The position numbers and the translations under genes are program-made. Source: an uncultured Mycoplasmatota bacterium (lineage in GTDB: Bacteria > Bacillota_I > Bacilli_A > RF39 > UBA660). Taken from it: DNA of 64,000 nt. Of the stretch, positions 1-64,000 are shown in pieces (the first letter of the stretch is position 1; every line of letters begins with the position of its first letter). The notes below the pieces were generated by a model that saw nothing but the letters and a program-made list of their open reading frames with translations, did no database searches and had not been told where the DNA came from. The DNA lies in NCBI GenBank assembly GCA_946498975.1, contig CAMMQC010000003.1, forward strand, positions 1 to 64,000, written 5' to 3'.

Positions 1-111
1 ACAATTATTAATCTAATTATACACTAGATAGCAACACTGTGCAAATAGTGATTTAAAAATTATAGTATAAATTTATAAATATTGGTAAAGATATGTCTAG
101 GAGATGATTTT

Positions 112-321
112 ATGAGTATAAAAGACTATATATTAAATAATTTTAAGAATGATAACAAGGAAGCGATTAAAGAAGCGATAACAGAATCAATTAATTCTAA
201 AGATGAAGTAACTCTACCTGGTATGGGAGTATTTATGGAAATAATTTGGAATAATGCAACTGATGATATGAAAAATGAAATATTAACAATACTCGAGAAT
301 AACTTAAAAAAAGAAGCTTAG
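112..321 (+). CDS. sspI: small acid-soluble spore protein SspI
   Basis: This 69-residue protein resembles the SspI family of minor SASPs found in the spore core of Bacillus (about 70 residues there). The recognisable core is the central stretch LPGMGVFMEIIWNNA followed by a C-terminal acidic/basic helix, matching the family pattern LPGLGV-x-EVIW-x-NA. I chose the ATG at 112 because AGGAG at 99-103 sits 8 nt upstream; a TTG-initiated extension to 82 would put that Shine-Dalgarno inside the gene. It is monocistronic, ending in a bidirectional terminator shared with the convergent dehydrogenase. Forespore (sigma-G) expression is expected from the family, but I could not find a convincing sigma-G promoter in the 111 bases upstream. 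Confidence 0.85.
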   Translation: MSIKDYILNNFKNDNKEAIKEAITESINSKDEVTLPGMGVFMEIIWNNATDDMKNEILTILENNLKKEA

Positions 322-340
322 CGATAAGTCTCTTTTTTTT
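312..340. terminator. bidirectional terminator between sspI and the UcpA-like gene
   Basis: The stem AGAAGCTTA (312-320) / TAAGTCTCT (325-333) pairs at 8 of 9 positions and is followed by a T-run to 340 on the plus strand. An A-run at 305-311 supplies a T-run for the minus strand. Confidence 0.65.
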
Positions 341-1127
341 AAACTCCCATAGTAACAGTCTCAGGTAAAGTAGAACCACCATCTATTACAATACTAGTCC
401 CTGTTATATAACTAGATGAATCACTGGCAAGAAAACATGCAAGTTCTCCAAGTTCGCTAGGATTTCCTAATCTTTTCATAGGAATACTCTTAGCAATACC
501 ATTAATTACACTTTCTGGGTCATTTGCATTTGACTCTTTTGCCATACCATCAACCATAGGTGTTCTGATATATCCTGGTAAAATAGCATTAACTCTAATA
601 TTATGATCTACTTCTTCACGAGCAAGTGCCTTAGTAAAACCAACAAGAGCAGCTTTAGTAGTTGCATAAGCTACTTCTCCAGAATCTGCAACCATAGGAC
701 CAGTAACACTAGATAGATTAATGATACTTGCCTTTCCACTCGCTCTTAACATAGGAAGTAATACCTTAGTAACATTCCAAGTTCCTTTAATATTAATATC
801 AAAATGTAAGTCACGTAATTCATCAGTCATATTTTCAAATGTCTCTAACTTACAAATACCTGCATTATTTACTAAGATATCAATATGGTCATAGTATTTT
901 TTTATAATATCAACAACTTGTACTAATAAGTTTTTATTACTTATATCAACATTAATACCTAATACTTTATATCCTTTAGTACCTAATTCATTAACAGTAT
1001 TAGTTAACTCACTTGACTTATCTAAAATAACAACAGATGCTCCATATTTAAGTAATGATTCTACAATACCTTTACCATTACCCATCGCACCACCTGTTAC
1101 TACTGCAATTTTTCCTTGTAAATTCAT
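339..1127 (-). CDS. short-chain dehydrogenase/reductase, UcpA-like
   Basis: This is a 262-residue classical SDR with an N-terminal Rossmann motif TGGAMGNGKG near residues 11-20, the NNAG motif near 87, and a catalytic Ser plus YxxxK (YATTK) near 140-160. Much of the sequence, including DINIKGTWNVTK and the C-terminus GGSTLPETVTMGV, closely follows E. coli UcpA, an oxidoreductase of unknown substrate. It is probably a soluble NAD(P)-dependent enzyme. It begins one base beyond the end of the small membrane protein upstream, so it is likely the last gene of a three-gene operon with the flavoprotein. The substrate cannot be told from the sequence. Confidence 0.85.
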   Translation of the reverse strand: MNLQGKIAVVTGGAMGNGKGIVESLLKYGASVVILDKSSELTNTVNELGTKGYKVLGINVDISNKNLLVQVVDIIKKYYDHIDILVNNAGICKLETFENMTDELRDLHFDINIKGTWNVTKVLLPMLRASGKASIINLSSVTGPMVADSGEVAYATTKAALVGFTKALAREEVDHNIRVNAILPGYIRTPMVDGMAKESNANDPESVINGIAKSIPMKRLGNPSELGELACFLASDSSSYITGTSIVIDGGSTLPETVTMGV

Positions 1128-1128
1128 A

Positions 1129-1479
1129 TTATCCCTCTTTCCTATTCTTCTTAATTATACTACTTTTTTTCATTTTATCATACTGTTTATACATATATTG
1201 GACACTATTTTCTAAGAAGAAATAATGATATACATAAAATCCATCAAATATAAGTAAAATAAAGAATATTATAAACATCATAAAGATATATTTAGTTAAG
1301 AATAAAAATAGTATTGTAAAGAAAACATAAGATAATGTTATTACTAAATGGATTACTCTTTCTTTTTGAAATAACTTCATCTTAAATAGAAAATCATCTA
1401 TTTCTTCCTCACTAAATTTATGATTAGATTTAATTTTATTATCAATATCTCCAATATATTCCCTCATATACTCTTTCAT
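1129..1479 (-). CDS. small membrane protein of unknown function
   Basis: This is a 116-residue protein I do not recognise. It has a charged N-terminal third (about residues 1-40), two adjacent hydrophobic segments (about 43-63 and 65-86) that would form a membrane hairpin, and a basic Lys-rich tail. Its start overlaps the stop of the flavoprotein gene by 4 nt, and the UcpA-like dehydrogenase follows immediately, so it is translationally coupled within an operon. The topology would put both ends in the cytoplasm. No catalytic motif is visible. Confidence 0.6.
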   Translation of the reverse strand: MKEYMREYIGDIDNKIKSNHKFSEEEIDDFLFKMKLFQKERVIHLVITLSYVFFTILFLFLTKYIFMMFIIFFILLIFDGFYVYHYFFLENSVQYMYKQYDKMKKSSIIKKNRKEG

Positions 1480-2855
1480 TTTTCCATCCTTTCAATTATA
1501 TCTTTAGAAGCGATTAAACCTGTCGCTGCCGCTGCAACGATATTACCGGCTTTACCAGCACCATCACCTACAAAATAAATATTTTCACTTTCTATTTTCA
1601 TATTATTATCAGTAGTAATTTCATTACTAAAGAACTTTATCTCTGGCCCATAAAGAAGAGTCTCTCCATTATTAACTCCAGGTATTATTTTATCCAAAAC
1701 TTCAAGTCCTTCTAAAATATTAGTAATAATTCTATGAGGTAAGGCCAAAGCTAAATCTCCTGCTGTATAGTCTTTTAAAGTTGGTTCAACATAGTTTTTC
1801 TTTATTCTATCTTTAGTAGAACGTCTACCTCTTCTTAAATCTTTAAGAGTCTGTAAAATAGGCTTACCTCCTCCAAGTGTATTAGATAGTTTAGCAATAG
1901 ACTCACCATATTCTCTAGTATTAGTAACAGGCTCTGTTAAATTAATTTTAGAGATAAAAGCAAAATTAGAATTAGATGACTTAATATCTTTTAGAGCATG
2001 TCCATTTACACAGATATAACCATAATAATTCTCTTTCGCTACAAAACCTCCTGGATTAGTACAAAAGGTTCTAATCTCATCATCATAAGTCTTTGTCTTA
2101 ATAAAGATCGTTGGATCATAAATAATATCTGTAATTTCTTTTAGTATCTCTTTTCTAACTTCTACTCTAACTCCAATCTCTATACTTTGAGATGTATATG
2201 GAATATTATATTTATCTGCTAACTCCTGTACCCACTTAGCACCTGTTCTACCAGGAGCGACTATAACATTTCTAGCTTTATATTCTCCATTCTTAGATGA
2301 AACAACATAATAATCTTCTTCTTTTCTTATATCAGTACATTTAAAATTATCAAGTAAAGTAACACCTAATTTTCTTAAAGCATTCTCCATATCTTCAATA
2401 TATTTAGGTAAATAATCACTTCCTAAATGTTTTTGTTTAATAATCAAAAGATTAGCCCCTGCCTTTGCAATTTTTTCATCTAGCTTTAAAGCTTCATCCA
2501 TATTACTAGGATAAGTCTTACTATCCATATGAAACTCATTAAAGATAGATTCTACTTCATCAATTAGTTTATAGGCATCACTCTTCTCCATATACTTAAA
2601 TAAATCTGTTTTACCAAGTTTAGGAATAAAATTAAGTTTACCATCAGAAAAAGTACCCGCTCCACCATAACCTGATAAAATATTACATGGATTACAATTA
2701 ACACATGTTGTTCCTTTAACATTCATCGGACAAACTCTTTTTTCACTAAACTTTCCTTCATCTACAAGTAATACCTTTAATTTACTATTACGAGCAAGGT
2801 TAAGGGAAGCGAAAAGACCTGCAGGCCCTGCTCCTACTACTATTACATCATACAT
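1476..2855 (-). CDS. FAD-dependent dehydrogenase, COG2509 type
   Basis: This 459-residue flavoprotein starts with a dinucleotide-binding motif GAGPAGLFASLNLA (about 8-21) and ends with the second FAD contact FVGDGAGKAGNIVAAAATG (about 430-450). A cysteine cluster (CPMNVKGTTCVNCNPC, about 42-57) follows the first strand and is typical of the uncharacterised COG2509 family; it might bind a metal or be redox-active. The length fits the family. It leads an operon with a small membrane protein and an SDR. The physiological reaction of this family is not established to my knowledge, so only 'oxidoreductase' is supported. Confidence 0.8.
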   Translation of the reverse strand: MYDVIVVGAGPAGLFASLNLARNSKLKVLLVDEGKFSEKRVCPMNVKGTTCVNCNPCNILSGYGGAGTFSDGKLNFIPKLGKTDLFKYMEKSDAYKLIDEVESIFNEFHMDSKTYPSNMDEALKLDEKIAKAGANLLIIKQKHLGSDYLPKYIEDMENALRKLGVTLLDNFKCTDIRKEEDYYVVSSKNGEYKARNVIVAPGRTGAKWVQELADKYNIPYTSQSIEIGVRVEVRKEILKEITDIIYDPTIFIKTKTYDDEIRTFCTNPGGFVAKENYYGYICVNGHALKDIKSSNSNFAFISKINLTEPVTNTREYGESIAKLSNTLGGGKPILQTLKDLRRGRRSTKDRIKKNYVEPTLKDYTAGDLALALPHRIITNILEGLEVLDKIIPGVNNGETLLYGPEIKFFSNEITTDNNMKIESENIYFVGDGAGKAGNIVAAAATGLIASKDIIERMEK

Positions 2856-2945
2856 ATTATCACTACCTTTACTATTTCATTTTACACTAATTTTTCAGAA
2901 AAAGAAATATATGATAAAATAATAAACAATTAAGAAGGGATAATT

Positions 2946-3626
2946 ATGTATAATATAAAAAAGAATATAGATAAATTAAATAGAGGTGAACCTACTTTCT
3001 TTTTAGAACCTAATGAAATAAAAGAAGTTAGTAAATACTTTAAAAAAGATGAGTTTAATATTTTTAAACCATTTGAGGAAGCTGAAAAGATAATACTTTA
3101 TAAAGAAAAACTACCTAAAGTAGTATTATTTAAAATAGTAACTAAAGAAACTTTTAGGCATCAAGATATTTTAGGTAGTATCTTCTCTTTAAATATAGAA
3201 AAGGAAGTATTTGGCGATATTATAATAGATGACAATAACTATTACTTTTATTTATTAGATTCTATGAAAGATTATTTTTTAACTAACTTTAATAAGATTA
3301 AGAACAATTACATTGAACTAGAAGAAATAGATATTAATAGTTTAAAAGATTATAAAAGAAAGTTTAAAGAACTAGAATTAGTCATCAAAAGTGGAAGAAT
3401 TGACACTATAATTTCTAATATTACTAACACATCTAGAAGTAAAGTAAAAGATAAATTTAAGAACAAAGAAGTTATTTTAAATTATGAAATATTAACTAAT
3501 CCTTCCTATCTTTTAAAAGAAGAAGATATTTTTAGTATTAGAAAATATGGTAAGTTTAAGTATATTGGTAAAATTAAACATACTAAAAAAAATAATTATA
3601 TTGTTAAGATACATAAATATCTCTAA
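2946..3626 (+). CDS. ylmH: S4-domain RNA-binding protein YlmH
   Basis: This is a 226-residue protein of the YlmH (COG2302) family. The N-terminal two thirds is the family-specific domain. The C-terminal S4 RNA-binding domain starts around residue 150, with the pattern SGRIDTIISNITNTSRSKVKDKF and then GKFKYIGKI near the end. YlmH proteins bind ribosomal or tRNA substrates, and in Bacillus they have been linked to ribosome-associated quality control alongside RqcP. The start at 2946 has GAAGGGA upstream at a good distance. It stands alone, divergent from the flavoprotein operon, and converges on nadK with only 5 bases between the stop codons. Usually ylmH sits in the dcw cluster, so this location is atypical. 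Confidence 0.85.
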   Translation: MYNIKKNIDKLNRGEPTFFLEPNEIKEVSKYFKKDEFNIFKPFEEAEKIILYKEKLPKVVLFKIVTKETFRHQDILGSIFSLNIEKEVFGDIIIDDNNYYFYLLDSMKDYFLTNFNKIKNNYIELEEIDINSLKDYKRKFKELELVIKSGRIDTIISNITNTSRSKVKDKFKNKEVILNYEILTNPSYLLKEEDIFSIRKYGKFKYIGKIKHTKKNNYIVKIHKYL

Positions 3627-3631
3627 TATAA

Positions 3632-4432
3632 TTATTTTAAAAACTTCTCATTAATCTTTTTAATCATATCATAATCATTCATTCTAAGTACTTTAATTTC
3701 TTTATCTTTAATATAAGTATCTACTCTTATTACATCATTATATCTATAATTATCTCCATCTATACTGATAAGAATATTTTTACTAACTACTTCTGGTCTT
3801 ATAGATATTATCTTATCAGAAGGTACTATTAAAGAATTAAGTAAACTTCTATAACTTTTAGAGTTTAATGGTGCGATAGGTGTAAGTTGTAGGGTATGAA
3901 AAGTATTATAGACGATAGAACCACCAAAATTAAGGTTATAAGCAGTTGAACCAAATGAAGTTGATACTAATAGTCCATCTCCTACATAGTTTTCTAATAA
4001 TTCATCATTTATTAGGACTCTAAGTTTAGCTGTATTAAGTTCTTGTTCTCTTAAAACTATCTCATTTAAAGTAAAGTGTTTAAAAGTACTATCTTTAGTT
4101 TCTACTTCTATTTCTCCTATCCCAATTTTATCACACTTTAACTCGCCTAAAGTTAGTTTCTTAATAAAGGTATCTATCTCATCAAAACTAATCTCTTGAG
4201 CAAAACCTAGTGTTCCTGTATTTATTCCAATATAATAACATTTACTATCGAAGTTACTCTCTTTAACCATCCTTAAAAAGGCTCCATCTCCACCTATAGC
4301 AATAGCAAGATCATAATTTTTGGTAACGATTTTAAAGTCGTTTTCTTTTAATAACAATATCAGCATTTCAGAGATTTTCTTTGATTTTAAATTATCGTTA
4401 ACAAATAATCTTATTCTATTTATCTTAATCAT
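3632..4432 (-). CDS. nadK: NAD kinase
   Basis: At 266 residues this has the usual length of Bacillus-type NAD kinase, which phosphorylates NAD to NADP in the cytoplasm. The diagnostic GGDG is at residues 47-50, followed by the NEIVLRE segment and the conserved block GDGLLVSTSFGSTAYN with the Ser/Thr-rich NAD pocket. It overlaps the Nudix regulator gene by 8 nt and is the last gene of the seven-gene prs-nadK operon, giving the chain PRPP supply, NaMN, NaAD, (NAD), NADP. It ends 5 bases from the convergent ylmH stop, without a clear terminator between them. Confidence 0.95.
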   Translation of the reverse strand: MIKINRIRLFVNDNLKSKKISEMLILLLKENDFKIVTKNYDLAIAIGGDGAFLRMVKESNFDSKCYYIGINTGTLGFAQEISFDEIDTFIKKLTLGELKCDKIGIGEIEVETKDSTFKHFTLNEIVLREQELNTAKLRVLINDELLENYVGDGLLVSTSFGSTAYNLNFGGSIVYNTFHTLQLTPIAPLNSKSYRSLLNSLIVPSDKIISIRPEVVSKNILISIDGDNYRYNDVIRVDTYIKDKEIKVLRMNDYDMIKKINEKFLK

Positions 4433-5258
4433 TTTTCTTCCTATATTTAAATAATACTGATGGTCTATGTCCTTCTCCAGTTCTCATTTTATCAGTTTTA
4501 ACTACTTTATCTTTAATAATTCTTCTAAAAGCAGGATCTAATAACTTCTTATTAAGTATTACTTCATAAACTTGTTGTAACTCTCCTAAAGTAAAATATT
4601 CAGGCATCATATTAAAGACTATATCAGTATAATTTAATTTATTTTTTAAACGCTCTAAACCTGCCAATACTACTAAATCATGATCAAACGCTAAAGCTTT
4701 TTTTCTCGCTTTAAAACTATATCTATCAGTAGTCTTTTCTCTTAAGACTTTTTTTATTGACAAATTAATAGTCTCTACTCCATTAGTTAAAGAAATATCT
4801 ACAATATCATTTTTTTCTTCTATTAGTATAGCATCAAACCAACAAGCATTAGGATTAATCATTTCTGTTAATCTATTCTTATCAACTAAAGCGATAAATG
4901 ATGTTGATACTACTCTTGTTCTTGGATCTCTATCTATAGCATCATAAGTATATAACTGTTCTAAATAGATATTAGAAAGATTAGTTTCTCTTTTTAAAAC
5001 CCTCTTAGCACATTCTTCTAAAGTTTCCGTATTAGGGTCTAAAAATCCTCCAGGTAGACACCACTTATCTTTAAAAGGATAATCATCTCTCTTTACTAAA
5101 AGAATACTCATCATCTTCTTACTATTTTTACGATAGTTACTTACTTCTTCACTAGATACACTAATTAAAAGAATATCAGCAGTCATTGATAACTGATCAA
5201 AGTCTTTAGCATTGTAATCTTTTAAAAACTCTTCTTCACTCTTGTAAACTTTTTCCAT
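4425..5258 (-). CDS. Nudix-domain protein with NrtR-like C-terminal winged helix (probable NAD-metabolism regulator)
   Basis: This 277-residue protein has an N-terminal Nudix fold (about 25-170) and a C-terminal region (about 185-277) with the shape and closing motifs of the NrtR winged helix, including FTLGELQQVYE, DPAFRRII and HRPSVLFKY. NrtR proteins repress NAD salvage genes and sense ADP-ribose or related nucleotides. The Nudix box (about 70-93) reads GGFLDPNTETLEECAKRVLKRETN. It carries one extra residue in the loop, and the usual REUxEExG is RVLKRETN, so the first catalytic Glu is Val and the Gly is Asn. Hydrolysis is therefore probably lost while ligand binding may persist. It sits between pncC and nadK, which supports the regulatory role. 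An ADP-ribose pyrophosphatase is the alternative. Confidence 0.8.
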   Translation of the reverse strand: MEKVYKSEEEFLKDYNAKDFDQLSMTADILLISVSSEEVSNYRKNSKKMMSILLVKRDDYPFKDKWCLPGGFLDPNTETLEECAKRVLKRETNLSNIYLEQLYTYDAIDRDPRTRVVSTSFIALVDKNRLTEMINPNACWFDAILIEEKNDIVDISLTNGVETINLSIKKVLREKTTDRYSFKARKKALAFDHDLVVLAGLERLKNKLNYTDIVFNMMPEYFTLGELQQVYEVILNKKLLDPAFRRIIKDKVVKTDKMRTGEGHRPSVLFKYRKKND

Positions 5259-5295
5259 ACTACACCTCTTTTTTATAAATTGATTATAACACGAA

Positions 5296-5769
5296 CTACT
5301 TAATAATATCTAGTAACATTGTTATAATCTTATCTATAATATGATCTTTATTTAAAGCTCTGCTCTCTTTATTAACAGTCATCTTTTCTTTATAAAATTT
5401 ATTATTATCTCTATCATAAATACAAATATAAACAGTATTATCATCACCACATGGATTATTAGGATCACTTCTGTTAAGTTTACCAGTTATTCCTATACCA
5501 TAATTACTATTGGCAAAACTACTAATCGCTTTACTCATCTCTATTGCAGTTTCCATACTATAAACAGTGTATTTATCAATAACTTCTTTAGGTACACCCA
5601 TCTTTACTTTATATTCATTAGAGTAAGTTACGGCACTAAATTTTAATATTTCACTAGCACCTTCACAATTAGTAATAACATTAACTACTCCACCACCAGT
5701 ACAAGACTCCATTGTCGCAATTGTTTTTTGTCCTAATTGTAAAATATGTATAATTTCTTTAAAGTTCAT
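5296..5769 (-). CDS. pncC: nicotinamide-nucleotide amidohydrolase (CinA C-terminal domain)
   Basis: This is a stand-alone CinA C-terminal domain of 157 residues. It has the family signature ESCTGG at residues 21-26 (usually AESCTGG) and the later blocks AVTYSNEYKVKMGV and GITGKLNRSDPNN. PncC enzymes deamidate nicotinamide mononucleotide to nicotinate mononucleotide, the substrate of NadD, which is encoded two genes upstream in the same operon. The gene is 10 nt downstream of the unrecognised 188-residue ORF and 37 nt upstream of the NrtR-like regulator. The final-third segment after GITG diverges from the typical PncC GPGG motif, so activity is inferred from family and context. Confidence 0.82.
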   Translation of the reverse strand: MNFKEIIHILQLGQKTIATMESCTGGGVVNVITNCEGASEILKFSAVTYSNEYKVKMGVPKEVIDKYTVYSMETAIEMSKAISSFANSNYGIGITGKLNRSDPNNPCGDDNTVYICIYDRDNNKFYKEKMTVNKESRALNKDHIIDKIITMLLDIIK

Positions 5770-5779
5770 TTTATCATCC

Positions 5780-6346
5780 TCATCTTTCTAATAAATATTT
5801 TTTTATATCTTTCTTATCTATTTGTAATTCATTATCTATATCAATAAATGGTACTTGCATTTTACCATCTATTATCTTTAAAAATTCATCTATAGCACAA
5901 TCTTTTCTATCATGAAATTCTCTAGGATAATGATTTATATCAGTATCAGGTATCTTTATGCCAATAACTTTATCAAGACCGATTTTATTTTTTATTTGAT
6001 ATTCATCTTCATATATTGAATAACGCTTATTAGAAGACAAATTAGATATATGCCGATAATACTCATAATCATCTTCCACATATTCTGTTTCTATCGCCTC
6101 AATTTCCTTAAATATAAAAGCATAAGAAGGAGAAATAAATCTCCTATAAGAACTTTTCCATATATAATTTTTATCTTTTTTTGATAAAGAAATATAATCT
6201 AATCCATTCCAAGCATTTGAAGTAATTGTATTATCACCTTGTAGACGTTTTGATAAAATAGCATTATTCTTTAGAATATTAGGCATTCTTTCAAAACGTA
6301 CCTGATGGTAAAACCAGTTAGGATTAATCTCTATTTTTCTTATCAT
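5780..6346 (-). CDS. unrecognised 188-residue protein in the NAD operon; possible ADP-ribosyltransferase-like fold
   Basis: I do not recognise this protein with certainty. It opens with a His/Arg strand and helix (FYHQVRFERMPNILKNNAILS, about 12-32). A strand ending DYISLS follows near 50, and after a Tyr/Glu-rich stretch there is an acidic block YEDEYQI leading to a strand KVIGIKIP near 125-133. That spacing (basic/His strand plus helix, Ser/Tyr strand, then Glu-containing strand) resembles the layout of small NAD-using ADP-ribosyltransferase-fold proteins such as DarT or KptA. This is a fold guess from motif order only. It lies between nadD and pncC, 10 nt before pncC, so it is co-transcribed with NAD genes. 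It could instead be an unrelated small enzyme. Confidence 0.6.
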   Translation of the reverse strand: MIRKIEINPNWFYHQVRFERMPNILKNNAILSKRLQGDNTITSNAWNGLDYISLSKKDKNYIWKSSYRRFISPSYAFIFKEIEAIETEYVEDDYEYYRHISNLSSNKRYSIYEDEYQIKNKIGLDKVIGIKIPDTDINHYPREFHDRKDCAIDEFLKIIDGKMQVPFIDIDNELQIDKKDIKKYLLER

Positions 6347-6377
6347 ATTGTATCAACTTACTTTCTTAAGTAATATT

Positions 6378-6962
6378 TTATTTACTATATAACTTATTTC
6401 TTGTTATATAATCTAAAACTTTATCATCTAAATAATCTTTCACTCTTTTATTATTATATATCATTTCTCTAATTTTAGTAGAAGATATTTCATTTTCTTC
6501 TATTTCCGTAACAATAATATTATCTTTATAGTCCTTATATTTTTCTAATAAAGGAGTTATATCAAAAGTATTTCTTTTAATAACCAAAAATTTATTATTA
6601 GATAATACATATATACCTCTTTCCCATTTATCTATATAACTTAAATTATCAGTACCACAAATAAAGTATATCTCATCATCTTTATATTTGTTTCTAAAGT
6701 AATTAAGAGTCTCATAAGTATAAACAACATGTTCTTTTAATTCATAATCACTAACTTCTAAATTATTATTATCACGACACATTAACTCTAACATCTCTAG
6801 TCTTACTTTATCACTTAAAAGATTATTTTTATACTTATATTTACTACCAGTTGGTACAAAGATAACTTTATCTACATAATGTTTTTTTATAAGTTCTATA
6901 GCAATTTTCTTATGCATTTTATGAGGAGGATTAAAACTACCTCCAAAGATACCTATTTTCAT
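6378..6962 (-). CDS. nadD: nicotinate-nucleotide adenylyltransferase
   Basis: This 194-residue nucleotidyltransferase transfers AMP from ATP to nicotinate mononucleotide. It shows GIFGGSFNPPHKMHKKIA at residues 4-21 (the GGSFNPxHxGH motif, here with His-Lys-Met-His) and, near the C-terminus, SSTKIRE (the ISSTxIR nucleotide-binding motif). The length matches NadD of Bacillus. It overlaps the radical SAM gene by 4 nt (ATGA), so translation is coupled. In many Firmicutes nadD is followed by yqeK; here yqeK lies about 15 kb away and nadD instead belongs to an NAD operon. Confidence 0.93.
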   Translation of the reverse strand: MKIGIFGGSFNPPHKMHKKIAIELIKKHYVDKVIFVPTGSKYKYKNNLLSDKVRLEMLELMCRDNNNLEVSDYELKEHVVYTYETLNYFRNKYKDDEIYFICGTDNLSYIDKWERGIYVLSNNKFLVIKRNTFDITPLLEKYKDYKDNIIVTEIEENEISSTKIREMIYNNKRVKDYLDDKVLDYITRNKLYSK

Positions 6963-7663
6963 AAATCATCACGATCCCAACTATAAGAAATTGTACCATC
7001 TACATGACATTTTAAAGACTGTTCAGCGTTTTTATTAACTAATTTATCATAACGCTTAATAATACAATTCCTATAAATTTGTCCTTCTATTTCATTAAAT
7101 AATATTATTCTTTTTGCTTCTAACTCATCTAAATAATCGACTTGTTGTCTTTTTTCTGTAAAATCATTACAAACAGTTAAAGTAGAAAACTTTAAAATAT
7201 ATTCATCTTTATATTTATCAATAAAACTATCAAGTAATTTTTTAGTATCAAGTTGCCCTTTAAAAATTAAAGTAGATAAAGTAATATCAGCTTTATAATC
7301 TTTTTTCATAGGTAACATTTCTTGATAATAATAACTTATATTAAAGGAATCTACATATTTATCTAATTTCTTAACAATATCTGGTTTTGTATAATTTGTA
7401 GTCAAAACAACATTAAATCCTGCTTCATGAACCATTTTTGCAATTAGACATATATCAGGATGTAGAGTTGGTTCTCCTCCTACCAAAAGAATATCTTTTA
7501 TCTTTTTTGTTTTAGCGACTGTTATAGCTCTTTTTACATTTTCTAAAGTAATAAATTCACATCTACCTCTATAAGAATCTATACAAAATGGGCATTTTCT
7601 ATTACATTCATGAGTAACTACTATTGACATATAATCACTAGTTTTAGTATCAATTTTAAACAT
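6959..7663 (-). CDS. radical SAM protein in the NAD operon
   Basis: A 234-residue radical SAM enzyme with the [4Fe-4S] cysteine motif C20-x3-C24-x2-C27 (CNRKCPFC) and a GGEPTLHPDI block near residue 65 that contacts SAM. The chain is short, with only the partial barrel and no clear C-terminal SPASM cysteines, although CHVDG near the end retains one Cys. I chose the ATG at 7663; a TTG two codons earlier is possible. It overlaps prs by 8 nt and nadD by 4 nt. Its substrate is unknown. Location among PRPP and NAD genes suggests a role on a nucleotide, or in anaerobic activation or repair, which is inference only. Confidence 0.85.
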   Translation of the reverse strand: MFKIDTKTSDYMSIVVTHECNRKCPFCIDSYRGRCEFITLENVKRAITVAKTKKIKDILLVGGEPTLHPDICLIAKMVHEAGFNVVLTTNYTKPDIVKKLDKYVDSFNISYYYQEMLPMKKDYKADITLSTLIFKGQLDTKKLLDSFIDKYKDEYILKFSTLTVCNDFTEKRQQVDYLDELEAKRIILFNEIEGQIYRNCIIKRYDKLVNKNAEQSLKCHVDGTISYSWDRDDL

Positions 7664-8735
7664 AATCAACTTTTTCCCTTCTTAATTTTAATATTTTTTC
7701 TTTACCGTTTAATAAAGGTGTTAGAGACTCTTTATTATGTAAAGCATTAATTATTTCGGCAATGTCTTTAGAACAATCTACAGTATGAAACCAAGGCTTA
7801 TCTTTAAAATCTTTTGGTATATAAGAAAGATTAGTAGTATAAAGTTTTTCAAAAGTATTATCTAAATATGCTTTGTCAAAAGCCTCAATTCCTTCTGTAA
7901 ATAAAGAGAATGTTGCAATAAAATATACTTTTCTAGCACCTTGTTCTTTTAACATTTTCCCTACTTCTAACATAGATGAACCGGATGCAATCATATCGTC
8001 TACTACTAAAACATCTTTATCTTTAACATCTTTTCCCATATAAGTATGTTCAATTATAGGATTTTTACCATTAACAACACGAGATAAGTCACGTCTTTTA
8101 TAGAAAACTCCTACATCACTATCTAGAAGTTCTGCATAGTACCTTGCTCGTTCCATCGCTCCCATATCTGGACTTATTACTAAAATATCTTCTAAATCTT
8201 CACCTCGCAACAAATCTTCTAAAATAGTATTAGTAGGATAAAAGTTTTCAAAAGGAAGATTAGGAATAGCATTTGAAACATTAGGATCATGGGCATCAAA
8301 AGTAATTATATGGTTAACTCCAAGACGTTCTAACTCTTGTAAAGCAAGAGCACAATCAAGTGATTCTCTCCCTTTTCTTTTATGCTGTCTTGCTTGATAT
8401 AATAAAGGCATTATTAAGGTTATTTTTTCTTGATAACCAGATAAAGCAAGAATTGTTCTTTTAATATCCCCGAAATGTTCATCTGGACCCATATGATGAG
8501 TAAAACCATGCATATTATAAGTAATATTGTAATTACCAACATCAGAGATAATATAAATATCTTTATCTCTAACAGTTTCTTCTATCTTTACTTTACCTTC
8601 TCCATTAGAAAACCTATTATTCTTAACATCAATCATATAATTAGACTGCTCTTTTCTAATCACCTTTAAATCCCTATTTACCTTTTCTCCCAACTCTTTA
8701 ATATTCTCTAAAACTATTAACTTTAAATTATTCAT
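7656..8735 (-). CDS. prs: ribose-phosphate pyrophosphokinase family protein
   Basis: This 359-residue protein belongs to the PRPP synthetase family, which makes PRPP from ribose 5-phosphate and ATP. Visible hallmarks are ARQHKRKGRESL (the RQDRK...RE catalytic loop), FDAHDPN for the Mg site, and the PRPP-binding loop VLVVDDMIASGSSM. It is about 40 residues longer than canonical Prs and lacks the usual DLHAxQIQGFF text, so it is a divergent paralogue and probably not the only Prs in the cell. It is the first gene of the NAD operon, with RBS AAGAGGT at 8741-8747 and a strong promoter just upstream. PRPP from it would feed nicotinate or nicotinamide phosphoribosyltransferase. Confidence 0.85.
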   Translation of the reverse strand: MNNLKLIVLENIKELGEKVNRDLKVIRKEQSNYMIDVKNNRFSNGEGKVKIEETVRDKDIYIISDVGNYNITYNMHGFTHHMGPDEHFGDIKRTILALSGYQEKITLIMPLLYQARQHKRKGRESLDCALALQELERLGVNHIITFDAHDPNVSNAIPNLPFENFYPTNTILEDLLRGEDLEDILVISPDMGAMERARYYAELLDSDVGVFYKRRDLSRVVNGKNPIIEHTYMGKDVKDKDVLVVDDMIASGSSMLEVGKMLKEQGARKVYFIATFSLFTEGIEAFDKAYLDNTFEKLYTTNLSYIPKDFKDKPWFHTVDCSKDIAEIINALHNKESLTPLLNGKEKILKLRREKVDYV

Positions 8736-8750
8736 AACTACCTCTTTTCT

Positions 8751-8835
8751 ATTAATAAGATAAGTTTAAAATAATTGCAGAACCATTTCTGTTATTAACA
8801 TTATATTAATAAGATAGTGATTTGTCAACTATCTT
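8751..8835. promoter_or_regulatory. candidate operator elements over the prs promoter
   Basis: ATTAATAAGATA occurs twice, at 8805-8816 inside the promoter spacer and at 8751-8762 just upstream of the ribosome-binding site. The promoter copy also forms an inverted repeat AAGATAGT (8811-8818) / ACTATCTT (8828-8835) overlapping the -35. This arrangement suits a repressor, and the NrtR-like protein of the same operon is the obvious candidate. The protein-site link is inferred. Confidence 0.55.
8800..8828 (-). promoter_or_regulatory. consensus sigma-A promoter of the prs-nadK operon
   Basis: On the minus strand a perfect TTGACA (8823-8828) is followed by a 17-nt spacer and a perfect TATAAT (8800-8805), about 65 nt upstream of the prs start. 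It is the best promoter in the window, which implies strong basal transcription needing a repressor. Confidence 0.85.
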
Positions 8836-8840
8836 TAAAG

Positions 8841-8870
8841 AAAAACTAGAGAATTTTATATTTTCTCTAG
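8841..8870 (-). terminator. terminator upstream of the prs promoter
   Basis: The stem CTAGAGAA (8846-8853) / TTCTCTAG (8863-8870) is followed on the minus strand by a T-run at 8841-8845. It probably belonged to the Rpn-family gene whose remnant ends here, and now insulates the prs operon. Confidence 0.65.
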
Positions 8871-8927
8871 CTCTTCTATACTTAGTCCTGTATTTTTAGA
8901 TACTACTTCCATAGGAATACCATCTTC
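8856..8927 (-). pseudogene. C-terminal remnant of a Rpn/PD-(D/E)XK nuclease-family gene
   Basis: Read on the minus strand, this piece encodes DGIPMEVVSKNTGLSIEELE and then a stop. It is nearly identical in sense to the C-terminus of the Rpn-family gene at 15396-16248 (DGIPIEVVSRNTGLSIEELE). Only the last two dozen codons remain, directly abutting the IS110 remnant. Confidence 0.75.
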
Positions 8928-9214
8928 TATTTATGTCCACATCTATAGGTACCGTCACTTGTCAGTCTTGCAATTAGTAAGGCATCTTTTGGATCACTCT
9001 TAGTTGGATTTTGATCATGCATTTCTTCTCCTTGTTTTACTGTATATGTTGGCATTAATACAGTTTCTTGTCCACAGTCTTTGAAATACTTATCAATATT
9101 TAATCAATAATGTCCTGTTGGCTCAAATGCTATAATTACAGCTGTTTTTCCTATATCTATTCCACATATCAAAGTTTCTGGTGTGATTCTTTTAATTTTT
9201 TCATTCACTCTCAT
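8928..9214 (-). pseudogene. IS110-family transposase, N-terminal remnant
   Basis: The minus strand starts with a good AGGAGG and ATG at 9214. It encodes the N-terminal DEDD-nuclease part of an IS110-type transposase: CGIDIGKTAVIIAFEPTGHY, later QNPTKSDPKDALLIARL. After about 95 codons it runs into the Rpn fragment and stops at 8928-8930. There is an in-frame TGA near 9103-9105, exactly where IS110 proteins usually have Trp in GHYW. The catalytic C-terminal Ser domain is missing, so the element is dead. The remaining gap from 9215 to 9302 shows no gene. Confidence 0.8.
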
Positions 9215-9302
9215 AACATCATCCTCCTAGATTAATTTTATCAAACTTTGTATTAACTTGACTTATCTAGTTTTTATTATAAGAGTCTTCCATTATTACA
9301 TA

Positions 9303-9342
9303 CAAAAAAGAATAGAATAATTCTCTTACTCTATTCTTCTTA
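9303..9342 (-). terminator. terminator of the rlmN-prpC-prkC-rsgA-rpe operon and its last gene
   Basis: The minus strand reads AAGAATAGAG...CTATTCTT followed by a run of T. The stem arms lie at about 9307-9315 and 9333-9341. It is about 115 nt beyond the stop of the membrane protein at 9458; the space between (9343-9457) holds nothing I recognise. Confidence 0.7.
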
Positions 9343-9457
9343 CACTATGAAAGAAAGTAACTTCATTACCTATATTAAGGTTAAATGACCCCAAGTAATA
9401 TATTGTAAACAGGTGTTAGTATAAATTATATTTTCCATTTAATTACCTTCTCTCTCC

Positions 9458-10246
9458 TTATTCACTCGTGTCATTGTATTCATTTCTTTCACATGTATAA
9501 CCACCATTCTCTAATTCTTGCTCAATAGTAGTTACACTTTGATTTAATTCATACTCTGGATAAAATCCTTCAAACTCTGTAATATTATTTGTTATAAAAT
9601 CCATATCAAGTTTTTCATAATCTATATTTTGGGTAGTAATTTGTACCGCTGCACTTACACTACAATCTGCTGTCATGCCAATATCATTCTCATCTAATAC
9701 TGTCTTAAGAAATTCACATGAATTTTCTCTTTCTGTTAAAATACTATTATCAGTCGCTGTATCTGCTAATCTATTTGTTGTAGTCATTCTACTACTCTTT
9801 AATCTGTTTTTTTCATATTTAAAACTAAAATCATATGTATAGTTTAAATTATCAGTAGAATTATTAAAAGTACAAGTCATAGTACCACTTTTTAATTCAT
9901 TTGCCCCTGTTTTCTCATTCATATAATCTGTTATAAAATTTGTGATATCTGGTAAAAAATAAACAAAGGCAAACAAGAATATTATCAATAATGTTAAAAA
10001 TATAGGATGTCCTTTTTTCTTTGTACCAGTAGTATTTTCTTCTATTTGGACAGAAGTTGGAACAGTAGTATCATTATTTTGATTATTATTATCTACAACT
10101 TTTTGTTCTACTTCATTGGTATTAGATACTTCTACAACTTGAGGTTTATTATCCTCTTTAGGAGAGTTTACAACATTTTCTGTTCCTGGTGTTATTACTT
10201 TAGGAGTTTCTTCATTAATATTTTCATTATTATTTTTATTATCCAT
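9458..10246 (-). CDS. single-pass membrane protein with extracellular YehR-like domain
   Basis: This 262-residue protein has an Asn/Glu/Thr-rich cytoplasmic N-terminus (1-75) and one transmembrane helix (about 80-100, PIFLTLLIIFLFAFVYFLP). An outer domain follows, starting SGTMTCTFNNSTDNLNYTYDFSFKYE. The opening MTCT strand and following charged ladder recall the DUF1307/YehR-type lipoprotein at 38802-39275 (SMTCTRTMNQNG), so the two outer domains may be related; identity is low. Two outer Cys (near CEF and YTCE) could form a disulfide. It lies 39 nt after rpe's neighbour region with its own RBS (GGGAGGTAAA) and is probably the last gene of the prkC operon or separately expressed. Function unknown. 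Confidence 0.6.
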   Translation of the reverse strand: MDNKNNNENINEETPKVITPGTENVVNSPKEDNKPQVVEVSNTNEVEQKVVDNNNQNNDTTVPTSVQIEENTTGTKKKGHPIFLTLLIIFLFAFVYFLPDITNFITDYMNEKTGANELKSGTMTCTFNNSTDNLNYTYDFSFKYEKNRLKSSRMTTTNRLADTATDNSILTERENSCEFLKTVLDENDIGMTADCSVSAAVQITTQNIDYEKLDMDFITNNITEFEGFYPEYELNQSVTTIEQELENGGYTCERNEYNDTSE

Positions 10247-10285
10247 AGAGTTTACCTCCCTTTTATTCTAAATAAATTATAACAT

Positions 10286-10924
10286 TTAACTTTTAAAACG
10301 TAAACTATTAATTTGTTTTTGAAAGTCTGTACTACTAGTTATATAATTACCACTTACTATTATATCTGTTAAATTATATATTTTCTTTGCTACTATATTA
10401 TTAATCCCACCATCAACACTTATTTTAAATTTAAAATCTTTATACTCTTTCTTTAGGACTTTTAACTCTTTTAATTTATCTATAGTCTTATCAATAAACT
10501 TTTGTCCCCCTTTACCTGGTATTACTCCCATTACTAATATTAAATCTATATATGGTAAGTATGGTATTAAAGATTCTACTTTATCAGTTGGGTTAAGGGC
10601 AATGCCTGTTTTTATTCCATAACTTTTTATTAATTTTAAATTACTTAGAGTATCTTCTAAAGTATCTAAATGTATTGTTATATACTCTGTATTTAAACTA
10701 GCATAATCACTAATATATTTACTTGGAGACTCTACCATTAAATGAACATCTAATCTTTTATCTGTAAACTTATAGATATGTCTCATTTCTTTAAAAGGTA
10801 ATGATTTATTTTCTACATATTTACCATCCATAACATCTACATGGATAAAATCAACATCTGTATCATTCAATTCTGTTAAAGTTTTGGGGATATCTTTACT
10901 AGTTAAAAAAGATGCACTTATCAT
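10286..10924 (-). CDS. rpe: ribulose-phosphate 3-epimerase
   Basis: This 212-residue TIM-barrel enzyme interconverts ribulose 5-phosphate and xylulose 5-phosphate. It shows the family motifs DVMDGKYV (about 30-37), HLMVESP (about 60-66), GVIPGKGGQKF (about 131-141; usually GF/xGQKF) and VDGGI near 170. The active-site His and Asp pairs are retained. Its start overlaps rsgA by 4 nt. The rlmN-prpC-prkC-rsgA-rpe order is the same as in Bacillus subtilis. Confidence 0.93.
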   Translation of the reverse strand: MISASFLTSKDIPKTLTELNDTDVDFIHVDVMDGKYVENKSLPFKEMRHIYKFTDKRLDVHLMVESPSKYISDYASLNTEYITIHLDTLEDTLSNLKLIKSYGIKTGIALNPTDKVESLIPYLPYIDLILVMGVIPGKGGQKFIDKTIDKLKELKVLKKEYKDFKFKISVDGGINNIVAKKIYNLTDIIVSGNYITSSTDFQKQINSLRFKS

Positions 10925-11754
10925 TTAATCGCCTCCTCATAAAATTTTAAATAACTATCATATCTACTCTTAAGAATCTCATCATCCTCTACTGCTTTCT
11001 TAATACTGCATTCAGACTCTTTTGTATGAGAACAATCTCTAAAAGGACAAGGATAATTAGAAAATTCTCTAAAAGCATATTTTATATCTTCTTTTTTATA
11101 AATAGAAAGATCTAAGGCAGAAAAACCTGGAGTATCTAAGACTTTACCATCTAAAAAGTCATATAGTTCTACATTTCTTGTAGTATGTCTACCTCTTCCT
11201 AGAGCAAGGGATACTTCTCCTGTTTTTAAATTCCAATCAGGATTTAATTTATTTAAAAGAGTACTCTTACCAGCACCTGTTTGTCCTATAAAAACAACGG
11301 TGTTATCTTTAATTAGTTCTTTTATTTTATCAATATCATTGTTAGTAAGAACTCTATATCCTATATTAGTATAATATACCATTATCTCTTTTATTTTTTC
11401 ATAAGTTTCTTTATCAACTAAATCAGTTTTAGTTAGACAAATAACAACATCTACATTATTAAGTTCCATATGAGTAATAAATTTATCTAATAAACCTAAA
11501 GAAAAGTCAGGATTAACAAGACTTGTAATGATGAAAGCTCTATCAATATTACTTACTACGGGTCTATTAAAAGTATTTTTTCTAGGTAACACTTCTTCTA
11601 TAACTAAGCTTTTCTCATTAAAGACTACATAATCTCCGACTTTAGGTATTATTTTTTCTTTTCTAAATTTACCTCTTGGAATAGTATTATAGTTTATCCC
11701 ATTACTATTAACAATATGTCTATTACTACTTATTTTAATAATTTGTCCTTGCAT
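10921..11754 (-). CDS. rsgA: ribosome small-subunit-dependent GTPase RsgA
   Basis: A 277-residue circularly permuted GTPase that helps late 30S subunit maturation. It has an N-terminal OB fold (1-65), then the permuted motifs in order G4 (LTKTDLVD, about 123), G1 (GQTGAGKSTLLN, about 160) and G3 (DTPGFSALDL, about 200). The C-terminal zinc site has Cys-x5-Cys-x-His (CPFRDCSHTKESEC). The length is a little short of B. subtilis RsgA (298) but all motifs are present. It lies 12 nt after prkC and overlaps rpe. Confidence 0.95.
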   Translation of the reverse strand: MQGQIIKISSNRHIVNSNGINYNTIPRGKFRKEKIIPKVGDYVVFNEKSLVIEEVLPRKNTFNRPVVSNIDRAFIITSLVNPDFSLGLLDKFITHMELNNVDVVICLTKTDLVDKETYEKIKEIMVYYTNIGYRVLTNNDIDKIKELIKDNTVVFIGQTGAGKSTLLNKLNPDWNLKTGEVSLALGRGRHTTRNVELYDFLDGKVLDTPGFSALDLSIYKKEDIKYAFREFSNYPCPFRDCSHTKESECSIKKAVEDDEILKSRYDSYLKFYEEAIK

Positions 11755-11766
11755 TTTTTCACCTAA

Positions 11767-13542
11767 CTATTGTTCCCCTGTATTTGTATTTGAATCATTG
11801 TTGTTATTATTGTTATTGTTATCATTACCATCATCTACTTCAACTTCATCATTATCATTACTATTATTAGGAGCAGCTTTACCTATAGTAATAGTTACAC
11901 TATCACCATTTCTAACAGTAGAACCATTTGGGCGAGATTGAGTTATAACTTTGCCTACTTGATTTGGATCTGCTACTTCTTGATATTCTGTTGTTACTGT
12001 TACACATGCATTATTAGCCCAACTAGTTACAACATCTTCAGTTTGTAAGTACCAATCTGGGAAGGTAATATCTTGTAATATTGTTAAGGTTATTTCATCT
12101 CCTGATTTAACCTCACTACCTTCATCAAGTGATTGAGAGATAACAAGGTTTTGACCAATAACAGAACAAGTTGTAGAATCTGGTTCTATCTCTTGTATTT
12201 TTACTTCTAAGCCCATATCTTCTAAAGTTTCTCTTACTTCATTAACATCCATATTAACATAGTTTTCAAGTTCATATGTCTTTACACCTGTTGATTTATA
12301 TAAGGTTACACGAGTTCCTTCTTTAACTGTACTTCCACTTCTTGGATCTGTTCTAATAATTCTATTTTTCTTAACATCTTCACTTGATACTTCTTCTATT
12401 TTACTATTAACAGTAAGTCCTGCATCTTCTAATGTATCTTCAGCTTTACTTACAGTCATACCACTAACATCTGGGACTTTAACATCTTTTTCTGCTGTAA
12501 CAGCAGGTATTATAAAGAATACTGCTAGTAATGCTATTACAATGACTCCTGCAATGATTGATAAAGCGATTATTAATTTATTAGATTTTTTTGTCTTTTC
12601 ATCAGTAATAGGAGTAGCGATACCTTCATTACTATCACTTATTGGTTCCATTATTTTAGTAGTCTCATCTACTTCATTTTCAGGATATGGATAAACATAA
12701 GGTTCTTCATTTATTCTATCATCGTTTAATGCTGTTAATAAGTCATTATGCATACTCTTAGCATCATCATATCTATTTTTAGGATTTTTAGCGGTTGATT
12801 TTAAGATGATATTTTCTATACTTTGAGGTATATCATTATTTAGTTTATGAACATCAGGTAATGGTTCTTTCATTTGTTTTAAAGCAATTTCAACAGCACT
12901 ATCACCTTTAAATGGAAGTTCTCCTGTTAATAATTCATAGAAGATAATTCCCATGGAATAGATATCACTTTTTATAGTTGTCCCTTTACCTGCTGCTTGT
13001 TCTGGTGGTAAATAGTGAACTGAGCCCATAACAGAATTAGTTTGCGTTAACTGGGTTGAGTTAAGAGCCATAGCAATACCAAAGTCTGTTATTTTTATCT
13101 GTCCATCATCTTGTATCATAATGTTTTGTGGTTTTAAATCTCTATGAACGATATATGAGTCATGAGCATGAGCCATACCATCTGTTAGTTGTAACATGAT
13201 ATCAATAGCTTCTGATAATGTTAGACTACCACGTTTTTTTAGTAGTTGTTTTAGAGTCTTTCCTTCAACATATTCCATGACAATATAGTATAGTCCATCA
13301 TCTTCTCCTACATCATACATGGCAACGATATTAGGATGAGAAAGACTAGAAGCTGATAGGGCTTCACGCTGAAAACGTCTTACAAATTTTTCATCATTCG
13401 CAAGGTCTCCCCTTAATACTTTTATCGCTACATTTCTATCAAGTATAGTGTCATATGCAAGATAGACATTAGCCATACCACCTTCGCCTATTGATTTAAT
13501 TATCTCATAACGATCATTAATTTTTTGCCCCTTTGTAACCAT
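11767..13542 (-). CDS. prkC: PASTA-domain Ser/Thr protein kinase
   Basis: This 591-residue membrane kinase has a Hanks kinase domain (about 12-275) with GEGGMANVY (19-27), catalytic Lys41, HRDLKPQN (about 133) and DFG (about 153). A juxtamembrane region follows, then one transmembrane helix (about 322-345) and three extracellular PASTA domains (about 355-420, 425-490, 495-560) that in the family bind muropeptides. The tail is an Asn/Asp-rich low-complexity stretch of about 30 residues, which is unusual. It signals cell-wall status and in Bacillus spores triggers germination. It overlaps prpC by one base (TAATG), pairing kinase and phosphatase in one transcript. Confidence 0.95.
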   Translation of the reverse strand: MVTKGQKINDRYEIIKSIGEGGMANVYLAYDTILDRNVAIKVLRGDLANDEKFVRRFQREALSASSLSHPNIVAMYDVGEDDGLYYIVMEYVEGKTLKQLLKKRGSLTLSEAIDIMLQLTDGMAHAHDSYIVHRDLKPQNIMIQDDGQIKITDFGIAMALNSTQLTQTNSVMGSVHYLPPEQAAGKGTTIKSDIYSMGIIFYELLTGELPFKGDSAVEIALKQMKEPLPDVHKLNNDIPQSIENIILKSTAKNPKNRYDDAKSMHNDLLTALNDDRINEEPYVYPYPENEVDETTKIMEPISDSNEGIATPITDEKTKKSNKLIIALSIIAGVIVIALLAVFFIIPAVTAEKDVKVPDVSGMTVSKAEDTLEDAGLTVNSKIEEVSSEDVKKNRIIRTDPRSGSTVKEGTRVTLYKSTGVKTYELENYVNMDVNEVRETLEDMGLEVKIQEIEPDSTTCSVIGQNLVISQSLDEGSEVKSGDEITLTILQDITFPDWYLQTEDVVTSWANNACVTVTTEYQEVADPNQVGKVITQSRPNGSTVRNGDSVTITIGKAAPNNSNDNDEVEVDDGNDNNNNNNNNDSNTNTGEQ

Positions 13543-14282
13543 TATTCTTCACCTTCTCCTAAAATTAAGTATGCAACTGATATATTATCAGTTCCCCCTC
13601 TATTGTTAGCTTTCCTAATTAGTTTAATAACTTTATCTTCTATATCTCCTTCTCCAGTTAAGACTCTTTCTATTGCTTCTTCATCTAACATATTAGTAAG
13701 TCCATCACTAGATAAAAGAATTGCATCTATTTCCATATCACAATCAAAGATATCTATATCAATAGGATCATTAGCCCCAAGTGCTTTCATCAAAACATTT
13801 TTCTTAGGATGATCCTTAGCTTCTTCTTCTGTTAATTCACCTGCTGACACAAGTAAGTTAACTAATGTATGGTCATATGTTACTTTATGAAGTTTACCTT
13901 CTTTCATAACAAAGCCTGATGAATCTCCAATATTTCCAAATAATATATAATCTTTTGTAATGATAGCAGTGACAAGGGTTGTTCCCATTCCTTTACTTTC
14001 TGGATGAGTTTTCTCATGTCTAAAGATACTATCATTTATTTCATTAACACTATCTCTTAAAAAATTAACAGCATCCATCTTACTCATATTATGGAAGTTT
14101 TCATTAAAGTCTTTTGCAAGATGGGTTATAGCGATAGATGATGCTACTTCTCCAGCAGAATGTCCCCCCATACCATCAGCGATAGCCATAAGTGTATCGT
14201 TATCACTATTATGTACTATTAAGACACTATCTTCATTATGGTCTCTAACCTTTCCTGCATCAGTTAAATAAAACGATTTCAT
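13542..14282 (-). CDS. prpC: PP2C-type protein phosphatase
   Basis: A 246-residue PPM/PP2C Ser/Thr phosphatase that reverses PrkC phosphorylation. It has the metal-binding motifs DHNEDS (about 12-17), ADGMGGHSAGEVAS (about 36-49), GDSSG (about 118) and the C-terminal GGTDNIS (about 228-234). Length and motifs match bacterial PrpC/Stp. It is coupled to rlmN upstream by a 4-nt overlap and to prkC downstream by a 1-nt overlap. Confidence 0.95.
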   Translation of the reverse strand: MKSFYLTDAGKVRDHNEDSVLIVHNSDNDTLMAIADGMGGHSAGEVASSIAITHLAKDFNENFHNMSKMDAVNFLRDSVNEINDSIFRHEKTHPESKGMGTTLVTAIITKDYILFGNIGDSSGFVMKEGKLHKVTYDHTLVNLLVSAGELTEEEAKDHPKKNVLMKALGANDPIDIDIFDCDMEIDAILLSSDGLTNMLDEEAIERVLTGEGDIEDKVIKLIRKANNRGGTDNISVAYLILGEGEE

Positions 14283-15304
14283 ATATCCTCCTTCTTACTT
14301 CTAAGCTGTCCACAAGCAGCACTAATAGTACCACCAAATTCTCGCCTAATTGTAACTGTAATATTGTTTTTCTTTAGTATATCATAAAACTTAGCAATTG
14401 TTAAAGGTTTACTTCGTTTATACTGTAAAGCATCTGTTTCATTATATGGTATTAAGTTAACATATGAGTTTATTCCTTTTAATAAATTTACTAATTCTAA
14501 AGCATGTTCTTCTTTATCATTAACACCATCTAACATAATATATTCAAAGGTTACTCTTCTATTTGTTTTTTCTAAGTATACTTTAATGGCATTTATTAAA
14601 TCTTTTAGAGGATATACTTTAGCGATAGGCATTATCTCTTTTCTTAATTTATCATTTGGAGCATGTAAGCTGATAGCAAGATTTACTTGATATGGAAAGT
14701 TAGCAAATTCTAATATTTTAGGAACAAGTCCACAAGTTGATACTGTTATATGTCTTGCTCCTATATTAAGCCCTTTAGGATGATTTATAATTCTAATAAA
14801 GTTACAAATGTTATCATAGTTATCAAATGGCTCTCCTATTCCCATAATAACTACATGACTAATTCTAAGGTTAGATTCATCTTCTACTTTAATTATCTGT
14901 TCTACCATTTCTCCAGTAGTTAAATTACGTACTTTTTTACGTCTACCTGACTCACAAAACTTACAACCCATATTACATCCTACTTGGCTAGAAATACAAA
15001 GACTATTACCATAATCATGATTCATAAGTACCGCTTCAACATGTTCTTTATCATTAAGTTTAAATAAATACTTTCTAACATCTTTAGCTTTTTCTACTGT
15101 AACTATCTCTATATTAGAAATAGTAAAGTCTTTACTTAGTTTTTCTCTTGTCTCTTTCTTTATATTGCTAGCTGCACTAAAAGAAGTAATTCTCTTATCT
15201 TTAGCATAAAGCCAAGAGAAAAGTTCTGTTGCATAATATTTTTTTTCATCTATTTTTAGAAAATATTCTGTTAATTCATCTATAGTTAAATCATATATAC
15301 TCAT
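14279..15304 (-). CDS. rlmN: dual-specificity 23S rRNA/tRNA adenine-C2 methyltransferase
   Basis: This 341-residue radical SAM methyltransferase modifies A2503 of 23S rRNA and A37 of some tRNAs. The iron-sulfur motif CNMGCKFC is near residue 108, GIGEP (GEPF) near 170, and the second active-site Cys is in the C-terminal GGTISAACGQL. The start has GAGGTGAG just upstream. It is the first gene of the five-gene operon, and a TATAAT at 15328-15333 on the minus strand is a likely -10 element. Confidence 0.95.
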   Translation of the reverse strand: MSIYDLTIDELTEYFLKIDEKKYYATELFSWLYAKDKRITSFSAASNIKKETREKLSKDFTISNIEIVTVEKAKDVRKYLFKLNDKEHVEAVLMNHDYGNSLCISSQVGCNMGCKFCESGRRKKVRNLTTGEMVEQIIKVEDESNLRISHVVIMGIGEPFDNYDNICNFIRIINHPKGLNIGARHITVSTCGLVPKILEFANFPYQVNLAISLHAPNDKLRKEIMPIAKVYPLKDLINAIKVYLEKTNRRVTFEYIMLDGVNDKEEHALELVNLLKGINSYVNLIPYNETDALQYKRSKPLTIAKFYDILKKNNITVTIRREFGGTISAACGQLRSKKEDI

Positions 15305-15327
15305 AACTCACCTCTACAACTACATTT

Positions 15328-15333
15328 ATTATA
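15328..15333 (-). promoter_or_regulatory. -10 element upstream of rlmN
   Basis: The minus strand carries TATAAT preceded by TG (TGTATAAT), 24 nt before the rlmN start. No good -35 sits at 17 nt, so I rate it as moderate. Confidence 0.45.
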
Positions 15334-15358
15334 CAGTAAAACTTGAGGAAAAACATCA

Positions 15359-15389
15359 AAAAACTGATAAAATGTATCTATCAGTTTTG
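15359..15389 (-). terminator. terminator of the Rpn-family pseudogene
   Basis: The inverted repeat AAAACTGATA (15360-15369) / TATCAGTTTT (15379-15388) lies just beyond the stop at 15396 and ahead of the rlmN promoter, with an A/T tail on the minus strand. Confidence 0.7.
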
Positions 15390-15395
15390 TAATAT

Positions 15396-16248
15396 TTAGT
15401 CAGTTAAGTTCTCTAACTCTTCTATACTTAGTCCAGTATTTCTAGATACTACTTCTATAGGTATGCCATCTTTAAGAAGATTTTTTGCAATAGTCTTTTT
15501 TCCTTCTTCTAGTCCTTCTGCTTTACCATCATCATATCCCCAACTACGAGCGGTATTAATCATTTTTTTCTGCATTATTTCATTATCATATGCTAATCCA
15601 AACTTATCATCAAGACCTAGTCTTTCTAATTCATCCACAATCTTTAATGCCTCCTTATCATCTCCTGCTATTTCTCTTAACTCTTCGTAAGATTCGGCAG
15701 TAAATAAAGATAGATATGCTTCTTCTTTATTGTCTCCATTATATCTTATTCCTCCCGTAATTTTCAAGATACACTTCATGTATTTTAAAATCTTTTATCT
15801 CTTTATGAGTATTTATATCCATGACAGAATAAGAGCCTTTACTAATATATGGATTCTTTTCTTTGTTAAGATTTATTTGAATAATCTTTTTCTTCTTTAT
15901 ATTTTCTCCACTATTTAGACTTTTGGCAAGCGCCGCATATAAGTATAATCTATTTCTATATTTTATTTCTTCACTAGGAAACTGATTCATCTCTATTAAT
16001 ATAATTAAATCAACTTTATCACTTTCAAGTACTATATCAAGACGATAATCACGTTTTTTATTACCACTATTAAACTCAGGATCATATAATCTAAATTCAC
16101 TAATATCCATATTTGTATATGGTCTAATAATAGTATTAAAGAACTCTTTATAATCTTCTATTTTAAAGAAATGTTTAAATGTAGTATCTGATAAAAGACT
16201 AATAAATTTTTTCTCTTTCTTTTCTTCTTCTTTCATAAATACCTCCAA
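15396..16248 (-). pseudogene. Rpn-family recombination-promoting nuclease, frameshifted
   Basis: Two overlapping minus-strand reading frames form one PD-(D/E)XK-type protein of the Rpn/transposase_31-like family. The 5' part (16248 to about 15739) encodes the nuclease core with FISLLSDTTFKHFF and RLDIVLES...LIILIEMNQF (Asp and Glu of the core). The 3' part (15779 to 15396) continues with YNGDNKEEAYLSLFTAESYEEL and an acidic coiled tail. The join lies near 15740-15750, where removing a single A from AAGATATAAT restores the family text KYNGD. So a one-base insertion has broken the gene, unless this is programmed frameshifting. Its C-terminus is duplicated as a remnant at 8856-8927. Confidence 0.8.
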
Positions 16249-16373
16249 TAATTTTAATTTTTCTACGTATATGCCTACACTCTAACATAAGTTAAAATAC
16301 ATTGCAATTTACGAAAATTAGTAATCGGAAGGATAAACTACCATGAATTTTGAAAATTCCTCTAGAGAAAATT

Positions 16374-16405
16374 AAAAATTGACCCCTCTTTTGAAGTCAA
16401 TTTTC
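16374..16405 (-). terminator. terminator of the sigma-factor gene
   Basis: The inverted repeat AAAATTGAC (about 16375-16383) / GTCAATTTT (about 16396-16404) lies 15 nt beyond the stop at 16421. The minus-strand downstream arm ends in a T-rich tract. Confidence 0.6.
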
Positions 16406-16420
16406 AAAATTACAACAAAT

Positions 16421-17065
16421 TTAAGAAATTTTAGTTCTAATCTTTTCTAATATCTTACTCTCCTTTCTACTTACTTGGACTTGAGACATACCAAGAGACT
16501 CGGCGGTTTCTTTTTGAGTCATATCTTGATAGTATCTTGAAGTAATTAGTTCTCTTTCACTTTCTTCAAGTCCATTAATCGCTTCTTTTAAATCTAATAC
16601 ACCTACATCATAACCTTTTTCAATAAGAGCGATTTTATTATAGAGATTATAGTCATCATCTAAATAACTATTATCTAGACTATAAGGAGTTGTAACAGCA
16701 TTCATAACACTTACTATTTTTTCTTCAGGCTCTCCTAGCATATAAGAAATTTCAAAAGTAGTAGGTTCTCTTCCTAAATTTTGAGATAAATATTCTCTTG
16801 TTTCTTTAATTTCTTTACTTAATTTATAAGTATCAGTTGAGACATGAATCCCATAATCATTATTTATGGCTTTTAAGACCTCTCCTTTTATCCACAAATA
16901 AGCATAATCTGTAAAGCTTGTCTCCCTTTTTGCATCATACTTTTGTAATGCAGTTTGTAATCCTAACATTCCTGCTTGAAATAAATCATCATAATCACTT
17001 CTAAAGTTATACTTACTAGTAATATTTCTAACTAAACCAACATATCTTAAAGCTTCTTCTGTCAT
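16421..17065 (-). CDS. sigma-70 family sigma factor, SigF/SigB-like, short N-terminus
   Basis: A 214-residue sigma factor. Region 2 is DYDDLFQAGMLGLQTALQKYD and SFTDYAYLWIKGEVLKAI (about 24-67), region 3 spans about 80-130, and region 4 is LEESERELITSRYYQDMTQKETAESLGMSQVQVSR (about 165-200). The region 4 text is close to SigF/SigB of Bacillus. The first 40 or so residues of a normal SigF are missing and no upstream in-frame start extends it. It lies downstream of spoVA and a secreted orphan, with no spoIIAA/spoIIAB anti-sigma genes in the window. It could be SigF, or another stress or sporulation sigma; its RBS is AAAGGAT. Confidence 0.75.
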   Translation of the reverse strand: MTEEALRYVGLVRNITSKYNFRSDYDDLFQAGMLGLQTALQKYDAKRETSFTDYAYLWIKGEVLKAINNDYGIHVSTDTYKLSKEIKETREYLSQNLGREPTTFEISYMLGEPEEKIVSVMNAVTTPYSLDNSYLDDDYNLYNKIALIEKGYDVGVLDLKEAINGLEESERELITSRYYQDMTQKETAESLGMSQVQVSRKESKILEKIRTKIS

Positions 17066-17149
17066 AGTATCTATCCTTTCTTGTCTTAAGAATAAATAAA
17101 ATTTACTTAATTAACAAGGCTTTCGACAGAAGTAGTTATTAATTTCATC

Positions 17150-18238
17150 TTACAAATTTCTTAAAAATAATGTCTTAAACAAAATACCAAATATTTCTCT
17201 TGAAAAAGACTTAGTTTTACCTTTATGTACTTTACTTTTAGGATAATCATTACAATTAAAAGTAATATCTATATTTTCTTTAAAGTCTTGATACTTAATA
17301 GTTAAAATAGTTTTAGAACAAGTATTAGAATAGTTAAACTCTAACTTACTAAGAGGAATAGTACTTTTCTTTATTACTTTAGATAAATCTAAGTAATTAG
17401 AGAGTGTTATATCATCATATACTTCTATTATCTCTTTTCGATATAGATAATACTTATTAATAGTATCTACTACTTTATAACCATTATGAACTGAAGTATC
17501 AGTTATACTATCATCTTTATAGCATTTGTAGTACTTCTTACGATAACGATATAACTTTTCTTTAGAAATAACTTTTATATAAAATTTATCTTCTATATTA
17601 GAGTTATTTAAGACTTTTTCATCATAAAGAGTCTTAGTTAAATGATTTATTAACTTAAGTTTTATCTTACTATAGCCTTTTTTAGTTATAGTTATTTTAT
17701 CTTTAATATAATTAGAGCTTTCTATTACAAAGTTTCCTTTTCTATCTCCTTGATTTAAAAAGCATGTTACTTCTAACTCTAGAAACTCAGGACTATATTT
17801 TTTAGATAACTTAATATTGTAGTTATTACCTTCATAAATAGTTTTATCTTTATATTTTAAAGTTATCTTTGTAATTAAAAGATTATCTATATTACTAATA
17901 GTTAAGTTATCTATTTTCTTTAACTCTTTATAATAATAGATAGTTTTAATATCTTCATCTAGTCTTTTATCATTAAGTTTTTCTTTACTATAGTTAGTAT
18001 ATTCTCCATAAGTTACTTCATTACTTTTAAGAGGATATTCAAGATTACATTCTTCTAAATATTTAAACTCTTTATCTATCTTTTCTTCTTTATAATAAGT
18101 AACTTTCTCTATTTTTTCATTATCCTTAGCTTGATAAGAAGCATTAACTTCTCCTACCTTTAGATAAGGTGTAGTTATGGTTTTGGCAGAAACATTTGCC
18201 CAAGAAAAAAATAATAATAGTATTAAGAGTATCTTCAT
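17150..18238 (-). CDS. secreted protein of unknown function downstream of spoVA
   Basis: I do not recognise this 362-residue protein. It begins with a clear signal peptide (MKILLILLLFFSWANVSAK, cleavage likely after the Ala-Lys region). The rest is Lys/Tyr-rich, beta-prone and without known motifs, ending in a hydrophobic stretch (IFGILFKTLFL). Four Cys occur in the outer part. It starts 34 nt after spoVAE and 85 nt before the sigma gene, so it is probably co-transcribed with spoVAC-AD-AE and may act at the forespore membrane or intermembrane space. That role is inference from position. Confidence 0.6.
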   Translation of the reverse strand: MKILLILLLFFSWANVSAKTITTPYLKVGEVNASYQAKDNEKIEKVTYYKEEKIDKEFKYLEECNLEYPLKSNEVTYGEYTNYSKEKLNDKRLDEDIKTIYYYKELKKIDNLTISNIDNLLITKITLKYKDKTIYEGNNYNIKLSKKYSPEFLELEVTCFLNQGDRKGNFVIESSNYIKDKITITKKGYSKIKLKLINHLTKTLYDEKVLNNSNIEDKFYIKVISKEKLYRYRKKYYKCYKDDSITDTSVHNGYKVVDTINKYYLYRKEIIEVYDDITLSNYLDLSKVIKKSTIPLSKLEFNYSNTCSKTILTIKYQDFKENIDITFNCNDYPKSKVHKGKTKSFSREIFGILFKTLFLRNL

Positions 18239-18272
18239 AATTAGTACCTCCTACTATTATTATTTACTATTT

Positions 18273-18623
18273 CTAATCTTTTGCTTTAAAAATTAAGGTA
18301 AAGACAAAGGTAAAGATAATCGCAGCAGTTATTCCGGCGGCAGTAAGATCAAATACACCCATTAACAAACCTATTATGCCATGAGATTCAGCAGCAAGTA
18401 AGGCTCCATGAATTAGAGAATGACCAAAGCTTGTAATAGGAAGTAAGGCTCCTCCTCCTACTTTTACAATAAAGAAGTCATAGATAGAAAAGGCATCAAG
18501 GGCTGAACCTACACATACAAAGATAGCGGTTATATGACCAGGAGTTAGTTTAGTATTATCAAGTATTAACTCTGCGATTAAACAAACTATTCCACAGAAT
18601 AAGAATGAATTAATAAAGTACAT
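18273..18623 (-). CDS. spoVAE: stage V sporulation protein AE
   Basis: A 116-residue small membrane protein of the SpoVAC/SpoVAE family with four hydrophobic segments. The block GGGALLPITSFGHSLIHGALLAAESHGIIGLLMG is typical (GxGALxPITGFAHSxxxxAxE in the family). It is part of the SpoVA channel that moves dipicolinic acid and calcium across the inner spore membrane. I chose the ATG at 18623, preceded by GGAGG and overlapping the spoVAD stop as TAATG, rather than the ATG five codons upstream. Confidence 0.92.
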   Translation of the reverse strand: MYFINSFLFCGIVCLIAELILDNTKLTPGHITAIFVCVGSALDAFSIYDFFIVKVGGGALLPITSFGHSLIHGALLAAESHGIIGLLMGVFDLTAAGITAAIIFTFVFTLIFKAKD

Positions 18624-19618
18624 TATATCGCCTCCAAACATATTAAATTGGCAATAGATAGAATATTTTCTTTTTGATAAAGCATTATTGGAGAAAATAA
18701 GGCTCCTGTTGCGATTAGTAAGACTTTCTTATATTTATTTTCCATAAGTCCTTTAATAATAGTACTATAATTAACTAAAGCAGAACATACAGGGCCACTT
18801 CCTCCTGCCATTACTTCTTTTTGTTCTTCTAAATCATAGAGCATTGTTCCACAGTCATTATAGTTTTTAGATAAATCTATATTATATTCATTAAGCATTA
18901 AGTCTTTTAGTATTTCTTTACCATATTTACCTAAGTCTCCTGTAAGTATTAAATCATAATCACTTGGCTTAGTATTAGTTTCTGTTAAGTACTTATAAAG
19001 AGTATCAGCTGCTGCTCCTGCCATAGTGGCTCCCATATTAAAGGCATCTTTTTGATTAAAATCTACTATTGTTCCAATAAGTCCATTAACAACTCTTATT
19101 TTACTAGGTTTATTAGATAAAAGTGCACTAGCACCTCCTGTAGCAGTAAAGGTTGCAGTCATAGGTTTAGGAGAACCATATTCAGTAGGATTTCTAAATT
19201 GTTTTTCACTTGACATATTATGAGATGAACAAGATATTAAAGCATTATTTACTTTACCACTATCGATAAAAGTCGCTCCTATTAATAAGCCTTCTATACT
19301 AGTAGCACATGCTGTATAAATACCTAGAAATGGACTTTTTAGATTTAAGGCTCCATAGCATGATGATGTTATTTGATTTAAGAGGTCACCTGCAATTACT
19401 AAATCAATATCTTTAGAAGTTAGTTTAGTCTTTTTTAGTAGTATCTTTATACTATCTTCAAGTAATCTTATTTCAGCTTTTTCGAAAGACTTTTCTTTAC
19501 AATATAAATCATCAGTATATTTCTTATCAAAGTTTTTTGATAAGGGGCCTTTCGCTTCATATGGTCCGCATACTGTACTTGCATTATCTAAGTATACATT
19601 TCTAAAATTTAGTATCAT
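18623..19618 (-). CDS. spoVAD: stage V sporulation protein AD
   Basis: This 331-residue thiolase-fold protein of the SpoVA complex binds dipicolinic acid in the Bacillus homologue. Visible family text includes CATSIEGLLIGA near residue 105, GGASALLSN, and the C-terminal VMAGGSGPVCSALV. The ATG at 19618 overlaps the spoVAC stop (ATGA) and has GGGAGA upstream, so the longer frame starting five codons earlier is unlikely. Soluble or peripheral, on the outer face of the inner spore membrane. It is coupled to spoVAC and spoVAE. Confidence 0.95.
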   Translation of the reverse strand: MILNFRNVYLDNASTVCGPYEAKGPLSKNFDKKYTDDLYCKEKSFEKAEIRLLEDSIKILLKKTKLTSKDIDLVIAGDLLNQITSSCYGALNLKSPFLGIYTACATSIEGLLIGATFIDSGKVNNALISCSSHNMSSEKQFRNPTEYGSPKPMTATFTATGGASALLSNKPSKIRVVNGLIGTIVDFNQKDAFNMGATMAGAAADTLYKYLTETNTKPSDYDLILTGDLGKYGKEILKDLMLNEYNIDLSKNYNDCGTMLYDLEEQKEVMAGGSGPVCSALVNYSTIIKGLMENKYKKVLLIATGALFSPIMLYQKENILSIANLICLEAI

Positions 19619-20058
19619 GATAAAATCTCCCATATATATCTAATAAGTCCAAAGAACCAAGCGGATACTACTCCATAGAAGATAACTGAACCTGCAAGTT
19701 TAAAGACATTACTACCAACACCAAAGATTGGTCCTTCATTTTTATAATCTAGGGCGGCACTAGTCATTGAATGAGCGAAACCTGTTATTGGTATTAAAAG
19801 TCCTGCTTTAGCTTTTGCCACTAACTTATCAAAGAAGCCTAAGGCAGTGAATAAAGAAGCGAAAAAGATAAAGGTTATAATCATATAAGTAGAAGCATCA
19901 TTACGAGATACATCAAATAACATTATATAAATTCTAATTAAAACTTCTCCAAAAAGTCCTAAAGTACCTCCTACTAGAAAGGCAATTAAAGCATATTTAG
20001 CTTTATTTTCTTTAGGAGTATGTTTTTTTACTAAAGCATCATATTTTTTATTAGTCAT
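19615..20058 (-). CDS. spoVAC: stage V sporulation protein AC
   Basis: A 147-residue membrane protein that in Bacillus acts as a mechanosensitive part of the SpoVA dipicolinate channel. A short basic N-terminus leads into hydrophobic segments with GGTLGLFGE near 32 and AKAGLLIPITGFAHSMTSAALDYKNEG near 85-110, the pattern shared with SpoVAE. It is first in the operon. Upstream is a candidate forespore promoter. Confidence 0.95.
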   Translation of the reverse strand: MTNKKYDALVKKHTPKENKAKYALIAFLVGGTLGLFGEVLIRIYIMLFDVSRNDASTYMIITFIFFASLFTALGFFDKLVAKAKAGLLIPITGFAHSMTSAALDYKNEGPIFGVGSNVFKLAGSVIFYGVVSAWFFGLIRYIWEILS

Positions 20059-20073
20059 ATTATCACCTAATAA

Positions 20074-20102
20074 TATACTGTTCTAAAAAATAATAATTAT
20101 AC
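20074..20102 (-). promoter_or_regulatory. candidate sigma-G/sigma-F promoter of the spoVA operon
   Basis: On the minus strand GTATA (20098-20102) is followed after 17 nt by CAGTATA (20074-20080). This differs by one base from the forespore -10 pattern CATnnTA. Position is right, about 16 nt before the spoVAC start codon and RBS region, but the call rests on a short match. Confidence 0.4.
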
Positions 20103-20131
20103 AAAAAAGAAGAGAAAGTTTAATCTCTTCT
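20103..20131 (-). terminator. terminator after the 393-residue membrane protein gene
   Basis: The stem AGAAGAGA (20108-20115) / TCTCTTCT (about 20124-20131) is followed on the minus strand by TTTTTTG. It separates the gene ending at 20183 from spoVA. Confidence 0.75.
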
Positions 20132-20182
20132 AACTAACATACTAACTATTAATCTTTTTTACAATAATAATATACTCTGTTT

Positions 20183-21364
20183 TTATTTCAAAATGAATGG
20201 ATTAGATACACTTCCACTACCAGATTTAATCATAACATTATTATTTAACATAACTGTTGGTCTTACTTTTTTATATCCTGATGCTGTATTTTCATCTAAG
20301 TATCCACTACTTTTAACTATATATGCTTCATAATTATTAAGAGAATTTCCTGTTACTAACCACCATTCTGTACCACTTAATTTTAAATAATTATAATTCT
20401 GACAACTTCTATCAGTAGTCGCTTTACAATTAACATCTAAAGAAGCATTCATATAGTCACTAGCAGTTAAAAGTCCTATCATTTGATTTTCTAAAGTATC
20501 AGAGCACTCTAAACTATTATTATTAGTTGTATCTGTTGGAGTTCTTTTACCTATACATAAATTAAATGGTGTTAATTTTGATTTATCATTGTTACTTAAT
20601 AAACTATAATCTAATTTATTGTTATAAAGATCATATAAATATTCACTCATTCTACTAATTCTATAATCATTAAAACCACTATTAAATCTTCTATCCTGAT
20701 TATATCTATCATCATAATATGAAGAAGATGTTGATTCCATTTCATTTAATATTAAGAGAAGTTTATTATTGGATGTTACTTTAACTATTCTAAATAAAGC
20801 ATTATCTAACTGTACATAATTATTAACATCATCACCACGATATACTTTTTCTCCATTCATATCATATAAACCGTTTCCTGATGTAACTATTCCCTGTTCT
20901 AATACTGCTTTATATAATTCTTTAGTAGTATAGTTATCTCCACAGTCTAAATATGGTGTATAAACTATATTATCTCCTACTTTAGTAACTTCTACTCTAC
21001 CACTACAACTTTCACCTTCTCTTAATTCACTTAAAGGTTTCATAAGTTCTGCATCTGCTAGAGTACTATCTCTTACAGTAACTGTTTCTCCTTCTTCTTG
21101 AGGTAAAAGACCACTTTGGACTTCATAATACTCTATTGCAGCATTTTTTAGTTCTTCTTCTATTTCTTCATATGTTTTATTACCACTATTAAATAAAGAT
21201 ATTATCAAGATGATAATTAAAAACAATACTAAAATACCTACTACTATTAGCATCATTCTCATTAATTTCTTTTTCATTTCTTTATTATCTTTAACTGGTT
21301 TAGAAGTTTGTGGTTGAATGTTATTAGTATTACTAATTACTTCTTTACCTTTATTTTCATTCAT
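20183..21364 (-). CDS. single-pass membrane protein with extracellular domain, unknown function
   Basis: A 393-residue protein I cannot assign. It has a polar cytoplasmic N-terminus, basic KKLMRMM, one transmembrane helix (about 33-58) and a large outer part. The outer part has about five Cys, a Ser/Tyr/Arg-rich middle (YDDRYNQDRRFN), and a C-terminal block with SGTEWWLVTG and VRPTVMLNNNV. The C-terminal text recalls repeated surface-protein domains of gut Firmicutes in which VRPV-x-L near the end is common, but no named family is certain. Start chosen at ATG 21364; a TTG seven codons upstream is weaker. It is monocistronic with its own terminator. Confidence 0.6.
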   Translation of the reverse strand: MNENKGKEVISNTNNIQPQTSKPVKDNKEMKKKLMRMMLIVVGILVLFLIIILIISLFNSGNKTYEEIEEELKNAAIEYYEVQSGLLPQEEGETVTVRDSTLADAELMKPLSELREGESCSGRVEVTKVGDNIVYTPYLDCGDNYTTKELYKAVLEQGIVTSGNGLYDMNGEKVYRGDDVNNYVQLDNALFRIVKVTSNNKLLLILNEMESTSSSYYDDRYNQDRRFNSGFNDYRISRMSEYLYDLYNNKLDYSLLSNNDKSKLTPFNLCIGKRTPTDTTNNNSLECSDTLENQMIGLLTASDYMNASLDVNCKATTDRSCQNYNYLKLSGTEWWLVTGNSLNNYEAYIVKSSGYLDENTASGYKKVRPTVMLNNNVMIKSGSGSVSNPFILK

Positions 21365-21419
21365 AATAAACACACTCACTTTCAAGTTAAGTAAATTGTA
21401 GCATTATTTTACAAATATT

Positions 21420-21989
21420 TCAATTAATAGTATTTTCTTCTAAAGATTTTAGTGTATCATATGCCATATTATTTATTAATTTATTCTTTTCTTTTAATTG
21501 TTTTATCTGATTTTTTAAGCATAAAATAATGGCTTTATCAATGTTTTGATAAGCAAGTAATCTTTCTTCTTCAATACCGGGATAATCTTTTCCTTTTTCT
21601 ATTTTATCTGCTAAATAAACAATCTTTGCAAGTATATCCATATTAGGATAACCTGTAGTATGATATCTAATAGCAAGAACCATATCATTAGTAAAGTTAT
21701 ATTTTTCTTTAACTAGAATAGAAGCGGTAAAACCATGAATTATGTTTTTATTTTCAGCATTTAATAACTCTTTTGGTAAATTATACTTCTTTATAAAATC
21801 TTCATTTTCCTTATCTCTTAACTCTTTACACATATCATGAGTTAAGCTAGAGAGCATACATTTTTCTATATCTGCTTTGTAATGTTCTGCTAGTCTTTTC
21901 GCTTCTTCCATTACTCTTATTGAATGATTATATCTATAATCAGATAAATTACTTCTTACATCTTTTTTTATTTCTTCTATATTCCACAT
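21420..21989 (-). CDS. yqeK: HD-domain hydrolase YqeK
   Basis: This 189-residue protein matches YqeK, a symmetrical Ap4A hydrolase of the HD superfamily. Metal-binding residues appear as HSIRVMEEAKRLAEHY near 22, the HD pair in LTHDMCKEL near 49, HGFTAS near 86 and RYHTTGYPNM near 107. The length is normal. It lies 18 nt after the sensor kinase gene. In Bacillus yqeK follows nadD; here nadD is elsewhere in an NAD operon, so the usual pair has been split. Confidence 0.9.
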   Translation of the reverse strand: MWNIEEIKKDVRSNLSDYRYNHSIRVMEEAKRLAEHYKADIEKCMLSSLTHDMCKELRDKENEDFIKKYNLPKELLNAENKNIIHGFTASILVKEKYNFTNDMVLAIRYHTTGYPNMDILAKIVYLADKIEKGKDYPGIEEERLLAYQNIDKAIILCLKNQIKQLKEKNKLINNMAYDTLKSLEENTIN

Positions 21990-22007
21990 ACTATCACTTC
22001 AATAATA

Positions 22008-23264
22008 TTATGCCATATTTATCTCTTTAGGTAAAGTAACTATAACTCTTGTTCCCTCTCCTTTTACTGAATTATACACAATAGTACCATTATGTTGTTC
22101 TATTATCTCTTTAGATAGACTTACCCCTAGTCCACTACCTTTCTTTTTAGTTGTAAAAAACATTTCACTAACACTATTTAGACTATCTTTATCCATACCT
22201 ACTCCATTATCTTCAATTATTATTTTCATAAAATTATTATCACTTTCTAAACTTATTTTTATTTTATTTTCTTTTTTACTACTATCTTTCGCTTCAATAG
22301 CATTTTTTAAAAGATTAATAAAGACTTGTTTTAATCTATTATAGTCTGCCTCTATATAAATATCTTCATCTGGTAAATTGAACTTTGACTTAATACCATT
22401 TTTCTTAAATAAATCTTTTAAATAGTCTTCTAAATCTTCTAATAACATAACTAAATCCATCTCTTCTTTTTCTATCTTTATCTTAGTATAATCCAAGAAG
22501 TCATCCATTAAAATTAAAGTTCTTGTTATTTCATCTTTAATAATAGGAATATATTTCCTTACTTTTTTCTTATCATTAACATCTATCATATCTAAGTAAC
22601 CTTTACAAACTGCGATAGGATTCTTTATTTCATGAGTCACTTTAAATAAAGAACGTCTTAACTCTTTTTCTTTTTCAATATTTTGTAAATCATTATGTAA
22701 CTCTACTATTGTTTCTCCTTTAGCGAATATAGATATGATTATATTAGTTACAAAGTAAAGAGTTATTATAATAGTAAAGATATAAAATAAGTTTGATAAA
22801 TAGGTCTTTTCTGGACTAATAAACCAGAATACAGCTAGAGATAGCATAAAACTCTTAATAATAATAAAATAGTTAACAACACTAATAGGCTTTAGTTTTC
22901 TTCTTACTAGTAGAGAATATACTATTAAATAACTACTATATTCTAAGGCTAGGAATAAAGGATTAATGCCTAAGAATAGAGTCTCATAAATAATTAATAT
23001 TAATGATATAAAGACTGCTAAAGACATTTTTCTCTTGTAATAACAGATAAGTAATGGAATATCAAAGAGAATAATAGGATAGTCATTGTAACAACAAGTT
23101 CCATATCTCAAGACAAAATATAATGATGAAATAATAGCGATTTCAAATCCTAAATCTTTCTCTTCTATTGATAAATTCTTTTTATATATTGTATATAGTA
23201 AATGTAATGCTAATGGACAAAGTAGTAAAATAATACTTTCAATTATAACTTCAATATACGACAT
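22008..23264 (-). CDS. membrane sensor histidine kinase, orphan
   Basis: A 418-residue histidine kinase. Five or six hydrophobic segments fill residues 1-190. A HisKA domain follows with the phospho-accepting His in VTHEIKNPIAVCKGYLDM (about 209), then a HATPase domain with N box (LLKNAIEAKDS, about 315), G1 (EDNGVGMDKDSL, about 350) and G2 (GSGLGVSLSKEI, about 378). No response regulator is adjacent, so it is an orphan. The layout resembles KinB-type sporulation kinases that feed the Spo0F/Spo0A phosphorelay. That role is plausible in this spore former but not shown. Confidence 0.88.
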   Translation of the reverse strand: MSYIEVIIESIILLLCPLALHLLYTIYKKNLSIEEKDLGFEIAIISSLYFVLRYGTCCYNDYPIILFDIPLLICYYKRKMSLAVFISLILIIYETLFLGINPLFLALEYSSYLIVYSLLVRRKLKPISVVNYFIIIKSFMLSLAVFWFISPEKTYLSNLFYIFTIIITLYFVTNIIISIFAKGETIVELHNDLQNIEKEKELRRSLFKVTHEIKNPIAVCKGYLDMIDVNDKKKVRKYIPIIKDEITRTLILMDDFLDYTKIKIEKEEMDLVMLLEDLEDYLKDLFKKNGIKSKFNLPDEDIYIEADYNRLKQVFINLLKNAIEAKDSSKKENKIKISLESDNNFMKIIIEDNGVGMDKDSLNSVSEMFFTTKKKGSGLGVSLSKEIIEQHNGTIVYNSVKGEGTRVIVTLPKEINMA

Positions 23265-23337
23265 ATTTCTCCCTCTTTCTAAAATAAGTATATGTCATAG
23301 TTTTGTAGAAATTTGTCGAAAAATGGAAAGAAAAAGA

Positions 23338-23361
23338 AAAAATAGAGAAAACTCTATTTAA
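23338..23361 (-). terminator. terminator of the repeat-protein gene
   Basis: The inverted repeat AAATAGAG / CTCTATTT with a 4-nt loop lies against the stop at 23354 and is followed by a T-rich tract on the minus strand. Confidence 0.65.
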
Positions 23362-25315
23362 ATTTTTTAACGAACGAATTGATTTCTTCAGGAGTGCTAT
23401 TTTCTAACTCACGCATAAAATTCATATATCCATCAGAATCAAAATGATTACTATATAAATCTATTATATTAGTATTTCCATCTGTTTTTTCGTCTAATAT
23501 CTTTTTAACTCTTACTTGATAATCTTCTTCCATTCTATCCATAGAATTTGTTATCGAACGTATTATTTCTATAATATCTTCTCTTGCTAAAATAGCTACA
23601 TTTGTTGCTACAACACTTCCATACTTTGCTTGATAAAATCCTATAGCATTTGTTATTAAGCTTATTATTTCTATAACATCTTCTCTTGCTAAAACATCTG
23701 CATTCATTGCTATATTATATCCACATGATGCTTGATATTCCCCTTTAGCATTTGTTATCAATCTTATTATTTCTTTAGCATCTTCTCTTGCTAAAACTGC
23801 TGAAGAAGTTGCTACCTTATATCCATATTCTGCTTGATTCCATCCTTTAGCATTTGTTATAAAACTTATTATTTCTTTGGCATCTTCTCTTGCTAAAACT
23901 GTTTCGTTCGTTGTTACAACACTTCCATACTTTGCTTGATACTTTCCTATAGCATTTGTTATTAAGCTTATTATTTCTTTGGCATCTTCTCTTGCTAAAA
24001 CTGCTGAAGAAGTTGCTACATCATTTCCATACACTGCTTGATAGGCTTCATTTGCATTTGTTATCAAGCGTATTATTTCTTTGGCATCTTCTCTTGCTAA
24101 AACTGTCACATTTGTTGCTACTTTGCTTCCATATTTTGCTTGAGTCCATCCTTTAGTATTTGTTATCAAACCTATTATTTCTTTGGCATCTTCTCCTGCT
24201 AAAACTGTCACATTTGTTGCTACTTTGCTTCCATATTCTGCTTGATGGTATTCTTTGGCATTTGTTATCAATCTTATTAATTCTTTGGCATCATCTCTTG
24301 TTAAAACTGCTTCATTCGTTGCTACTTTGCTTCCATATATTGCTTGATAATCTTCTATAGCATTTGTTATCAATCTTATTATTTCTTTAGCATCTTCTCT
24401 TGCTAAAACTTTTTCATCTCTTGCTACATAACTTCCACATTCTGCTTGATAGCCTCCTTTAGTATTTGTTATCAAACCTATTATTTCTTTGGCATCTTCT
24501 CTTGCTAAAACTGCTGAAGAAGTTGCTACATCATTTCCATCCATTGTTTGAAAATCTCCTATAGCATTTGTTATCAAGCTTATTATTTCTTTGGCATCTT
24601 CCCTTGCTAAAACTGCTGAAGAAGTTGCTACCTTATATCCATATTTTGCTTGATAGTATCCTTTGACATTTGTTATCAAGCTTATTATTTCTTTGGCATC
24701 TTCTCTTGCTAAAACTGTCACATTTGTTGCTACTTTGCTTCCAAATTCTGCTTGATCCCATCCTTTAGCATTTGTTATCAAACTTATTATTTCTTTGGCA
24801 TCTTCTCTTGCTAAAACTGCTGAAGAAGTTGCTACCTTATATCCATATTCTGCTTGATTCCATCCTTTAGCATTTGTTATCAAACGTATTATTTCTTTAA
24901 CATCTTCTCTTGCTAAAACTGCTGAAGAAGTTGCTACCTTATATCCATATTCTGCTTGATTCCATCCTTTAGCATTTTTTATCAAACTTATTATTTCTTT
25001 GGCAGCTTCTCTTGCTAAAACTGCTGAAGAAGTTGCTACTTTTCTTATATACTCTACTTGATAATCTTCACTAAAACTAATACTAATACTAGAAATATAG
25101 TTAATGATATCTTTCTTAAATCTGTTGATCTCACTATTAAAATCTTCATTTGATAACAAATAAATTAAAGCTAGTTTGTTATAATCATCACTTGCTTCTA
25201 TTATCTTATCAATAAAGGTAGAATCTTGACTCAATAAAATTTCAAAATTAACTTCATCAAGATTAATTTTTCTTTCTTCTACAAATTCTTTAATTATTTT
25301 TAATAATTCCAGCAT
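23354..25315 (-). CDS. protein of fifteen 34-residue helical tandem repeats
   Basis: This 653-residue protein has a 80-residue helical N-terminus, then about fifteen consecutive 34-residue repeats (residues about 85-600) and a short acidic C-terminal domain ending SFVKKFK. The repeat core is VATSSAVLAREDAKEIISLITN followed by a variable loop and QAEYG. The core is nearly invariant; variation clusters at the four residues before QA, the pair after QA, the pair before VAT and the triplet after VAT. Each unit would form two helices, so the array should be an alpha-solenoid. I do not recognise a named family. There is no signal peptide or membrane helix, so it is probably cytoplasmic. It stands alone as a single transcript with its own terminator. 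Confidence 0.85.
   Translation of the reverse strand: MLELLKIIKEFVEERKINLDEVNFEILLSQDSTFIDKIIEASDDYNKLALIYLLSNEDFNSEINRFKKDIINYISSISISFSEDYQVEYIRKVATSSAVLAREAAKEIISLIKNAKGWNQAEYGYKVATSSAVLAREDVKEIIRLITNAKGWNQAEYGYKVATSSAVLAREDAKEIISLITNAKGWDQAEFGSKVATNVTVLAREDAKEIISLITNVKGYYQAKYGYKVATSSAVLAREDAKEIISLITNAIGDFQTMDGNDVATSSAVLAREDAKEIIGLITNTKGGYQAECGSYVARDEKVLAREDAKEIIRLITNAIEDYQAIYGSKVATNEAVLTRDDAKELIRLITNAKEYHQAEYGSKVATNVTVLAGEDAKEIIGLITNTKGWTQAKYGSKVATNVTVLAREDAKEIIRLITNANEAYQAVYGNDVATSSAVLAREDAKEIISLITNAIGKYQAKYGSVVTTNETVLAREDAKEIISFITNAKGWNQAEYGYKVATSSAVLAREDAKEIIRLITNAKGEYQASCGYNIAMNADVLAREDVIEIISLITNAIGFYQAKYGSVVATNVAILAREDIIEIIRSITNSMDRMEEDYQVRVKKILDEKTDGNTNIIDLYSNHFDSDGYMNFMRELENSTPEEINSFVKKFK
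23530..25060 (-). repeat. 102-bp tandem coding repeats, about 15 copies
   Basis: The repeat region of the gene at 23354-25315 is built from 102-bp units that are highly alike at the DNA level, for example the recurring text GCTAAAACTGCTGAAGAAG on the plus strand. Such similarity means recent expansion or homogenisation by recombination. Copy number is likely to vary between strains. Confidence 0.85.
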
Positions 25316-25371
25316 GATTAGTCCTCCCTCTTTTGATTATCTATTATAAGGCAAAAAATTTAAATGTAAAG

Positions 25372-25399
25372 AAAAAAAATAGAGCTTAGCCCTATTTTA
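25372..25399 (-). terminator. terminator of the EIIB-like gene
   Basis: The minus strand reads AAAATAGGGC, a three-base loop, then GCTCTATTTT and a T-run, overlapping the stop at 25392. Confidence 0.65.
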
Positions 25400-25712
25400 G
25401 TTCATCAATATATTTTTTTAATTGTTTAGATTCAGGTCCTAAGATAATCTTTAATTGATTATTAATCTCAACTATACCTTTAGCACCTAATTTCTGGATT
25501 GATTCTTTATCAACTTTAGAAGTATCTTTTAGTGTTACGATAAACCTAGATAGTTTAGATTCTGTACTGATAATATTATCTTTTCCACCAAGATACTCTA
25601 CTAGTTTATTTAAATCAATATTAGCATCTTTCTTATTAGCTTTTAGTACTGCTAGTAATATTATTAATATTACGGCAATAATTATAATATACTGAATATC
25701 TAATAAATTCAT
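25392..25712 (-). CDS. membrane-anchored PTS IIB-like domain lacking the catalytic cysteine
   Basis: This 106-residue protein has an N-terminal transmembrane helix (about 5-25) and a soluble domain that follows the glucose-type EIIB fold, with LVEYLGGKDNIISTESKLSRFIVTLKD, then LGAKGIVEI and IILGPESKQL. In active EIIB proteins the phosphorylated Cys sits in DACxTRLR; here the matching text is ESKLSRF, so Lys replaces Cys and phosphotransfer through it is impossible. It may be a sensory or structural derivative. The start at 25712 has AGGTGAT upstream. It is not near other PTS genes. Confidence 0.75.
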   Translation of the reverse strand: MNLLDIQYIIIIAVILIILLAVLKANKKDANIDLNKLVEYLGGKDNIISTESKLSRFIVTLKDTSKVDKESIQKLGAKGIVEINNQLKIILGPESKQLKKYIDELK

Positions 25713-25804
25713 CTTTATATCACCTATTAACAATTATACTCTATTAGTAAAAAAAATAAAAGTGGAAATTATCAAGAATAGTATCATAAACTAATAATAG
25801 AAGT

Positions 25805-25850
25805 TATAGGTTATTAACTACACAAAAATTTATTAGTCTCATAACCTATA
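25805..25850 (+). promoter_or_regulatory. 10-bp inverted repeat over the coat promoter
   Basis: TATAGGTTAT (25805-25814) and ATAACCTATA (25841-25850) are perfect inverted copies 26 nt apart. The right arm coincides with the -10 element. It may be an operator for a mother-cell regulator. Confidence 0.5.
25822..25848 (+). promoter_or_regulatory. sigma-K-like promoter of the coat genes
   Basis: AC at 25822-25823 is followed by 16 nt and CATAACCTA at 25840-25848, which matches the sigma-K pattern AC-N16-CATAnnnTA exactly. It is about 30 nt upstream of the first CotY/CotZ-like start, as expected for a late mother-cell coat operon. Confidence 0.65.
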
Positions 25851-25880
25851 TTAGATAATAGATAAGAGGTGGTGTAAACA

Positions 25881-26288
25881 GTGAAAGAAAAGAAAGATAC
25901 TTGTTGTTTAGGTAAATTATTAAAGGTTATTGATATATTACAAAGAAATGCCGGAGGTAGTGATTGTTTTGATGAGTCTTGTACTAGACCTTATTTAGGA
26001 AGTAGTCCTAATATTATTTGTTTTAATACAAGACCAGTTACTTTCTATACTAGATTTGGTAATATCTTCAGTACTACTTATACAATAGATGGTAATACTA
26101 ATACTTCATCTGTTTTTAGAGTGGAGTCTGTTGATGATTGCTGTGTTAAATGTCGTGTATTAAGACCTAATCCTGATACTAGTGATTCTAATAGAACATA
26201 CCTATCTACAAATGATTTTATAACTATTAATTTAGATTGTATCTGTGTTGTTAGTTGTTTGGATGATATTATTATTGATAATTTATAA
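25881..26288 (+). CDS. spore coat protein, CotY/CotZ family (copy 1)
   Basis: This 135-residue Cys-rich protein resembles CotY/CotZ of the Bacillus coat crust. The conserved scheme is visible: PYLG...ICFNTRPVTFYTRFGN, SSVFRVESVDDCCVKCRVLRPNPD, and the closing FITINLDCICVVSCLDD. About twelve Cys are present, and the family crosslinks into hexagonal two-dimensional layers. It starts with GTG at 25881, with AGAGGTGG 9 nt upstream. A second copy follows after 14 nt, so they form one operon driven by the sigma-K-like promoter. Confidence 0.85.
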   Translation: MKEKKDTCCLGKLLKVIDILQRNAGGSDCFDESCTRPYLGSSPNIICFNTRPVTFYTRFGNIFSTTYTIDGNTNTSSVFRVESVDDCCVKCRVLRPNPDTSDSNRTYLSTNDFITINLDCICVVSCLDDIIIDNL

Positions 26289-26302
26289 AAGGAGGATAAT
26301 TT

Positions 26303-26701
26303 ATGTGTGATGATAAAAGTTGCTTAACTTCCATCTTAGAGACTATTCTTTGCTTACAAAATTCTAAAGATGATTCTTGCGAAGTTCTAGGATGTGATAA
26401 GCCTTATTTAGGTCCTACTCCTAGTTTAGTGTGCTATAACACAAGACCAATAAATTTATATAACTGTACTACAGGTTGTCGTTGGAGTTTTCCTTATACT
26501 CTTGATTCAGTTAATGGAACTTCTTCTATCTTTAGACTAGAAAATTTAGAGGGTAATTGTTGTACTTGTAGAGTGTTAGCACAAAATCCTGATACTAGTA
26601 GTAGTGAGCCTTATGTTTTAACTAGTACATTCTTTACTATTAATTTAGATTGTGTTTCTGCTATTAAATGTTTACCTGATGTCTTAGTTAGTGGTGTATA
26701 A
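26303..26701 (+). CDS. spore coat protein, CotY/CotZ family (copy 2)
   Basis: A 132-residue paralogue of the preceding gene: PYLGPTPSLVCYNTRPINLY, SSIFRLENLEGNCCTCRVLAQNPD and FFTINLDCVSAIKCLPD align with it throughout. It has about eleven Cys. The start is an ATG with AGGAGG 8 nt upstream. The two paralogues probably co-assemble in the outer spore layers, as CotY and CotZ do in Bacillus; which one is which cannot be told. Confidence 0.85.
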   Translation: MCDDKSCLTSILETILCLQNSKDDSCEVLGCDKPYLGPTPSLVCYNTRPINLYNCTTGCRWSFPYTLDSVNGTSSIFRLENLEGNCCTCRVLAQNPDTSSSEPYVLTSTFFTINLDCVSAIKCLPDVLVSGV

Positions 26702-26745
26702 AAAATAAAGTCCATCTTTAGTCCGATGGGCTTTTTATTTCTAAT
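26702..26745. terminator. terminator after the coat genes, shared with the convergent gene
   Basis: The stem AAAGTCCATC / GATGGGCTTT (one G-T pair) with a TTTAGTCC loop is followed by a T-run. The stop codon of the convergent gene at 26718 lies inside, so it can serve both directions. Confidence 0.7.
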
Positions 26746-27044
26746 TTAGTAATTGTTGATATGGGAATTACTTCATTATCTAATGTTATGATAGAATCAT
26801 TTTTCTTTAAGGCAAGATAGGTATTAACTGTTTTATTAGAGAAAGTAATTTCTACAGGGATATTAAATGCATAACCTTTAGTTCTAAAAATTTTATTTAT
26901 TTTTTCTTCTATTGATAAGTTATTATCAATATTTTTTTTAACTTCGTTAGGTTTTATTTTATTATTTCCTTTATCATAGAAATATTTTTGATTAGTATCT
27001 CTTATATTATTACTCACTTTAAAAATGGGTGGTAATTGTTTCAT
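26718..27044 (-). CDS. 108-residue protein of unknown function next to the coat genes
   Basis: I do not recognise this protein. The first 60 residues are charged and low in hydrophobicity (NNIRDTNQKYFYDKGNNKIK). The last 45 are beta-rich (FNIPVEITFSNKTVNTYLALKKNDSIITLDNEVIPISTITKLEIK), like a small Sm/SH3-type barrel. It has no Cys or membrane segment. It is convergent with the CotY/CotZ pair and divergent from rodA with an RBS (GGAGGG). A spore-coat or cell-envelope link is only suggested by location. Confidence 0.55.
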   Translation of the reverse strand: MKQLPPIFKVSNNIRDTNQKYFYDKGNNKIKPNEVKKNIDNNLSIEEKINKIFRTKGYAFNIPVEITFSNKTVNTYLALKKNDSIITLDNEVIPISTITKLEIKSPSD

Positions 27045-27140
27045 AGTTTTCCCTCCTATTACATTTTATGTATTTTATATAATAAAATGTACTTTTTTTT
27101 GATATAATAGTAATGACTTGATATGAAAGGACGTGGTGTT

Positions 27141-28268
27141 TTGAAGAGAAGACAGAAAATTGATTTAACTATTGTTATACCTATTGTTTTGTTTTTTATT
27201 ATAAGTATTTCTACTATATATAGTGCGATGACCTATCTTTCTCCTGATAATGGGAATTTAGCTTTAAAACAAGCGATATGGTATTTAGTAGGAGTTGTTA
27301 TAATTGTAATTCTTTTTAAGCTTAAAAATGATTATTTGTATAGGAATGCTTGGCTTTTCTATATTATAGGAAATATCTTATTAGTATCACTACTACTCTT
27401 TGCTCCTGAGATTAATAATAGTAAGTGTTGGTTTGTTATTCCTTATATAGGTAGTTTTCAACCTAGTGAGTTTATGAAGATTTTTATTATGTTAGTACTT
27501 GCTGTTATGATTTCTAATTTTAGAGAGACAACTGATCATCCTAGTATTAAAGAAGAGTTTATATTTATTTTAAAGACTTTAATAGTTGTTTTAATTCCTA
27601 GTGTTTTAACATTTTTAGAACCTGATACTGGTGCTGTTATGATTTACTTTATAATTTATTTCTGTATGATGTTTACATCGGGTATTAGATTAAGGTGGTT
27701 TGTTATTTTAGGAGTTATTATTGCTGTTATACTTGGATTAGTACTTGGATGTTATTTCTTAAATGAAGACTTATTTGTAAATATCTTTGGTACTGATTTG
27801 TATTATAGATTTGATAGGATTTTAGATTGGCAAAATGGTAGTGGATTACAGTTAGAAAATGCTTTAGCAGCGATTGGTTCTGCAGGAGTATTTGGACATG
27901 GATTTAATCAGACTCCAATATATTTCCCAGAGTCTGGAACTGACTTTATCTTTGCTGTTTATGCTTCTAACTTTGGACTTTTAGGAGCGATAGTTTTAAT
28001 TGCAATTATTATTTTCTTTGATACAAGATTAATTAATATGGCTACTAAAAAAATAGCATCACGTGATAAATTTGTTTTAGCAGGTATTATTGGTATGCTT
28101 GTATTTCAACAGGTACAAAATATTGGTATGACTTTAGGACTCTTACCTATTACAGGAATTACTTTACCATTTATTAGTTATGGTGGTAGTAGTTTATTAT
28201 CATATTTAATATTAGTTGGTATTGTTTTAAATATAAGTAATGAAAAAGAAAGAGAATATAATGTTTAA
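27141..28268 (+). CDS. rodA: SEDS peptidoglycan glycosyltransferase RodA
   Basis: A SEDS-family protein of about 375 residues with ten hydrophobic segments. Motifs include YRFDRILDWQNGSGLQLENALAAIGS, GFNQTPIYFPESGTDFIFAVYASNFG and the final GITLPFISYGGSSLLSYLILVG. These are typical of RodA, which polymerises glycan for cell elongation with a class B PBP. I favour the TTG at 27141 because AAAGGA at 27126-27131 gives good spacing; an ATG at 27123 extends it by six residues but has no RBS. A TATAAT lies at 27103-27108. It is monocistronic. Confidence 0.88.
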   Translation: MKRRQKIDLTIVIPIVLFFIISISTIYSAMTYLSPDNGNLALKQAIWYLVGVVIIVILFKLKNDYLYRNAWLFYIIGNILLVSLLLFAPEINNSKCWFVIPYIGSFQPSEFMKIFIMLVLAVMISNFRETTDHPSIKEEFIFILKTLIVVLIPSVLTFLEPDTGAVMIYFIIYFCMMFTSGIRLRWFVILGVIIAVILGLVLGCYFLNEDLFVNIFGTDLYYRFDRILDWQNGSGLQLENALAAIGSAGVFGHGFNQTPIYFPESGTDFIFAVYASNFGLLGAIVLIAIIIFFDTRLINMATKKIASRDKFVLAGIIGMLVFQQVQNIGMTLGLLPITGITLPFISYGGSSLLSYLILVGIVLNISNEKEREYNV

Positions 28269-28270
28269 AA

Positions 28271-28299
28271 AATCAGGTGATTTAAACCTGACTTTTTTA
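28271..28299. terminator. terminator after rodA
   Basis: TCAGGT (28273-28278) and ACCTGA (28286-28291) flank a short loop. A T-run follows and an A-run precedes, so it may also serve the convergent gene ending at 28308. Confidence 0.75.
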
Positions 28300-28307
28300 T
28301 TATCTTA

Positions 28308-28709
28308 TTATATATTTTTATCATATAACTTTATCCAGCCAAGTTTTAACCATAAATTAATTTCTTCATAACTTTGTACGTTAACACTTGGCATTCTTAA
28401 TATTACTATTTGAATATTTTTATTATAAACTAAATTTTGCATTAAAGCGAAAGTTAATTCAGCAAAAGTTTCTGCACCTATATAACCTTCTATTTCATCT
28501 TTAGTTTCATTCATAACAAATAATATATCTGTCTCTGTTATATTTTCAAAAAAATCTTTATGTATTTTAGGATATAGTTCCATAAATTTTTCTTTTTCTA
28601 TTGGTCTAGGATAGTCTAATATATTATAGTCTTTATTTGCAAAATATTTTATCCAATAGTTTATATTATCTTGAAGTTTAGCACTTCCAGAAATAACTAC
28701 TTTTTTCAC
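28308..28709 (-). CDS. nucleoside 2-deoxyribosyltransferase-like protein
   Basis: This 133-residue protein has the layout of small NDT/Rcl-type N-glycosidases. It has a basic start and strand KKVVISGSAKLQ, a middle LYPKIHKDFFENITETDILFVMN (Asp strand plus helix), and GYIGAETFAELTFALMQ containing the Glu that acts as the nucleophile in the family. It lies 18 nt after the large glycosylase-like gene and is probably co-transcribed with it. Such enzymes cleave nucleoside or nucleotide glycosidic bonds. The substrate is unknown, but its neighbour suggests salvage of modified nucleosides. Confidence 0.65.
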   Translation of the reverse strand: MKKVVISGSAKLQDNINYWIKYFANKDYNILDYPRPIEKEKFMELYPKIHKDFFENITETDILFVMNETKDEIEGYIGAETFAELTFALMQNLVYNKNIQIVILRMPSVNVQSYEEINLWLKLGWIKLYDKNI

Positions 28710-28727
28710 TAAAATATCCCCCTTTTT

Positions 28728-30416
28728 TCAATAAGACAATGTTCTTGTCAAATGATATGGTAATAACTTTTTAGTCTTATCTTGACTAAAGGACCAGATA
28801 ATATCATTTATATCAATGGCATCTACTTTATCATTTAATTCCTTTTTTATTAAATTTATAGCAACTATCATACTCGCTCTTATTTCTACTTCATAAATAG
28901 AGTTTTCCTCTACTTCTTTTTTATTATCAACTAATTCACTTAACTCTTTATCATATACTAAAATACCAAGACCTCTTAATACTTGAGGTATTTTATAATC
29001 AGCACATCCTACTAAATTACTACAATCTACAGTAATTTCTTCTTTTAGACTTCTTATATGTAAGATATCTGATGTTAAGAGTTGAGCTAGTTTATAAAAG
29101 TAGATTGTTTTATTATCATAGGTTCTTATATCTTCAAATGAGGGAAAATTATTAATGATTGTATTAAATAATACTATATCTTTTGTTATATTTTTTATGT
29201 AACGATAAAAGTTACCTTGCATTTTTTGATTTATAACTTTACTTACTTGTGATACTACTTTATATCTTTCCTCTAATAAAGGAATCTCTACATTACCTTT
29301 TAATGTTTCACTAAATTCTTCAAATGTAATTTTTTCAAAGTCTAAATTACCTTTATGTTCTTTTAATTTTAAAAGAGCATACATTAAGGCAATAGCACCA
29401 TCAATGTCTCCTTTAGCAGTTTTTATAGTCCACTTAGGGTCTCCCCAAAATGAACAGTCAATAGAGTCATAGATGACAAGAAAGTTAATAATATCTTCAA
29501 CATCTAAATCTAAAATACAATAAGGATTTGATGATAACCAGTGTGCTGATTTTTCATTAAATCTATTATCTTTGGCAAGTTCTTTTACTTTATTGATATC
29601 TATTTTTACATGTTTACTATTCTCATATACATAAGAACATGTATCTAAAACTTGTTCTAATTTATTTTTATCTTCTAATGCTTTAAAACCATTTCTACTC
29701 CATAACCATAAAGGAGTATGAATATCAATTGGTTTATACTTAGTTCCTTTAAATAGTTCATTCCATCTTTCAATAACTATCTCTTGAATATTACTCTTCT
29801 CTAGTTCTTCTTCAGTAATAAGTCCTAATTTATATGTTGCCTTAATTACATGAGTATCAGGTGCTACTGTAAGTGCTTCTATATTTTTATAGTTTCTATC
29901 AGTATATTGCCATATTACATATAGCCAATAATTACAAATCTTCGTTCCACATAAATATGGAAATAATGATTTATTCTCTTTTTGAATATAATATTTGATT
30001 TTAACTACATCATTATCAAATCTATCAAATAATTTTCTAATATCTCCATCAAATAAAGTTACAAATGTTTTACATAACTTAATCCATATTTCTGTCTGTT
30101 TATTTTTTTGAAGAGCTACTTTATATTTAACTAAAGCTTGTTGAACCTCTTCAAAAGTATGATTTAAAACTTCTTTAGGATTAAATACAAAATTTGTTTC
30201 TTTGTCCTTATATGTCTTATTTGCATTTTCCCAAAGAATGTAAGAATTTCTTTGATAGTTTAAAGCCATAGGAAGCGTAAAATAAAGATAGTTTTCTAGA
30301 GAACTTTTATCTAAATGAGGATTTTCATCTTCAGGCATTAATTCCCCACCAAGGTCTCCTTCTTTCCACATTTTTTGCATTATATTAATTTTTCTTAAAA
30401 TATCGTCTTTTTTCAC
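28728..30416 (-). CDS. two-domain protein: HhH-GPD-like glycosylase domain fused to a queuosine-salvage (DUF2419/Qng1) domain
   Basis: A 562-residue soluble protein. The N-terminal part (about 1-235) has FPYLCGTKICNYWLYVIWQ and APDTHVIKATYKLGL, matching the helix-hairpin-helix and catalytic Asp region of HhH-GPD glycosylases. It ends PIDIHTPLWLWSRNGF. The C-terminal part (about 250-562) matches the DUF2419 queuosine 5'-phosphate N-glycosylase family: ADYKIPQVLRGLGILVY, EVEIRASMIVAINLI, FWGDPKW and a closing LLPYHLTRTLSY. In characterised members this domain releases queuine from queuosine monophosphate. The fusion is unusual to me. It lies between a GT4 glycosyltransferase and an NDT-like gene in one operon. 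The N-terminal assignment is less certain. Confidence 0.72.
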   Translation of the reverse strand: MKKDDILRKINIMQKMWKEGDLGGELMPEDENPHLDKSSLENYLYFTLPMALNYQRNSYILWENANKTYKDKETNFVFNPKEVLNHTFEEVQQALVKYKVALQKNKQTEIWIKLCKTFVTLFDGDIRKLFDRFDNDVVKIKYYIQKENKSLFPYLCGTKICNYWLYVIWQYTDRNYKNIEALTVAPDTHVIKATYKLGLITEEELEKSNIQEIVIERWNELFKGTKYKPIDIHTPLWLWSRNGFKALEDKNKLEQVLDTCSYVYENSKHVKIDINKVKELAKDNRFNEKSAHWLSSNPYCILDLDVEDIINFLVIYDSIDCSFWGDPKWTIKTAKGDIDGAIALMYALLKLKEHKGNLDFEKITFEEFSETLKGNVEIPLLEERYKVVSQVSKVINQKMQGNFYRYIKNITKDIVLFNTIINNFPSFEDIRTYDNKTIYFYKLAQLLTSDILHIRSLKEEITVDCSNLVGCADYKIPQVLRGLGILVYDKELSELVDNKKEVEENSIYEVEIRASMIVAINLIKKELNDKVDAIDINDIIWSFSQDKTKKLLPYHLTRTLSY

Positions 30417-30435
30417 TACGCATCACCATCTAACA

Positions 30436-31446
30436 TTATTTCTTTAATACTTCTTCATATACTTCTTTTAACTGTTTACCTACTGTTTTAATATCACAAG
30501 ATTCTGCTATCTTTCTTGCACCTTTACTTACACTTTTTAATTCTCCATTTAAGAACATTTTTATTTTCTTTTCAAATTCATTGACATCTTTTGCTTTATA
30601 AACATTAACTCCATCTGTTAGGTAATTAAATATTGGTATATCTCTTATTATGGTATTAGTCTCCATAGCACATGCTTCAATGATAGGAATACCTTCTGTC
30701 TCTTCAAAAGTTGGGAACAAGTATAAGTCACAACCTCCTAAGGCTTCTCTTATAATTTCCTGTGGTACATGACCTGGGAACTTTATATTAGGTAAGTCTT
30801 TGGCATTTTTTAAAGCTTTTTTAACATCACTAGTCGCTGCAGCGATTGGACTTGAACCAAACCAAATAAATTTATATTCAGGTAAACGTTTGGCAAGTTC
30901 TACAAAGTCAACTATTCCTTTTCTTCTACTATATATACCAATACCTACTATTACTTTATCATCTTTCTTATAATCATATCTTTTACGAAATGTTTCTTTA
31001 TAAGATTTATCAGGCTTAAAGAAATCTAATTCTAGTCCATTAGATATAGCGACTATTTTCTTATTTTCTAATCCTTTGTAATGTTCTAAGATATTTTTAG
31101 AATATTCTGTAGGAGTTACAATAATATCTCCATAGCGATAACACTTAATAATCCACCATTTAAATAACTTACTTGTTAAATGTCCAAAGATAAAACCATC
31201 ACGATAATCTTCTTCTGTTGAATGAGCATGATATACGATTTTTATACCTTTCTTCTTTAATTTTCTTGCAAGAAAATATGACTTAAAAAAATAAGTATTG
31301 ATATGAGCGATATCATAAGTATCATTTATATCAGTAGTATAAGGAATATTTTCTAATTCTAAAGCTTTCATTTGATGCTGTATTGCTTTACCTAAACCAC
31401 TTACTCCTATTACTTTTAGTCCTTCTGCATATAATAAAACTTTCAT
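30436..31446 (-). CDS. glycosyltransferase family 4
   Basis: A 336-residue GT-B enzyme. The N-terminal half includes GVSGLGKAIQHQMKAL (acceptor side) and the nucleotide-sugar half has IVGIGIYSRRKGI, then FPTFEETEGIPIIEACAMETN, the typical E-x7-E region. The opening with SGxGxAxxHQ resembles diacylglycerol glucosyltransferases of low-GC bacteria, which make glycolipid anchors for lipoteichoic acid. It ends 20 nt ahead of the glycosylase-fusion gene. The acceptor is not certain, so I leave the symbol blank. Confidence 0.82.
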   Translation of the reverse strand: MKVLLYAEGLKVIGVSGLGKAIQHQMKALELENIPYTTDINDTYDIAHINTYFFKSYFLARKLKKKGIKIVYHAHSTEEDYRDGFIFGHLTSKLFKWWIIKCYRYGDIIVTPTEYSKNILEHYKGLENKKIVAISNGLELDFFKPDKSYKETFRKRYDYKKDDKVIVGIGIYSRRKGIVDFVELAKRLPEYKFIWFGSSPIAAATSDVKKALKNAKDLPNIKFPGHVPQEIIREALGGCDLYLFPTFEETEGIPIIEACAMETNTIIRDIPIFNYLTDGVNVYKAKDVNEFEKKIKMFLNGELKSVSKGARKIAESCDIKTVGKQLKEVYEEVLKK

Positions 31447-31497
31447 TTACTTCACTCCTTGCTACAATAATAACATATATTTTTTTACAAATAAATA

Positions 31498-31527
31498 TTG
31501 ACAAGCGTTTTTTTACTGTGATATAAT
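31498..31527 (+). promoter_or_regulatory. tRNA-Ala promoter
   Basis: TTGACA (31498-31503), an 18-nt spacer and TATAAT (31522-31527), 20 nt upstream of the tRNA. Confidence 0.8.
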
Positions 31528-31546
31528 CGATTTGTTCTTAAGCAAT

Positions 31547-31622
31547 GGGGAATTAGCTCAGCTGGGAGAGCGTCACGTTTGCACCGTGAAGGTCAGGGGT
31601 TCGATCCCCCTATTCTCCACCA
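31547..31622 (+). tRNA. tRNA-Ala(UGC)
   Basis: It has a 7-bp acceptor GGGGAAT/ATTCTCC with G-T pairing, the TAGCTCAGCTGGGAGAGC D-arm, anticodon TGC in TTTGCAC, the GGTTCGATC T-loop, and encoded CCA. Single gene with its own promoter and terminator. Confidence 0.95.
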
Positions 31623-31632
31623 TTTAGAATTT

Positions 31633-31658
31633 ATCCTCTGTTTATCAGAGGTTTTATT
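31633..31658 (+). terminator. tRNA-Ala terminator
   Basis: CCTCTG (31635-31640) / CAGAGG (31646-31651) with a 5-nt loop and a T-rich tail. Confidence 0.75.
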
Positions 31659-31697
31659 ATACATAAAAATTAAGTTAGGCTTGTTCTAGCTTTTTTT

Positions 31698-31726
31698 GTC
31701 ATAAATGTAAGTTATTTCATACTTTA
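31698..31726 (+). promoter_or_regulatory. mother-cell-type promoter of the collagen-like gene
   Basis: The -10 CATACTTTA (31718-31726) fits sigma-K CATAnnnTA and partly sigma-E CATACAnT. Upstream GTCATAAA (31698-31705) resembles a sigma-E -35 at 12 nt. A late-sporulation promoter is likely; which sigma factor is unclear. Confidence 0.5.
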
Positions 31727-31744
31727 TATTAGGTGGTGATGATA

Positions 31745-32389
31745 ATGGAACATTTTTGTCATAATGGCTGTTTTATTTTAGGACCTACTGGTCCAACTGG
31801 TCCTATGGGAATATCTGGTGCGACAGGTCCTACTGGGCCAACGGGTGCAAGTGGTGTTACTGGTCCTACGGGTGCAACTGGTATAACAGGACCAACTGGA
31901 CCTACAGGCGCTGCTGGTGTTACTGGTCCTACTGGTGAAACAGGGCCTACAGGGATAATGGGTCCTACCGGGCCTACTGGTCCTGAGCTAGATAATAATT
32001 ATGCTCTAGTTGTAAATCAAGCAACGGATATTAGTTCTGGTAATGTAATTCCATTAGCTTTACAATTTAGTGGAGGAACACCTAATATTACTGTAAGTAA
32101 TGCTACTATTACTTTACCAAGTCCTGGTACTTATTATGTTTCTTTTAGTTTAACAGGAAGATTTGGTGTTAATCAAAATGGATCTATAATTCCTATTATT
32201 AATGGAATACCTCAAGATCGTTTAGCACCTACTAATAATACTAATAGCGTTAATAGTGATATTACAATACAAGATGGAACATTAATTCAAGCGTCTACTA
32301 ATAGTACTGTTCAATTTTTATATACCGGTAGTACTGCTGTTTCTAGAGCAAACTTTTTTGTTTCAGTTTTTAAAGTATCAAATGTTTAA
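31745..32389 (+). CDS. collagen-like triple-helix protein, probable exosporium or surface filament
   Basis: A 214-residue protein with a short N-terminus ([12 protein letters not shown], two Cys), about 22 Gly-X-Y triplets dominated by GPT and GAT (residues about 14-82), and a C-terminal globular domain of about 130 residues. The globular part ([35 protein letters not shown] and a closing [12 protein letters not shown]) has the TNF/C1q-like strand pattern of BclA-type spore filaments. The ATG at 31745 has AGGTGGTGAT upstream; earlier GTG and ATG codons overlap that RBS. No signal peptide is present, as in spore-surface proteins made in the mother cell. The promoter also fits late sporulation. 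Confidence 0.85.
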
Positions 32390-32442
32390 TATATTTTTCT
32401 CTAGTATAGATACTGCTACTTCTGCTGAAATTATAATTTACG

Positions 32443-32478
32443 CAAAAAGACCTAGAACTTGATTTCTAGGCCTTTTTA
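32443..32478. terminator. bidirectional terminator between the collagen-like gene and dedA
   Basis: AAAAAGACCTAGAA and TTTCTAGGCCTTTTT form a long stem with a short loop, with T-runs for both strands. The stop of the convergent gene lies inside. Confidence 0.8.
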
Positions 32479-33092
32479 TTTTGTTTCTTTTTTCTTATTA
32501 CAAACCAGTAGTAAAGTGCAACTACAAATATTATTGCTAATATTATTAAGATTATATTAGAGAAGTTATCTAGGTAACCTACTATTGTTTCCCATTTATC
32601 CCCTACTATACTACCTACTATTATTAAAACTGTATTCCAGATTAGAGAACCTGTTATAGTATAAAGTAAAAACTTTTGCATAGGCATCTCACTCATACCT
32701 GCAGGAATAGATATTAAACTTCTTACAATTGGTATAAATCTACAGAAGAAAACTGTTTTATTTCCTTTAGTATCAAACCATTTATCGGCTTTTTCTATGT
32801 CACTTGCTTTAAGTCTTAATACTTTACCTATTTTACCATTTACTATTCTTTTTAATCTTTCTTTATTAAAGATTTTACTAATATAATAAAGTACTATCGC
32901 TCCAAGTAGGGAACCAAGTGTTGCTACTAGTATCATTATAGGTATATTAAGTGATGTATAAGTAGTCATAAAACCACCAAATACTAATATTACTTCTGAT
33001 GGTATGGGTGGGAAAATATTTTCTATAGCGATTAAAAGGAATACTCCTAAGTAACCAACTTGTTCCATTATATTAATTATAATTTGTTCCAT
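32466..33092 (-). CDS. DedA/VTT-domain membrane protein
   Basis: A 208-residue multi-pass protein of the DedA family (about five hydrophobic segments, two reentrant). It has the family text FPPIPSEVILVFGG near residue 28 and FFCRFIPIVRSLISIPAG near 110 (F-x-R-x-x-P-x-x-R). DedA proteins are linked to undecaprenyl-phosphate or lipid flipping and membrane potential. It has an RBS (AGAAGGAG) and stands alone. Confidence 0.9.
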   Translation of the reverse strand: MEQIIINIMEQVGYLGVFLLIAIENIFPPIPSEVILVFGGFMTTYTSLNIPIMILVATLGSLLGAIVLYYISKIFNKERLKRIVNGKIGKVLRLKASDIEKADKWFDTKGNKTVFFCRFIPIVRSLISIPAGMSEMPMQKFLLYTITGSLIWNTVLIIVGSIVGDKWETIVGYLDNFSNIILIILAIIFVVALYYWFVIRKKKQNKKA

Positions 33093-33153
33093 ATGTTTCT
33101 CCTTCTACTTTCTTTGTCTTTTTAATTATAACATCTATAGTAGTAATATGTCA

Positions 33154-33921
33154 CTATAATTTATCTTTATATTTCCTTAATAAGTATTCTTCTTCTAAAA
33201 AATATTTATCATTAATCTTAATTAGGTGATGATAGTCTCTTTTAAAGTCTTTAGTTCTCTTTACTATCTTGCTCTTTTTAAACTTATATTTATGTAAATA
33301 TCTTTCTAAAATAAACTTTTCTAAATAATAATTTATATTTCTTTTTTCTGTTAGTAGTTTTATTATTAAGAGAATGATGATTAGTAAAATATTTATAGTA
33401 GGATTATAGAAAAAGAAGATTGTAATAAGACAAAGGACGATGAACGAGATAAAATATATTATTTTAAAACTAAGATTATAGGATGTTAAATAACAAATAA
33501 GTAGTTGCATGATTCTTCCTCCATCTAAGGGATAGATTGGTAAAAGATTAAATAACAATATACTATAATTTATAGTTCTTATTATTTCTTGATAGTTATA
33601 GAAGTATGGTATATTCATTAAAACTAGATAACAGCCTAACTGCATAATTGGTCCCATTAAAAGAACTATTAACTCTTCTTTTATAGGACAGTTTACTTCA
33701 TGGTTAAACTTAGATACTCCTCCATAGGGATAGAAAACTATTTTATCTACTTCCCAGTTAAAGAAATAGGCTGTAAAGAAATGACCACACTCATGGATTA
33801 AAAGAAGAATAGTAGTAATTGTTATTAGATTAAAATATCCTGAAAGAAGAGATAAAACTATTAAGAAGTAACAACTTGGATGAATAGAAATCTTACTTAA
33901 TATATTCTTTATAGTCGACAA
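33154..33921 (-). CDS. spoIVFB: stage IV sporulation protein FB, M50 intramembrane protease
   Basis: A 255-residue site-2-type protease with the zinc motif HECGH (residues about 43-47, in LLLIHECGHFFTAYFF) and the second metal motif LLPIYPLDGGRIMQLL near 130. SpoIVFB cleaves pro-sigma-K in the mother cell. Six or so hydrophobic segments occupy residues 15-190; the C-terminal 60 residues are basic and lack a clear CBS domain. It overlaps spoIVFA by 29 nt. Gene order mreD-spoIVFA-spoIVFB mirrors Bacillus, minus the minCD genes. Confidence 0.92.
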   Translation of the reverse strand: MSTIKNILSKISIHPSCYFLIVLSLLSGYFNLITITTILLLIHECGHFFTAYFFNWEVDKIVFYPYGGVSKFNHEVNCPIKEELIVLLMGPIMQLGCYLVLMNIPYFYNYQEIIRTINYSILLFNLLPIYPLDGGRIMQLLICYLTSYNLSFKIIYFISFIVLCLITIFFFYNPTINILLIIILLIIKLLTEKRNINYYLEKFILERYLHKYKFKKSKIVKRTKDFKRDYHHLIKINDKYFLEEEYLLRKYKDKL

Positions 33922-34474
33922 AACTACCCTCTTTTTGGAATGCTAGATATAGATTAGTATCTATAGTCTCTCCTATTAGAGAACCTTTTTCTACATAATC
34001 ATACATGTTTACACTTGATGTTACATTACCATAGAAAACATCTACTCCATTCATCTGCTGTATAATAACAGTTTTACCATATTTATCTTTATCTCCTATA
34101 AAAACTACGATACCACTATCTAAAGATTTCACTAAATAATTAGAGTCAACTGTTAATTTAACACCATCTTCATACATACTTTTATCAGTATAAACTAAGT
34201 CTTCATTAAAAACTTCTTTTGTCTCATTAGACTCTTCCTTTGTACCTAAGAAATATTTATCATAAAGTGTTTTAAAGTCAGTAAATGGTAGTGATGTGTT
34301 ATAAACATATTTATTAAAATTACTTTTAAACTCTAGATTAGTTTTAAATCCTATTAAAAGAATAAGAGTTACTATTATAGTTAGTAATACTTTTGTTATA
34401 AAGACTCTTATATGCTTTTTTAAATTGTTATTATGTTGTGGTTCTTTCTTCTTATAAAATTTAGATTCTACCAT
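33893..34474 (-). CDS. spoIVFA: stage IV sporulation protein FA (M23-like, inactive)
   Basis: A 193-residue membrane-anchored protein: a basic cytoplasmic N-terminus, one transmembrane helix (about 27-47) and an outer C-terminal domain (about 110-193). The outer domain follows the LytM/M23 beta fold (GIVVFIGDKDKYGKTVIIQQMNGVDVFYGNV) without the metal-binding His pairs. SpoIVFA holds BofA and SpoIVFB and is the regulatory subunit. It is shorter than in B. subtilis (264). It starts 45 nt after mreD and overlaps spoIVFB. Confidence 0.85.
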   Translation of the reverse strand: MVESKFYKKKEPQHNNNLKKHIRVFITKVLLTIIVTLILLIGFKTNLEFKSNFNKYVYNTSLPFTDFKTLYDKYFLGTKEESNETKEVFNEDLVYTDKSMYEDGVKLTVDSNYLVKSLDSGIVVFIGDKDKYGKTVIIQQMNGVDVFYGNVTSSVNMYDYVEKGSLIGETIDTNLYLAFQKEGSFVDYKEYIK

Positions 34475-34507
34475 TTATATCACCACTTAATTATATGTAT
34501 TAAGTAT

Positions 34508-34540
34508 AAGAAAAAGACATCAGTTTAAATGTCTTTTATG
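34508..34540 (-). terminator. hairpin at the end of mreD
   Basis: AAAAGACAT (34512-34520) and ATGTCTTTT (34529-34537) form a perfect 9-bp stem with a T-rich tail on the minus strand; the mreD stop is in the loop. It would reduce read-through into spoIVFA. Confidence 0.65.
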
Positions 34541-35020
34541 TGGCATATATTTACAAATTAAATATAGTATTTCTCCATAGATAATGTTTAGTATTAGACT
34601 ATTGTATATTAAATAAAGAGTACTTTCTATAGAAACAGGTACGACATTAAAGATAAATAGACTAAGAGAGAAAATAGTTTGATAAATTACTATTACTAAT
34701 ATAGTTAAAAATAAGTTAGTTAAAAGATTAAGTTCCATTTTCTTATAGATAAAACTTACTATTAGTCCTATTAATAAAAAGAAAATAGCGTGGGTAAATA
34801 AAAGATTTGTATAGAATAAATCATAAAGGAATCCTGTTATTCCTACTAGAATATAATAATCTTTATCTTTTTTCTTAAAGAATGGATAAATTATAACAAG
34901 ACTAATTAAAGTAAAGTATGGAGTAAATAAAGATAAATCTCCCATCATGTAGGGAAGAAAATTACTTAGGATACCATCTAAAAAGAAAGATATTACAACT
35001 ATTATTATTTGAAATATCAC
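34520..35020 (-). CDS. mreD: rod-shape-determining protein MreD
   Basis: A 166-residue integral membrane protein with five hydrophobic segments and the MreD pattern (FFLDGILSNFLPYM at the start, later YYILVGITGFLYDLFYTNLLFTHAIFFLLIGLI). It is part of the elongation complex with MreC and RodA. It is separated from mreC by a 1.6-kb insertion carrying an AlbA_2-type gene, so co-expression with mreC may be disturbed. Confidence 0.85.
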   Translation of the reverse strand: MIFQIIIVVISFFLDGILSNFLPYMMGDLSLFTPYFTLISLVIIYPFFKKKDKDYYILVGITGFLYDLFYTNLLFTHAIFFLLIGLIVSFIYKKMELNLLTNLFLTILVIVIYQTIFSLSLFIFNVVPVSIESTLYLIYNSLILNIIYGEILYLICKYMPHKRHLN

Positions 35021-35046
35021 ATAATCACTTTCCTTTCTTTTATTTA

Positions 35047-36489
35047 CTATTTTTTAAATTTATATTTAGTTGGACCAGATGTTTCAATTAAATTGCTATT
35101 TGTTAATAATGTTATTATGTCTGATGCTCTTGATTTTTTTACACCAAATATTTCTTCAATATTTTCTCTTTTAAACTCATACTGGTACATATATATATCA
35201 AATAGTTTTTGTATTTGCATATATGTTTTCTTTCTTGTATTATTAGGGAGACATTTATACATTCTAATCATAAAATAATCTCTATCACTTACAATATTAT
35301 CATTCATATGAATACTTTTTATTTCTTCTTCGTTTTGTTTTATATATCCTTTATTAGGAAAAACTACTGTAAATGAAGAAGTATCAGAATTAAATTTTGG
35401 CTTAATATCATAATCATTATAAGATTCAACAATTCTAGTTAAACCACTACCTCTTCTATCCATAAAGTGAAGTCTGCTAAATATATCAGAAATTACTCTA
35501 TTTCTTCTCATAGAAGGTATTTTTGTAATATCTAGATTCTGAACAAAACTACCATCAATCATACCACCTGGAGATGTAATTTCTAATCTGTTATCAAACA
35601 TATCTATATGAATTTCAGAGCCAATAATTTGATAATCTCTATGAATGATAGCGTTAACTATTGCTTCACGTATAGCTTTTATTGGATAGTCTTCTAATTC
35701 TACTCTCTTCATTCCTTTAATTTCCCAACTAGTTTTAGAATTGTTTCTTATAAATATTTCAGCATTTTCAAGCAAGGAAATTATACTACCTGTATATTCT
35801 TTATCATCAATGGCATCTCCATCTACTGAACCTTTTATTAAACCTTTCCATTTAGTGCAAACTATTTTTGACTGTGAAAGAAAACCTTGATCTGATAATA
35901 ATAAACCGGCATTTGTAATCTTATTATCTTTTGTTATTAATTCTAAGGATAAATAATCTTTTTCCTTATTTAACTCTTTTCCAGTTTCTTTTTTTAAGGA
36001 AGCATTTAATAAAGTGAAACTAACATCATTTATATCAAAGGTACTTGGCAATTCATCAAAAGTAGTATTTTGGCCTTTTAATATCAAATTATCTAGAATG
36101 TGTTTCGGTGCTATGATAGATTGATTACCAGACCTTATGAACGCTTCTTTTCTACCATCAGAATTATAATAATATGGCGTTCTTGGTCCGTCACCAATTT
36201 TAACTTCCATAAAGTCTTTATTTTCTTCATTAAATACATTTAATTCATAACGAGGTAATGGTGTAATTTTACTATTTATTAACTCTGTTACTTTTTCAGA
36301 ATCTTTAACTACATCATTCAAACCTACAGGTTTTTTATCAACATCACGTACTCCGAATAATAAGCTTCCACCATTTGAATTCGCAAAAGCTGAAACTGAT
36401 TTTAACCAACTTTTAGGCTTAGTATATTCGACTTTTTCTTTATAATCGATATTAGTATTTTCTATTTTATCATAATCGTTCAGACTCAT
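35047..36489 (-). CDS. AlbA_2/Schlafen-type DNA-binding ATPase with C-terminal helix-turn-helix
   Basis: A 480-residue COG2865-like protein. The N-terminal AlbA_2 (Schlafen) domain has DYKEKVEYTKPKSWLKSVSAFANSNGGSLLFGVRD (about 15-48). A GHKL-type ATPase domain follows with REAIVNAIIHRDY (about 275) and FDNRLEITSPGG (about 300), then RRGSGLTRI (about 345). A C-terminal winged helix (about 415-480) ends in VKKSRASDIITLLTNSNLIE. It is 88 bp downstream of a 21-bp repeat array and is wedged between mreC and mreD, which are adjacent in most bacteria. Members of this family act in transcription control or phage defence; neither is proven here. Confidence 0.85.
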   Translation of the reverse strand: MSLNDYDKIENTNIDYKEKVEYTKPKSWLKSVSAFANSNGGSLLFGVRDVDKKPVGLNDVVKDSEKVTELINSKITPLPRYELNVFNEENKDFMEVKIGDGPRTPYYYNSDGRKEAFIRSGNQSIIAPKHILDNLILKGQNTTFDELPSTFDINDVSFTLLNASLKKETGKELNKEKDYLSLELITKDNKITNAGLLLSDQGFLSQSKIVCTKWKGLIKGSVDGDAIDDKEYTGSIISLLENAEIFIRNNSKTSWEIKGMKRVELEDYPIKAIREAIVNAIIHRDYQIIGSEIHIDMFDNRLEITSPGGMIDGSFVQNLDITKIPSMRRNRVISDIFSRLHFMDRRGSGLTRIVESYNDYDIKPKFNSDTSSFTVVFPNKGYIKQNEEEIKSIHMNDNIVSDRDYFMIRMYKCLPNNTRKKTYMQIQKLFDIYMYQYEFKRENIEEIFGVKKSRASDIITLLTNSNLIETSGPTKYKFKK

Positions 36490-36577
36490 TACTTTACCTC
36501 CATTATACTTTGTTATACACTTAATTAATGGTTCGCTTTTTTAATATTAAACTTTACATTTTTAACAATTTATAATT

Positions 36578-36680
36578 GAAAACCGGACTTTTTTTGGAGA
36601 AAACCGGACTTTTTTTTAAGAAAACCGGACTTTTTTTCAAGAAAACCGGACTTTTTTTCAAGAAAACCGGACTTTTTTAT
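36578..36680 (+). repeat. five 21-bp tandem repeats around a CCGG core
   Basis: Five units start at 36578, 36599, 36620, 36641 and 36662, each reading close to GAAAACCGGACTTTTTTTCAA. The exact 21-bp period is two helical turns, so every CCGG lies on one face of the helix. The array sits between the mreC stop (36677) and the promoter region of the AlbA_2 gene, and the first units are slightly different from the last three. Confidence 0.9.
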
Positions 36681-37492
36681 TGTTTTTCCTCCTTTAGGAC
36701 AGTAACATAGTGAATATTATTAAAGTTTTGATTGGTCTTTACTCCTAAAGTTTTACTTAATCCATACTTATCATTAGTAATAGTCTCTACTTCTCCTATA
36801 TATATTCCTCTTGGAAACATTCCACCTAATCCACTTGTTGTTACTACATCACCTTTGTTAATCTCTACCTGGCTATCTACTCCACTGATTAATACTAAGT
36901 TATTTTCTTTATCATAACCACTAAGTATGGCAGTAGTCTCTCCTGTTGTCGTAGCGATAGAAACAGATACTTTATTATTTACATCATTGGCAGTTATAAG
37001 TTTTATTTCACTAGAATAATTAGTAACATTTTGTAGTTTACCAATAAGTCCATCTTTAGTAATAGCGACCATGTTCTTCTTTAAGCCATCTTTACTACCT
37101 TTATCTATTGTTAGAGTCTGATACCAATAACTTCTATTTCTTGATATGACAGTTGCATTAACTACATCATAGCCAGTTAAAGTCTGATTTAAATCTAAAG
37201 CATCACGTAGTTGTTCTATTTCTTCTTCTAAATGAACATTTAAATTCTTTTGGATTACATAACTTTCTGTTAAATCAGTATCTTTTTGAGCATTTAGGGA
37301 TGTAAATGGTAACATTACTCCTTTCATAACAATAGTAGCGGCATCTTTAAAGAATGACTCTACTGCTGTTAGTTTTCTATTTGATGATAGAGAGTAAAAT
37401 AAAACAAAAAATGCAACGATTATAACTATAATGATAATAATAATTTTTCTTCTTTTTTTACTTTTTCTATACATAGTATCTATTCCTTTCAA
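36677..37492 (-). CDS. mreC: rod-shape-determining protein MreC
   Basis: A 271-residue membrane-anchored protein: basic start (SKKRRK), one transmembrane helix (about 16-36), a coiled coil (about 70-110), and an outer beta-barrel domain with NATVISRNRSYWYQTLTIDKGSKDGLKKNM and TTSGLGGMFPRGIYIGEV. MreC scaffolds the elongation machinery. The gene follows radC by 34 nt; mreB is not in this window. The 3' end runs directly into the repeat array. Confidence 0.92.
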   Translation of the reverse strand: MKGIDTMYRKSKKRRKIIIIIIVIIVAFFVLFYSLSSNRKLTAVESFFKDAATIVMKGVMLPFTSLNAQKDTDLTESYVIQKNLNVHLEEEIEQLRDALDLNQTLTGYDVVNATVISRNRSYWYQTLTIDKGSKDGLKKNMVAITKDGLIGKLQNVTNYSSEIKLITANDVNNKVSVSIATTTGETTAILSGYDKENNLVLISGVDSQVEINKGDVVTTSGLGGMFPRGIYIGEVETITNDKYGLSKTLGVKTNQNFNNIHYVTVLKEEKQ

Positions 37493-37526
37493 AGTTTAGT
37501 ATACTAATAACTTTTTATTTTTGCAA

Positions 37527-38204
37527 TTAATCTAGTAAATTATTTTCTAAAAAACTAAAATATTTACTTTCACTAACTATTAAGTGGTCATATATCAAGA
37601 CTCCATGAATTTTTCCTAGTTCTATTAAATAATTAGTAAACTCTATATCTTTTGGACTAGGATTTACACTTCCTGAAGGATGATTATGAATACATATTAT
37701 ATAACTGGCACTAACTTTATAAGCTTCTTTAAATATTTCTCTTGGATGAACATTACTCTTAGTCATAGTACCTTTAAATAATAATTTACTACTAAGTACT
37801 TTTTTCTTACTATCTAGATAAATACAATAAAAGCATTCTTGTTTTAGTCCATAAAAAAATGATTTGCAATAGTTATAGATATCTTTAGCATTAGTTAATT
37901 TTATATTGTTATTTTCTTCTTCTAGAAATATTCTTTTACCAAGTTCTACCATAGCAAGGATTTTAGTGGCTTTTACAGGCCCTATTCCTTTTATTTTAAT
38001 TAGTTCTTGATAATTTAGATTAACAAAGTTTTTCATGCTTCTAACTTCCTTTAATAGTTCGAAAGCAAGTTCATTGGCATTAACATTTTTTACACCTTCT
38101 CCAAGAATAATGGCTAAGAGTTCACTACTAGATAGGCTGTTAGCACCTTTTTTAATTAATTTTTCCCTAGGTCTTTCACTCTTTGGTATTTCTTTTATTT
38201 TCAT
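37527..38204 (-). CDS. radC: RadC-family JAB-domain protein
   Basis: A 225-residue protein with an N-terminal helix-hairpin-helix (KIKGIGPVKATKILAMVELG, about 65-90) and a C-terminal JAB metal site (HNHPSGSVNPSPKDIEFTNYL, about 175-195). RadC proteins are widespread but their DNA-repair role is not established. It lies in the conserved order spoIIB-like, radC, mreC. Confidence 0.93.
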   Translation of the reverse strand: MKIKEIPKSERPREKLIKKGANSLSSSELLAIILGEGVKNVNANELAFELLKEVRSMKNFVNLNYQELIKIKGIGPVKATKILAMVELGKRIFLEEENNNIKLTNAKDIYNYCKSFFYGLKQECFYCIYLDSKKKVLSSKLLFKGTMTKSNVHPREIFKEAYKVSASYIICIHNHPSGSVNPSPKDIEFTNYLIELGKIHGVLIYDHLIVSESKYFSFLENNLLD

Positions 38205-38246
38205 TTTTGACCCCCTTCATTTATATTTTATACAATAATTTAAATT

Positions 38247-38699
38247 TTACTCTAAAACAAATTCTTGATAATTAGCTAGTACTACTTCATTAATAGAAGT
38301 TATCTCATCATTTGATTTAGCTTTGTTAAGTAAAACATCCATTTGTTCAAGAGTTGCTAGGAATTCTTCGTTTTCAATACTCATCTTTTTAATAGAAGTA
38401 TTAATATCTTCTTCATTATACATTTTCTTTAACTTTTCTAAATTATCATTAGATGATGTTATGGCAAGATAAACAATATAATTAGCATCTTCTTTTACAA
38501 TTAAATATGGGTCTATATTAGAGACTGCTTTTTTAGCTTGTTCTTCTGTACTATATGATCCTTCCATTAAAAAATAAGTGCTATTAACTTCTTTAATAAC
38601 AGTCTCTGATTCTAGTTTGTACTGTTCAAATAAAAAATTACCTAGTACTGCTCCTATTAAAATTGCCACTAACATTGTTATAAAAAAACTCTTTGTCAT
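38247..38699 (-). CDS. membrane protein with SPOR-like domain, SpoIIB-like by position
   Basis: A 150-residue protein starting at ATG 38699 (GGTGATAATA upstream) with one transmembrane helix (about 4-25) and an outer domain. Its first part, TYFLMEGSYSTEEQAKKAVSNIDPYLIVKEDANYIVYLAI, has the two-strand and helix pattern of SPOR domains. In B. subtilis spoIIB, a SPOR-type membrane protein, lies just upstream of maf-radC-mre, and the same place is occupied here. Sequence similarity to SpoIIB itself is weak, so I offer it as a functional equivalent. The longer frame to 38828 overlaps the divergent lipoprotein gene and is unlikely. Confidence 0.65.
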   Translation of the reverse strand: MTKSFFITMLVAILIGAVLGNFLFEQYKLESETVIKEVNSTYFLMEGSYSTEEQAKKAVSNIDPYLIVKEDANYIVYLAITSSNDNLEKLKKMYNEEDINTSIKKMSIENEEFLATLEQMDVLLNKAKSNDEITSINEVVLANYQEFVLE

Positions 38700-38801
38700 T
38701 ATTATCACCGTCTTTATATTAACAAAAGATATTTCACTATTTTGTCGAAAGTTGTAGTAAAATTTTAAGAAAAGTGATAAATTAATAATAGGAGGAAACA
38801 T

Positions 38802-39275
38802 ATGAAAAAGAAATTTAAAATTTGGCAAGTAGTTTTAGGAGTATGCTCTTTATTACTAGTTACTGGTTGTGGTAATAGTAATAATATGGAATCTATGACT
38901 TGTACAAGAACAATGAATCAAAACGGGATTAAGACTAGCTTAAAATATAATGTTGAGTATGAAGGAGATTATGTTTCAAGAATTAAAACAGTTGAGACAG
39001 TTGAAACTGATAGTACTGATATACTTAATACTTATAAAGATCAGATAGAGTCTTTATATAGTCCTTACAAAGATGTAGAATACTATGAGTATAATGTTGA
39101 TGTTACTGATAATAAATTGACTTCTACTGTTGATATTAATTATGAAAAAGTTGATACTGATAAATTACTTGAAATTGATTCTGCTAATGGACAATTAATT
39201 AAAGATGGTAAAATCAGTGTTGATGATATTAAAAGTGTCTATGAGAGTTTAGGTGCTACATGTAAAAACGACTAG
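38802..39275 (+). CDS. DUF1307/YehR-family lipoprotein
   Basis: A 157-residue lipoprotein with a basic start, hydrophobic stretch and lipobox LVTGC (residues about 20-24), so Cys24 would be lipidated and the rest lies outside the membrane. The domain begins SMTCTRTMNQNG and continues with paired beta/charged segments (VEYEGDYVSRIKTVET), as in YehR-like proteins of unknown function. RBS AGGAGGA is 8 nt upstream. It is divergent from the SpoIIB-like gene and ends in a terminator shared with the phosphoesterase. Confidence 0.8.
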   Translation: MKKKFKIWQVVLGVCSLLLVTGCGNSNNMESMTCTRTMNQNGIKTSLKYNVEYEGDYVSRIKTVETVETDSTDILNTYKDQIESLYSPYKDVEYYEYNVDVTDNKLTSTVDINYEKVDTDKLLEIDSANGQLIKDGKISVDDIKSVYESLGATCKND

Positions 39276-39298
39276 AATTTCTAGTCTTTTATTTTGAG
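39266..39298. terminator. bidirectional terminator between the lipoprotein and phosphoesterase genes
   Basis: GACTAGAA / TTCTAGTC is a perfect 8-bp stem with almost no loop, followed by TTTTATTTT. It covers both stop codons. Confidence 0.7.
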
Positions 39299-40129
39299 TG
39301 TTAAAGTGTGGACTGTTTCATCTTTAATGAAATTATAGCCTTCTATTACTAGGCCATCTGTTGTAGAAAGGGTTGCAAAACCTGGGGCATAAAATCCTAA
39401 AGAATAACTATTAGGTTGTAGATTACTGCAACTAGCTACTCTAAAGGCATTTCTATTTTCTTTAAACTTAAAGAAGTGAGAATGCCCTTTTAATATTAAA
39501 TCATAATTATAGTGAGGTGGTACTAGGACTGAAGATGGGACATTATGTTCTAGTAATAATTTATAATTAGAGCATTTAAGATAGGCACCTCCTGTTCCTA
39601 AGATAATAAACGTATCAGATGATAGTTCTTTGTATAAATCAATACCTAGTCTTTTGAACTTAGTATCATGGTTACCTAATATGGCATAAGTTATAATATT
39701 AGTTGGCCAAATATCATGAAATCTTACAATCTGTTTATAATGCAAGTTTATTAACTCATCTTGAGTAAGATCACACCTTTCATCATAACTATCTAATATG
39801 TCTCCTGTATGTAAAACTTTATTTATACCATTTTGTTCTAAAAGATTGAAACTTTTATTAATATAGTATGGACTATCCTTTTCGTTACCTATATGAGTAT
39901 CACTTATTATCCCATATTTTGAATCTTTTAAGACTAAAGAAAACTGATATTTGTATTTAAGTTTATTTAGGATTTTTCTTTTGTCTTCAAAAATATCTTT
40001 ATCATGTAAACCATAATCTAATATTCCTAACATGACGTTATGATTAAGTTTATATTCTTCTTTTAAGATATCAAAATTTTCAAGTGTTAATCTTTTTACT
40101 ATTTCTTTATATTTTAAATCTTTTCTCAT
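39281..40129 (-). CDS. calcineurin-like metallophosphoesterase
   Basis: A 282-residue two-metal phosphoesterase. The motifs are in order: SDTHIG (about 115), GDILDSYDER (about 145), LGNHDTKF (about 185), EHNVPSS near 225 and GHSHFF (about 245). An N-terminal 90-residue helical extension (KYKEIVKRLTLENFDILKEEYKLN) precedes the catalytic domain and is not typical of YfcE-type enzymes. The ATG at 40129 has GTAGGA upstream. Substrate unknown; phosphodiesters or nucleic acid are common in the family. Confidence 0.85.
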   Translation of the reverse strand: MRKDLKYKEIVKRLTLENFDILKEEYKLNHNVMLGILDYGLHDKDIFEDKRKILNKLKYKYQFSLVLKDSKYGIISDTHIGNEKDSPYYINKSFNLLEQNGINKVLHTGDILDSYDERCDLTQDELINLHYKQIVRFHDIWPTNIITYAILGNHDTKFKRLGIDLYKELSSDTFIILGTGGAYLKCSNYKLLLEHNVPSSVLVPPHYNYDLILKGHSHFFKFKENRNAFRVASCSNLQPNSYSLGFYAPGFATLSTTDGLVIEGYNFIKDETVHTLTLKIKD

Positions 40130-40179
40130 TATATGTCCTACTTTCATATTAATTCCATATTATCATAATTTTCTTTTAC

Positions 40180-40222
40180 TGTGGACAGTTTTTTGAGGTT
40201 GTGGACAGAAATTCTGTGGACA
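40180..40222 (+). repeat. three direct copies of TGTGGACA
   Basis: TGTGGACA occurs at 40180-40187, 40200-40207 and 40215-40222, upstream of the phosphoesterase gene and downstream of the tRNA cluster. Each copy is one base from the reverse complement of a DnaA box core (TGTGGATA). Confidence 0.6.
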
Positions 40223-40259
40223 AAAAAATCAACTACTTCTTTCAGAAGCGTTGATTTTA
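40223..40259 (-). terminator. terminator of the ten-tRNA transcript
   Basis: On the minus strand AAAATCAACGCTTCT / AGAAGTAGTTGATTTT form a long stem, followed by a T-run, 12 nt past tRNA-Phe. Confidence 0.85.
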
Positions 40260-40270
40260 TTAACTTTAAC

Positions 40271-40346
40271 TGGTGGCTCCAGCGGGAATCGAACCAGCGA
40301 CACAAGGATTTTCAGTCCTTTGCTCTACCGACTGAGCTATGAAGCC
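40271..40346 (-). tRNA. tRNA-Phe(GAA)
   Basis: The minus strand starts GGCTTCATAGCTCAG, has anticodon GAA in the loop CTGAAAA, T-arm GGTTCGATT and encoded CCA. Last gene of the ten-tRNA transcript. Confidence 0.95.
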
Positions 40347-40358
40347 AAAAATAAAAAA

Positions 40359-40435
40359 TGGCGGTTCCGACGGGGCTCGAACCCGCGATCTTCTGCGTGA
40401 CAGGCAGACGTGTTAACCAGCTGCACCACGGAACC
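40359..40435 (-). tRNA. tRNA-Asp(GUC)
   Basis: Acceptor GGTTCCG, anticodon GTC in loop CTGTCAC, discriminator G, encoded CCA. Confidence 0.95.
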
Positions 40436-40436
40436 A

Positions 40437-40512
<76 letters not shown>

Positions 40513-40528
40513 ATATCAAATTTTTAAA

Positions 40529-40621
40529 TGGCGGAGGAAAAGGGATTCGAACCCCTGCGCCGCTTGCACGACCTCCCGGTTTTCAAGACCGGTCCCTTCA
40601 ACCAGACTTGGGTATTCCTCC
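40529..40621 (-). tRNA. tRNA-Ser(UGA)
   Basis: Acceptor GGAGGAA/TTCCTCC, anticodon TGA in loop CTTGAAA, a long variable arm and encoded CCA. Confidence 0.95.
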
Positions 40622-40629
40622 AAAATAGA

Positions 40630-40718
40630 TGGTGCCTAAGGTCGGACTTGAACCGACACGAGGGGTGAACCTCCCAGGATTTTAAGTCCTGTGCGTCTAC
40701 CAATTTCGCCACTCAGGC
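40630..40718 (-). tRNA. tRNA-Leu(UAA)
   Basis: Acceptor GCCTGAG/CTTAGGC, anticodon TAA in loop CTTAAAA, a long variable arm and encoded CCA. Confidence 0.94.
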
Positions 40719-40727
40719 ACATATAAA

Positions 40728-40803
40728 TGGTGACCCGCATGAGATTCGAACTCATGACCCTTTGATTAAAAGTCAAATGCTCTACCGACTGAGCTAGCGG
40801 ATC
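40728..40803 (-). tRNA. tRNA-Lys(UUU)
   Basis: Acceptor GATCCGC/GCGGGTC, anticodon TTT in loop CTTTTAA, encoded CCA. A second Lys tRNA with CUU is at 57613. Confidence 0.95.
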
Positions 40804-40817
40804 AACTACTAATTAGA

Positions 40818-40892
40818 TGGTTGCCTCGGTTAGATTCGAACTAACGCATGTCAGAGTCAAAGTCTGATGCCTTACCACTTGGCTACGAGGCA
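40818..40892 (-). tRNA. tRNA-Gln(UUG)
   Basis: Acceptor TGCCTCG/CGAGGCA, anticodon TTG in loop CTTTGAC, encoded CCA. Confidence 0.95.
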
Positions 40893-40902
40893 ATATATTA
40901 AG

Positions 40903-40986
40903 TGGTGGAGAGAGATGGATTCGAACCATCGAACCCGAAGGAACAGATTTACAGTCTGTCGCGTTTAGCCACTTCGCTATCTCTCC
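40903..40986 (-). tRNA. tRNA-Tyr(GUA)
   Basis: Acceptor GGAGAGA/TCTCTCC, anticodon GTA in loop CTGTAAA, long variable arm, encoded CCA. Confidence 0.95.
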
Positions 40987-40998
40987 GACATAATAAAA

Positions 40999-41074
40999 TG
41001 GTGCCGAAAACAGGAATCGAACCCGTAACCTACTGATTACAAATCAGTTGCTCTACCAATTGAGCTATTTCGGC
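40999..41074 (-). tRNA. tRNA-Thr(UGU)
   Basis: Acceptor GCCGAAA/TTTCGGC, anticodon TGT in loop TTTGTAA, encoded CCA. Confidence 0.95.
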
Positions 41075-41087
41075 AACATATAATAAA

Positions 41088-41164
41088 TGGTGGGCGATAT
41101 AGGACTCGAACCTATGACCCCTTGCTTGTAAGGCAAGTGCTCTAACCAACTGAGCTAATCGCCC
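41088..41164 (-). tRNA. tRNA-Val(UAC)
   Basis: Acceptor GGGCGAT/ATCGCCC, anticodon TAC in loop CTTACAA, encoded CCA. First gene of the ten-tRNA transcript. Confidence 0.95.
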
Positions 41165-41184
41165 AAAACCGTTTGACATGATTA

Positions 41185-41213
41185 AATATACCAGTTAATT
41201 TGATGATTGTCAA
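41185..41213 (-). promoter_or_regulatory. promoter of the ten-tRNA transcript
   Basis: On the minus strand TTGACA (41208-41213), 17-nt spacer and TATATT (41185-41190), about 20 nt upstream of tRNA-Val. Confidence 0.8.
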
Positions 41214-41217
41214 TAAT

Positions 41218-41586
41218 TTATTTGCATATTTTTTCACTTTTTTCTTTTTCTAGCTCTTTTCTTACCCAATAATCAAGGTGTAAGGCTAAATTTTTAAAGC
41301 CATTTTCTGTTTCTTTTATCCTACTACCATTCCTTTTAGTAATTCTATAATCTACATTTTTAATACTTAACTTAAACATGTTATCACTACTTTTGCCTAC
41401 TATTCTTACTCTTATTAGTTCATTAAGAGTAACATATTTATTTAAATCATCTATGTAATGATTACCAATTTCTGATATGTGAATAAGTCCGTTGTTGTAA
41501 TTATCTAATTTTACAAAAATACCATAATCTTTTATACCTGTAACAGTTCCAAGAACAATGGAACCTTCTTTATATTCTTTTGCCAT
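41218..41586 (-). CDS. S1 RNA-binding domain protein (YugI/CvfD-like)
   Basis: A 122-residue protein with one S1 OB-fold domain (about 4-75: GSIVLGTVTGIKDYGIFVKLDN, GLIHISEIGNHY) and a basic/helical tail. It matches the small stand-alone S1 proteins of Firmicutes such as YugI (GSP13), which associate with the ribosome or act in post-transcriptional control. It lies just upstream of the tRNA promoter in the same orientation. Confidence 0.85.
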   Translation of the reverse strand: MAKEYKEGSIVLGTVTGIKDYGIFVKLDNYNNGLIHISEIGNHYIDDLNKYVTLNELIRVRIVGKSSDNMFKLSIKNVDYRITKRNGSRIKETENGFKNLALHLDYWVRKELEKEKSEKICK

Positions 41587-41695
41587 AAACTTCCCTCTTC
41601 TAGTGTATTATAGCAGAAAATGTTTGTCCTTACAACCTTTACAAAAATCATAAATATCTCTATAATTATGATATTGAAAGGAAAAAGTGATTAGA

Positions 41696-41926
41696 ATGGA
41701 AAATGTTGAAGAGAAAATTAAAAGTATTATAGATGAATTAAAGCCTTTTTTAATTAGTGATGGTGGCGCTTTAGAATATATTAAATTTGAAGATGGTATT
41801 GTCTATGTAAAATTAGGTGGAGCTTGTGCTGATTGTGCTTTTTTAGATATTACTTTAAAAGATGGTATTGAACAAATGATAATGAATGAAGTACCTGAAG
41901 TTAAAGAAGTGAGAAATATTAATTAG
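41696..41926 (+). CDS. NifU-like C-terminal domain protein (iron-sulfur scaffold)
   Basis: A 76-residue stand-alone NifU C-terminal domain with the CxxC motif in GGACADCAFLDITLK (about residues 45-59) and LKPFLISDGGALEYI near the start. It can carry a transient iron-sulfur cluster for delivery to targets. In B. subtilis the equivalent YutI is next to yutH, and a YutH-like gene is convergent here with 8 nt overlap. I chose ATG 41696; GTG at 41687 is closer to AAAGGA but leaves only 4 nt of spacing. Confidence 0.88.
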   Translation: MENVEEKIKSIIDELKPFLISDGGALEYIKFEDGIVYVKLGGACADCAFLDITLKDGIEQMIMNEVPEVKEVRNIN

Positions 41927-42824
41927 AATCTAACCAGTCTATTTTTAGAATAGGCTTTTTTTTATTTATAAAATTATAGATGTATTTTAAGAACTTTTCG
42001 TACTCATCTGTTCTATTTAGTACTTTTATTATTTCTTTTTCTTTAAGACTCTCATTTATTATCTTCTCATAAATATCAAAGTAATGACTTGGAAAAAGTA
42101 GTCTTGCTATTAATAGACCGTATTGATAAGAACTATAATTTAGATTAGTTAAAAATTCATCTAAAAAGTCATAGGTGTAATTATCTGTTATAAAGAGACA
42201 TTTAAGATATTCAGCACTATCTCTAGCTTTATTATCTATAACAATGTTTAAAGGGTTATAGAAGCTTAAATTGTCTAGATTTACTCTTCTTCTAGATATT
42301 ACTAAAGTATCGGTAAATTCTTTAGTTAGGTAGCTGTTAGTGGCATTGAAATAACTTATAGCATTTTCTCCTAGACCTATGAAATAATCTAGAGTCTTAT
42401 AGAGTGTTTTATATTTCATCTTTATATAGTCTTTTTGATATTCAAAATAATCTATCTTGCTACTCCAAAGATTATTCCAACTACTATGATTCAATAATTT
42501 TAAATTAGATGCCTCTTTAGGACAATAAGTAGGATTATAGATGGCATTAATATTAAAGTAATTATTTTTTAGACTTCTTAAAAGAATATAATAACGATTA
42601 TTTATTATACTTAAAGCTTCTTTATTTATGTTAAAGATAATCATCATAAAATTACTATAGTTTACTGTTCTAGTAAGCATAATTAATTCATTAATATACT
42701 CTAAAGGTCTATTTACTTGATAAAGATAATAGATGTAATTATCAAGATAAAAGTAATAATAATTATCTTTTTTAATTATTTTTTCTGGTGTAAGATGATA
42801 GTAATAAAAAAGAGTATTCTTCAT
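41919..42824 (-). CDS. spore coat protein YutH-like (CotS kinase-like family)
   Basis: A 301-residue, Tyr/Asn-rich protein with the YutH pattern: SSWNNLWSSKIDYFEYQ near 110-125, GLGENAISYFNA near 150, RRRVNLDNLSFYNPLNIVID near 175-195, RDSAEYLKCLF near 200 and the closing LLIARLLFPSHYFDIYE near 240. YutH belongs to the CotS-related kinase-like proteins of the coat, and kinase motifs are degenerate here. Synteny with the NifU-like gene and downstream YutD/YunB supports the call. Expected in the mother cell; no promoter is assigned. Confidence 0.75.
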   Translation of the reverse strand: MKNTLFYYYHLTPEKIIKKDNYYYFYLDNYIYYLYQVNRPLEYINELIMLTRTVNYSNFMMIIFNINKEALSIINNRYYILLRSLKNNYFNINAIYNPTYCPKEASNLKLLNHSSWNNLWSSKIDYFEYQKDYIKMKYKTLYKTLDYFIGLGENAISYFNATNSYLTKEFTDTLVISRRRVNLDNLSFYNPLNIVIDNKARDSAEYLKCLFITDNYTYDFLDEFLTNLNYSSYQYGLLIARLLFPSHYFDIYEKIINESLKEKEIIKVLNRTDEYEKFLKYIYNFINKKKPILKIDWLDSN

Positions 42825-42851
42825 ATCTAAAACCTCAGTAAAGTATATGAA

Positions 42852-42888
42852 AAAAAGAAAAAAAAAGAACGTATTATATTTTACGTCC
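42852..42888 (-). terminator. terminator at the end of the coiled-coil gene
   Basis: The minus strand has GACGTA, a short loop, TACGTT and then two T-runs. The stop codon lies in the stem. It separates this operon from yutH. Confidence 0.55.
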
Positions 42889-44226
42889 TCCTGAAGTCAT
42901 TTGAGTATCACCACTATCATATCCAGTTCCAGCAAATTCTGCTCTTAATCTTCTCAATTCTTCTAAAGATTGACTAGCTTCTTCATCATAAGCAGCTGTT
43001 TCTGTTTCGATAGCAGTTGTTTCTGAGTTAATAGTTGCTAGAGTTTCATTTTCTTTTTGAAGTTCTGCTTCTTTAGCACTATTAAGTTTTTCTTGTTCTT
43101 CATTAGCTTTTCTTAACTCATCCATTTTTGGCCTATATGTATTTAATAACTCTATTTGTCTTTTAGTATCTTCTGCTCTTTTCTTAGCTGCTTCACGTTC
43201 TTTTTTAGCTTGTTCTTGTTTTTCAGCAGCTTTTGTTTGTTCTTCTTTTACATTAGATATTTTACTATTCAATTCTTCACCATGAGATTTAAGCCTTTCA
43301 TTTCTATCTTCTAAGTCTTTAATAAAGTTTTCTATAGATGTATCACCATCAAAGCCTTCAAATGATTTATTCTCATTAGTGGCAGGTGGTTGTACTGGAG
43401 TCCACTCACCTGTTTTACCTGCTATAGATGGAATATTGAAATCAATTGTTGGGCTATCTGGTGTATCAGATTTTTCATCTTGTTCATGCTCACTAGTTGG
43501 TTTTTCTTGTTTAATAAATAAGTCTTTCATAAGGTCAGGTGTAACCTCATTAGCTTTTCTCTCATCAACTTCATTTTTAATATCTTCTGCAATTTCACTA
43601 ACAGTTTCATCAAAGTTATCTGCATCTATATTTCTAGCGACTGTGTCACCGTAATTTTTTGAACTAGTTATATCTCTATTCATCATTTTCTCTACTTCTT
43701 CTTTAATAAGGTTACTATCTACGCTAGAGAAAATATCATTATCTTTTTCGTCTATTAAAGCACTTTGGACATTTTCTTGAGCCTCTGCTAATCTTTGTAA
43801 ATCTATAACTTCTTGCTTTTTATTCTCATCTTCTATTTTTATCCAACCATCTTGTGCTAACTGTTCAAAATTTTCTTTAGGTAACTTTAGAGCTTTTTTG
43901 GCTAAAGCTAAAAATCTTTGACGAGCTTCTGAGAATTCTCTATAAGCATCCTCTAGGCTTCTAATTTCTTGCTTAAGAAGAGATAAATCTTTCTTTGCAG
44001 CTTTTAGTTCATTCTTTTCTAAGTTACCACTAGCTACTTTTTCTTCTAATTCTTGTTGTTTATTTTTCTTTTCATCTAAGTCCTTTTGAATATATGCATC
44101 TTGAACTTCCATTATAGTAGCATAAGAAGTAATTAAAAGTTTTAATTTATTAGCATCACCTTTTATGACTTCTAAATTATCTAGTCCCACAACTCTAAAT
44201 TCTTCATTATCTAGTTTTTCACTCAT
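42874..44226 (-). CDS. large acidic coiled-coil protein, unknown function
   Basis: A 450-residue protein I do not recognise. Residues 30-130 are helical and charged (DEKKNKQQELEEKVA). A linker of about 90 residues carries acidic and Pro/Ser-rich text (GKTGEWTPVQPPATNE). Residues 290-440 are a strong coiled coil with E/K/A heptads (KEREAAKKRAEDTKRQIEL). There is no membrane segment or signal peptide. It starts at 44226 with GGAGG upstream and lies after the DUF1292 gene. It may be a structural or scaffold protein. Function cannot be told. Confidence 0.65.
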   Translation of the reverse strand: MSEKLDNEEFRVVGLDNLEVIKGDANKLKLLITSYATIMEVQDAYIQKDLDEKKNKQQELEEKVASGNLEKNELKAAKKDLSLLKQEIRSLEDAYREFSEARQRFLALAKKALKLPKENFEQLAQDGWIKIEDENKKQEVIDLQRLAEAQENVQSALIDEKDNDIFSSVDSNLIKEEVEKMMNRDITSSKNYGDTVARNIDADNFDETVSEIAEDIKNEVDERKANEVTPDLMKDLFIKQEKPTSEHEQDEKSDTPDSPTIDFNIPSIAGKTGEWTPVQPPATNENKSFEGFDGDTSIENFIKDLEDRNERLKSHGEELNSKISNVKEEQTKAAEKQEQAKKEREAAKKRAEDTKRQIELLNTYRPKMDELRKANEEQEKLNSAKEAELQKENETLATINSETTAIETETAAYDEEASQSLEELRRLRAEFAGTGYDSGDTQMTSGGRKI

Positions 44227-44258
44227 GTCATTCGCCTCCAACTAATTATTACTATCTA

Positions 44259-44528
44259 TTAGTCTTTTTTTGATAATTTTCTTAATACGTCCTTTACTCT
44301 ATTCCATTCATCTTCATCATCAATGCCATATAGTCTTGGAGTATCTCCACTTCTATCAACTCTTGAAACATAAACTGTTACATTACCATTTTCATCTTTT
44401 TCATTTTTTGTATATACAACATATTCTTTTTTTGTATCTTTAAATTCAAAGGCAATAACAACTTCTACTTCGTCAATAGAACCATCTTCACCTATGATTG
44501 ATAAAGTCATTTTCTTCTTTTCATTCAT
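44259..44528 (-). CDS. DUF1292-family protein (YrzB-like)
   Basis: An 89-residue acidic protein of the DUF1292 family: TLSIIGEDGSIDEVEVVIAFEF, KEYVVYTKNEKDENGNVTVYVSRV and a closing DEDEWNRVKDVLRKL match the family scheme. Function unknown. I chose the ATG at 44528 (GGGAGG 7 nt upstream); an upstream frame to 44564 is likely untranslated. Confidence 0.82.
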   Translation of the reverse strand: MNEKKKMTLSIIGEDGSIDEVEVVIAFEFKDTKKEYVVYTKNEKDENGNVTVYVSRVDRSGDTPRLYGIDDEDEWNRVKDVLRKLSKKD

Positions 44529-44600
44529 CTTTGTTTTTCCTCCCTTTACTATCCTATAAATCATTTTAGCATAAAAAAAAAGAAATAAAAAGCCCCTTTT

Positions 44601-44903
44601 TTACATATTTTTACTATTTTTAGGATTTTTTTCTTTTTTTAGGAGAAAAGTCTTCGCTCCAGGAGAACAATAATCTTTGATATAGCTCTCTAAATATTTA
44701 ATATCATTTATCTTTTTTGCTTTCTTATTACTACTATCATAAAATCCTTTAAGTCTTATTTTTCCATAAGAATAATCTCCTAAAACGTAATCATAGTCTT
44801 GAAAGTAATCTGTAAAAAGACTTTTTACCTCTTCATAAGCAAAGTTTTCTTTTCCTTTAGTTATTTTATAATTATTATCTAGTAAAGTATACATTCCTAC
44901 CAC
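44601..44903 (-). CDS. yutD: YutD-family protein
   Basis: A 100-residue protein of the YutD (DUF1027) family. The recognisable block is DYDYVLGDYSYGKIRLKGFYD followed by YLESYIKDYCSPGAKTFLLKK, where the family has YxxxYCNFGCxYFVLKK. Its role is unknown. It lies 19 nt after yunB, the same neighbourhood as in B. subtilis. Confidence 0.85.
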   Translation of the reverse strand: MVGMYTLLDNNYKITKGKENFAYEEVKSLFTDYFQDYDYVLGDYSYGKIRLKGFYDSSNKKAKKINDIKYLESYIKDYCSPGAKTFLLKKEKNPKNSKNM

Positions 44904-44922
44904 CTATTACTATTGTAACATA

Positions 44923-45642
44923 TTATTTGAGTTTAGTTTCAAAAACTTGTGAAGATGCTTCAAAAGAACCATTATAATAGTCTGGAATGTTTCCTTGAAT
45001 GATTTGGGTAGTAAGATTTACTTTGGTAGTAATAGGGACACTTTTTGTTGAGTGAGGCATGGTTATTTTTTCTTTGATAGTTATTTCTATACCCACTTCG
45101 ATTAGAGCATTATTAAAACCATATTCTTTTACATCAGTTACAATATTGCTTGATACTGTACCAATGAATGAAAATCTTATAGGGATACTTGTAGTTAAAT
45201 TAACAATTAAACCATTATGGAATAAAGAACCTATAGGGATATCACATACTACTCCATCATCTAGAAAGGTTAGTCTTGTTCCTTTTAGAGAATCTGATAA
45301 TTCTAAATCAGTTGTATCTCCTTTTTCTATAGCGCTAAGTCTTTTCATGGCTTTATCATTTATTTCTTTTAAAAGTCTATTAGTTGTTTTAGTATCAAAA
45401 TTAATCAGTTCAATATTTCCTTCATTATCTCTACTTATTTCAAAGATATCTTCATCTAAAAAATCTTCATCTATAAAGGTAACATCATTTAAAATAACAT
45501 TTGCGATTCTTTCTGTTTCTACAGTGGCATAGTTAATAATAACTTTTTCTAATCCTTTACCTGCTATAGAAGTAAGATATAAAGCAGTAAAGAAAGATAA
45601 TATTAAGAGACTAAAAAAGATATATACTTTCTTTTTATTCAT
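44923..45642 (-). CDS. yunB: sporulation protein YunB
   Basis: A 239-residue protein with an N-terminal transmembrane helix (about 5-25) and an outer domain matching YunB: VINYATVETERIANVILND near 35, IPIGSLFHNGLIVNLTTSIPIRFSFIGTV near 137-165, GFNNALIEVGIEITIKEKI near 175 and NIPDYYNGS near 222. YunB is a mother-cell sporulation protein of unclear mechanism. It follows the ylmC-like gene by 2 nt and sigG, so it belongs to the sigG operon region. Confidence 0.85.
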   Translation of the reverse strand: MNKKKVYIFFSLLILSFFTALYLTSIAGKGLEKVIINYATVETERIANVILNDVTFIDEDFLDEDIFEISRDNEGNIELINFDTKTTNRLLKEINDKAMKRLSAIEKGDTTDLELSDSLKGTRLTFLDDGVVCDIPIGSLFHNGLIVNLTTSIPIRFSFIGTVSSNIVTDVKEYGFNNALIEVGIEITIKEKITMPHSTKSVPITTKVNLTTQIIQGNIPDYYNGSFEASSQVFETKLK

Positions 45643-45644
45643 AG

Positions 45645-45875
45645 TTAATTACCTAGTCTTACTAGTATTACATCTTCACCAATTCTCTCAATACTTTGCC
45701 ATCTAATCTCTGTGTCTTCTCCTTTACCAAAAGAAATAAACTTGCCCTTTGGTTCTACTATTAAACTAATGATAGCACCATTTCTCTCATCTACTTTAAC
45801 ATCTATAATATTACCTATATTTCTACCATCTATAACATTAACTATATCTTTACTTTGTAAATCAGAAAGTCTCAT
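45645..45875 (-). CDS. PRC-barrel sporulation protein, YlmC/YmxH family
   Basis: A 76-residue PRC-barrel protein (MRLSDLQSKDIVNVIDGRNIGNIIDV, FGKGEDTEIRWQSIERIGEDVILV). The YlmC/YmxH family is found in spore formers, and ylmC is often next to sigG, as here (50 nt after it). Function in sporulation is presumed from distribution. Confidence 0.88.
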   Translation of the reverse strand: MRLSDLQSKDIVNVIDGRNIGNIIDVKVDERNGAIISLIVEPKGKFISFGKGEDTEIRWQSIERIGEDVILVRLGN

Positions 45876-45925
45876 ATTATCACTGCCTTACTACTTAAAA
45901 TTATGTATTTTTTTATTAATTATGC

Positions 45926-46702
45926 TTATCTCAAAGTTTTCTTTAACTGCTTTATAGCATTTTTTTCTAGTCTTGATACTTGAGCTTGACTTATGTCCAT
46001 ATCTTTGGCAATTTCCATTTGGGTTTTACCGATAATATAACGCTCATTTAATATTTGTTGTTCTCTATCACTTAAATAATTTATAGCATCACTTGTAGCA
46101 AGTTTTTCTTCTACAACTGAACCAGTTCTTCTCTTATCTTCTATTTGATCATATACATAAATAGTATCTCCCCCATCATTATAGATAGGTTCAAACATGG
46201 ATACTGGGTCTTTAAGTGATTCTAGAGAAAAGACAATGTCATAAGTAGTAACATCTAAGGTGTCAGCTAGGTCTTCCATAGATATTTCTTCTCCTTTTTC
46301 CATGAAGTATTCTTCTTTTAATTTTAAAGCTTTATAAGCGAGGTCTCTTGTAGAACGGCTTACTCTAATAGTGTTATTATCTCTTAAGTATCGTTTTATT
46401 TCTCCTAAAATCATCGGTACAGCATAGGTTGAGAATTTAACTTCATGTGATAGGTCAAAATTATCTATCGCTTTAACGAGACCAATACACCCTACTTGAA
46501 ATAAATCATCTAAGTTTTCATTTCTTGTATTAACTTTTCTTAAAATACTTAAGACTAATTTTAAATTACCATTAACGAGATCATTTCTAGCGAAAGGATC
46601 TCCACTTTGCATCTTTTTAAATAGTTCTGTCATCTCTTCAGTTGTTAATACTTTTAATTCTGATGTTTTAACTCCACTGATTATTACTTTGTTAGTTGCC
46701 AT
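45926..46702 (-). CDS. sigG: RNA polymerase sporulation sigma factor SigG
   Basis: A 258-residue late forespore sigma factor. The N-terminus NKVIISGVKTSELKVLTTEEM matches SigG. Region 2 has LDDLFQVGCIGLVKAIDNFDL and FSTYAVPMILGEIKRYLRDNN, then VSRSTRDLAYKAL, DPVSMFEPIYNDGGDTIYVYDQI and the region 4 helix-turn-helix SQAQVSRLEKNAIKQL. It directs sspI and spoVA in other spore formers, and both occur in this window. The start codon and RBS are inside a perfect 10-bp inverted repeat, which is likely a translational control hairpin. Confidence 0.95.
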   Translation of the reverse strand: MATNKVIISGVKTSELKVLTTEEMTELFKKMQSGDPFARNDLVNGNLKLVLSILRKVNTRNENLDDLFQVGCIGLVKAIDNFDLSHEVKFSTYAVPMILGEIKRYLRDNNTIRVSRSTRDLAYKALKLKEEYFMEKGEEISMEDLADTLDVTTYDIVFSLESLKDPVSMFEPIYNDGGDTIYVYDQIEDKRRTGSVVEEKLATSDAINYLSDREQQILNERYIIGKTQMEIAKDMDISQAQVSRLEKNAIKQLKKTLR

Positions 46703-46734
46703 TTAATCATCTCCTAAATTAGTAATGATTAAAT
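46701..46734 (-). promoter_or_regulatory. leader hairpin over the sigG ribosome-binding region
   Basis: ATTTAATCAT (46701-46710) and ATGATTAAAT (46725-46734) form a perfect 10-bp inverted repeat. In the mRNA the loop carries the GGAG Shine-Dalgarno and the 3' arm covers the bases up to and including the start codon, so folding would block initiation. Confidence 0.6.
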
Positions 46735-46745
46735 AGTTATTTTTT

Positions 46746-46778
46746 TATACAAAAAAAAGACCTAGTAACGGTCTAAAA
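46746..46778 (-). terminator. terminator of ttcA
   Basis: On the minus strand AGACC / GGTCT with a short loop is followed by an eight-T run. The ttcA stop codon (46762) is within the hairpin. Confidence 0.65.
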
Positions 46779-47583
46779 AGCTTATTTCTTCCCCTTTATC
46801 TTGGTAACTTAGAAGTGTTTCTAAATTAACTTTCTCGGTACTTTTAAAGATATTATTATCAATAACATCACTTTTTTCTCTAAGGATTTCTAATAGTTTT
46901 TTTATTTCTAAACGTTTAGAATTGTTCTCAATATTTTTATTTTCTGTAAATTTACAGGCACAGTTTATAAAGGTGTATTCATTATATTGCCAAAACTTTT
47001 TTATAGATTCTTCTCTTACTAAATAAAGTGGTCTAATAAGTTCCATGCCAGGAAAATTAGTACTATGTAATTTAGGTAACATTGTTTTAAATTCTCCACC
47101 ATAAAACATTGATAGTAGTATTGTTTCAATTACATCATCAAAGTGATGTCCTAAGGCAATTTTATTACACCCTAGGTCTTTTGCAGTCTTATAAAGAAAA
47201 CCTCTACGCATTCTAGCACACATATAACAAGGATGGTCTTTATCTAGTTTGTTAGCAACTTCAAAGATATCTGAGTCAAATATTTTATAGTCAATGCCTA
47301 AAGATTCTAAGTTTTCTTTTATTACTTTTAAGGTCTCTTCTTTATATCCTGGATTCATAACGATACATGATAATTTAAAGTTAGTCTTACCATGTTTCTG
47401 TAATTCTTCTAAACATTTTGCAAGTAAACAAGAATCTTTTCCTCCAGATATACAAACAGCGATATGGTCATTTTCACTTACTAATTCATAGTCTCTAACG
47501 GCTTTCATAAATTTACGCCAGATATCTTTACGATACTTGGTTATAAGACTATGTTCTACTTCTTTATAGTTTTTCATTTGCAT
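46762..47583 (-). CDS. ttcA: PP-loop ATPase, TtcA-like tRNA thiolase
   Basis: A 273-residue adenine nucleotide alpha-hydrolase. The PP-loop SGGKDSCLLAKCLEEL is near residue 43, a CxxC pair in YMCARMRRGF near 115, GHHFDDVIETILLSM near 145, and further Cys in INCACKFTE near 205. TtcA inserts sulfur at C32 of tRNAs using an iron-sulfur cluster bound by these cysteines. It is close to the related ATPase families, so the exact tRNA position is inferred. Confidence 0.82.
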   Translation of the reverse strand: MQMKNYKEVEHSLITKYRKDIWRKFMKAVRDYELVSENDHIAVCISGGKDSCLLAKCLEELQKHGKTNFKLSCIVMNPGYKEETLKVIKENLESLGIDYKIFDSDIFEVANKLDKDHPCYMCARMRRGFLYKTAKDLGCNKIALGHHFDDVIETILLSMFYGGEFKTMLPKLHSTNFPGMELIRPLYLVREESIKKFWQYNEYTFINCACKFTENKNIENNSKRLEIKKLLEILREKSDVIDNNIFKSTEKVNLETLLSYQDKGEEISFLDRY

Positions 47584-47588
47584 CTCTC

Positions 47589-48128
47589 CTATAAATATTT
47601 TAAAATATCTCTAAACTCTTGATAACCATCATTACTACTAAAATGTCCGGCATTATCATATTTAATTACTTTGCCACCAAGCATTTCGGCGAAAGATAAA
47701 GATTTATCTAAAGGAACATATTTATCATTAGTAGAACAAATACAGATTACATCTTCTGCAACACTAATCCCCTTAATGTTATCAAGATAGAAGCTATTAT
47801 AAAGGTATTCATCTTCATAAGTAATGTCGTTAAATCCTGCTATTGTAATTAGTTTTTTAATTTTTAAATTATGTTCTTTTAAAAACTTAACAATAAATAT
47901 ACTACCTAGGCTATGAGTAATGATAGTACTAGATTCACTTAAAAGTCCTATATTAAGATATTGTTCTAAAATATTAGACCAATTATCATAGCTTTGTATA
48001 GAATAAACTGGAAATTGTGGTGCAATTACATAATAGCCTTTTTTAGTTATACTTTTATGTAAATATGGAAAAAAATTCTTATAAGGATTACCATATGAGC
48101 CATGAATTAAAAAGCAAACATCTTTCAT
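47589..48128 (-). CDS. alpha/beta hydrolase, RBBP9/YdeN family
   Basis: A 179-residue serine hydrolase of the RBBP9/YdeN type. The catalytic triad can be read: Ser in THSLGS (about 85), Asp in STNDKYVP (about 135), and His in NAGHFSS (about 160). The oxyanion strand is CFLIHGSYGNPYK at the start. It overlaps the RluA gene by 4 nt and precedes ttcA by 6 nt, so it is part of an rluA-hydrolase-ttcA operon. Confidence 0.85.
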   Translation of the reverse strand: MKDVCFLIHGSYGNPYKNFFPYLHKSITKKGYYVIAPQFPVYSIQSYDNWSNILEQYLNIGLLSESSTIITHSLGSIFIVKFLKEHNLKIKKLITIAGFNDITYEDEYLYNSFYLDNIKGISVAEDVICICSTNDKYVPLDKSLSFAEMLGGKVIKYDNAGHFSSNDGYQEFRDILKYL

Positions 48129-48973
48129 TTTATATTCCCCACTTTCTTAAATGATGATGGAATACTACTTTCAAACGTATAAGTTTTATTATTAAGAGGA
48201 TTAGTTATAGTTAATTTACTAGCATGTAAATATAGTCTATTAGATTTAATACCTCCATACTTTTTATCTCCTACTATAGGACTTCCTAAATGATTTAAGA
48301 CTACTCTTATCTGATTACGTCTTCCTGTTTTAATATTAACTTTAACAAGACTATATTTATTATTTTTATTAATTGTCTTAAGAGAAGTAACGGCAATTTT
48401 ACCTTCTTTTTTATTAGTAACAATAACTTTATCAGGTCCTATTTCTTTTAAGTAACAAGTATAGTCATCTATATCTTTCACAGTACCTGTTACTAAAGCG
48501 ATATATTCTCTTGTTTTAACATATTTATCCCAATTATTTTGCAAAAGATTTTTTAGAGTATTATCTTTTACAAAGACTAAGACTCCAGATGTATCTTTAT
48601 CAAGGCGATGTAAGACAAAGATTTTATCATTCTTCTTTCTACTCTTAATAAACTCTCTTACCAAGTGATAGGCAGTCTTTTCTTTTTCTTTAGTAGTACT
48701 TATTGATAAAAGTCCGGTAGGTTTATTAATTACAAAGAAATATTCATCTTCATAGATAATATCAAGATTACTCTTCTTATGAGTTTTATTAATCTTATTA
48801 AGTTCAATAATATCATTTTTCAAAACAATCGCATCATATTTTGTTACAACTTTTCCATTAACTAAAACTCCACCATCTTTTAGATAGTTCTTTATCTTTT
48901 TCTTACTTAAATCCTTAAATAAAACAAATAATGTTTCTAATAGTTCTCCTTTTTCTAAAACTTTTCCTTTCAT
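48125..48973 (-). CDS. RluA-family pseudouridine synthase
   Basis: A 282-residue pseudouridine synthase with an N-terminal S4 domain (about 10-70; ETLFVLFKDLSKKKIKNYLKDGGVLVNGK) and a catalytic domain whose motif HRLDKDTSGVLVF (about 132-144) holds the catalytic Asp. Later GRRNQIRVVLNHLGSPIVGDKKYGG is the family's C-terminal block. It modifies rRNA or tRNA. I chose the ATG at 48973 with GGGGATG upstream. Confidence 0.9.
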   Translation of the reverse strand: MKGKVLEKGELLETLFVLFKDLSKKKIKNYLKDGGVLVNGKVVTKYDAIVLKNDIIELNKINKTHKKSNLDIIYEDEYFFVINKPTGLLSISTTKEKEKTAYHLVREFIKSRKKNDKIFVLHRLDKDTSGVLVFVKDNTLKNLLQNNWDKYVKTREYIALVTGTVKDIDDYTCYLKEIGPDKVIVTNKKEGKIAVTSLKTINKNNKYSLVKVNIKTGRRNQIRVVLNHLGSPIVGDKKYGGIKSNRLYLHASKLTITNPLNNKTYTFESSIPSSFKKVGNIK

Positions 48974-49017
48974 TAATATCATCCCCTTCAAAATACGGTA
49001 TTATTTTATCAGATAAA

Positions 49018-49042
49018 AAGAAAAAAGTCTATTACTAGACTC
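49018..49042 (-). terminator. terminator of the JAMM gene
   Basis: AGTCTA (about 49026-49031) / TAGACT with a 4-nt loop, followed by a T-run on the minus strand, 13 nt past the stop. Confidence 0.65.
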
Positions 49043-49054
49043 ATATTAAACTAT

Positions 49055-49594
49055 TTATCTTCTCTTCGCTCTTGCCATTCCTTCTAAAAAGCTGTTTTTA
49101 ATTATTTTAGTCATACTCTGTTCTCTTAAAGGTAGCTTTTCAATATTATCAACAAATAAAGGTATTCTTATTAATTTTTCATTTTCTGAATCATAATAAT
49201 AAAAAGAAATTTCATGGTCATTTACAATACCTTCAATTACTTTTACATAATCATTAGGAGTTAATCTCTGTGAAAGACTTTGAACATATTTTAAAAGTTC
49301 TATATCTTCTTCACTTAAGTTCGAACTTCCTTTTGGATGAGTGTGAAACATTATATAAACTGGTGATTCACAGGATGCAAGTTCATAAAGAACCTGTACC
49401 AAATATTCTTTTCTATATACTATTTCTTTATTAGTTCTTTTTTTTATTAAATCTTCTGAATTTAATTCTATTTTAGTTATATGAATATCATTATCTATTT
49501 CTGTTACAGTCATAAATCCACTTTGTTCTGTTTTACTTTTTTTACAAAAATTTATTAGTTTATTATATTGATTTAAAGACATATGTATATTCAT
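49055..49594 (-). CDS. JAMM/JAB-domain protein
   Basis: A 179-residue protein with the JAMM metal site MFHTHPKGSSNLSEEDIELL (about 90-110; H-x-H-P-x-x-S-x4-D like), and a C-terminal helical tail ending MARAKRR. Such isopeptidase-like proteins occur in bacteria with ubiquitin-like or sulfur-carrier systems, but no partner gene is next to it. Start at 49594 (GGGGGTACTT upstream) rather than 49618. Substrate unknown. Confidence 0.75.
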   Translation of the reverse strand: MNIHMSLNQYNKLINFCKKSKTEQSGFMTVTEIDNDIHITKIELNSEDLIKKRTNKEIVYRKEYLVQVLYELASCESPVYIMFHTHPKGSSNLSEEDIELLKYVQSLSQRLTPNDYVKVIEGIVNDHEISFYYYDSENEKLIRIPLFVDNIEKLPLREQSMTKIIKNSFLEGMARAKRR

Positions 49595-49635
49595 AAGTAC
49601 CCCCTTAAATGTAGTCATATTATAACATACAAAAA

Positions 49636-49664
49636 GAAAAAAGTCTATTACTAGACTTTAATTA
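49636..49664 (-). terminator. terminator of the arylsulfotransferase gene
   Basis: AAAGTCTA / TAGACTTT with a 4-nt loop, then a T-run on the minus strand. A second partial copy of the arm follows at about 49665, a small local duplication. Confidence 0.65.
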
Positions 49665-49671
49665 CTAGACT

Positions 49672-51324
49672 TTAATCAAATAAGTTATTAAATTCATATT
49701 TAAAGACACGATAAGCATATTTCTTAGAATTGTAATTAAATTGTCTAATTAAATTACCATCATTATCATATTCACCATAAGAGTTATCTTTACCACTACC
49801 TACAACGACATTACCACCATCAAGTATTTCAACATCACTTACTATACTTGAGTAAGGTATTTCAAAACTCTTAACTAATTCATAAGTCTTATCATTTTCA
49901 TTAACTTTATATTGATAGAAGTATGATGTTTCTCCCTCATTATAAGTACCAGTACCAGGATAATTTGACCAGTCAAAGTTAGGTCTTGTTCTAGCACCTT
50001 GATAATTGTTATTAAACATATATAAGTAATACTCTCCATCCTCTAAGTCGTCGTCTCTGTAATAAGTAATACTATGTTGTCCTGCTTGAGAAACAAAGTC
50101 TCCTACTTTTTCATATAGTAAATCACCATATGATGTATCTTCTGTAACAGATTCATCTGTTAATAAATATTTAACACTAGGGTCAGTGTAAGCATCACTA
50201 ATATAGATTATAGTACTTAACTCTCTTGAACTTAAGACAATATCATCTCCTATTAGAGATAAACTATTTAAATGAATCCAATCAAGTTCATAACCACCAT
50301 AAGTATTTTTACCTTCTGGCTTAACAGCATTTAAGTAAAATTCTGGTAATAAGTCTTTCATATCAACTATTTTTTCTACTTCTTTAGTATCTAAATCTAC
50401 TGTAATTATAACGTCTTCAATAGTATCAGTACCATCTTCATTAACTAATATTACAAAACGATTATTATCTTCATCATAAACCATATCATGATGCATTGTA
50501 TAGTTTCCTAAATCATAGAACTCCTCTATTTTACCTAAATCATTTACTTTAACTATACCTTTTTTATTATAAGCATAGTACATATAATCATCTTCAAAGA
50601 TAATACGATCTGCTCTATAACTATCTAGAACAAACTCTTCTCTTAGTACTCCGTCATTATCGTATAGATAAATATTAGAGTTGTAGTTTTTATCGTGTCC
50701 TAAAAGTGCATAAAGACCATCTGTTAATTCTTCTTCACTATCTCCCTCTACTACTTCTACCTGTGTATCGATATCAGCTTCAGATTTAGGCGTTGTAATA
50801 GTAAACTCATGTTCTTCATCTCCACTAGTAAGTGTTAGAGTATTAGTTTCTCCTGGAACAAATCCAACTAATTGATATTCATTACTATCTTTATGAGATA
50901 TTTCTTGTTCAAAGTTACTATATCCTTCTGTTTCAATTTTATAGTCTAAATCTTCATCGCTATCAGTATAATATAAGTAGTAAGATAGTGAACCTGTTCC
51001 ATATGGATTATGAATTAATAAAGGTTCTTCTAGGGTATAATCGGCTTTATCTTTTAATTCTTCTATTTTTTCTTCAATTATATTTTGATAATCTTCACTA
51101 AAAATAGATATTTCTTTATCTTTTTCTACTTCATATACTCCTTCATTATTTTCTACAAAATTAACGTTTTCTCTTATCCAAGCTGGATCTGTTAATAGAT
51201 TTTCACGATATCTATCATAGGCTCTAAAACTTAGATAAATAATTCCTGCAATTATGGCTATAATAATGATAGCTAGTAAAAACTTCTTCCAATGTTTCTT
51301 AAAAAATTGTCCTATTCTTTTCAT
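49672..51324 (-). CDS. membrane-anchored arylsulfate sulfotransferase-family protein
   Basis: A 550-residue protein with a basic start (RIGQFFKKHWKK), one transmembrane helix (about 13-33) and a large outer beta-propeller. The family text of bacterial ASST is present: GNYTMHHDMVYDEDNNRFV (about 275), YGGYELDWIHLNSLSLIGDDIVLSSRE (about 340-365), and SQAGQHSITYYRDD (about 425). These hold the catalytic His and Arg residues. ASST transfers sulfate between phenolic compounds. Unlike the secreted enzyme it is held on the membrane. It stands alone. A start with GGAGAGA upstream is good. Confidence 0.82.
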   Translation of the reverse strand: MKRIGQFFKKHWKKFLLAIIIIAIIAGIIYLSFRAYDRYRENLLTDPAWIRENVNFVENNEGVYEVEKDKEISIFSEDYQNIIEEKIEELKDKADYTLEEPLLIHNPYGTGSLSYYLYYTDSDEDLDYKIETEGYSNFEQEISHKDSNEYQLVGFVPGETNTLTLTSGDEEHEFTITTPKSEADIDTQVEVVEGDSEEELTDGLYALLGHDKNYNSNIYLYDNDGVLREEFVLDSYRADRIIFEDDYMYYAYNKKGIVKVNDLGKIEEFYDLGNYTMHHDMVYDEDNNRFVILVNEDGTDTIEDVIITVDLDTKEVEKIVDMKDLLPEFYLNAVKPEGKNTYGGYELDWIHLNSLSLIGDDIVLSSRELSTIIYISDAYTDPSVKYLLTDESVTEDTSYGDLLYEKVGDFVSQAGQHSITYYRDDDLEDGEYYLYMFNNNYQGARTRPNFDWSNYPGTGTYNEGETSYFYQYKVNENDKTYELVKSFEIPYSSIVSDVEILDGGNVVVGSGKDNSYGEYDNDGNLIRQFNYNSKKYAYRVFKYEFNNLFD

Positions 51325-51455
51325 TTTCTCTCCTCCCTAGTTAATAATCTATCTATTATTTGTGAAATTTATATGAAATTTTTCAAAAAAACACTTGATT
51401 TAATAAAAGTTATTTGCTATTCTAATATTGCTTGAAGAAAAAAAGCAAAAAAAGC

Positions 51456-51484
51456 TTGCATTTCTTTCTAGTTTAGTGTAGAAT
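51456..51484 (+). promoter_or_regulatory. promoter of the tRNA-Ile/Asn/Glu group
   Basis: TTGCAT (51456-51461), 17-nt spacer and TAGAAT (51479-51484), 20 nt upstream of tRNA-Ile. The rest of the stretch 51325-51455 shows no gene. Confidence 0.7.
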
Positions 51485-51503
51485 GTAAATGTGCTAGCAA
51501 TCC

Positions 51504-51580
51504 GGGCCTGTAGCTCAGTCGGTTAGAGCACTTGCTTGATAAGCAAGGGGTCACAGGTTCAAGTCCTGTCAGGCCCACCA
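51504..51580 (+). tRNA. tRNA-Ile(GAU)
   Basis: Acceptor GGGCCTG/CAGGCCC, anticodon GAT in loop TTGATAA, encoded CCA. Confidence 0.95.
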
Positions 51581-51593
51581 TTTAATTAGATAT

Positions 51594-51670
51594 GCCTCAA
51601 TAGCTCAGTTGGTTAGAGCACTTGACTGTTAATCAAGGGGTCCTAGGTTCAAGTCCTAGTTGAGGCGCCA
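51594..51670 (+). tRNA. tRNA-Asn(GUU)
   Basis: Acceptor GCCTCAA/TTGAGGC, anticodon GTT in loop CTGTTAA, encoded CCA. Confidence 0.95.
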
Positions 51671-51706
51671 TTTATTTTTATTTTTTTATGTCAAGAAAAA
51701 AATTAT

Positions 51707-51783
51707 GGCCAGTTGGTGAAGCGGCTTAACACACTACCCTTTCACGGTAGCATTCACGGATTCGAATTCCGTACTGGTCACCA
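51707..51783 (+). tRNA. tRNA-Glu(UUC)
   Basis: Acceptor GGCCAGT/ACTGGTC, anticodon TTC in loop CTTTCAC, encoded CCA. Confidence 0.95.
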
Positions 51784-51788
51784 TAGAA

Positions 51789-51828
51789 AAATCCCAAGTT
51801 CCCTGTGAAAGGGAGCTTTTCCTTTTAT
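51789..51828 (+). terminator. terminator after tRNA-Glu
   Basis: The stem AAGTTCCCT / AGGGAGCTT with a 5-nt loop is followed by T-rich sequence. Confidence 0.7.
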
Positions 51829-51834
51829 TTTTTC

Positions 51835-51863
51835 TTGACATTTATATTTCTTTAGGGTAATAT
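51835..51863 (+). promoter_or_regulatory. tRNA-Ser(GCU) promoter
   Basis: TTGACA (51835-51840), 17-nt spacer and TAATAT (51858-51863), 43 nt before the tRNA. Confidence 0.7.
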
Positions 51864-51906
51864 TATAAGTGTCTTATGACAAATATATTATTATTTAATG
51901 CGTTTT

Positions 51907-51997
51907 GGAGTAGTACTCAAGAGGCTGAAGAGGCGCCCCTGCTAAGGGTGTAGGTCGGGCAACTGGCGCGAGAGTTCAAATCTCTCCTACTCCGCCA
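51907..51997 (+). tRNA. tRNA-Ser(GCU)
   Basis: Acceptor GGAGTAG/CTACTCC, anticodon GCT, a long variable arm and encoded CCA. Confidence 0.95.
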
Positions 51998-52007
51998 TTA
52001 TAAAAAT

Positions 52008-52042
52008 TAAAACTTACTAGTATTAAACTGGTAAGTTTTTTC
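52008..52042. terminator. bidirectional terminator between tRNA-Ser and the nuclease-like gene
   Basis: AAACTTACTAGT / ACTGGTAAGTTT (one mismatch) has T-runs on both sides. The stop of the convergent gene lies in the stem. Confidence 0.75.
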
Positions 52043-52745
52043 TTATTATTTCAATATCATCCGCTAGGTTATACCATTTAATTTGCACTATAAACTTATC
52101 AATGTCATTATTACGTCCTTTAGATGCAAAAATCAGCCTAGAAAAATGAATTGTTGATGATGGTTCCTTCTTCAAAGAAAGTAGCAGTTTAATTATTTCA
52201 TCTTTAGTAATATAAGTAAAATTATCAACTGTTCCATGTATCAAGATATCTGTACTTCCTATTACAAAACGATTAATTAATTTGATAAGTAAATCCTCAT
52301 GTTTCATAAAATACTTATTAACTTTTCTAATTTTTCTTTTAAGTTTTAACTTATAATCAGGAAAAGTTAAAGTTCTTTTACCAGTTCCATTACGAGTACC
52401 ATCAGCAAAGAAATAATCTAGTATTATTTCTATAATCTTAGTGGGAACTTTTTCTTCTTCTAAGAACTTAGTAAAATTATAGATATACTCATTATGAACA
52501 GTATTACATTTACCCATTTTAATACTAATAGATTTCTTTACTTTGCCTACTTTAATCCAGATATCTTCTTTAGTTCTCTCAAAATTAACATAGGCAGTTA
52601 TTTTCATATCATTGTTAATATACGGAAAGTTGGCAAGCAAGAACTTTCTAAACATAAGATTTACTTCTCCTACTTTTTTACCGTTAAGGTAGTTGAAGAA
52701 GTCCCATTCGTTGTCAAAACCGTAGTTTCTTTTTACTGTCATCAC
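52023..52745 (-). CDS. protein of unknown function, possible PD-(D/E)XK nuclease-like fold
   Basis: A 240-residue soluble basic protein. The segment EDIWIKVGKVKKSISIKMGKCNTVHNEYIYNF (about 60-92) has the order acidic strand, SIKxG, then V-H-x-E and helix that recalls PD-(D/E)XK-type sites. Later FFADGTRNGTGKRTL and GTVDNFTYITKDEI occur. I have the impression of a scattered family of restriction-like proteins with this text, but cannot confirm it. It stands alone next to tRNAs, a common site for insertion. No methyltransferase is adjacent. Confidence 0.6.
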   Translation of the reverse strand: MMTVKRNYGFDNEWDFFNYLNGKKVGEVNLMFRKFLLANFPYINNDMKITAYVNFERTKEDIWIKVGKVKKSISIKMGKCNTVHNEYIYNFTKFLEEEKVPTKIIEIILDYFFADGTRNGTGKRTLTFPDYKLKLKRKIRKVNKYFMKHEDLLIKLINRFVIGSTDILIHGTVDNFTYITKDEIIKLLLSLKKEPSSTIHFSRLIFASKGRNNDIDKFIVQIKWYNLADDIEIIRKNLPV

Positions 52746-52774
52746 CTCCTATAATAATAATTAACCAAATATAA

Positions 52775-52806
52775 AAAAATGCTCCAAAAATTTTCGAAGC
52801 ATTTAT
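52775..52806 (-). terminator. terminator of the P-type ATPase gene
   Basis: AAATGCTTC / GGAGCATTT with a loop of A/T is followed by a seven-T run on the minus strand. Confidence 0.75.
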
Positions 52807-55136
52807 ATTTTTAACTTTTTAACAATTTTATCTACTAATATTTCAAATAGTTTATATAGTTCGTGAGATGCAAACATTAGAATAAATGTTATAAATATCA
52901 TTAAGTAATCAAAATGAGTAATTGAGAAAAGTGTCGTTAAGTTCATAATACAGTAGATGAATAAATAGAACATTAGTGCAAAGAGAATTAGACGAACTCT
53001 ATTAAATGGTTGACATACTTTATATAAAAGAATAAATGATACATAGGCAGTAATTGTTAAAGATAGTGTTGATATTTTAGCATAAGTTAGACCGATAGCA
53101 CTACCAAACAAAGTAATAATAACAATATTAATAACAATAACAAAAGCAGGTGGTGCTGATTTTTTCAAGACATTAATTAGGAAGTTACCTTCTACTCTAT
53201 CTTTATTAGGCTCCAAAGCTAGTATAAATGAAGGTATTCCTATAGTTACAACACTTGATAAAGTTAGTTGAACTGGAATAAATGGATATGATTCTTCTAA
53301 AAATAGGAAGATAAAGGCAAGTAATCCGGCATAAATTGTCTTAACTAGGAAAAGTGATGCTGATCTTTGTAAGTTATTTATACTTCTTCTTCCTTCTAAA
53401 ACAACACTAGGCATAGAATCAAAGTTAGAGTCTAATAAGACAAGTTGTGAGACACTTCTTGCAGCATCTGTACCACTAGCCATAGCGATAGAACAATCTG
53501 CTTCCTTTAAAGCAAGACAGTCATTTACTCCATCACCTGTCATGGCAACTGTATTACCTGCATCTTTTAAGGCTTTAATTAAGATATGTTTTTCTTCTGG
53601 TTTAACTCTACCAAAAACATCATATTTAAGAGCCGCTTCTTTTATTTCTTTCTCACTATTTAAAGTAGACAAATCAATCGCTTTTAAGTTATCCCCTACT
53701 TTAGCACGTTTAGCGATATTTAAAACGGTATTTTTATTATCACCTGAGATAATCTTAACTTTAACTCCTTGGTCTTTAAAGTACTTAATCGTAGATTCTG
53801 CTTCTTTTCTAATCTTATCTTGAAGTAGGACAAAACCTAGTAATTTTTGTTTTTCATTTTTCTTATTATAATTACTATACTCTACCACTGCCACTACTCT
53901 AGCATCACTAGTTAGATTATCCACTTCATCTTTATATTTCTTATAATCTTTTAATAAAAACTCAGGGGCTCCTATAAAAATCGCTTTTCCATTTTTTAAT
54001 ATAAGTCCTGAACATTTAGTAGTAGAATTAAATGGTACAATTTTCTCATAATCTAAAGCATTCTTATTATAAAAAGCATTCTTTAAAGCTTTGGCAGTAG
54101 GATTATCATCATCAATAATATGAACTATAGTTCCAAGTAAATCTTTTAACTCTACTTTAGACATTTCTTTATCTATAACATCTTTTACTTCCATAACACC
54201 TTCTGTAATTGTTCCTGTCTTATCAAGACAAATTACATTTACTCTTGCAAGTGTTTCAATACAGTATAAGTCTTGGACAAGTACTTTTTTCTTTGATAGT
54301 CTTATAACACTAACGGCAAAGACTGTACTTGTTAGTAATACTAAACCTTCTGGTATCATACCAATAAGAGCAGCGACAGTATTAACAACAGCATTTTCAA
54401 AAGTATTATCAGGAAGAAACATTTGTCTTGCAAATAAAAGTATTCCTAAAGGGACAATGACAAAAGAAATTGTCTTAACTATTTTATTTAAACTTCTCAT
54501 AATTTCACTAGATACTTCTTTAATATATTTAGTATCACTACTTATTTTAGCAGTATAGTTATCATAACCAATATGCTCTACTTTACAAGCACAAGTACCA
54601 CTTACAAGAAAACTACCTGATAAAAGCATATCTCCTTCTTTTTTCAAAACATTTTCTTCTTCTCCTGTAATAAATGATTCATCTACTAGGACTTCTCCTT
54701 CTTTAATGATAGAGTCTACTACTATTTGATTGCCACTAGTAAATTTAACTATATCATCAAGTACTACTTCATCAAGAGATACTTCTTCTATTTTTGAATC
54801 TCTTATTACTTTAATCTTATGCTCTGATACTACACTTAACTTATCTATTGTATATTTAGATCTTAACTCTTGAATGGTACTAATTAAAGTATTTAGGACG
54901 ATTATAATTATAAAAGTTAAGTTTTTAAAAGAACCTACTGATATTATAGCGACTGCTAGGACAATATTAATGATATTAAATAGAGTAAAGACATTTTCTT
55001 TTACAATTCCTTTAACACTTTTAGTTTTTACATCAGTATTAAAATTAACTAAATTATTTGTAAATCTCTCTTCTACTTGTTTATTAGTCAAACCTCTTTT
55101 TATATCAGGATTATATCTTTTAATTTTCTCTTTCAT
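52803..55136 (-). CDS. cation-translocating P-type ATPase
   Basis: A 777-residue P-type ATPase. The phosphorylation motif DKTGTITEG lies near residue 307, the ion-binding helix M4 has IGMIPEGLVLL, the actuator loop has SFITGEEENV (TGE), and the hinge has MTGDGVNDCLALKEADCSIAM. M5-M10 follow in the last 200 residues. The PEGL motif in M4 places it with cation pumps of the Ca2+ or related type found in streptococci. The cation cannot be fixed from sequence. Start at 55136, GAAGGTG upstream, not at 55169. Confidence 0.9.
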   Translation of the reverse strand: MKEKIKRYNPDIKRGLTNKQVEERFTNNLVNFNTDVKTKSVKGIVKENVFTLFNIINIVLAVAIISVGSFKNLTFIIIIVLNTLISTIQELRSKYTIDKLSVVSEHKIKVIRDSKIEEVSLDEVVLDDIVKFTSGNQIVVDSIIKEGEVLVDESFITGEEENVLKKEGDMLLSGSFLVSGTCACKVEHIGYDNYTAKISSDTKYIKEVSSEIMRSLNKIVKTISFVIVPLGILLFARQMFLPDNTFENAVVNTVAALIGMIPEGLVLLTSTVFAVSVIRLSKKKVLVQDLYCIETLARVNVICLDKTGTITEGVMEVKDVIDKEMSKVELKDLLGTIVHIIDDDNPTAKALKNAFYNKNALDYEKIVPFNSTTKCSGLILKNGKAIFIGAPEFLLKDYKKYKDEVDNLTSDARVVAVVEYSNYNKKNEKQKLLGFVLLQDKIRKEAESTIKYFKDQGVKVKIISGDNKNTVLNIAKRAKVGDNLKAIDLSTLNSEKEIKEAALKYDVFGRVKPEEKHILIKALKDAGNTVAMTGDGVNDCLALKEADCSIAMASGTDAARSVSQLVLLDSNFDSMPSVVLEGRRSINNLQRSASLFLVKTIYAGLLAFIFLFLEESYPFIPVQLTLSSVVTIGIPSFILALEPNKDRVEGNFLINVLKKSAPPAFVIVINIVIITLFGSAIGLTYAKISTLSLTITAYVSFILLYKVCQPFNRVRLILFALMFYLFIYCIMNLTTLFSITHFDYLMIFITFILMFASHELYKLFEILVDKIVKKLKI

Positions 55137-55203
55137 AAGTACACCTTCATTTCTATTTAATAATAACATAAATTTATATATTTATAAACTGTTAAACGCG
55201 TGC

Positions 55204-55209
55204 TATAAT
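55204..55209 (+). promoter_or_regulatory. extended -10 upstream of the four-helix membrane protein
   Basis: TGCTATAAT (55201-55209) is an extended -10; a weak TTTATA sits 17 nt upstream. The start codon is 22 nt further on. Confidence 0.5.
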
Positions 55210-55231
55210 AAGGGCAAAGAAGGAGGAATTT

Positions 55232-56083
55232 ATGAGAACTTTTATTAATTATTTACTTACAATTGCTTTATTTATTGCAGTTATTGTTACTATTACGGTA
55301 TTTACTGTAGGTAGTCTAACAAGTCCAAGTTCTACAAGAGAAATACTTGATAATATTGATTATGAGGTTGTAGTTGATGATTTTAAAGAGACTGATTATG
55401 GAACTGAGATTTATAATTATGCAAATAGTTATGGTGTTTCAGAAGAACAAGTTGATTCTATTTTACAAACAGATGAAGCGAAAGATTATGTTAATGAAAT
55501 ATTACAACAAGGAATTGATGCTTATTTAAATAATGGTAGTATTGAAGTTAATGAGGAGACTAGAGAATTTATTGATAAGGCAAATGAGAAATATGAACTT
55601 AATTTGGATGATAACGAGAAAAGCGAATTAGAAAGTTATGCAAATGAAGCGATTAATGATAATTTAAGCGTTGTTATTAATGGAACTAGTAGTAATGATA
55701 GTGATGAAGAAGTATCTAGTAGTGGACAGTTTTTAGTTGATATTATTAAGCTTTGTAGGGATGATAATTTACATACTACTCTTTATATAATAATCGCAGT
55801 TATTGCAGTATTATTATTTATAAGTAGCTTTAAGAAGAAGAACTTTTTAGAATATATTGGTATTGTTTCTATAACAGTAGCAATATCTACTCTATTATTT
55901 AATGGATTAATGGCTTTAGTAAGTGATAGAATGTCTAGTGTTGCAAACGCTACTATTATCTTAAAGCCTGTTACTGATACATTCTATATGATTACATTTA
56001 TTGGTATTATTCTTGGTATAGTTTTACTTATTGTACAGCATTTTATTAATAAACAAGTTAATAAAGAAGTTGTTCCTTTCTAA
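55232..56083 (+). CDS. membrane protein with acidic extracellular domain, unknown function
   Basis: A 283-residue protein with one N-terminal helix (about 5-29), an acidic outer domain (about 30-175, rich in Asp/Glu/Asn), then three hydrophobic segments (about 178-200, 205-228, 240-265). I do not recognise the family. RBS AGGAGG is 6 nt upstream. It is divergent from the P-type ATPase gene, and the shared 90-bp region may hold common control. It could be a sensor or channel accessory. Confidence 0.6.
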   Translation: MRTFINYLLTIALFIAVIVTITVFTVGSLTSPSSTREILDNIDYEVVVDDFKETDYGTEIYNYANSYGVSEEQVDSILQTDEAKDYVNEILQQGIDAYLNNGSIEVNEETREFIDKANEKYELNLDDNEKSELESYANEAINDNLSVVINGTSSNDSDEEVSSSGQFLVDIIKLCRDDNLHTTLYIIIAVIAVLLFISSFKKKNFLEYIGIVSITVAISTLLFNGLMALVSDRMSSVANATIILKPVTDTFYMITFIGIILGIVLLIVQHFINKQVNKEVVPF

Positions 56084-56122
56084 AAAGTATGTTATGATAT
56101 GAAACACTGGGAGGATTATGCT

Positions 56123-56779
56123 ATGATAGATGCAGATAATTTTATAAGCAATATGAACGGTGGTATAAACGGTAATTACAACGAAGATATATTTAAATCA
56201 CGTTTAGAAGAAATAAATAACAATATTAACAATTTAAATTCTGAAATTGATAAGTGGAAAGGATACAAAAAATTTAACAGGTATGATGTAATAGCAATTA
56301 TCATTACGAGTTTTTTTGCTTTAATTAATTCCTCAAGTTGTCTTATAGGAATTACATGGGTAATTGTATATAGAAAACTTATAGTTTCTAAAATTATAGT
56401 TCCTCATGTAATCAAGGATTTAAAAAAGGATTTAAAATGTGAACAAAAGAAACGAAAACAAGAAATTGAGCGATTTGAGAAATTTGAAGAAAAAAGAAAA
56501 GAAATGCTTAAAGACGATAAAGATTATAAGAAGATAAGAAAAAATCTATTAGAAAGAATTGATGATTTGGATAAAGAGGAGTTACTTGCTATTAGAACAG
56601 TTGTTACTGAATATACAACTAATAAAGATATTCCTAGTCAAGTTGGCAATATTGCTCAGTTTTTAACCGAAACTCAAGTTGGTGATGTTGAGATTAAAGA
56701 TACATCCTTATATAATATGCAAATGGATGATGAAGCTAATAGTAAGGGTAAAAGTAAAGATAAAGTTATGGAAGGGTAG
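56123..56779 (+). CDS. coiled-coil membrane protein, unknown function
   Basis: A 218-residue protein. Residues 1-60 are polar with a short coiled coil (SRLEEINNNINNLNSEIDKW), then a hydrophobic region (about 62-95), then Lys/Glu-rich helices (KRKQEIERFEKFEEKRKEML), and an acidic tail. I cannot assign it. The ATG at 56123 has GGGAGG 9 nt upstream; the ATG at 56099 does not. It is 5 nt ahead of the pentapeptide gene, so they are co-transcribed. Confidence 0.6.
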   Translation: MIDADNFISNMNGGINGNYNEDIFKSRLEEINNNINNLNSEIDKWKGYKKFNRYDVIAIIITSFFALINSSSCLIGITWVIVYRKLIVSKIIVPHVIKDLKKDLKCEQKKRKQEIERFEKFEEKRKEMLKDDKDYKKIRKNLLERIDDLDKEELLAIRTVVTEYTTNKDIPSQVGNIAQFLTETQVGDVEIKDTSLYNMQMDDEANSKGKSKDKVMEG

Positions 56780-56784
56780 TAGTT

Positions 56785-57369
56785 ATGTTTAAAGAACTTT
56801 TAGATGATGAGACTTTTTATGGTAAAAATTATCTTGATGATAAGTTTCCTGATACTTCATATTATTTAAGTTTTAGAAATTGTACTTTTACTAATATAGA
56901 CTTTAGTAATTGTGATTTAGAGAAAATAGATTTTATGAATTGTAAATTTAAGTCTTGCGATTTTCGTAATTCTAACTTTAGTAATAATGGGATTAAAGAA
57001 TTAACTTTTAATAATTGTAATTTATTAGGAATAGATTATAGTAATAGTATACTTATAGATACTACTATTAGTGATTGTAATTTGGATTATGCTAATTTTT
57101 CTAGTACGAGGTTTAAAAACTTTAAGTTTGTTAATTGTTCTTTAAAAAATTCTAGTTTTGAAGAAGTTAAATTTAAGAAAATAGAATTTGAAAACTGTGA
57201 TTTAACAGATTCTTTATTTATACATACTTCTTTAGATAAAATAAAATTAAATACTTGTAATATTAAAAATATTAAAGTATCTTTAAATGACTTGAAGGGG
57301 GTAGTAGTTAATAGCTTTCAAGCCTTGGATTTAAGTTTGTTATTAGGTATTAAAATAGAAGAAGAGTGA
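56785..57369 (+). CDS. pentapeptide-repeat protein
   Basis: A 194-residue protein made of about 25 A(D/N)LXX-type pentapeptides, such as FRNCTFTNIDFSNCDLEKIDF and SNFSNNGIKELTFNNCNLLGI. It should form a right-handed beta-helix. Cys is frequent in the repeats, which is unusual. Members range from gyrase-protecting proteins to structural ones; no gyrase-specific feature is visible. It is linked to the coiled-coil membrane gene upstream. Confidence 0.85.
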   Translation: MFKELLDDETFYGKNYLDDKFPDTSYYLSFRNCTFTNIDFSNCDLEKIDFMNCKFKSCDFRNSNFSNNGIKELTFNNCNLLGIDYSNSILIDTTISDCNLDYANFSSTRFKNFKFVNCSLKNSSFEEVKFKKIEFENCDLTDSLFIHTSLDKIKLNTCNIKNIKVSLNDLKGVVVNSFQALDLSLLLGIKIEEE

Positions 57370-57373
57370 TGTT

Positions 57374-57517
57374 ATGAATATATATGCCCATAGAGGTTTA
57401 TTTGATAATAAAAAAATAGTTGCTACTCATATGCGTAATAGTACTAGAGAATTTGCTTTAGATAATCCTATTAAGAATTTAATAATACCAACGGAGAATT
57501 TTGAAATAAAATTATAG
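57374..57517 (+). pseudogene. short ORF resembling a glycerophosphodiesterase N-terminus, probable remnant
   Basis: A 47-codon ORF starts NIYAHRGLFDNKK, the typical opening of GDPD-family enzymes (HRG catalytic His). After about 15 codons the similarity ends and the text NSTREFALDNPIKNL is unfamiliar, with no barrel. It lies 4 nt after the pentapeptide gene with no clear RBS. It is most likely the debris of a deleted GDPD gene. Confidence 0.45.
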
Positions 57518-57584
57518 TGTTATAGCGATTTTTTGACATTTTGACATTTTGTAACAAAAAATACTTTATTTTTTAGAGTTTCTA

Positions 57585-57593
57585 TGCTATAGT
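57585..57593 (+). promoter_or_regulatory. extended -10 of tRNA-Lys(CUU)
   Basis: TGCTATAGT at 57585-57593 is 19 nt upstream of the tRNA. The -35 is poor, although two close TTGACA copies lie at about 57533 and 57541. Confidence 0.45.
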
Positions 57594-57612
57594 ATATGAG
57601 TAATCAGTTTAT

Positions 57613-57688
57613 GGGCTGTTAGCTCAGTTGGTAGAGCAATTGACTCTTAATCAATGGGTCTAGGGTTCGAATCCCTAACAGCCCACCA
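57613..57688 (+). tRNA. tRNA-Lys(CUU)
   Basis: Acceptor GGGCTGT/ACAGCCC, anticodon CTT in loop CTCTTAA, encoded CCA. A single gene. Confidence 0.95.
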
Positions 57689-57697
57689 TATATAGAG

Positions 57698-57727
57698 ATT
57701 TAACTAGGTCTTTTGGCTTAGTTTTTT
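57698..57727 (+). terminator. terminator after tRNA-Lys(CUU)
   Basis: AACTAGGTC, a 4-nt loop, GGCTTAGTT and a seven-T run. Confidence 0.65.
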
Positions 57728-57730
57728 TAT

Positions 57731-58240
57731 TTATATTTTTAAAGGAGAATCTATAATATCTCTATCTAATACTATATTTTTTATATCTACTAAATCCATT
57801 TTTATCATCTCATCTTCTTCAAATAAAATAAAATTTGTAATTATCCCCTTATCTTTTTCATTAATTATATAACCATTTAATATTTCATTATTTTTAAGTT
57901 CTACAATAACTGGTTGATTAGAAAAACTATAAACTTTATTGGATAATGCTATTTTTTCTTTAGTAATTTCATACTGTTCAACTGGTAAATATTTTTCTGG
58001 TATTTTAAAAGTTGTAATTAATCTTCTTGTATTTTTTGTAAGTATATAAATATTATCTTTATATACTTTCGCTATTTTTCCATTAATAGATTTACTAGTA
58101 AGATATTGATGAAACTTTCCTTCATACATTCCCTTAGTCTTACCTTTTCTACTAACAGTGTTTAATAGTGATATATGGCTTTGATTAGTCACAACTCTTT
58201 CTCTAATTCTTTTTCTAGCATGTTTTGTTACTCTTCCCAT
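57731..58240 (-). CDS. basic protein of unknown function with HARKRIRER motif
   Basis: A 169-residue protein. The N-terminus KHARKRIRERV is a basic motif seen in DUF4258-like and RelE-type toxins, but the rest (FHQYLTSKSINGKIAKVY, YILTKNTRRLITTF) gives no named family. The C-terminal 60 residues (VIVELKNNEILNGYIINEKDKG) have the rhythm of a small beta-barrel, similar to the 108-residue protein at 26718. It overlaps the DUF4186 gene by 26 nt. Start at 58240 with AAGGGGAATT upstream. Confidence 0.55.
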   Translation of the reverse strand: MGRVTKHARKRIRERVVTNQSHISLLNTVSRKGKTKGMYEGKFHQYLTSKSINGKIAKVYKDNIYILTKNTRRLITTFKIPEKYLPVEQYEITKEKIALSNKVYSFSNQPVIVELKNNEILNGYIINEKDKGIITNFILFEEDEMIKMDLVDIKNIVLDRDIIDSPLKI

Positions 58241-58607
58241 AATTAATTCCCCTTTTCTTATATTCATTTGTTATCCACGTCATGATTACTTTTACTATAA
58301 AATTTACTTCCACATCAGTTAGTTCTCTGTTTTTTGGAATACCATACCATTTATTTAGACAACCACGACAGCAGGTAGCAGTTGCGTGTTCTGCAATAAA
58401 AACAGGGTGACCTCTCATAGGTGTTTGTTTACCATCATTAGGAATAACACTTGGCTTTAATCTTTTATTTATAAAGTCATAAGCATGTTCTTTAACTTTG
58501 CCTAATCCTTTTTTATCAATATATTCTATATCTTTTTCTTTAAGATGAAAACTACTTCTAAACTTTGACTTAGATAATCTATATAATAAATAATTTATAT
58601 CTTGCAT
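58215..58607 (-). CDS. DUF4186-family protein
   Basis: A 130-residue protein of the DUF4186 family. The match is strong over FRSSFHLKEKDIEYIDKKGL, KRLKPSVIPNDGKQTPMRGHPVFIAEHATATCCRGCL and DVEVNFIVKVIMTWI. Two Cys pairs lie in ATCCRGCL, and His/Arg residues around MRGHP suggest a metal or nucleotide site. Function unknown. The first gene of a two-gene unit. Confidence 0.88.
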   Translation of the reverse strand: MQDINYLLYRLSKSKFRSSFHLKEKDIEYIDKKGLGKVKEHAYDFINKRLKPSVIPNDGKQTPMRGHPVFIAEHATATCCRGCLNKWYGIPKNRELTDVEVNFIVKVIMTWITNEYKKRGINYGKSNKTC

Positions 58608-58667
58608 TAAAACACCTTCTTTACAAAAACACTTTCTATAATTATACTACCACATGAGGTGGTATTT

Positions 58668-59159
58668 GTGAAAGTAGTTCATCCATTAAAACCAATTTAT
58701 AATAGTGAGTCTAAAGTTTTAATATTAGGAAGCTTTCCTTCTATTAAATCAAGAGAAAATAGTTTTTATTATGCTCATCCTAAGAATAGATTTTGGTCTA
58801 CTTTAGAAAAGGTATTTAAGGAAGATATTAGAAGTTCTAATCAAGATAGAGAAAAGTTTCTCTTAACTCATAAAATCGCTCTTTTTGATGTCGTATATAG
58901 TTGTAATATAACAGCATCAAGTGATAGTAGTATTAAAGATGTTATACCTAATGATATTAAGAAAATTGTTGATAATAGTAATATTGAAGCGATATTTACA
59001 ACTGGTACTAAGGCATATAGTTTATATAATAAATATCTTCTTAAAGATGTAGGGATAGAAGCGATTAAACTTCCATCTCCATCCCCTGCTAATTGTAAAA
59101 AAGGGATAGAAGAAGTATTAGTTAATAGTTATAGCAAAATAAAAGAATACTTAGATTAA
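58668..59159 (+). CDS. DNA-deoxyinosine glycosylase, UDG family 6
   Basis: A 163-residue DNA glycosylase of the uracil-DNA glycosylase superfamily. The motif LILGSFPSIKSRENSFYYAHPKNRFW (about 19-44) is typical of the hypoxanthine-DNA glycosylase family. FTTGTKAYSLYNKYL and the closing PSPSPANCKK (motif 2, about 145) follow. It removes deaminated bases (hypoxanthine) from DNA. GTG start at 58668; GAGGTGG is 5 nt upstream. A GTG three codons earlier lies in that RBS. Confidence 0.85.
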   Translation: MKVVHPLKPIYNSESKVLILGSFPSIKSRENSFYYAHPKNRFWSTLEKVFKEDIRSSNQDREKFLLTHKIALFDVVYSCNITASSDSSIKDVIPNDIKKIVDNSNIEAIFTTGTKAYSLYNKYLLKDVGIEAIKLPSPSPANCKKGIEEVLVNSYSKIKEYLD

Positions 59160-59174
59160 TTTAGTCTAAGTATT

Positions 59175-59393
59175 TTATTTAACAACTTCTTCACTATTTA
59201 CAGGAAAATCAAGATTATTAAGTAGTTCTTTAATTTTTTCACTTACTTTCTCATTTTTAGACTCTACAATAACTTCTCCAGTATTATAATCGGCTTCAAC
59301 ATCTTTAACTCCTTTTATCATCTTTAAAGAGTTTTTTATTCTATTTTCACATCCTGTGCAATGCATATTAGAAACATTATATTTTATTTTCAT
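59175..59393 (-). CDS. heavy-metal-associated domain protein (CopZ-like)
   Basis: A 72-residue HMA-domain protein with the metal site MHCTGCENR (residues about 10-18, CxxC) and GVKDVEADYNTGEVIV. It is the size of CopZ-type copper chaperones. The usual copper ATPase is not adjacent. It converges on the glycosylase gene. Metal identity is not certain. Confidence 0.85.
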   Translation of the reverse strand: MKIKYNVSNMHCTGCENRIKNSLKMIKGVKDVEADYNTGEVIVESKNEKVSEKIKELLNNLDFPVNSEEVVK

Positions 59394-59540
59394 TATTAAC
59401 CTTTCCTTTCTTTATAATTACAAACAAAATTTCTATTAAAAAACGTATCTTGTTCGATTGTTTTATTTTAATATATATGTTACATTATTAATGGAATATC
59501 TAGTTGTTTAGGTACTATCCCCCTAACTTATACTAATTTA

Positions 59541-59546
59541 TATAAT
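59541..59546 (+). promoter_or_regulatory. -10 element of the small-peptide gene
   Basis: TATAAT at 59541-59546, 20 nt before the peptide start. No matching -35; the site 17 nt upstream falls on the left arm of the inverted repeat, which suggests an activator or repressor site. Confidence 0.45.
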
Positions 59547-59566
59547 GTGAAAGGGGAATTGATAAT

Positions 59567-59659
59567 ATGAGAAAAACAGAGAAATATCTTTGCAACATCA
59601 TTATATTACTTATCATTGTAATTATTATCATTCTAATAAAATTAGTACCAACTACTTGA
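59567..59659 (+). CDS. 30-residue single-span membrane peptide
   Basis: MRKTEKYLCN, then fifteen or so aliphatic residues (IIILLIIVIIIILIKLV) and a PTT end. It has a strong RBS (AAAGGGG, 8 nt upstream). It fits the size and composition of type I toxin peptides (a charged start plus one membrane helix), but also of small regulatory membrane peptides. It lies between the two copies of a 14-bp inverted repeat. The rest of the stretch 59394-59810 shows no other gene. Confidence 0.55.
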   Translation: MRKTEKYLCNIIILLIIVIIIILIKLVPTT

Positions 59660-59685
59660 GTCGGTACCATCTTTTAAATTAAATT

Positions 59686-59735
59686 TTAAGGGATAGTACC
59701 TAACATAGGAAAACTAGGTATTCCCTTTTTTTATT
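59686..59735 (+). terminator. terminator of the small-peptide gene
   Basis: AAGGGATAGTACCTA / TAGGTATTCCCTT form a long stem (one bulge) followed by a seven-T run. Confidence 0.75.
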
Positions 59736-59810
59736 TATATGTAAATTTTCTTTACGTATTCATCATATCATAAATATGTCTTATTTTCAACTGGCTTTTA
59801 TACCTTAATT

Positions 59811-60377
59811 TTATCTTTTCATTAGATAAAATTCTTTGCTTTTTTCACTATCAGTATCATGAGCAATATGATAAGAAAATATATCACTTAATCTTTTAAG
59901 AGAATTTTCTTTAAAACTCAAAGCTTTATCATTTTTATCAGCTACAAAACCTATAAACATATTAGGAAAGTTCTTTGCACATGATAGTTTAATTATTTCT
60001 GATACTTCATTACGACTAAATTCATCCATAAATACAACACCTGTATCAAATTCAGAAATATCTGGATATCTATAACCATGAGGTGTATATGGTAGCTTTG
60101 GTCTATGATATCTAAAATAATCATCTGCTTCTAATGTTTTAGGAACAGTTATTGTCGCATCAGCTTCAAGATAACCTAAAGCACCTTTTATATCATATTC
60201 TTCTAACTCACTATAAATAACTTTTCTAGATAATAGAAATTGCTTATATTCTCTTAAATATTGTGACATAGAATTAGGTACAGATTGAACTAACTCTAAA
60301 GTTTGATAATAGTTTTCAGGATTATATCCATTAGACCTAATAAAGTCATAGAATAATTTTGAATCATTATTATTCAT
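59811..60377 (-). CDS. protein of unknown function
   Basis: A 188-residue soluble protein I do not recognise. It is charged, with an N-terminal helical half and the segment RYHRPKLPYTPHGYRYPDISEFD (about 88-110), then VVFMDEFSRNEVSEIIKLSC (about 112-131) and a C-terminal FSYHIAHDTDSEKSKE. His/Tyr clusters might bind metal. Start at 60377 (GGGGGATTT upstream). It stands alone next to the OpuC genes. Confidence 0.5.
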   Translation of the reverse strand: MNNNDSKLFYDFIRSNGYNPENYYQTLELVQSVPNSMSQYLREYKQFLLSRKVIYSELEEYDIKGALGYLEADATITVPKTLEADDYFRYHRPKLPYTPHGYRYPDISEFDTGVVFMDEFSRNEVSEIIKLSCAKNFPNMFIGFVADKNDKALSFKENSLKRLSDIFSYHIAHDTDSEKSKEFYLMKR

Positions 60378-60441
60378 TTTTAAATCCCCCTTCAATTGAA
60401 ATTGGCTATATTATATCAAAAAGTATATAATTTGTCAAAGT

Positions 60442-62007
60442 TTAAAAATCTATACTATCAAGATATTCTCTTGCTACATCTCTTGGATTTTCTCCTAATT
60501 CATCTACCCTATAATTTAATTCACTCATAATATCATTATTTAACTTACTACCAAGATTACTTAATACTTCTTCTATTTCTGGATATTCTTCTAAAGTATC
60601 ACTTCTAACAAGAGGTATTGCATAATATGGTGGAAAAGCATTTTTATCATCTTCTAAAACTACAAGATTAAACTTCTTTAATAGTCCATCTGTTGCAAAG
60701 GCATCTACGACATCACTTTCATTATTCATTAAAGCTGTGTATCTTGGACTACCATCTATTCCAATAATATCTTTAAAATTATAAGAATATACACTACTAA
60801 CTCTATTTAATCCATCTTCTCTATTGATAAATTCAAGACTTGGACTGATTACTAAATTACTTGAAACACGAGATAAATCACTCATTGTCTTTAAGTTATA
60901 AAGATTAGCAGTCTCCTGTTTAACTGCAAGTGTATAAGTATTATTAAATCCCATTTGATCTAATACTTTAATATTATATTTACTATTTAAATCATTCTTA
61001 ACAGTATTGTAAACTTTTTCTATATCAGTAATAGGTTCATAATTTAGAGTATCTCCATAGACAGTACCTGTATAGTCTATATATAAATCAATATCTCCTC
61101 TTTTTAGGGCTTCAAAGCATACTTGAGTACCACCTAAATTACAATTTTCTACTACATCATAATCTGTTTTATCTTTAATCGCATCACTTACCATATAGCA
61201 AAGAACATTTTGTTCTGTAAAGTCTTTACTACCTACGACAATAGCATTGTCATTTTTATTTGATGAAAAAAATGTGTAACCAAAGATTATGATTAAGATG
61301 ATAGCAGTTACTATTAAGATAATCTTTTGATGGAATCTTTTTTTCTTTAATAATTTCTTATCTAAGTCACTACCCTTTTGAAGACTTATAGGGGTTACTA
61401 GTTTCTCAACTATACCAATAATGTAATCGACTGCTAGAGCAAGTAGACAAGCTGGTATTGCCCCAGCTAGTATTTGATAGTTATTAACAGTCCTAATACC
61501 TGAGAAAACAAGATAACCTAGACCTCCACCTCCGATAAAGGCAGCCATTGTCATTAGTCCTACCGCTGTAACAGCACTTATTCTAATTCCTGCCATAATT
61601 ACTGGTAAAGCTAGAGGTATTTGTATTTTGTAAAGTATTTGCCATTTAGTTAAGCCAATACCAGTTGCAGATTCTATCATATTACTATCTATATTACTAA
61701 TACCTGTATAAGTGTTCTTAATAATTGGTAGTAAGGAATATAAAACAACCATTACAATCGCAGGTGTAGTACCTATTCCAAGAAAAGGAATGGCAAAACC
61801 AAGTAAAGCCATACTAGGTATCGCTTGAATAACACTTGCAACACCTAAGACAGGTTTATTTATCTTTTTAACATAACTTATTAAAATACCAATAGGAACA
61901 CCTATTACAATAGCAAGTAAGACTGATAGAAAAGTTAATTCAATATGTTCTATTAGTAAAGATATGATTTGATCTATATTATTACCAATATATTCTAAAA
62001 AATCCAT
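60442..62007 (-). CDS. osmolyte ABC transporter, fused permease and substrate-binding protein (OpuCB-OpuCC type)
   Basis: A 521-residue fusion. Residues 1-215 are the permease with six helices and the EAA-like loop IESATGIGLTKWQILYKIQIPLALP. A further helix (about 230-250) anchors the C-terminal substrate-binding part (about 255-521), which has VVGSKDFTEQNVLCYM and YIDYTGTVYG, like the ProX/OpuCC family for glycine betaine, carnitine or choline. The gene starts on the last base of the ATPase gene, so the two are coupled. Fused forms occur in Firmicutes. Confidence 0.9.
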   Translation of the reverse strand: MDFLEYIGNNIDQIISLLIEHIELTFLSVLLAIVIGVPIGILISYVKKINKPVLGVASVIQAIPSMALLGFAIPFLGIGTTPAIVMVVLYSLLPIIKNTYTGISNIDSNMIESATGIGLTKWQILYKIQIPLALPVIMAGIRISAVTAVGLMTMAAFIGGGGLGYLVFSGIRTVNNYQILAGAIPACLLALAVDYIIGIVEKLVTPISLQKGSDLDKKLLKKKRFHQKIILIVTAIILIIIFGYTFFSSNKNDNAIVVGSKDFTEQNVLCYMVSDAIKDKTDYDVVENCNLGGTQVCFEALKRGDIDLYIDYTGTVYGDTLNYEPITDIEKVYNTVKNDLNSKYNIKVLDQMGFNNTYTLAVKQETANLYNLKTMSDLSRVSSNLVISPSLEFINREDGLNRVSSVYSYNFKDIIGIDGSPRYTALMNNESDVVDAFATDGLLKKFNLVVLEDDKNAFPPYYAIPLVRSDTLEEYPEIEEVLSNLGSKLNNDIMSELNYRVDELGENPRDVAREYLDSIDF

Positions 62008-63128
62008 TACTCATCACTCCCTTCTAGAAACTGACTACTTAAGGAAGTAAGAAGACTACCTCTTGTAATTAAGCCTTGTAATATTCCTTTAGAATTAACT
62101 ACAGGAATAGTAGTTGTTTTAGCATTATTAACAACATTTAAAACATCCACAAGGGAATCTGTTTCTTTAACACTAATAGAATTTTTAGATATGTAGTTAC
62201 TAGCACTTTTCTTTAAATCAGAGTCTTTTGATAATTCATCTATGATAATAGAACCTAAATATTTTTTCTTACTATCTACAACCATTAGAGTATCTACTTT
62301 TAGATTTCTCATTTTAGTAAGGCATCTAAATAAAGATAAGTTTTCACGACATGTTACAGGATTTTTTAACATAATATCTTTTACTTTAATAAACTCAGGT
62401 GATGTCCATATTCTTTTAGGTCCTACAAAGTCACTAACAAATTTATTTTTAGGATGTTTTAAAATATTTTCAGGTGTATCATACTGAATAATATGTCCTC
62501 CATCCATAATACAGATTTTATCGGCTATTTTAATGGCTTCATCCATATCGTGAGTAACAAAGACAATAGTCTTTTTAAACTTTTCTTGAATTCTTAAAAG
62601 TTCATCTTGTAAAGAATTTCTAGTCATCGGATCCAAAGCTGAAAATGGTTCATCCATAAGTATTATAGATGGGTCTGTTAAGAAGGCTCTTGCAACTCCT
62701 ACTCGTTGTTGTTGTCCTCCTGATAATTCTGTAGGATATCTATCTAAATAAGACATATCTAGTCCTACCATATCCATCATTTCTTTAGTCTTTTTATTAA
62801 TTTCATCCTCTGGCATTTTCTTTAATCTTGCAATTAAATCAATATTTTCTCTAATTGAAAGATGAGGAAAAAGACCTGTTTGTTGGATAACATAACCTAT
62901 ATTTCTTCTTAGTTCAATAACATTTTTATTAGTAATATCTTCTCCATCTATTAAAATATGTCCTTTAGTAGGATTAATTAGTCTATTAATCATCTTTAAA
63001 GTAGTAGTCTTTCCACAACCACTTTCTCCTATTAGACAAACGATGTTACCTGTCTCAATTTTAAAAGAAATATTAGAAAGAACATTAGTACTTTTATATT
63101 TTTTAAAAACATTTTTAAATTCTATCAT
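62007..63128 (-). CDS. osmolyte ABC transporter ATP-binding protein (OpuCA type)
   Basis: A 373-residue ATPase: Walker A GESGCGKTT (about 33-41), signature LSGGQQQR (about 135), Walker B ILMDEP (about 155), and H-loop VTHDMDEA (about 190). Two CBS domains (about 250-310 and 315-365) follow, as in OpuCA, where they sense ionic strength or nucleotides. It is the first gene of the two-gene transporter operon. Confidence 0.93.
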   Translation of the reverse strand: MIEFKNVFKKYKSTNVLSNISFKIETGNIVCLIGESGCGKTTTLKMINRLINPTKGHILIDGEDITNKNVIELRRNIGYVIQQTGLFPHLSIRENIDLIARLKKMPEDEINKKTKEMMDMVGLDMSYLDRYPTELSGGQQQRVGVARAFLTDPSIILMDEPFSALDPMTRNSLQDELLRIQEKFKKTIVFVTHDMDEAIKIADKICIMDGGHIIQYDTPENILKHPKNKFVSDFVGPKRIWTSPEFIKVKDIMLKNPVTCRENLSLFRCLTKMRNLKVDTLMVVDSKKKYLGSIIIDELSKDSDLKKSASNYISKNSISVKETDSLVDVLNVVNNAKTTTIPVVNSKGILQGLITRGSLLTSLSSQFLEGSDE

Positions 63129-63142
63129 TATACTACCCCTTT

Positions 63143-63778
63143 TTAATAAAATATTTTACTGTTTATTTCTTTACTTAAATTATCTACAAAGTATTTAGCA
63201 TCTTCCCTACTTCCTACGGCAAGTCCATAATGAATAGGAATAGCATATTTTGGTTTAATTGTATTAGCAAGTTCTACTGCTTCTTCTCTATTCATTGTAT
63301 AAGTTCCTCCTACTGGTAAGAAGATAACGTCTGCATTAAGTTCTTTTAACTCTTCTATTACATCAGTATCTCCTGGTATGTAGTAAGTAATATCATTTAA
63401 AGTTAAAAGATAACCAACGTATAAAGCATCTTTTGGATGATAATCACGTCCTATATTATAAGAAGGTACTGTTTTAAAAGAAATGTTATCTAGATTATAA
63501 GTCTTATTAGGTTCTACTTCTAATAAATTAAAACTTTTATCTAACTTTTCAATAACACAAGATGGTCCAACTATTATAGTTTTTTCATTTGCAATATTAT
63601 TAATTGAATCTATATCTAAATGGTCCCAATGTGGATGAGTTATGAAAATATAATCTGCATTGTTTATTTTTTCTTTAATATCATAAGGATCAAAATAAAT
63701 AGTTAAGCCATCACTTATTTTAATACTACTCTGGCAATTTATAGAAATATTGTCTATTTCTTTAAGCATACTTTCCAC
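63143..63778 (-). CDS. MBL-fold metal-dependent hydrolase
   Basis: A 211-residue metallo-beta-lactamase-fold enzyme of the UPF0173/UlaG-like kind: ITHPHWDHLDIDS (HxHxDH, about 48-55), VGPSCVIEKL (about 70), PGDTDVIEEL (about 135) and IPIHYG (about 185). The length fits. It precedes the transporter genes by 14 nt on the same strand and may be co-transcribed. Substrate unknown. Confidence 0.85.
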   Translation of the reverse strand: MESMLKEIDNISINCQSSIKISDGLTIYFDPYDIKEKINNADYIFITHPHWDHLDIDSINNIANEKTIIVGPSCVIEKLDKSFNLLEVEPNKTYNLDNISFKTVPSYNIGRDYHPKDALYVGYLLTLNDITYYIPGDTDVIEELKELNADVIFLPVGGTYTMNREEAVELANTIKPKYAIPIHYGLAVGSREDAKYFVDNLSKEINSKIFY

Positions 63779-63870
63779 TTCCTCTACCTTATTAATTATA
63801 TCAATTTCTCTTAATATTTGGAATAAAAGAATAAAAAAAGTTCATATTAAAGATGAAAGGAATGATTTAA

Positions 63871-64000
63871 ATGGATGAAAGTTTAGAAATTGTTAATCAT
63901 ATTTATAAAGATAGCGAAATGGCTATTTCTACTTTAACTAAGCTTAGTAATACTTTAGAGAAGAAGGATAATAAGATTAAAGATACTGTTGAAGATATTA
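63871..64000 (+). CDS. partial protein, N-terminus only
   Basis: The window ends inside this gene. The 43 visible residues (MDESLEIVNHIYKDSEMAIS and on) are helical and charged, without a signal peptide. RBS AAAGGAATG is well placed. It looks like the start of a small helical-bundle protein. No family can be assigned from this much. Confidence 0.5.
   Translation, partial: MDESLEIVNHIYKDSEMAISTLTKLSNTLEKKDNKIKDTVEDI

What the first reader, a model, noticed from the sequence alone, without database searches (positions are those of the whole stretch)
23354..25315. Fifteen 34-residue repeats with patterned hypervariability
The repeat is almost constant in its helical core but varies at four small groups of positions in each unit. 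That is the pattern of a solenoid whose exposed face has been selected to bind different ligands. Near-identical 102-bp DNA units imply active expansion or gene conversion. Repeat length equals that of TPR and TALE-like arrays, but the text fits neither family. It is the strongest candidate for an undescribed binding scaffold in the window.
Basis: partly seen in the sequence, partly recalled or inferred. Interest (0 to 1): 0.68.

Follow-up and report, generated by a model that had tools for sequence, protein, structure and literature searches.

The report
Fast-changing helical-repeat recognition protein cassette
A gut bacterium carries a gene for a spring-like helical-repeat protein whose scaffold stays fixed while its exposed face and even the whole gene change quickly between close relatives, as expected of a protein that must keep recognising a moving target; it belongs to a family I found in none of the protein family libraries searched.

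Summary
ORF 23354-25315 (-), 653 aa, has an ~85-aa N-cap, fifteen ungapped 34-aa (102-bp) repeats and a 58-aa C-cap. The framework is constant; variation sits at positions 3, 6-7, 11-13, 25 and 30-34.

It has no credible match in Pfam, NCBIfam, PHROGs, PADLOC or PDB sequences. Relatives occur only in one family of small-genome gut Bacilli (31 of 386 genomes, 22 of 150 genera), none elsewhere in the phylum sample. Ten sub-families with different sequences vary at the same positions. Models give three helices per unit, with the variable face opposite the hydrophobic face. The best model's nearest solved structures are TAL-effector arrays, by local fold only; there is no sequence relation, and the protein is acidic.

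New here: the gene is a promoter-gene-terminator cassette at a conserved site, empty in 25 congeners and occupied in 5. Between sister species, flanking genes are 98% identical while the cassette allele is 37% identical.

Best reading: a lineage-specific hypervariable alpha-solenoid that recognises a fast-evolving partner inside the cell, with turnover like arms-race receptors. Ligand, and protein versus nucleic acid, are unproven. Strain-level copy number could not be tested.

The parts
23354..25315 (-). Repeat-protein gene, 653 aa, no signal peptide seen (by eye), pI 4.97, net charge about -20
25061..25315 (-). N-cap, residues 1-85; 37-44% identical to the N-caps of congeneric relatives
23531..25060 (-). 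Fifteen 34-aa (102-bp) repeats, residues 86-595
23354..23530 (-). C-cap, residues 596-653, ending in a short lysine-rich tail whose pattern recurs across the family
25343..25370 (-). Own promoter-like site TTTACA-16-TATAAT (11 of 12 matches); similar hexamers precede the other occupied alleles (read by eye)
25322..25329 (-). Ribosome-binding site AGGGAGGA, 6 bp before ATG
25376..25398 (-). Terminator-like hairpin after the upstream gene; left direct-repeat edge of the cassette
23337..23356 (-). Terminator-like hairpin overlapping the stop codon; right edge. This exact hairpin pattern occurs only 3 times in the genome assembly
25392..25733 (-). Left flank: small membrane-anchored EIIB-like protein; 79-100% identical across 32 of 35 genomes of the genus
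22008..23264 (-). Right flank: sensor histidine kinase; conserved in the genus; directly adjacent to the EIIB-like gene where the cassette is absent

Best explanation
The gene encodes a cytosolic alpha-solenoid recognition protein. SHOWN by sequence or computation: an N-cap, an array of 34-aa units with a constant framework and patterned variable sites, and a C-cap with a recurring lysine-rich tail; variable sites shared by ten sub-families; a self-contained promoter-gene-terminator cassette at a conserved intergenic site that is empty, or filled with a very different allele, in close relatives. PREDICTED: three helices per unit stack into a superhelix, with the variable stripe of helix A (33/34, 3, 6/7, 10), the A-B turn (11-13) and position 25 of helix C exposed. 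INFERRED: this face binds a polymorphic partner inside the cell, most likely a protein (a phage or mobile-element product, or a variable self-component); the fixed caps join it to something common; unequal exchange and conversion among units, plus replacement or loss of the whole cassette by recombination between its flanking terminator repeats, renew the specificity. It works like the hypervariable repeat domain of an arms-race receptor, without the fused effector.
For: Conserved framework with clustered variability. Variable positions coincide in ten sub-families of different sequence: mean rank correlation 0.40, maximum 0.18 in 5000 circular shifts. Variable side of helix A opposite the hydrophobic side. 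Solenoid models: window pLDDT 69; relative L096 pLDDT 86, pTM 0.77, repeats mostly 90-97. Silent sites homogenised and nonsynonymous excess in this array. Cassette site: 5 occupied, 25 empty; 5 changes on the kinase tree, no clustering. G000 versus G022: kinase 98.3% aa, dS 0.12; N-cap 37% aa, dS about 1.0. Flanking hairpin otherwise nearly absent from the genome. The G010 allele is broken by an early stop or frameshift. Stand-alone or tandem copies at many different housekeeping sites in other genera. Acidic overall.
Against: No ligand or experiment. No effector domain, no consistent partner gene, no defence-library match. The nonsynonymous excess is significant only in this array, and repeat exchange violates the assumptions of such tests. 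Exposed positions of any repeat protein drift more than buried ones, so patterned variability alone does not prove selection. The kinase tree is one gene. The window model is only moderately confident, with the N-cap below 50, and one of the five L096 models far outscored the rest.
Confidence: 0.5

Rival explanations
1. A TAL-like modular nucleic-acid-binding array: each 34-aa unit reads one base or base pair through residues in the turn after helix A (11-13) and the adjoining stripe.
For: Same unit length; hypervariable residues in the turn after the first helix; for the better model (L096) 48 of the top 50 PDB fold matches are TAL-effector arrays, E from 6e-4.
Against: TM-scores only about 0.2, so superhelix geometry differs. 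The window model itself matched HEAT/ARM/PUF-type solenoids, none below 1e-3. No TAL chain or family matches by sequence. Protein acidic, N-cap pI 4.3. At least nine variable positions per unit rather than two.
Confidence: 0.12
2. A solenoid with a general housekeeping or structural role in which exposed residues drift neutrally; near-identity of units reflects only recent slippage, and presence/absence reflects loss of a dispensable gene.
For: Nonsynonymous to synonymous ratio near 1 in most arrays; degenerate alleles (G010, G022); patchy distribution.
Against: Excess nonsynonymous change in this array (p = 0.016); caps and reading frames kept in dozens of diverged members; variable positions agree across sub-families; the G022 allele is far too divergent to be a drifted copy at flank dS 0.12.
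Confidence: 0.22
3. A host- or surface-directed binding protein (adhesin or exported effector) varying to follow host ligands or immunity.
For: Gut-associated lineage; antigen-like variability and gene replacement.
Against: No signal peptide, transmembrane segment or anchor by eye in the window protein (N-terminus charged and helical); no secretion genes recognised next to it or its relatives.
Confidence: 0.1

Closest known systems
High-internal-conservation WD/ANK/TPR repeat domains of fungal NOD-like receptors (PMC4986451)
   Same: Near-identical tandem units, homogenisation of units, a few hypervariable codons per unit on the binding face, length differences, very different alleles in close relatives.
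   Different: No NOD or effector domain here, different fold and repeat sequence, bacterial, and population-level selection not yet shown.
TAL-effector and TAL-like repeats (PMC11514114, section on TAL)
   Same: 34-residue near-identical alpha-helical repeats; variable residues in the turn after the first helix; local fold match.
   Different: No sequence relation found, three helices rather than two per unit, many variable positions rather than two, acidic, different superhelix (TM about 0.2).
Armadillo / PUF / HEAT alpha-solenoids
   Same: Helical solenoid; armadillo units also have three helices (PMC11514114); weak fold matches for the window model.
   Different: 34-aa unit against 42 for armadillo; no Pfam match; near-identical units.
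Tetratricopeptide repeats
   Same: 34-aa period and variable residues on one helical face.
   Different: No TPR model matches and three helices per unit are predicted.

Membership tests
TPR | Match to a curated TPR sequence model | tested here: not met
   no TPR model listed
TPR | Two antiparallel helices per 34-aa unit | tested here: not met
   predicted helices of 11, 4 and 9 residues per unit
TAL effector / TAL-like | Sequence similarity to TAL repeats | tested here: not met
   No TAL family in Pfam scans; no TAL chain in PDB sequence searches
TAL effector / TAL-like | 34-aa repeats, two-helix bundle, right-handed superhelix | tested here: inconclusive
   Local fold match to 48 of the top 50 hits but TM about 0.2; three helices per unit predicted
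TAL effector / TAL-like | Variability confined to residues 12-13 that read DNA bases | tested here: not met
   at least nine variable positions
TAL effector / TAL-like | Sequence-specific DNA binding | not testable with these tools
   needs SELEX or gel shift
Armadillo/PUF/HEAT | Match to a curated family model | tested here: not met
Armadillo/PUF/HEAT | Same fold in solved structures | tested here: inconclusive
   weak matches only, none below 1e-3, TM about 0.2
NOD-like receptor / STAND sensors | NTPase or effector domain fused to the repeats | tested here: not met
   none in the window protein or in ten relatives
NOD-like receptor / STAND sensors | Hypervariable near-identical repeats under diversifying selection | tested here: inconclusive
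   pattern met; selection significant in one array only
Known anti-phage defence system | Match to a defence protein model | tested here: not met
   only weak matches (best E 0.008)
Diversity-generating retroelement target | A template repeat elsewhere in the genome, similar to the variable region | tested here: not met
   no second similar DNA in the assembled genome, although RT genes exist

The most novel reading that the evidence does not exclude
A family of hypervariable 34-aa-repeat proteins, local fold neighbours of TAL arrays, carried by gut Bacilli as exchangeable promoter-gene-terminator cassettes: either a code-like, modular nucleic-acid-reading scaffold unrelated to the known TALs, or a bacterial repertoire of stand-alone recognition receptors without effector domains.
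Probability: 0.15. Interest if true: 0.9.

Novelty: new variant of a known kind. Interest (0 to 1): 0.62.

Why it matters
It adds a repeat family absent from the curated libraries searched, confined to one large family of uncultured gut Bacilli, that combines a designable-looking constant framework with natural variation at defined exposed positions, and an allele-swapping cassette site. If the ligands are phage or mobile-element proteins, it is a new recognition repertoire in bacteria; if nucleic acids, a new modular reader. Either way the natural variants form a ready library for a binding scaffold.

Tried and rejected
Weak Pfam, NCBIfam, PHROGs and PADLOC matches (for example phage fibre, L22e, JetB) cover fragments of one or a few repeats at low scores; rejected as repeat-composition artefacts. 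Hits of the first profile outside the family (PolC-like and UvrD-like proteins in G051, G122, G218, G219) are false positives on inspection. No relatives in phage, plasmid or IMG/VR records. DGR-driven diversification: RT genes exist but no template. Generic terminator as explanation of the flanking repeats: the exact hairpin occurs only three times in the genome. PDB match to an engineered protein (4hqd, E 7e-4) rejected: single weak hit, not reproduced by the profile search. A TALE-like repeat screen (PMC5472282) does not mention Firmicutes, Clostridia or Tenericutes in its main text. Literature searches found no description of this family. Strain-level copy number: one genome per species held, and no congener carries a close allele.

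Full report
Observation. The minus-strand ORF 23354-25315 (653 aa) contains fifteen ungapped 34-aa repeats. Units are 69-96% identical in DNA. Positions 14-24 and 26-29 are nearly constant, and variability is concentrated at 3(4), 6-7, 11-13, 25 and 30-34. At conserved residues the silent codon is the same in 97% of units, so the array was expanded recently or is homogenised. Changes in this array favour nonsynonymous ones (81 against 13; per-site ratio 1.9, binomial p = 0.016). Nine comparable arrays give 0.8-1.6 with no significance. Exchange between units makes such tests approximate, so I treat selection as suggested, not shown.

Family. The protein has no credible match in Pfam, NCBIfam, PHROGs, PADLOC or PDB sequences, nor in phage, plasmid or viral collections. 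A three-unit profile finds relatives in 31 of 386 sampled genomes of the same taxonomic family, 22 of 150 genera, and in none of the other genomes of a 392-genome phylum sample. Named records are uncultured Bacilli / Tenericutes metagenome bins. Some genomes carry several copies, often in tandem, at many different housekeeping sites (next to leuS, frr, infC, efp, mutL, mutS, topA, dnaK and others), with no constant partner (gene identities by eye). Members share a helical N-cap, and most share a short lysine-rich C-terminal tail of the type T-x-V-K-V/Y-K.

Same variable positions everywhere. Ten sub-families with clearly different repeat sequences, set in one 34-position register, vary at the same places (highest mean entropy at 7, 3, 33, 13, 12, 25). 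Mean rank correlation is 0.40; 5000 circular shifts reached at most 0.18. The register was set by hand, which is a limitation.

Structure. The window model has mean pLDDT 69 with repeats mostly at 65-88. A relative from a rabbit-labelled bin (L096) models better: pLDDT 86, pTM 0.77, repeats mostly 90-97. Both give helix A (33 to 9), short helix B (12-15) and helix C (20-28) per unit. By helical-wheel moments the variable side of helix A lies 153-158 degrees from the hydrophobic side (permutation p = 0.015 in the window array, below 0.001 for the family mean). PDB fold matches of the window model are HEAT/ARM/PUF-type solenoids, none below 1e-3. Those of L096 are TAL-effector arrays in 48 of the top 50 (E from 6e-4) but with TM about 0.2. 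I read this as local similarity of a 34-aa helical unit, not as membership: sequence tests for TAL fail, at least nine positions vary rather than two, and the protein is acidic.

Cassette site. The gene lies between a small EIIB-like gene and a sensor kinase gene. In 25 congeners these two are adjacent with a gap of 88-146 bp. In five genomes (G000, G003, G010, G013, G022; G013 across two contig ends) the gap holds a member of this family. Two are split over contigs and three lack the locus. G030 has an empty site and a copy elsewhere. On the kinase tree the occupied state needs five changes and is not clustered. G022 and G000 differ by dS 0.12 in the kinase but only 37% of N-cap residues match, dS about 1.0, while G018 and G020, equally close, are empty. 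So alleles are replaced, gained or lost on a very short time scale. The cassette has its own promoter-like site and is bracketed by two similar hairpin terminators, one after the upstream gene and one overlapping its own stop codon. The exact hairpin pattern occurs only three times in the genome. Recombination between these repeats would give exactly the empty site; this is inferred.

Mechanism. Shown: architecture, shared variable positions, homogenised units, allele turnover. Predicted: exposed variable face of a three-helix solenoid. Inferred: intracellular recognition of a polymorphic ligand, probably a protein; caps as common interaction elements. The closest functional analogue is the hypervariable repeat domain of fungal NOD-like receptors (PMC4986451), which combines near-identical units, homogenisation, a few hypervariable codons on the binding face and allelic diversity. 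The window protein lacks any recognised effector domain, so if it signals it must do so through a partner.

Limits. One draft genome per species; array length may be affected by assembly; no strain comparison; no ligand; one gene tree; N-cap poorly modelled in the window protein.

Noticed in passing
G000:C9:31791-32504 (L159) and G000:C33:247-900 (L160): Two reverse-transcriptase genes of 317-368 aa, each preceded by a ~130-aa helical ORF resembling an Avd accessory protein; possible diversity-generating retroelements, unrelated by sequence to the array. A third RT (L158) looks like a group II intron.
   Followed up: partly
window 36578-36678: 4.8 copies of a 21-bp unit (GAAAACCGGACTTTTTTTCAA, 96% matches) in an intergenic gap.
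   Followed up: no
window 25881-26701 and 31733-32389: Two CotZ-like spore-coat genes and a collagen-like repeat ORF, suggesting a spore former with a 1.5-Mb genome.
   Followed up: no
L151 (G017:C12), 4362-8479: Two large, strongly diverged tandem family members (613 and 769 aa) upstream of rpsO/pnp and beside a large AAA+-type ATPase gene, in a genome that lacks the EIIB-kinase site.
   Followed up: partly
L152 (G030:C9 end) and L012 (G030:C12 start): The family member of G030 lies at another chromosomal place, split over two contig ends, while its EIIB-kinase site is empty: the cassette can occupy other sites.
   Followed up: partly
C-termini of most family members: Recurring tail T-x-V-K-V/Y-K preceded by a short acidic loop; may be a docking tag, function unknown.
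   Followed up: partly
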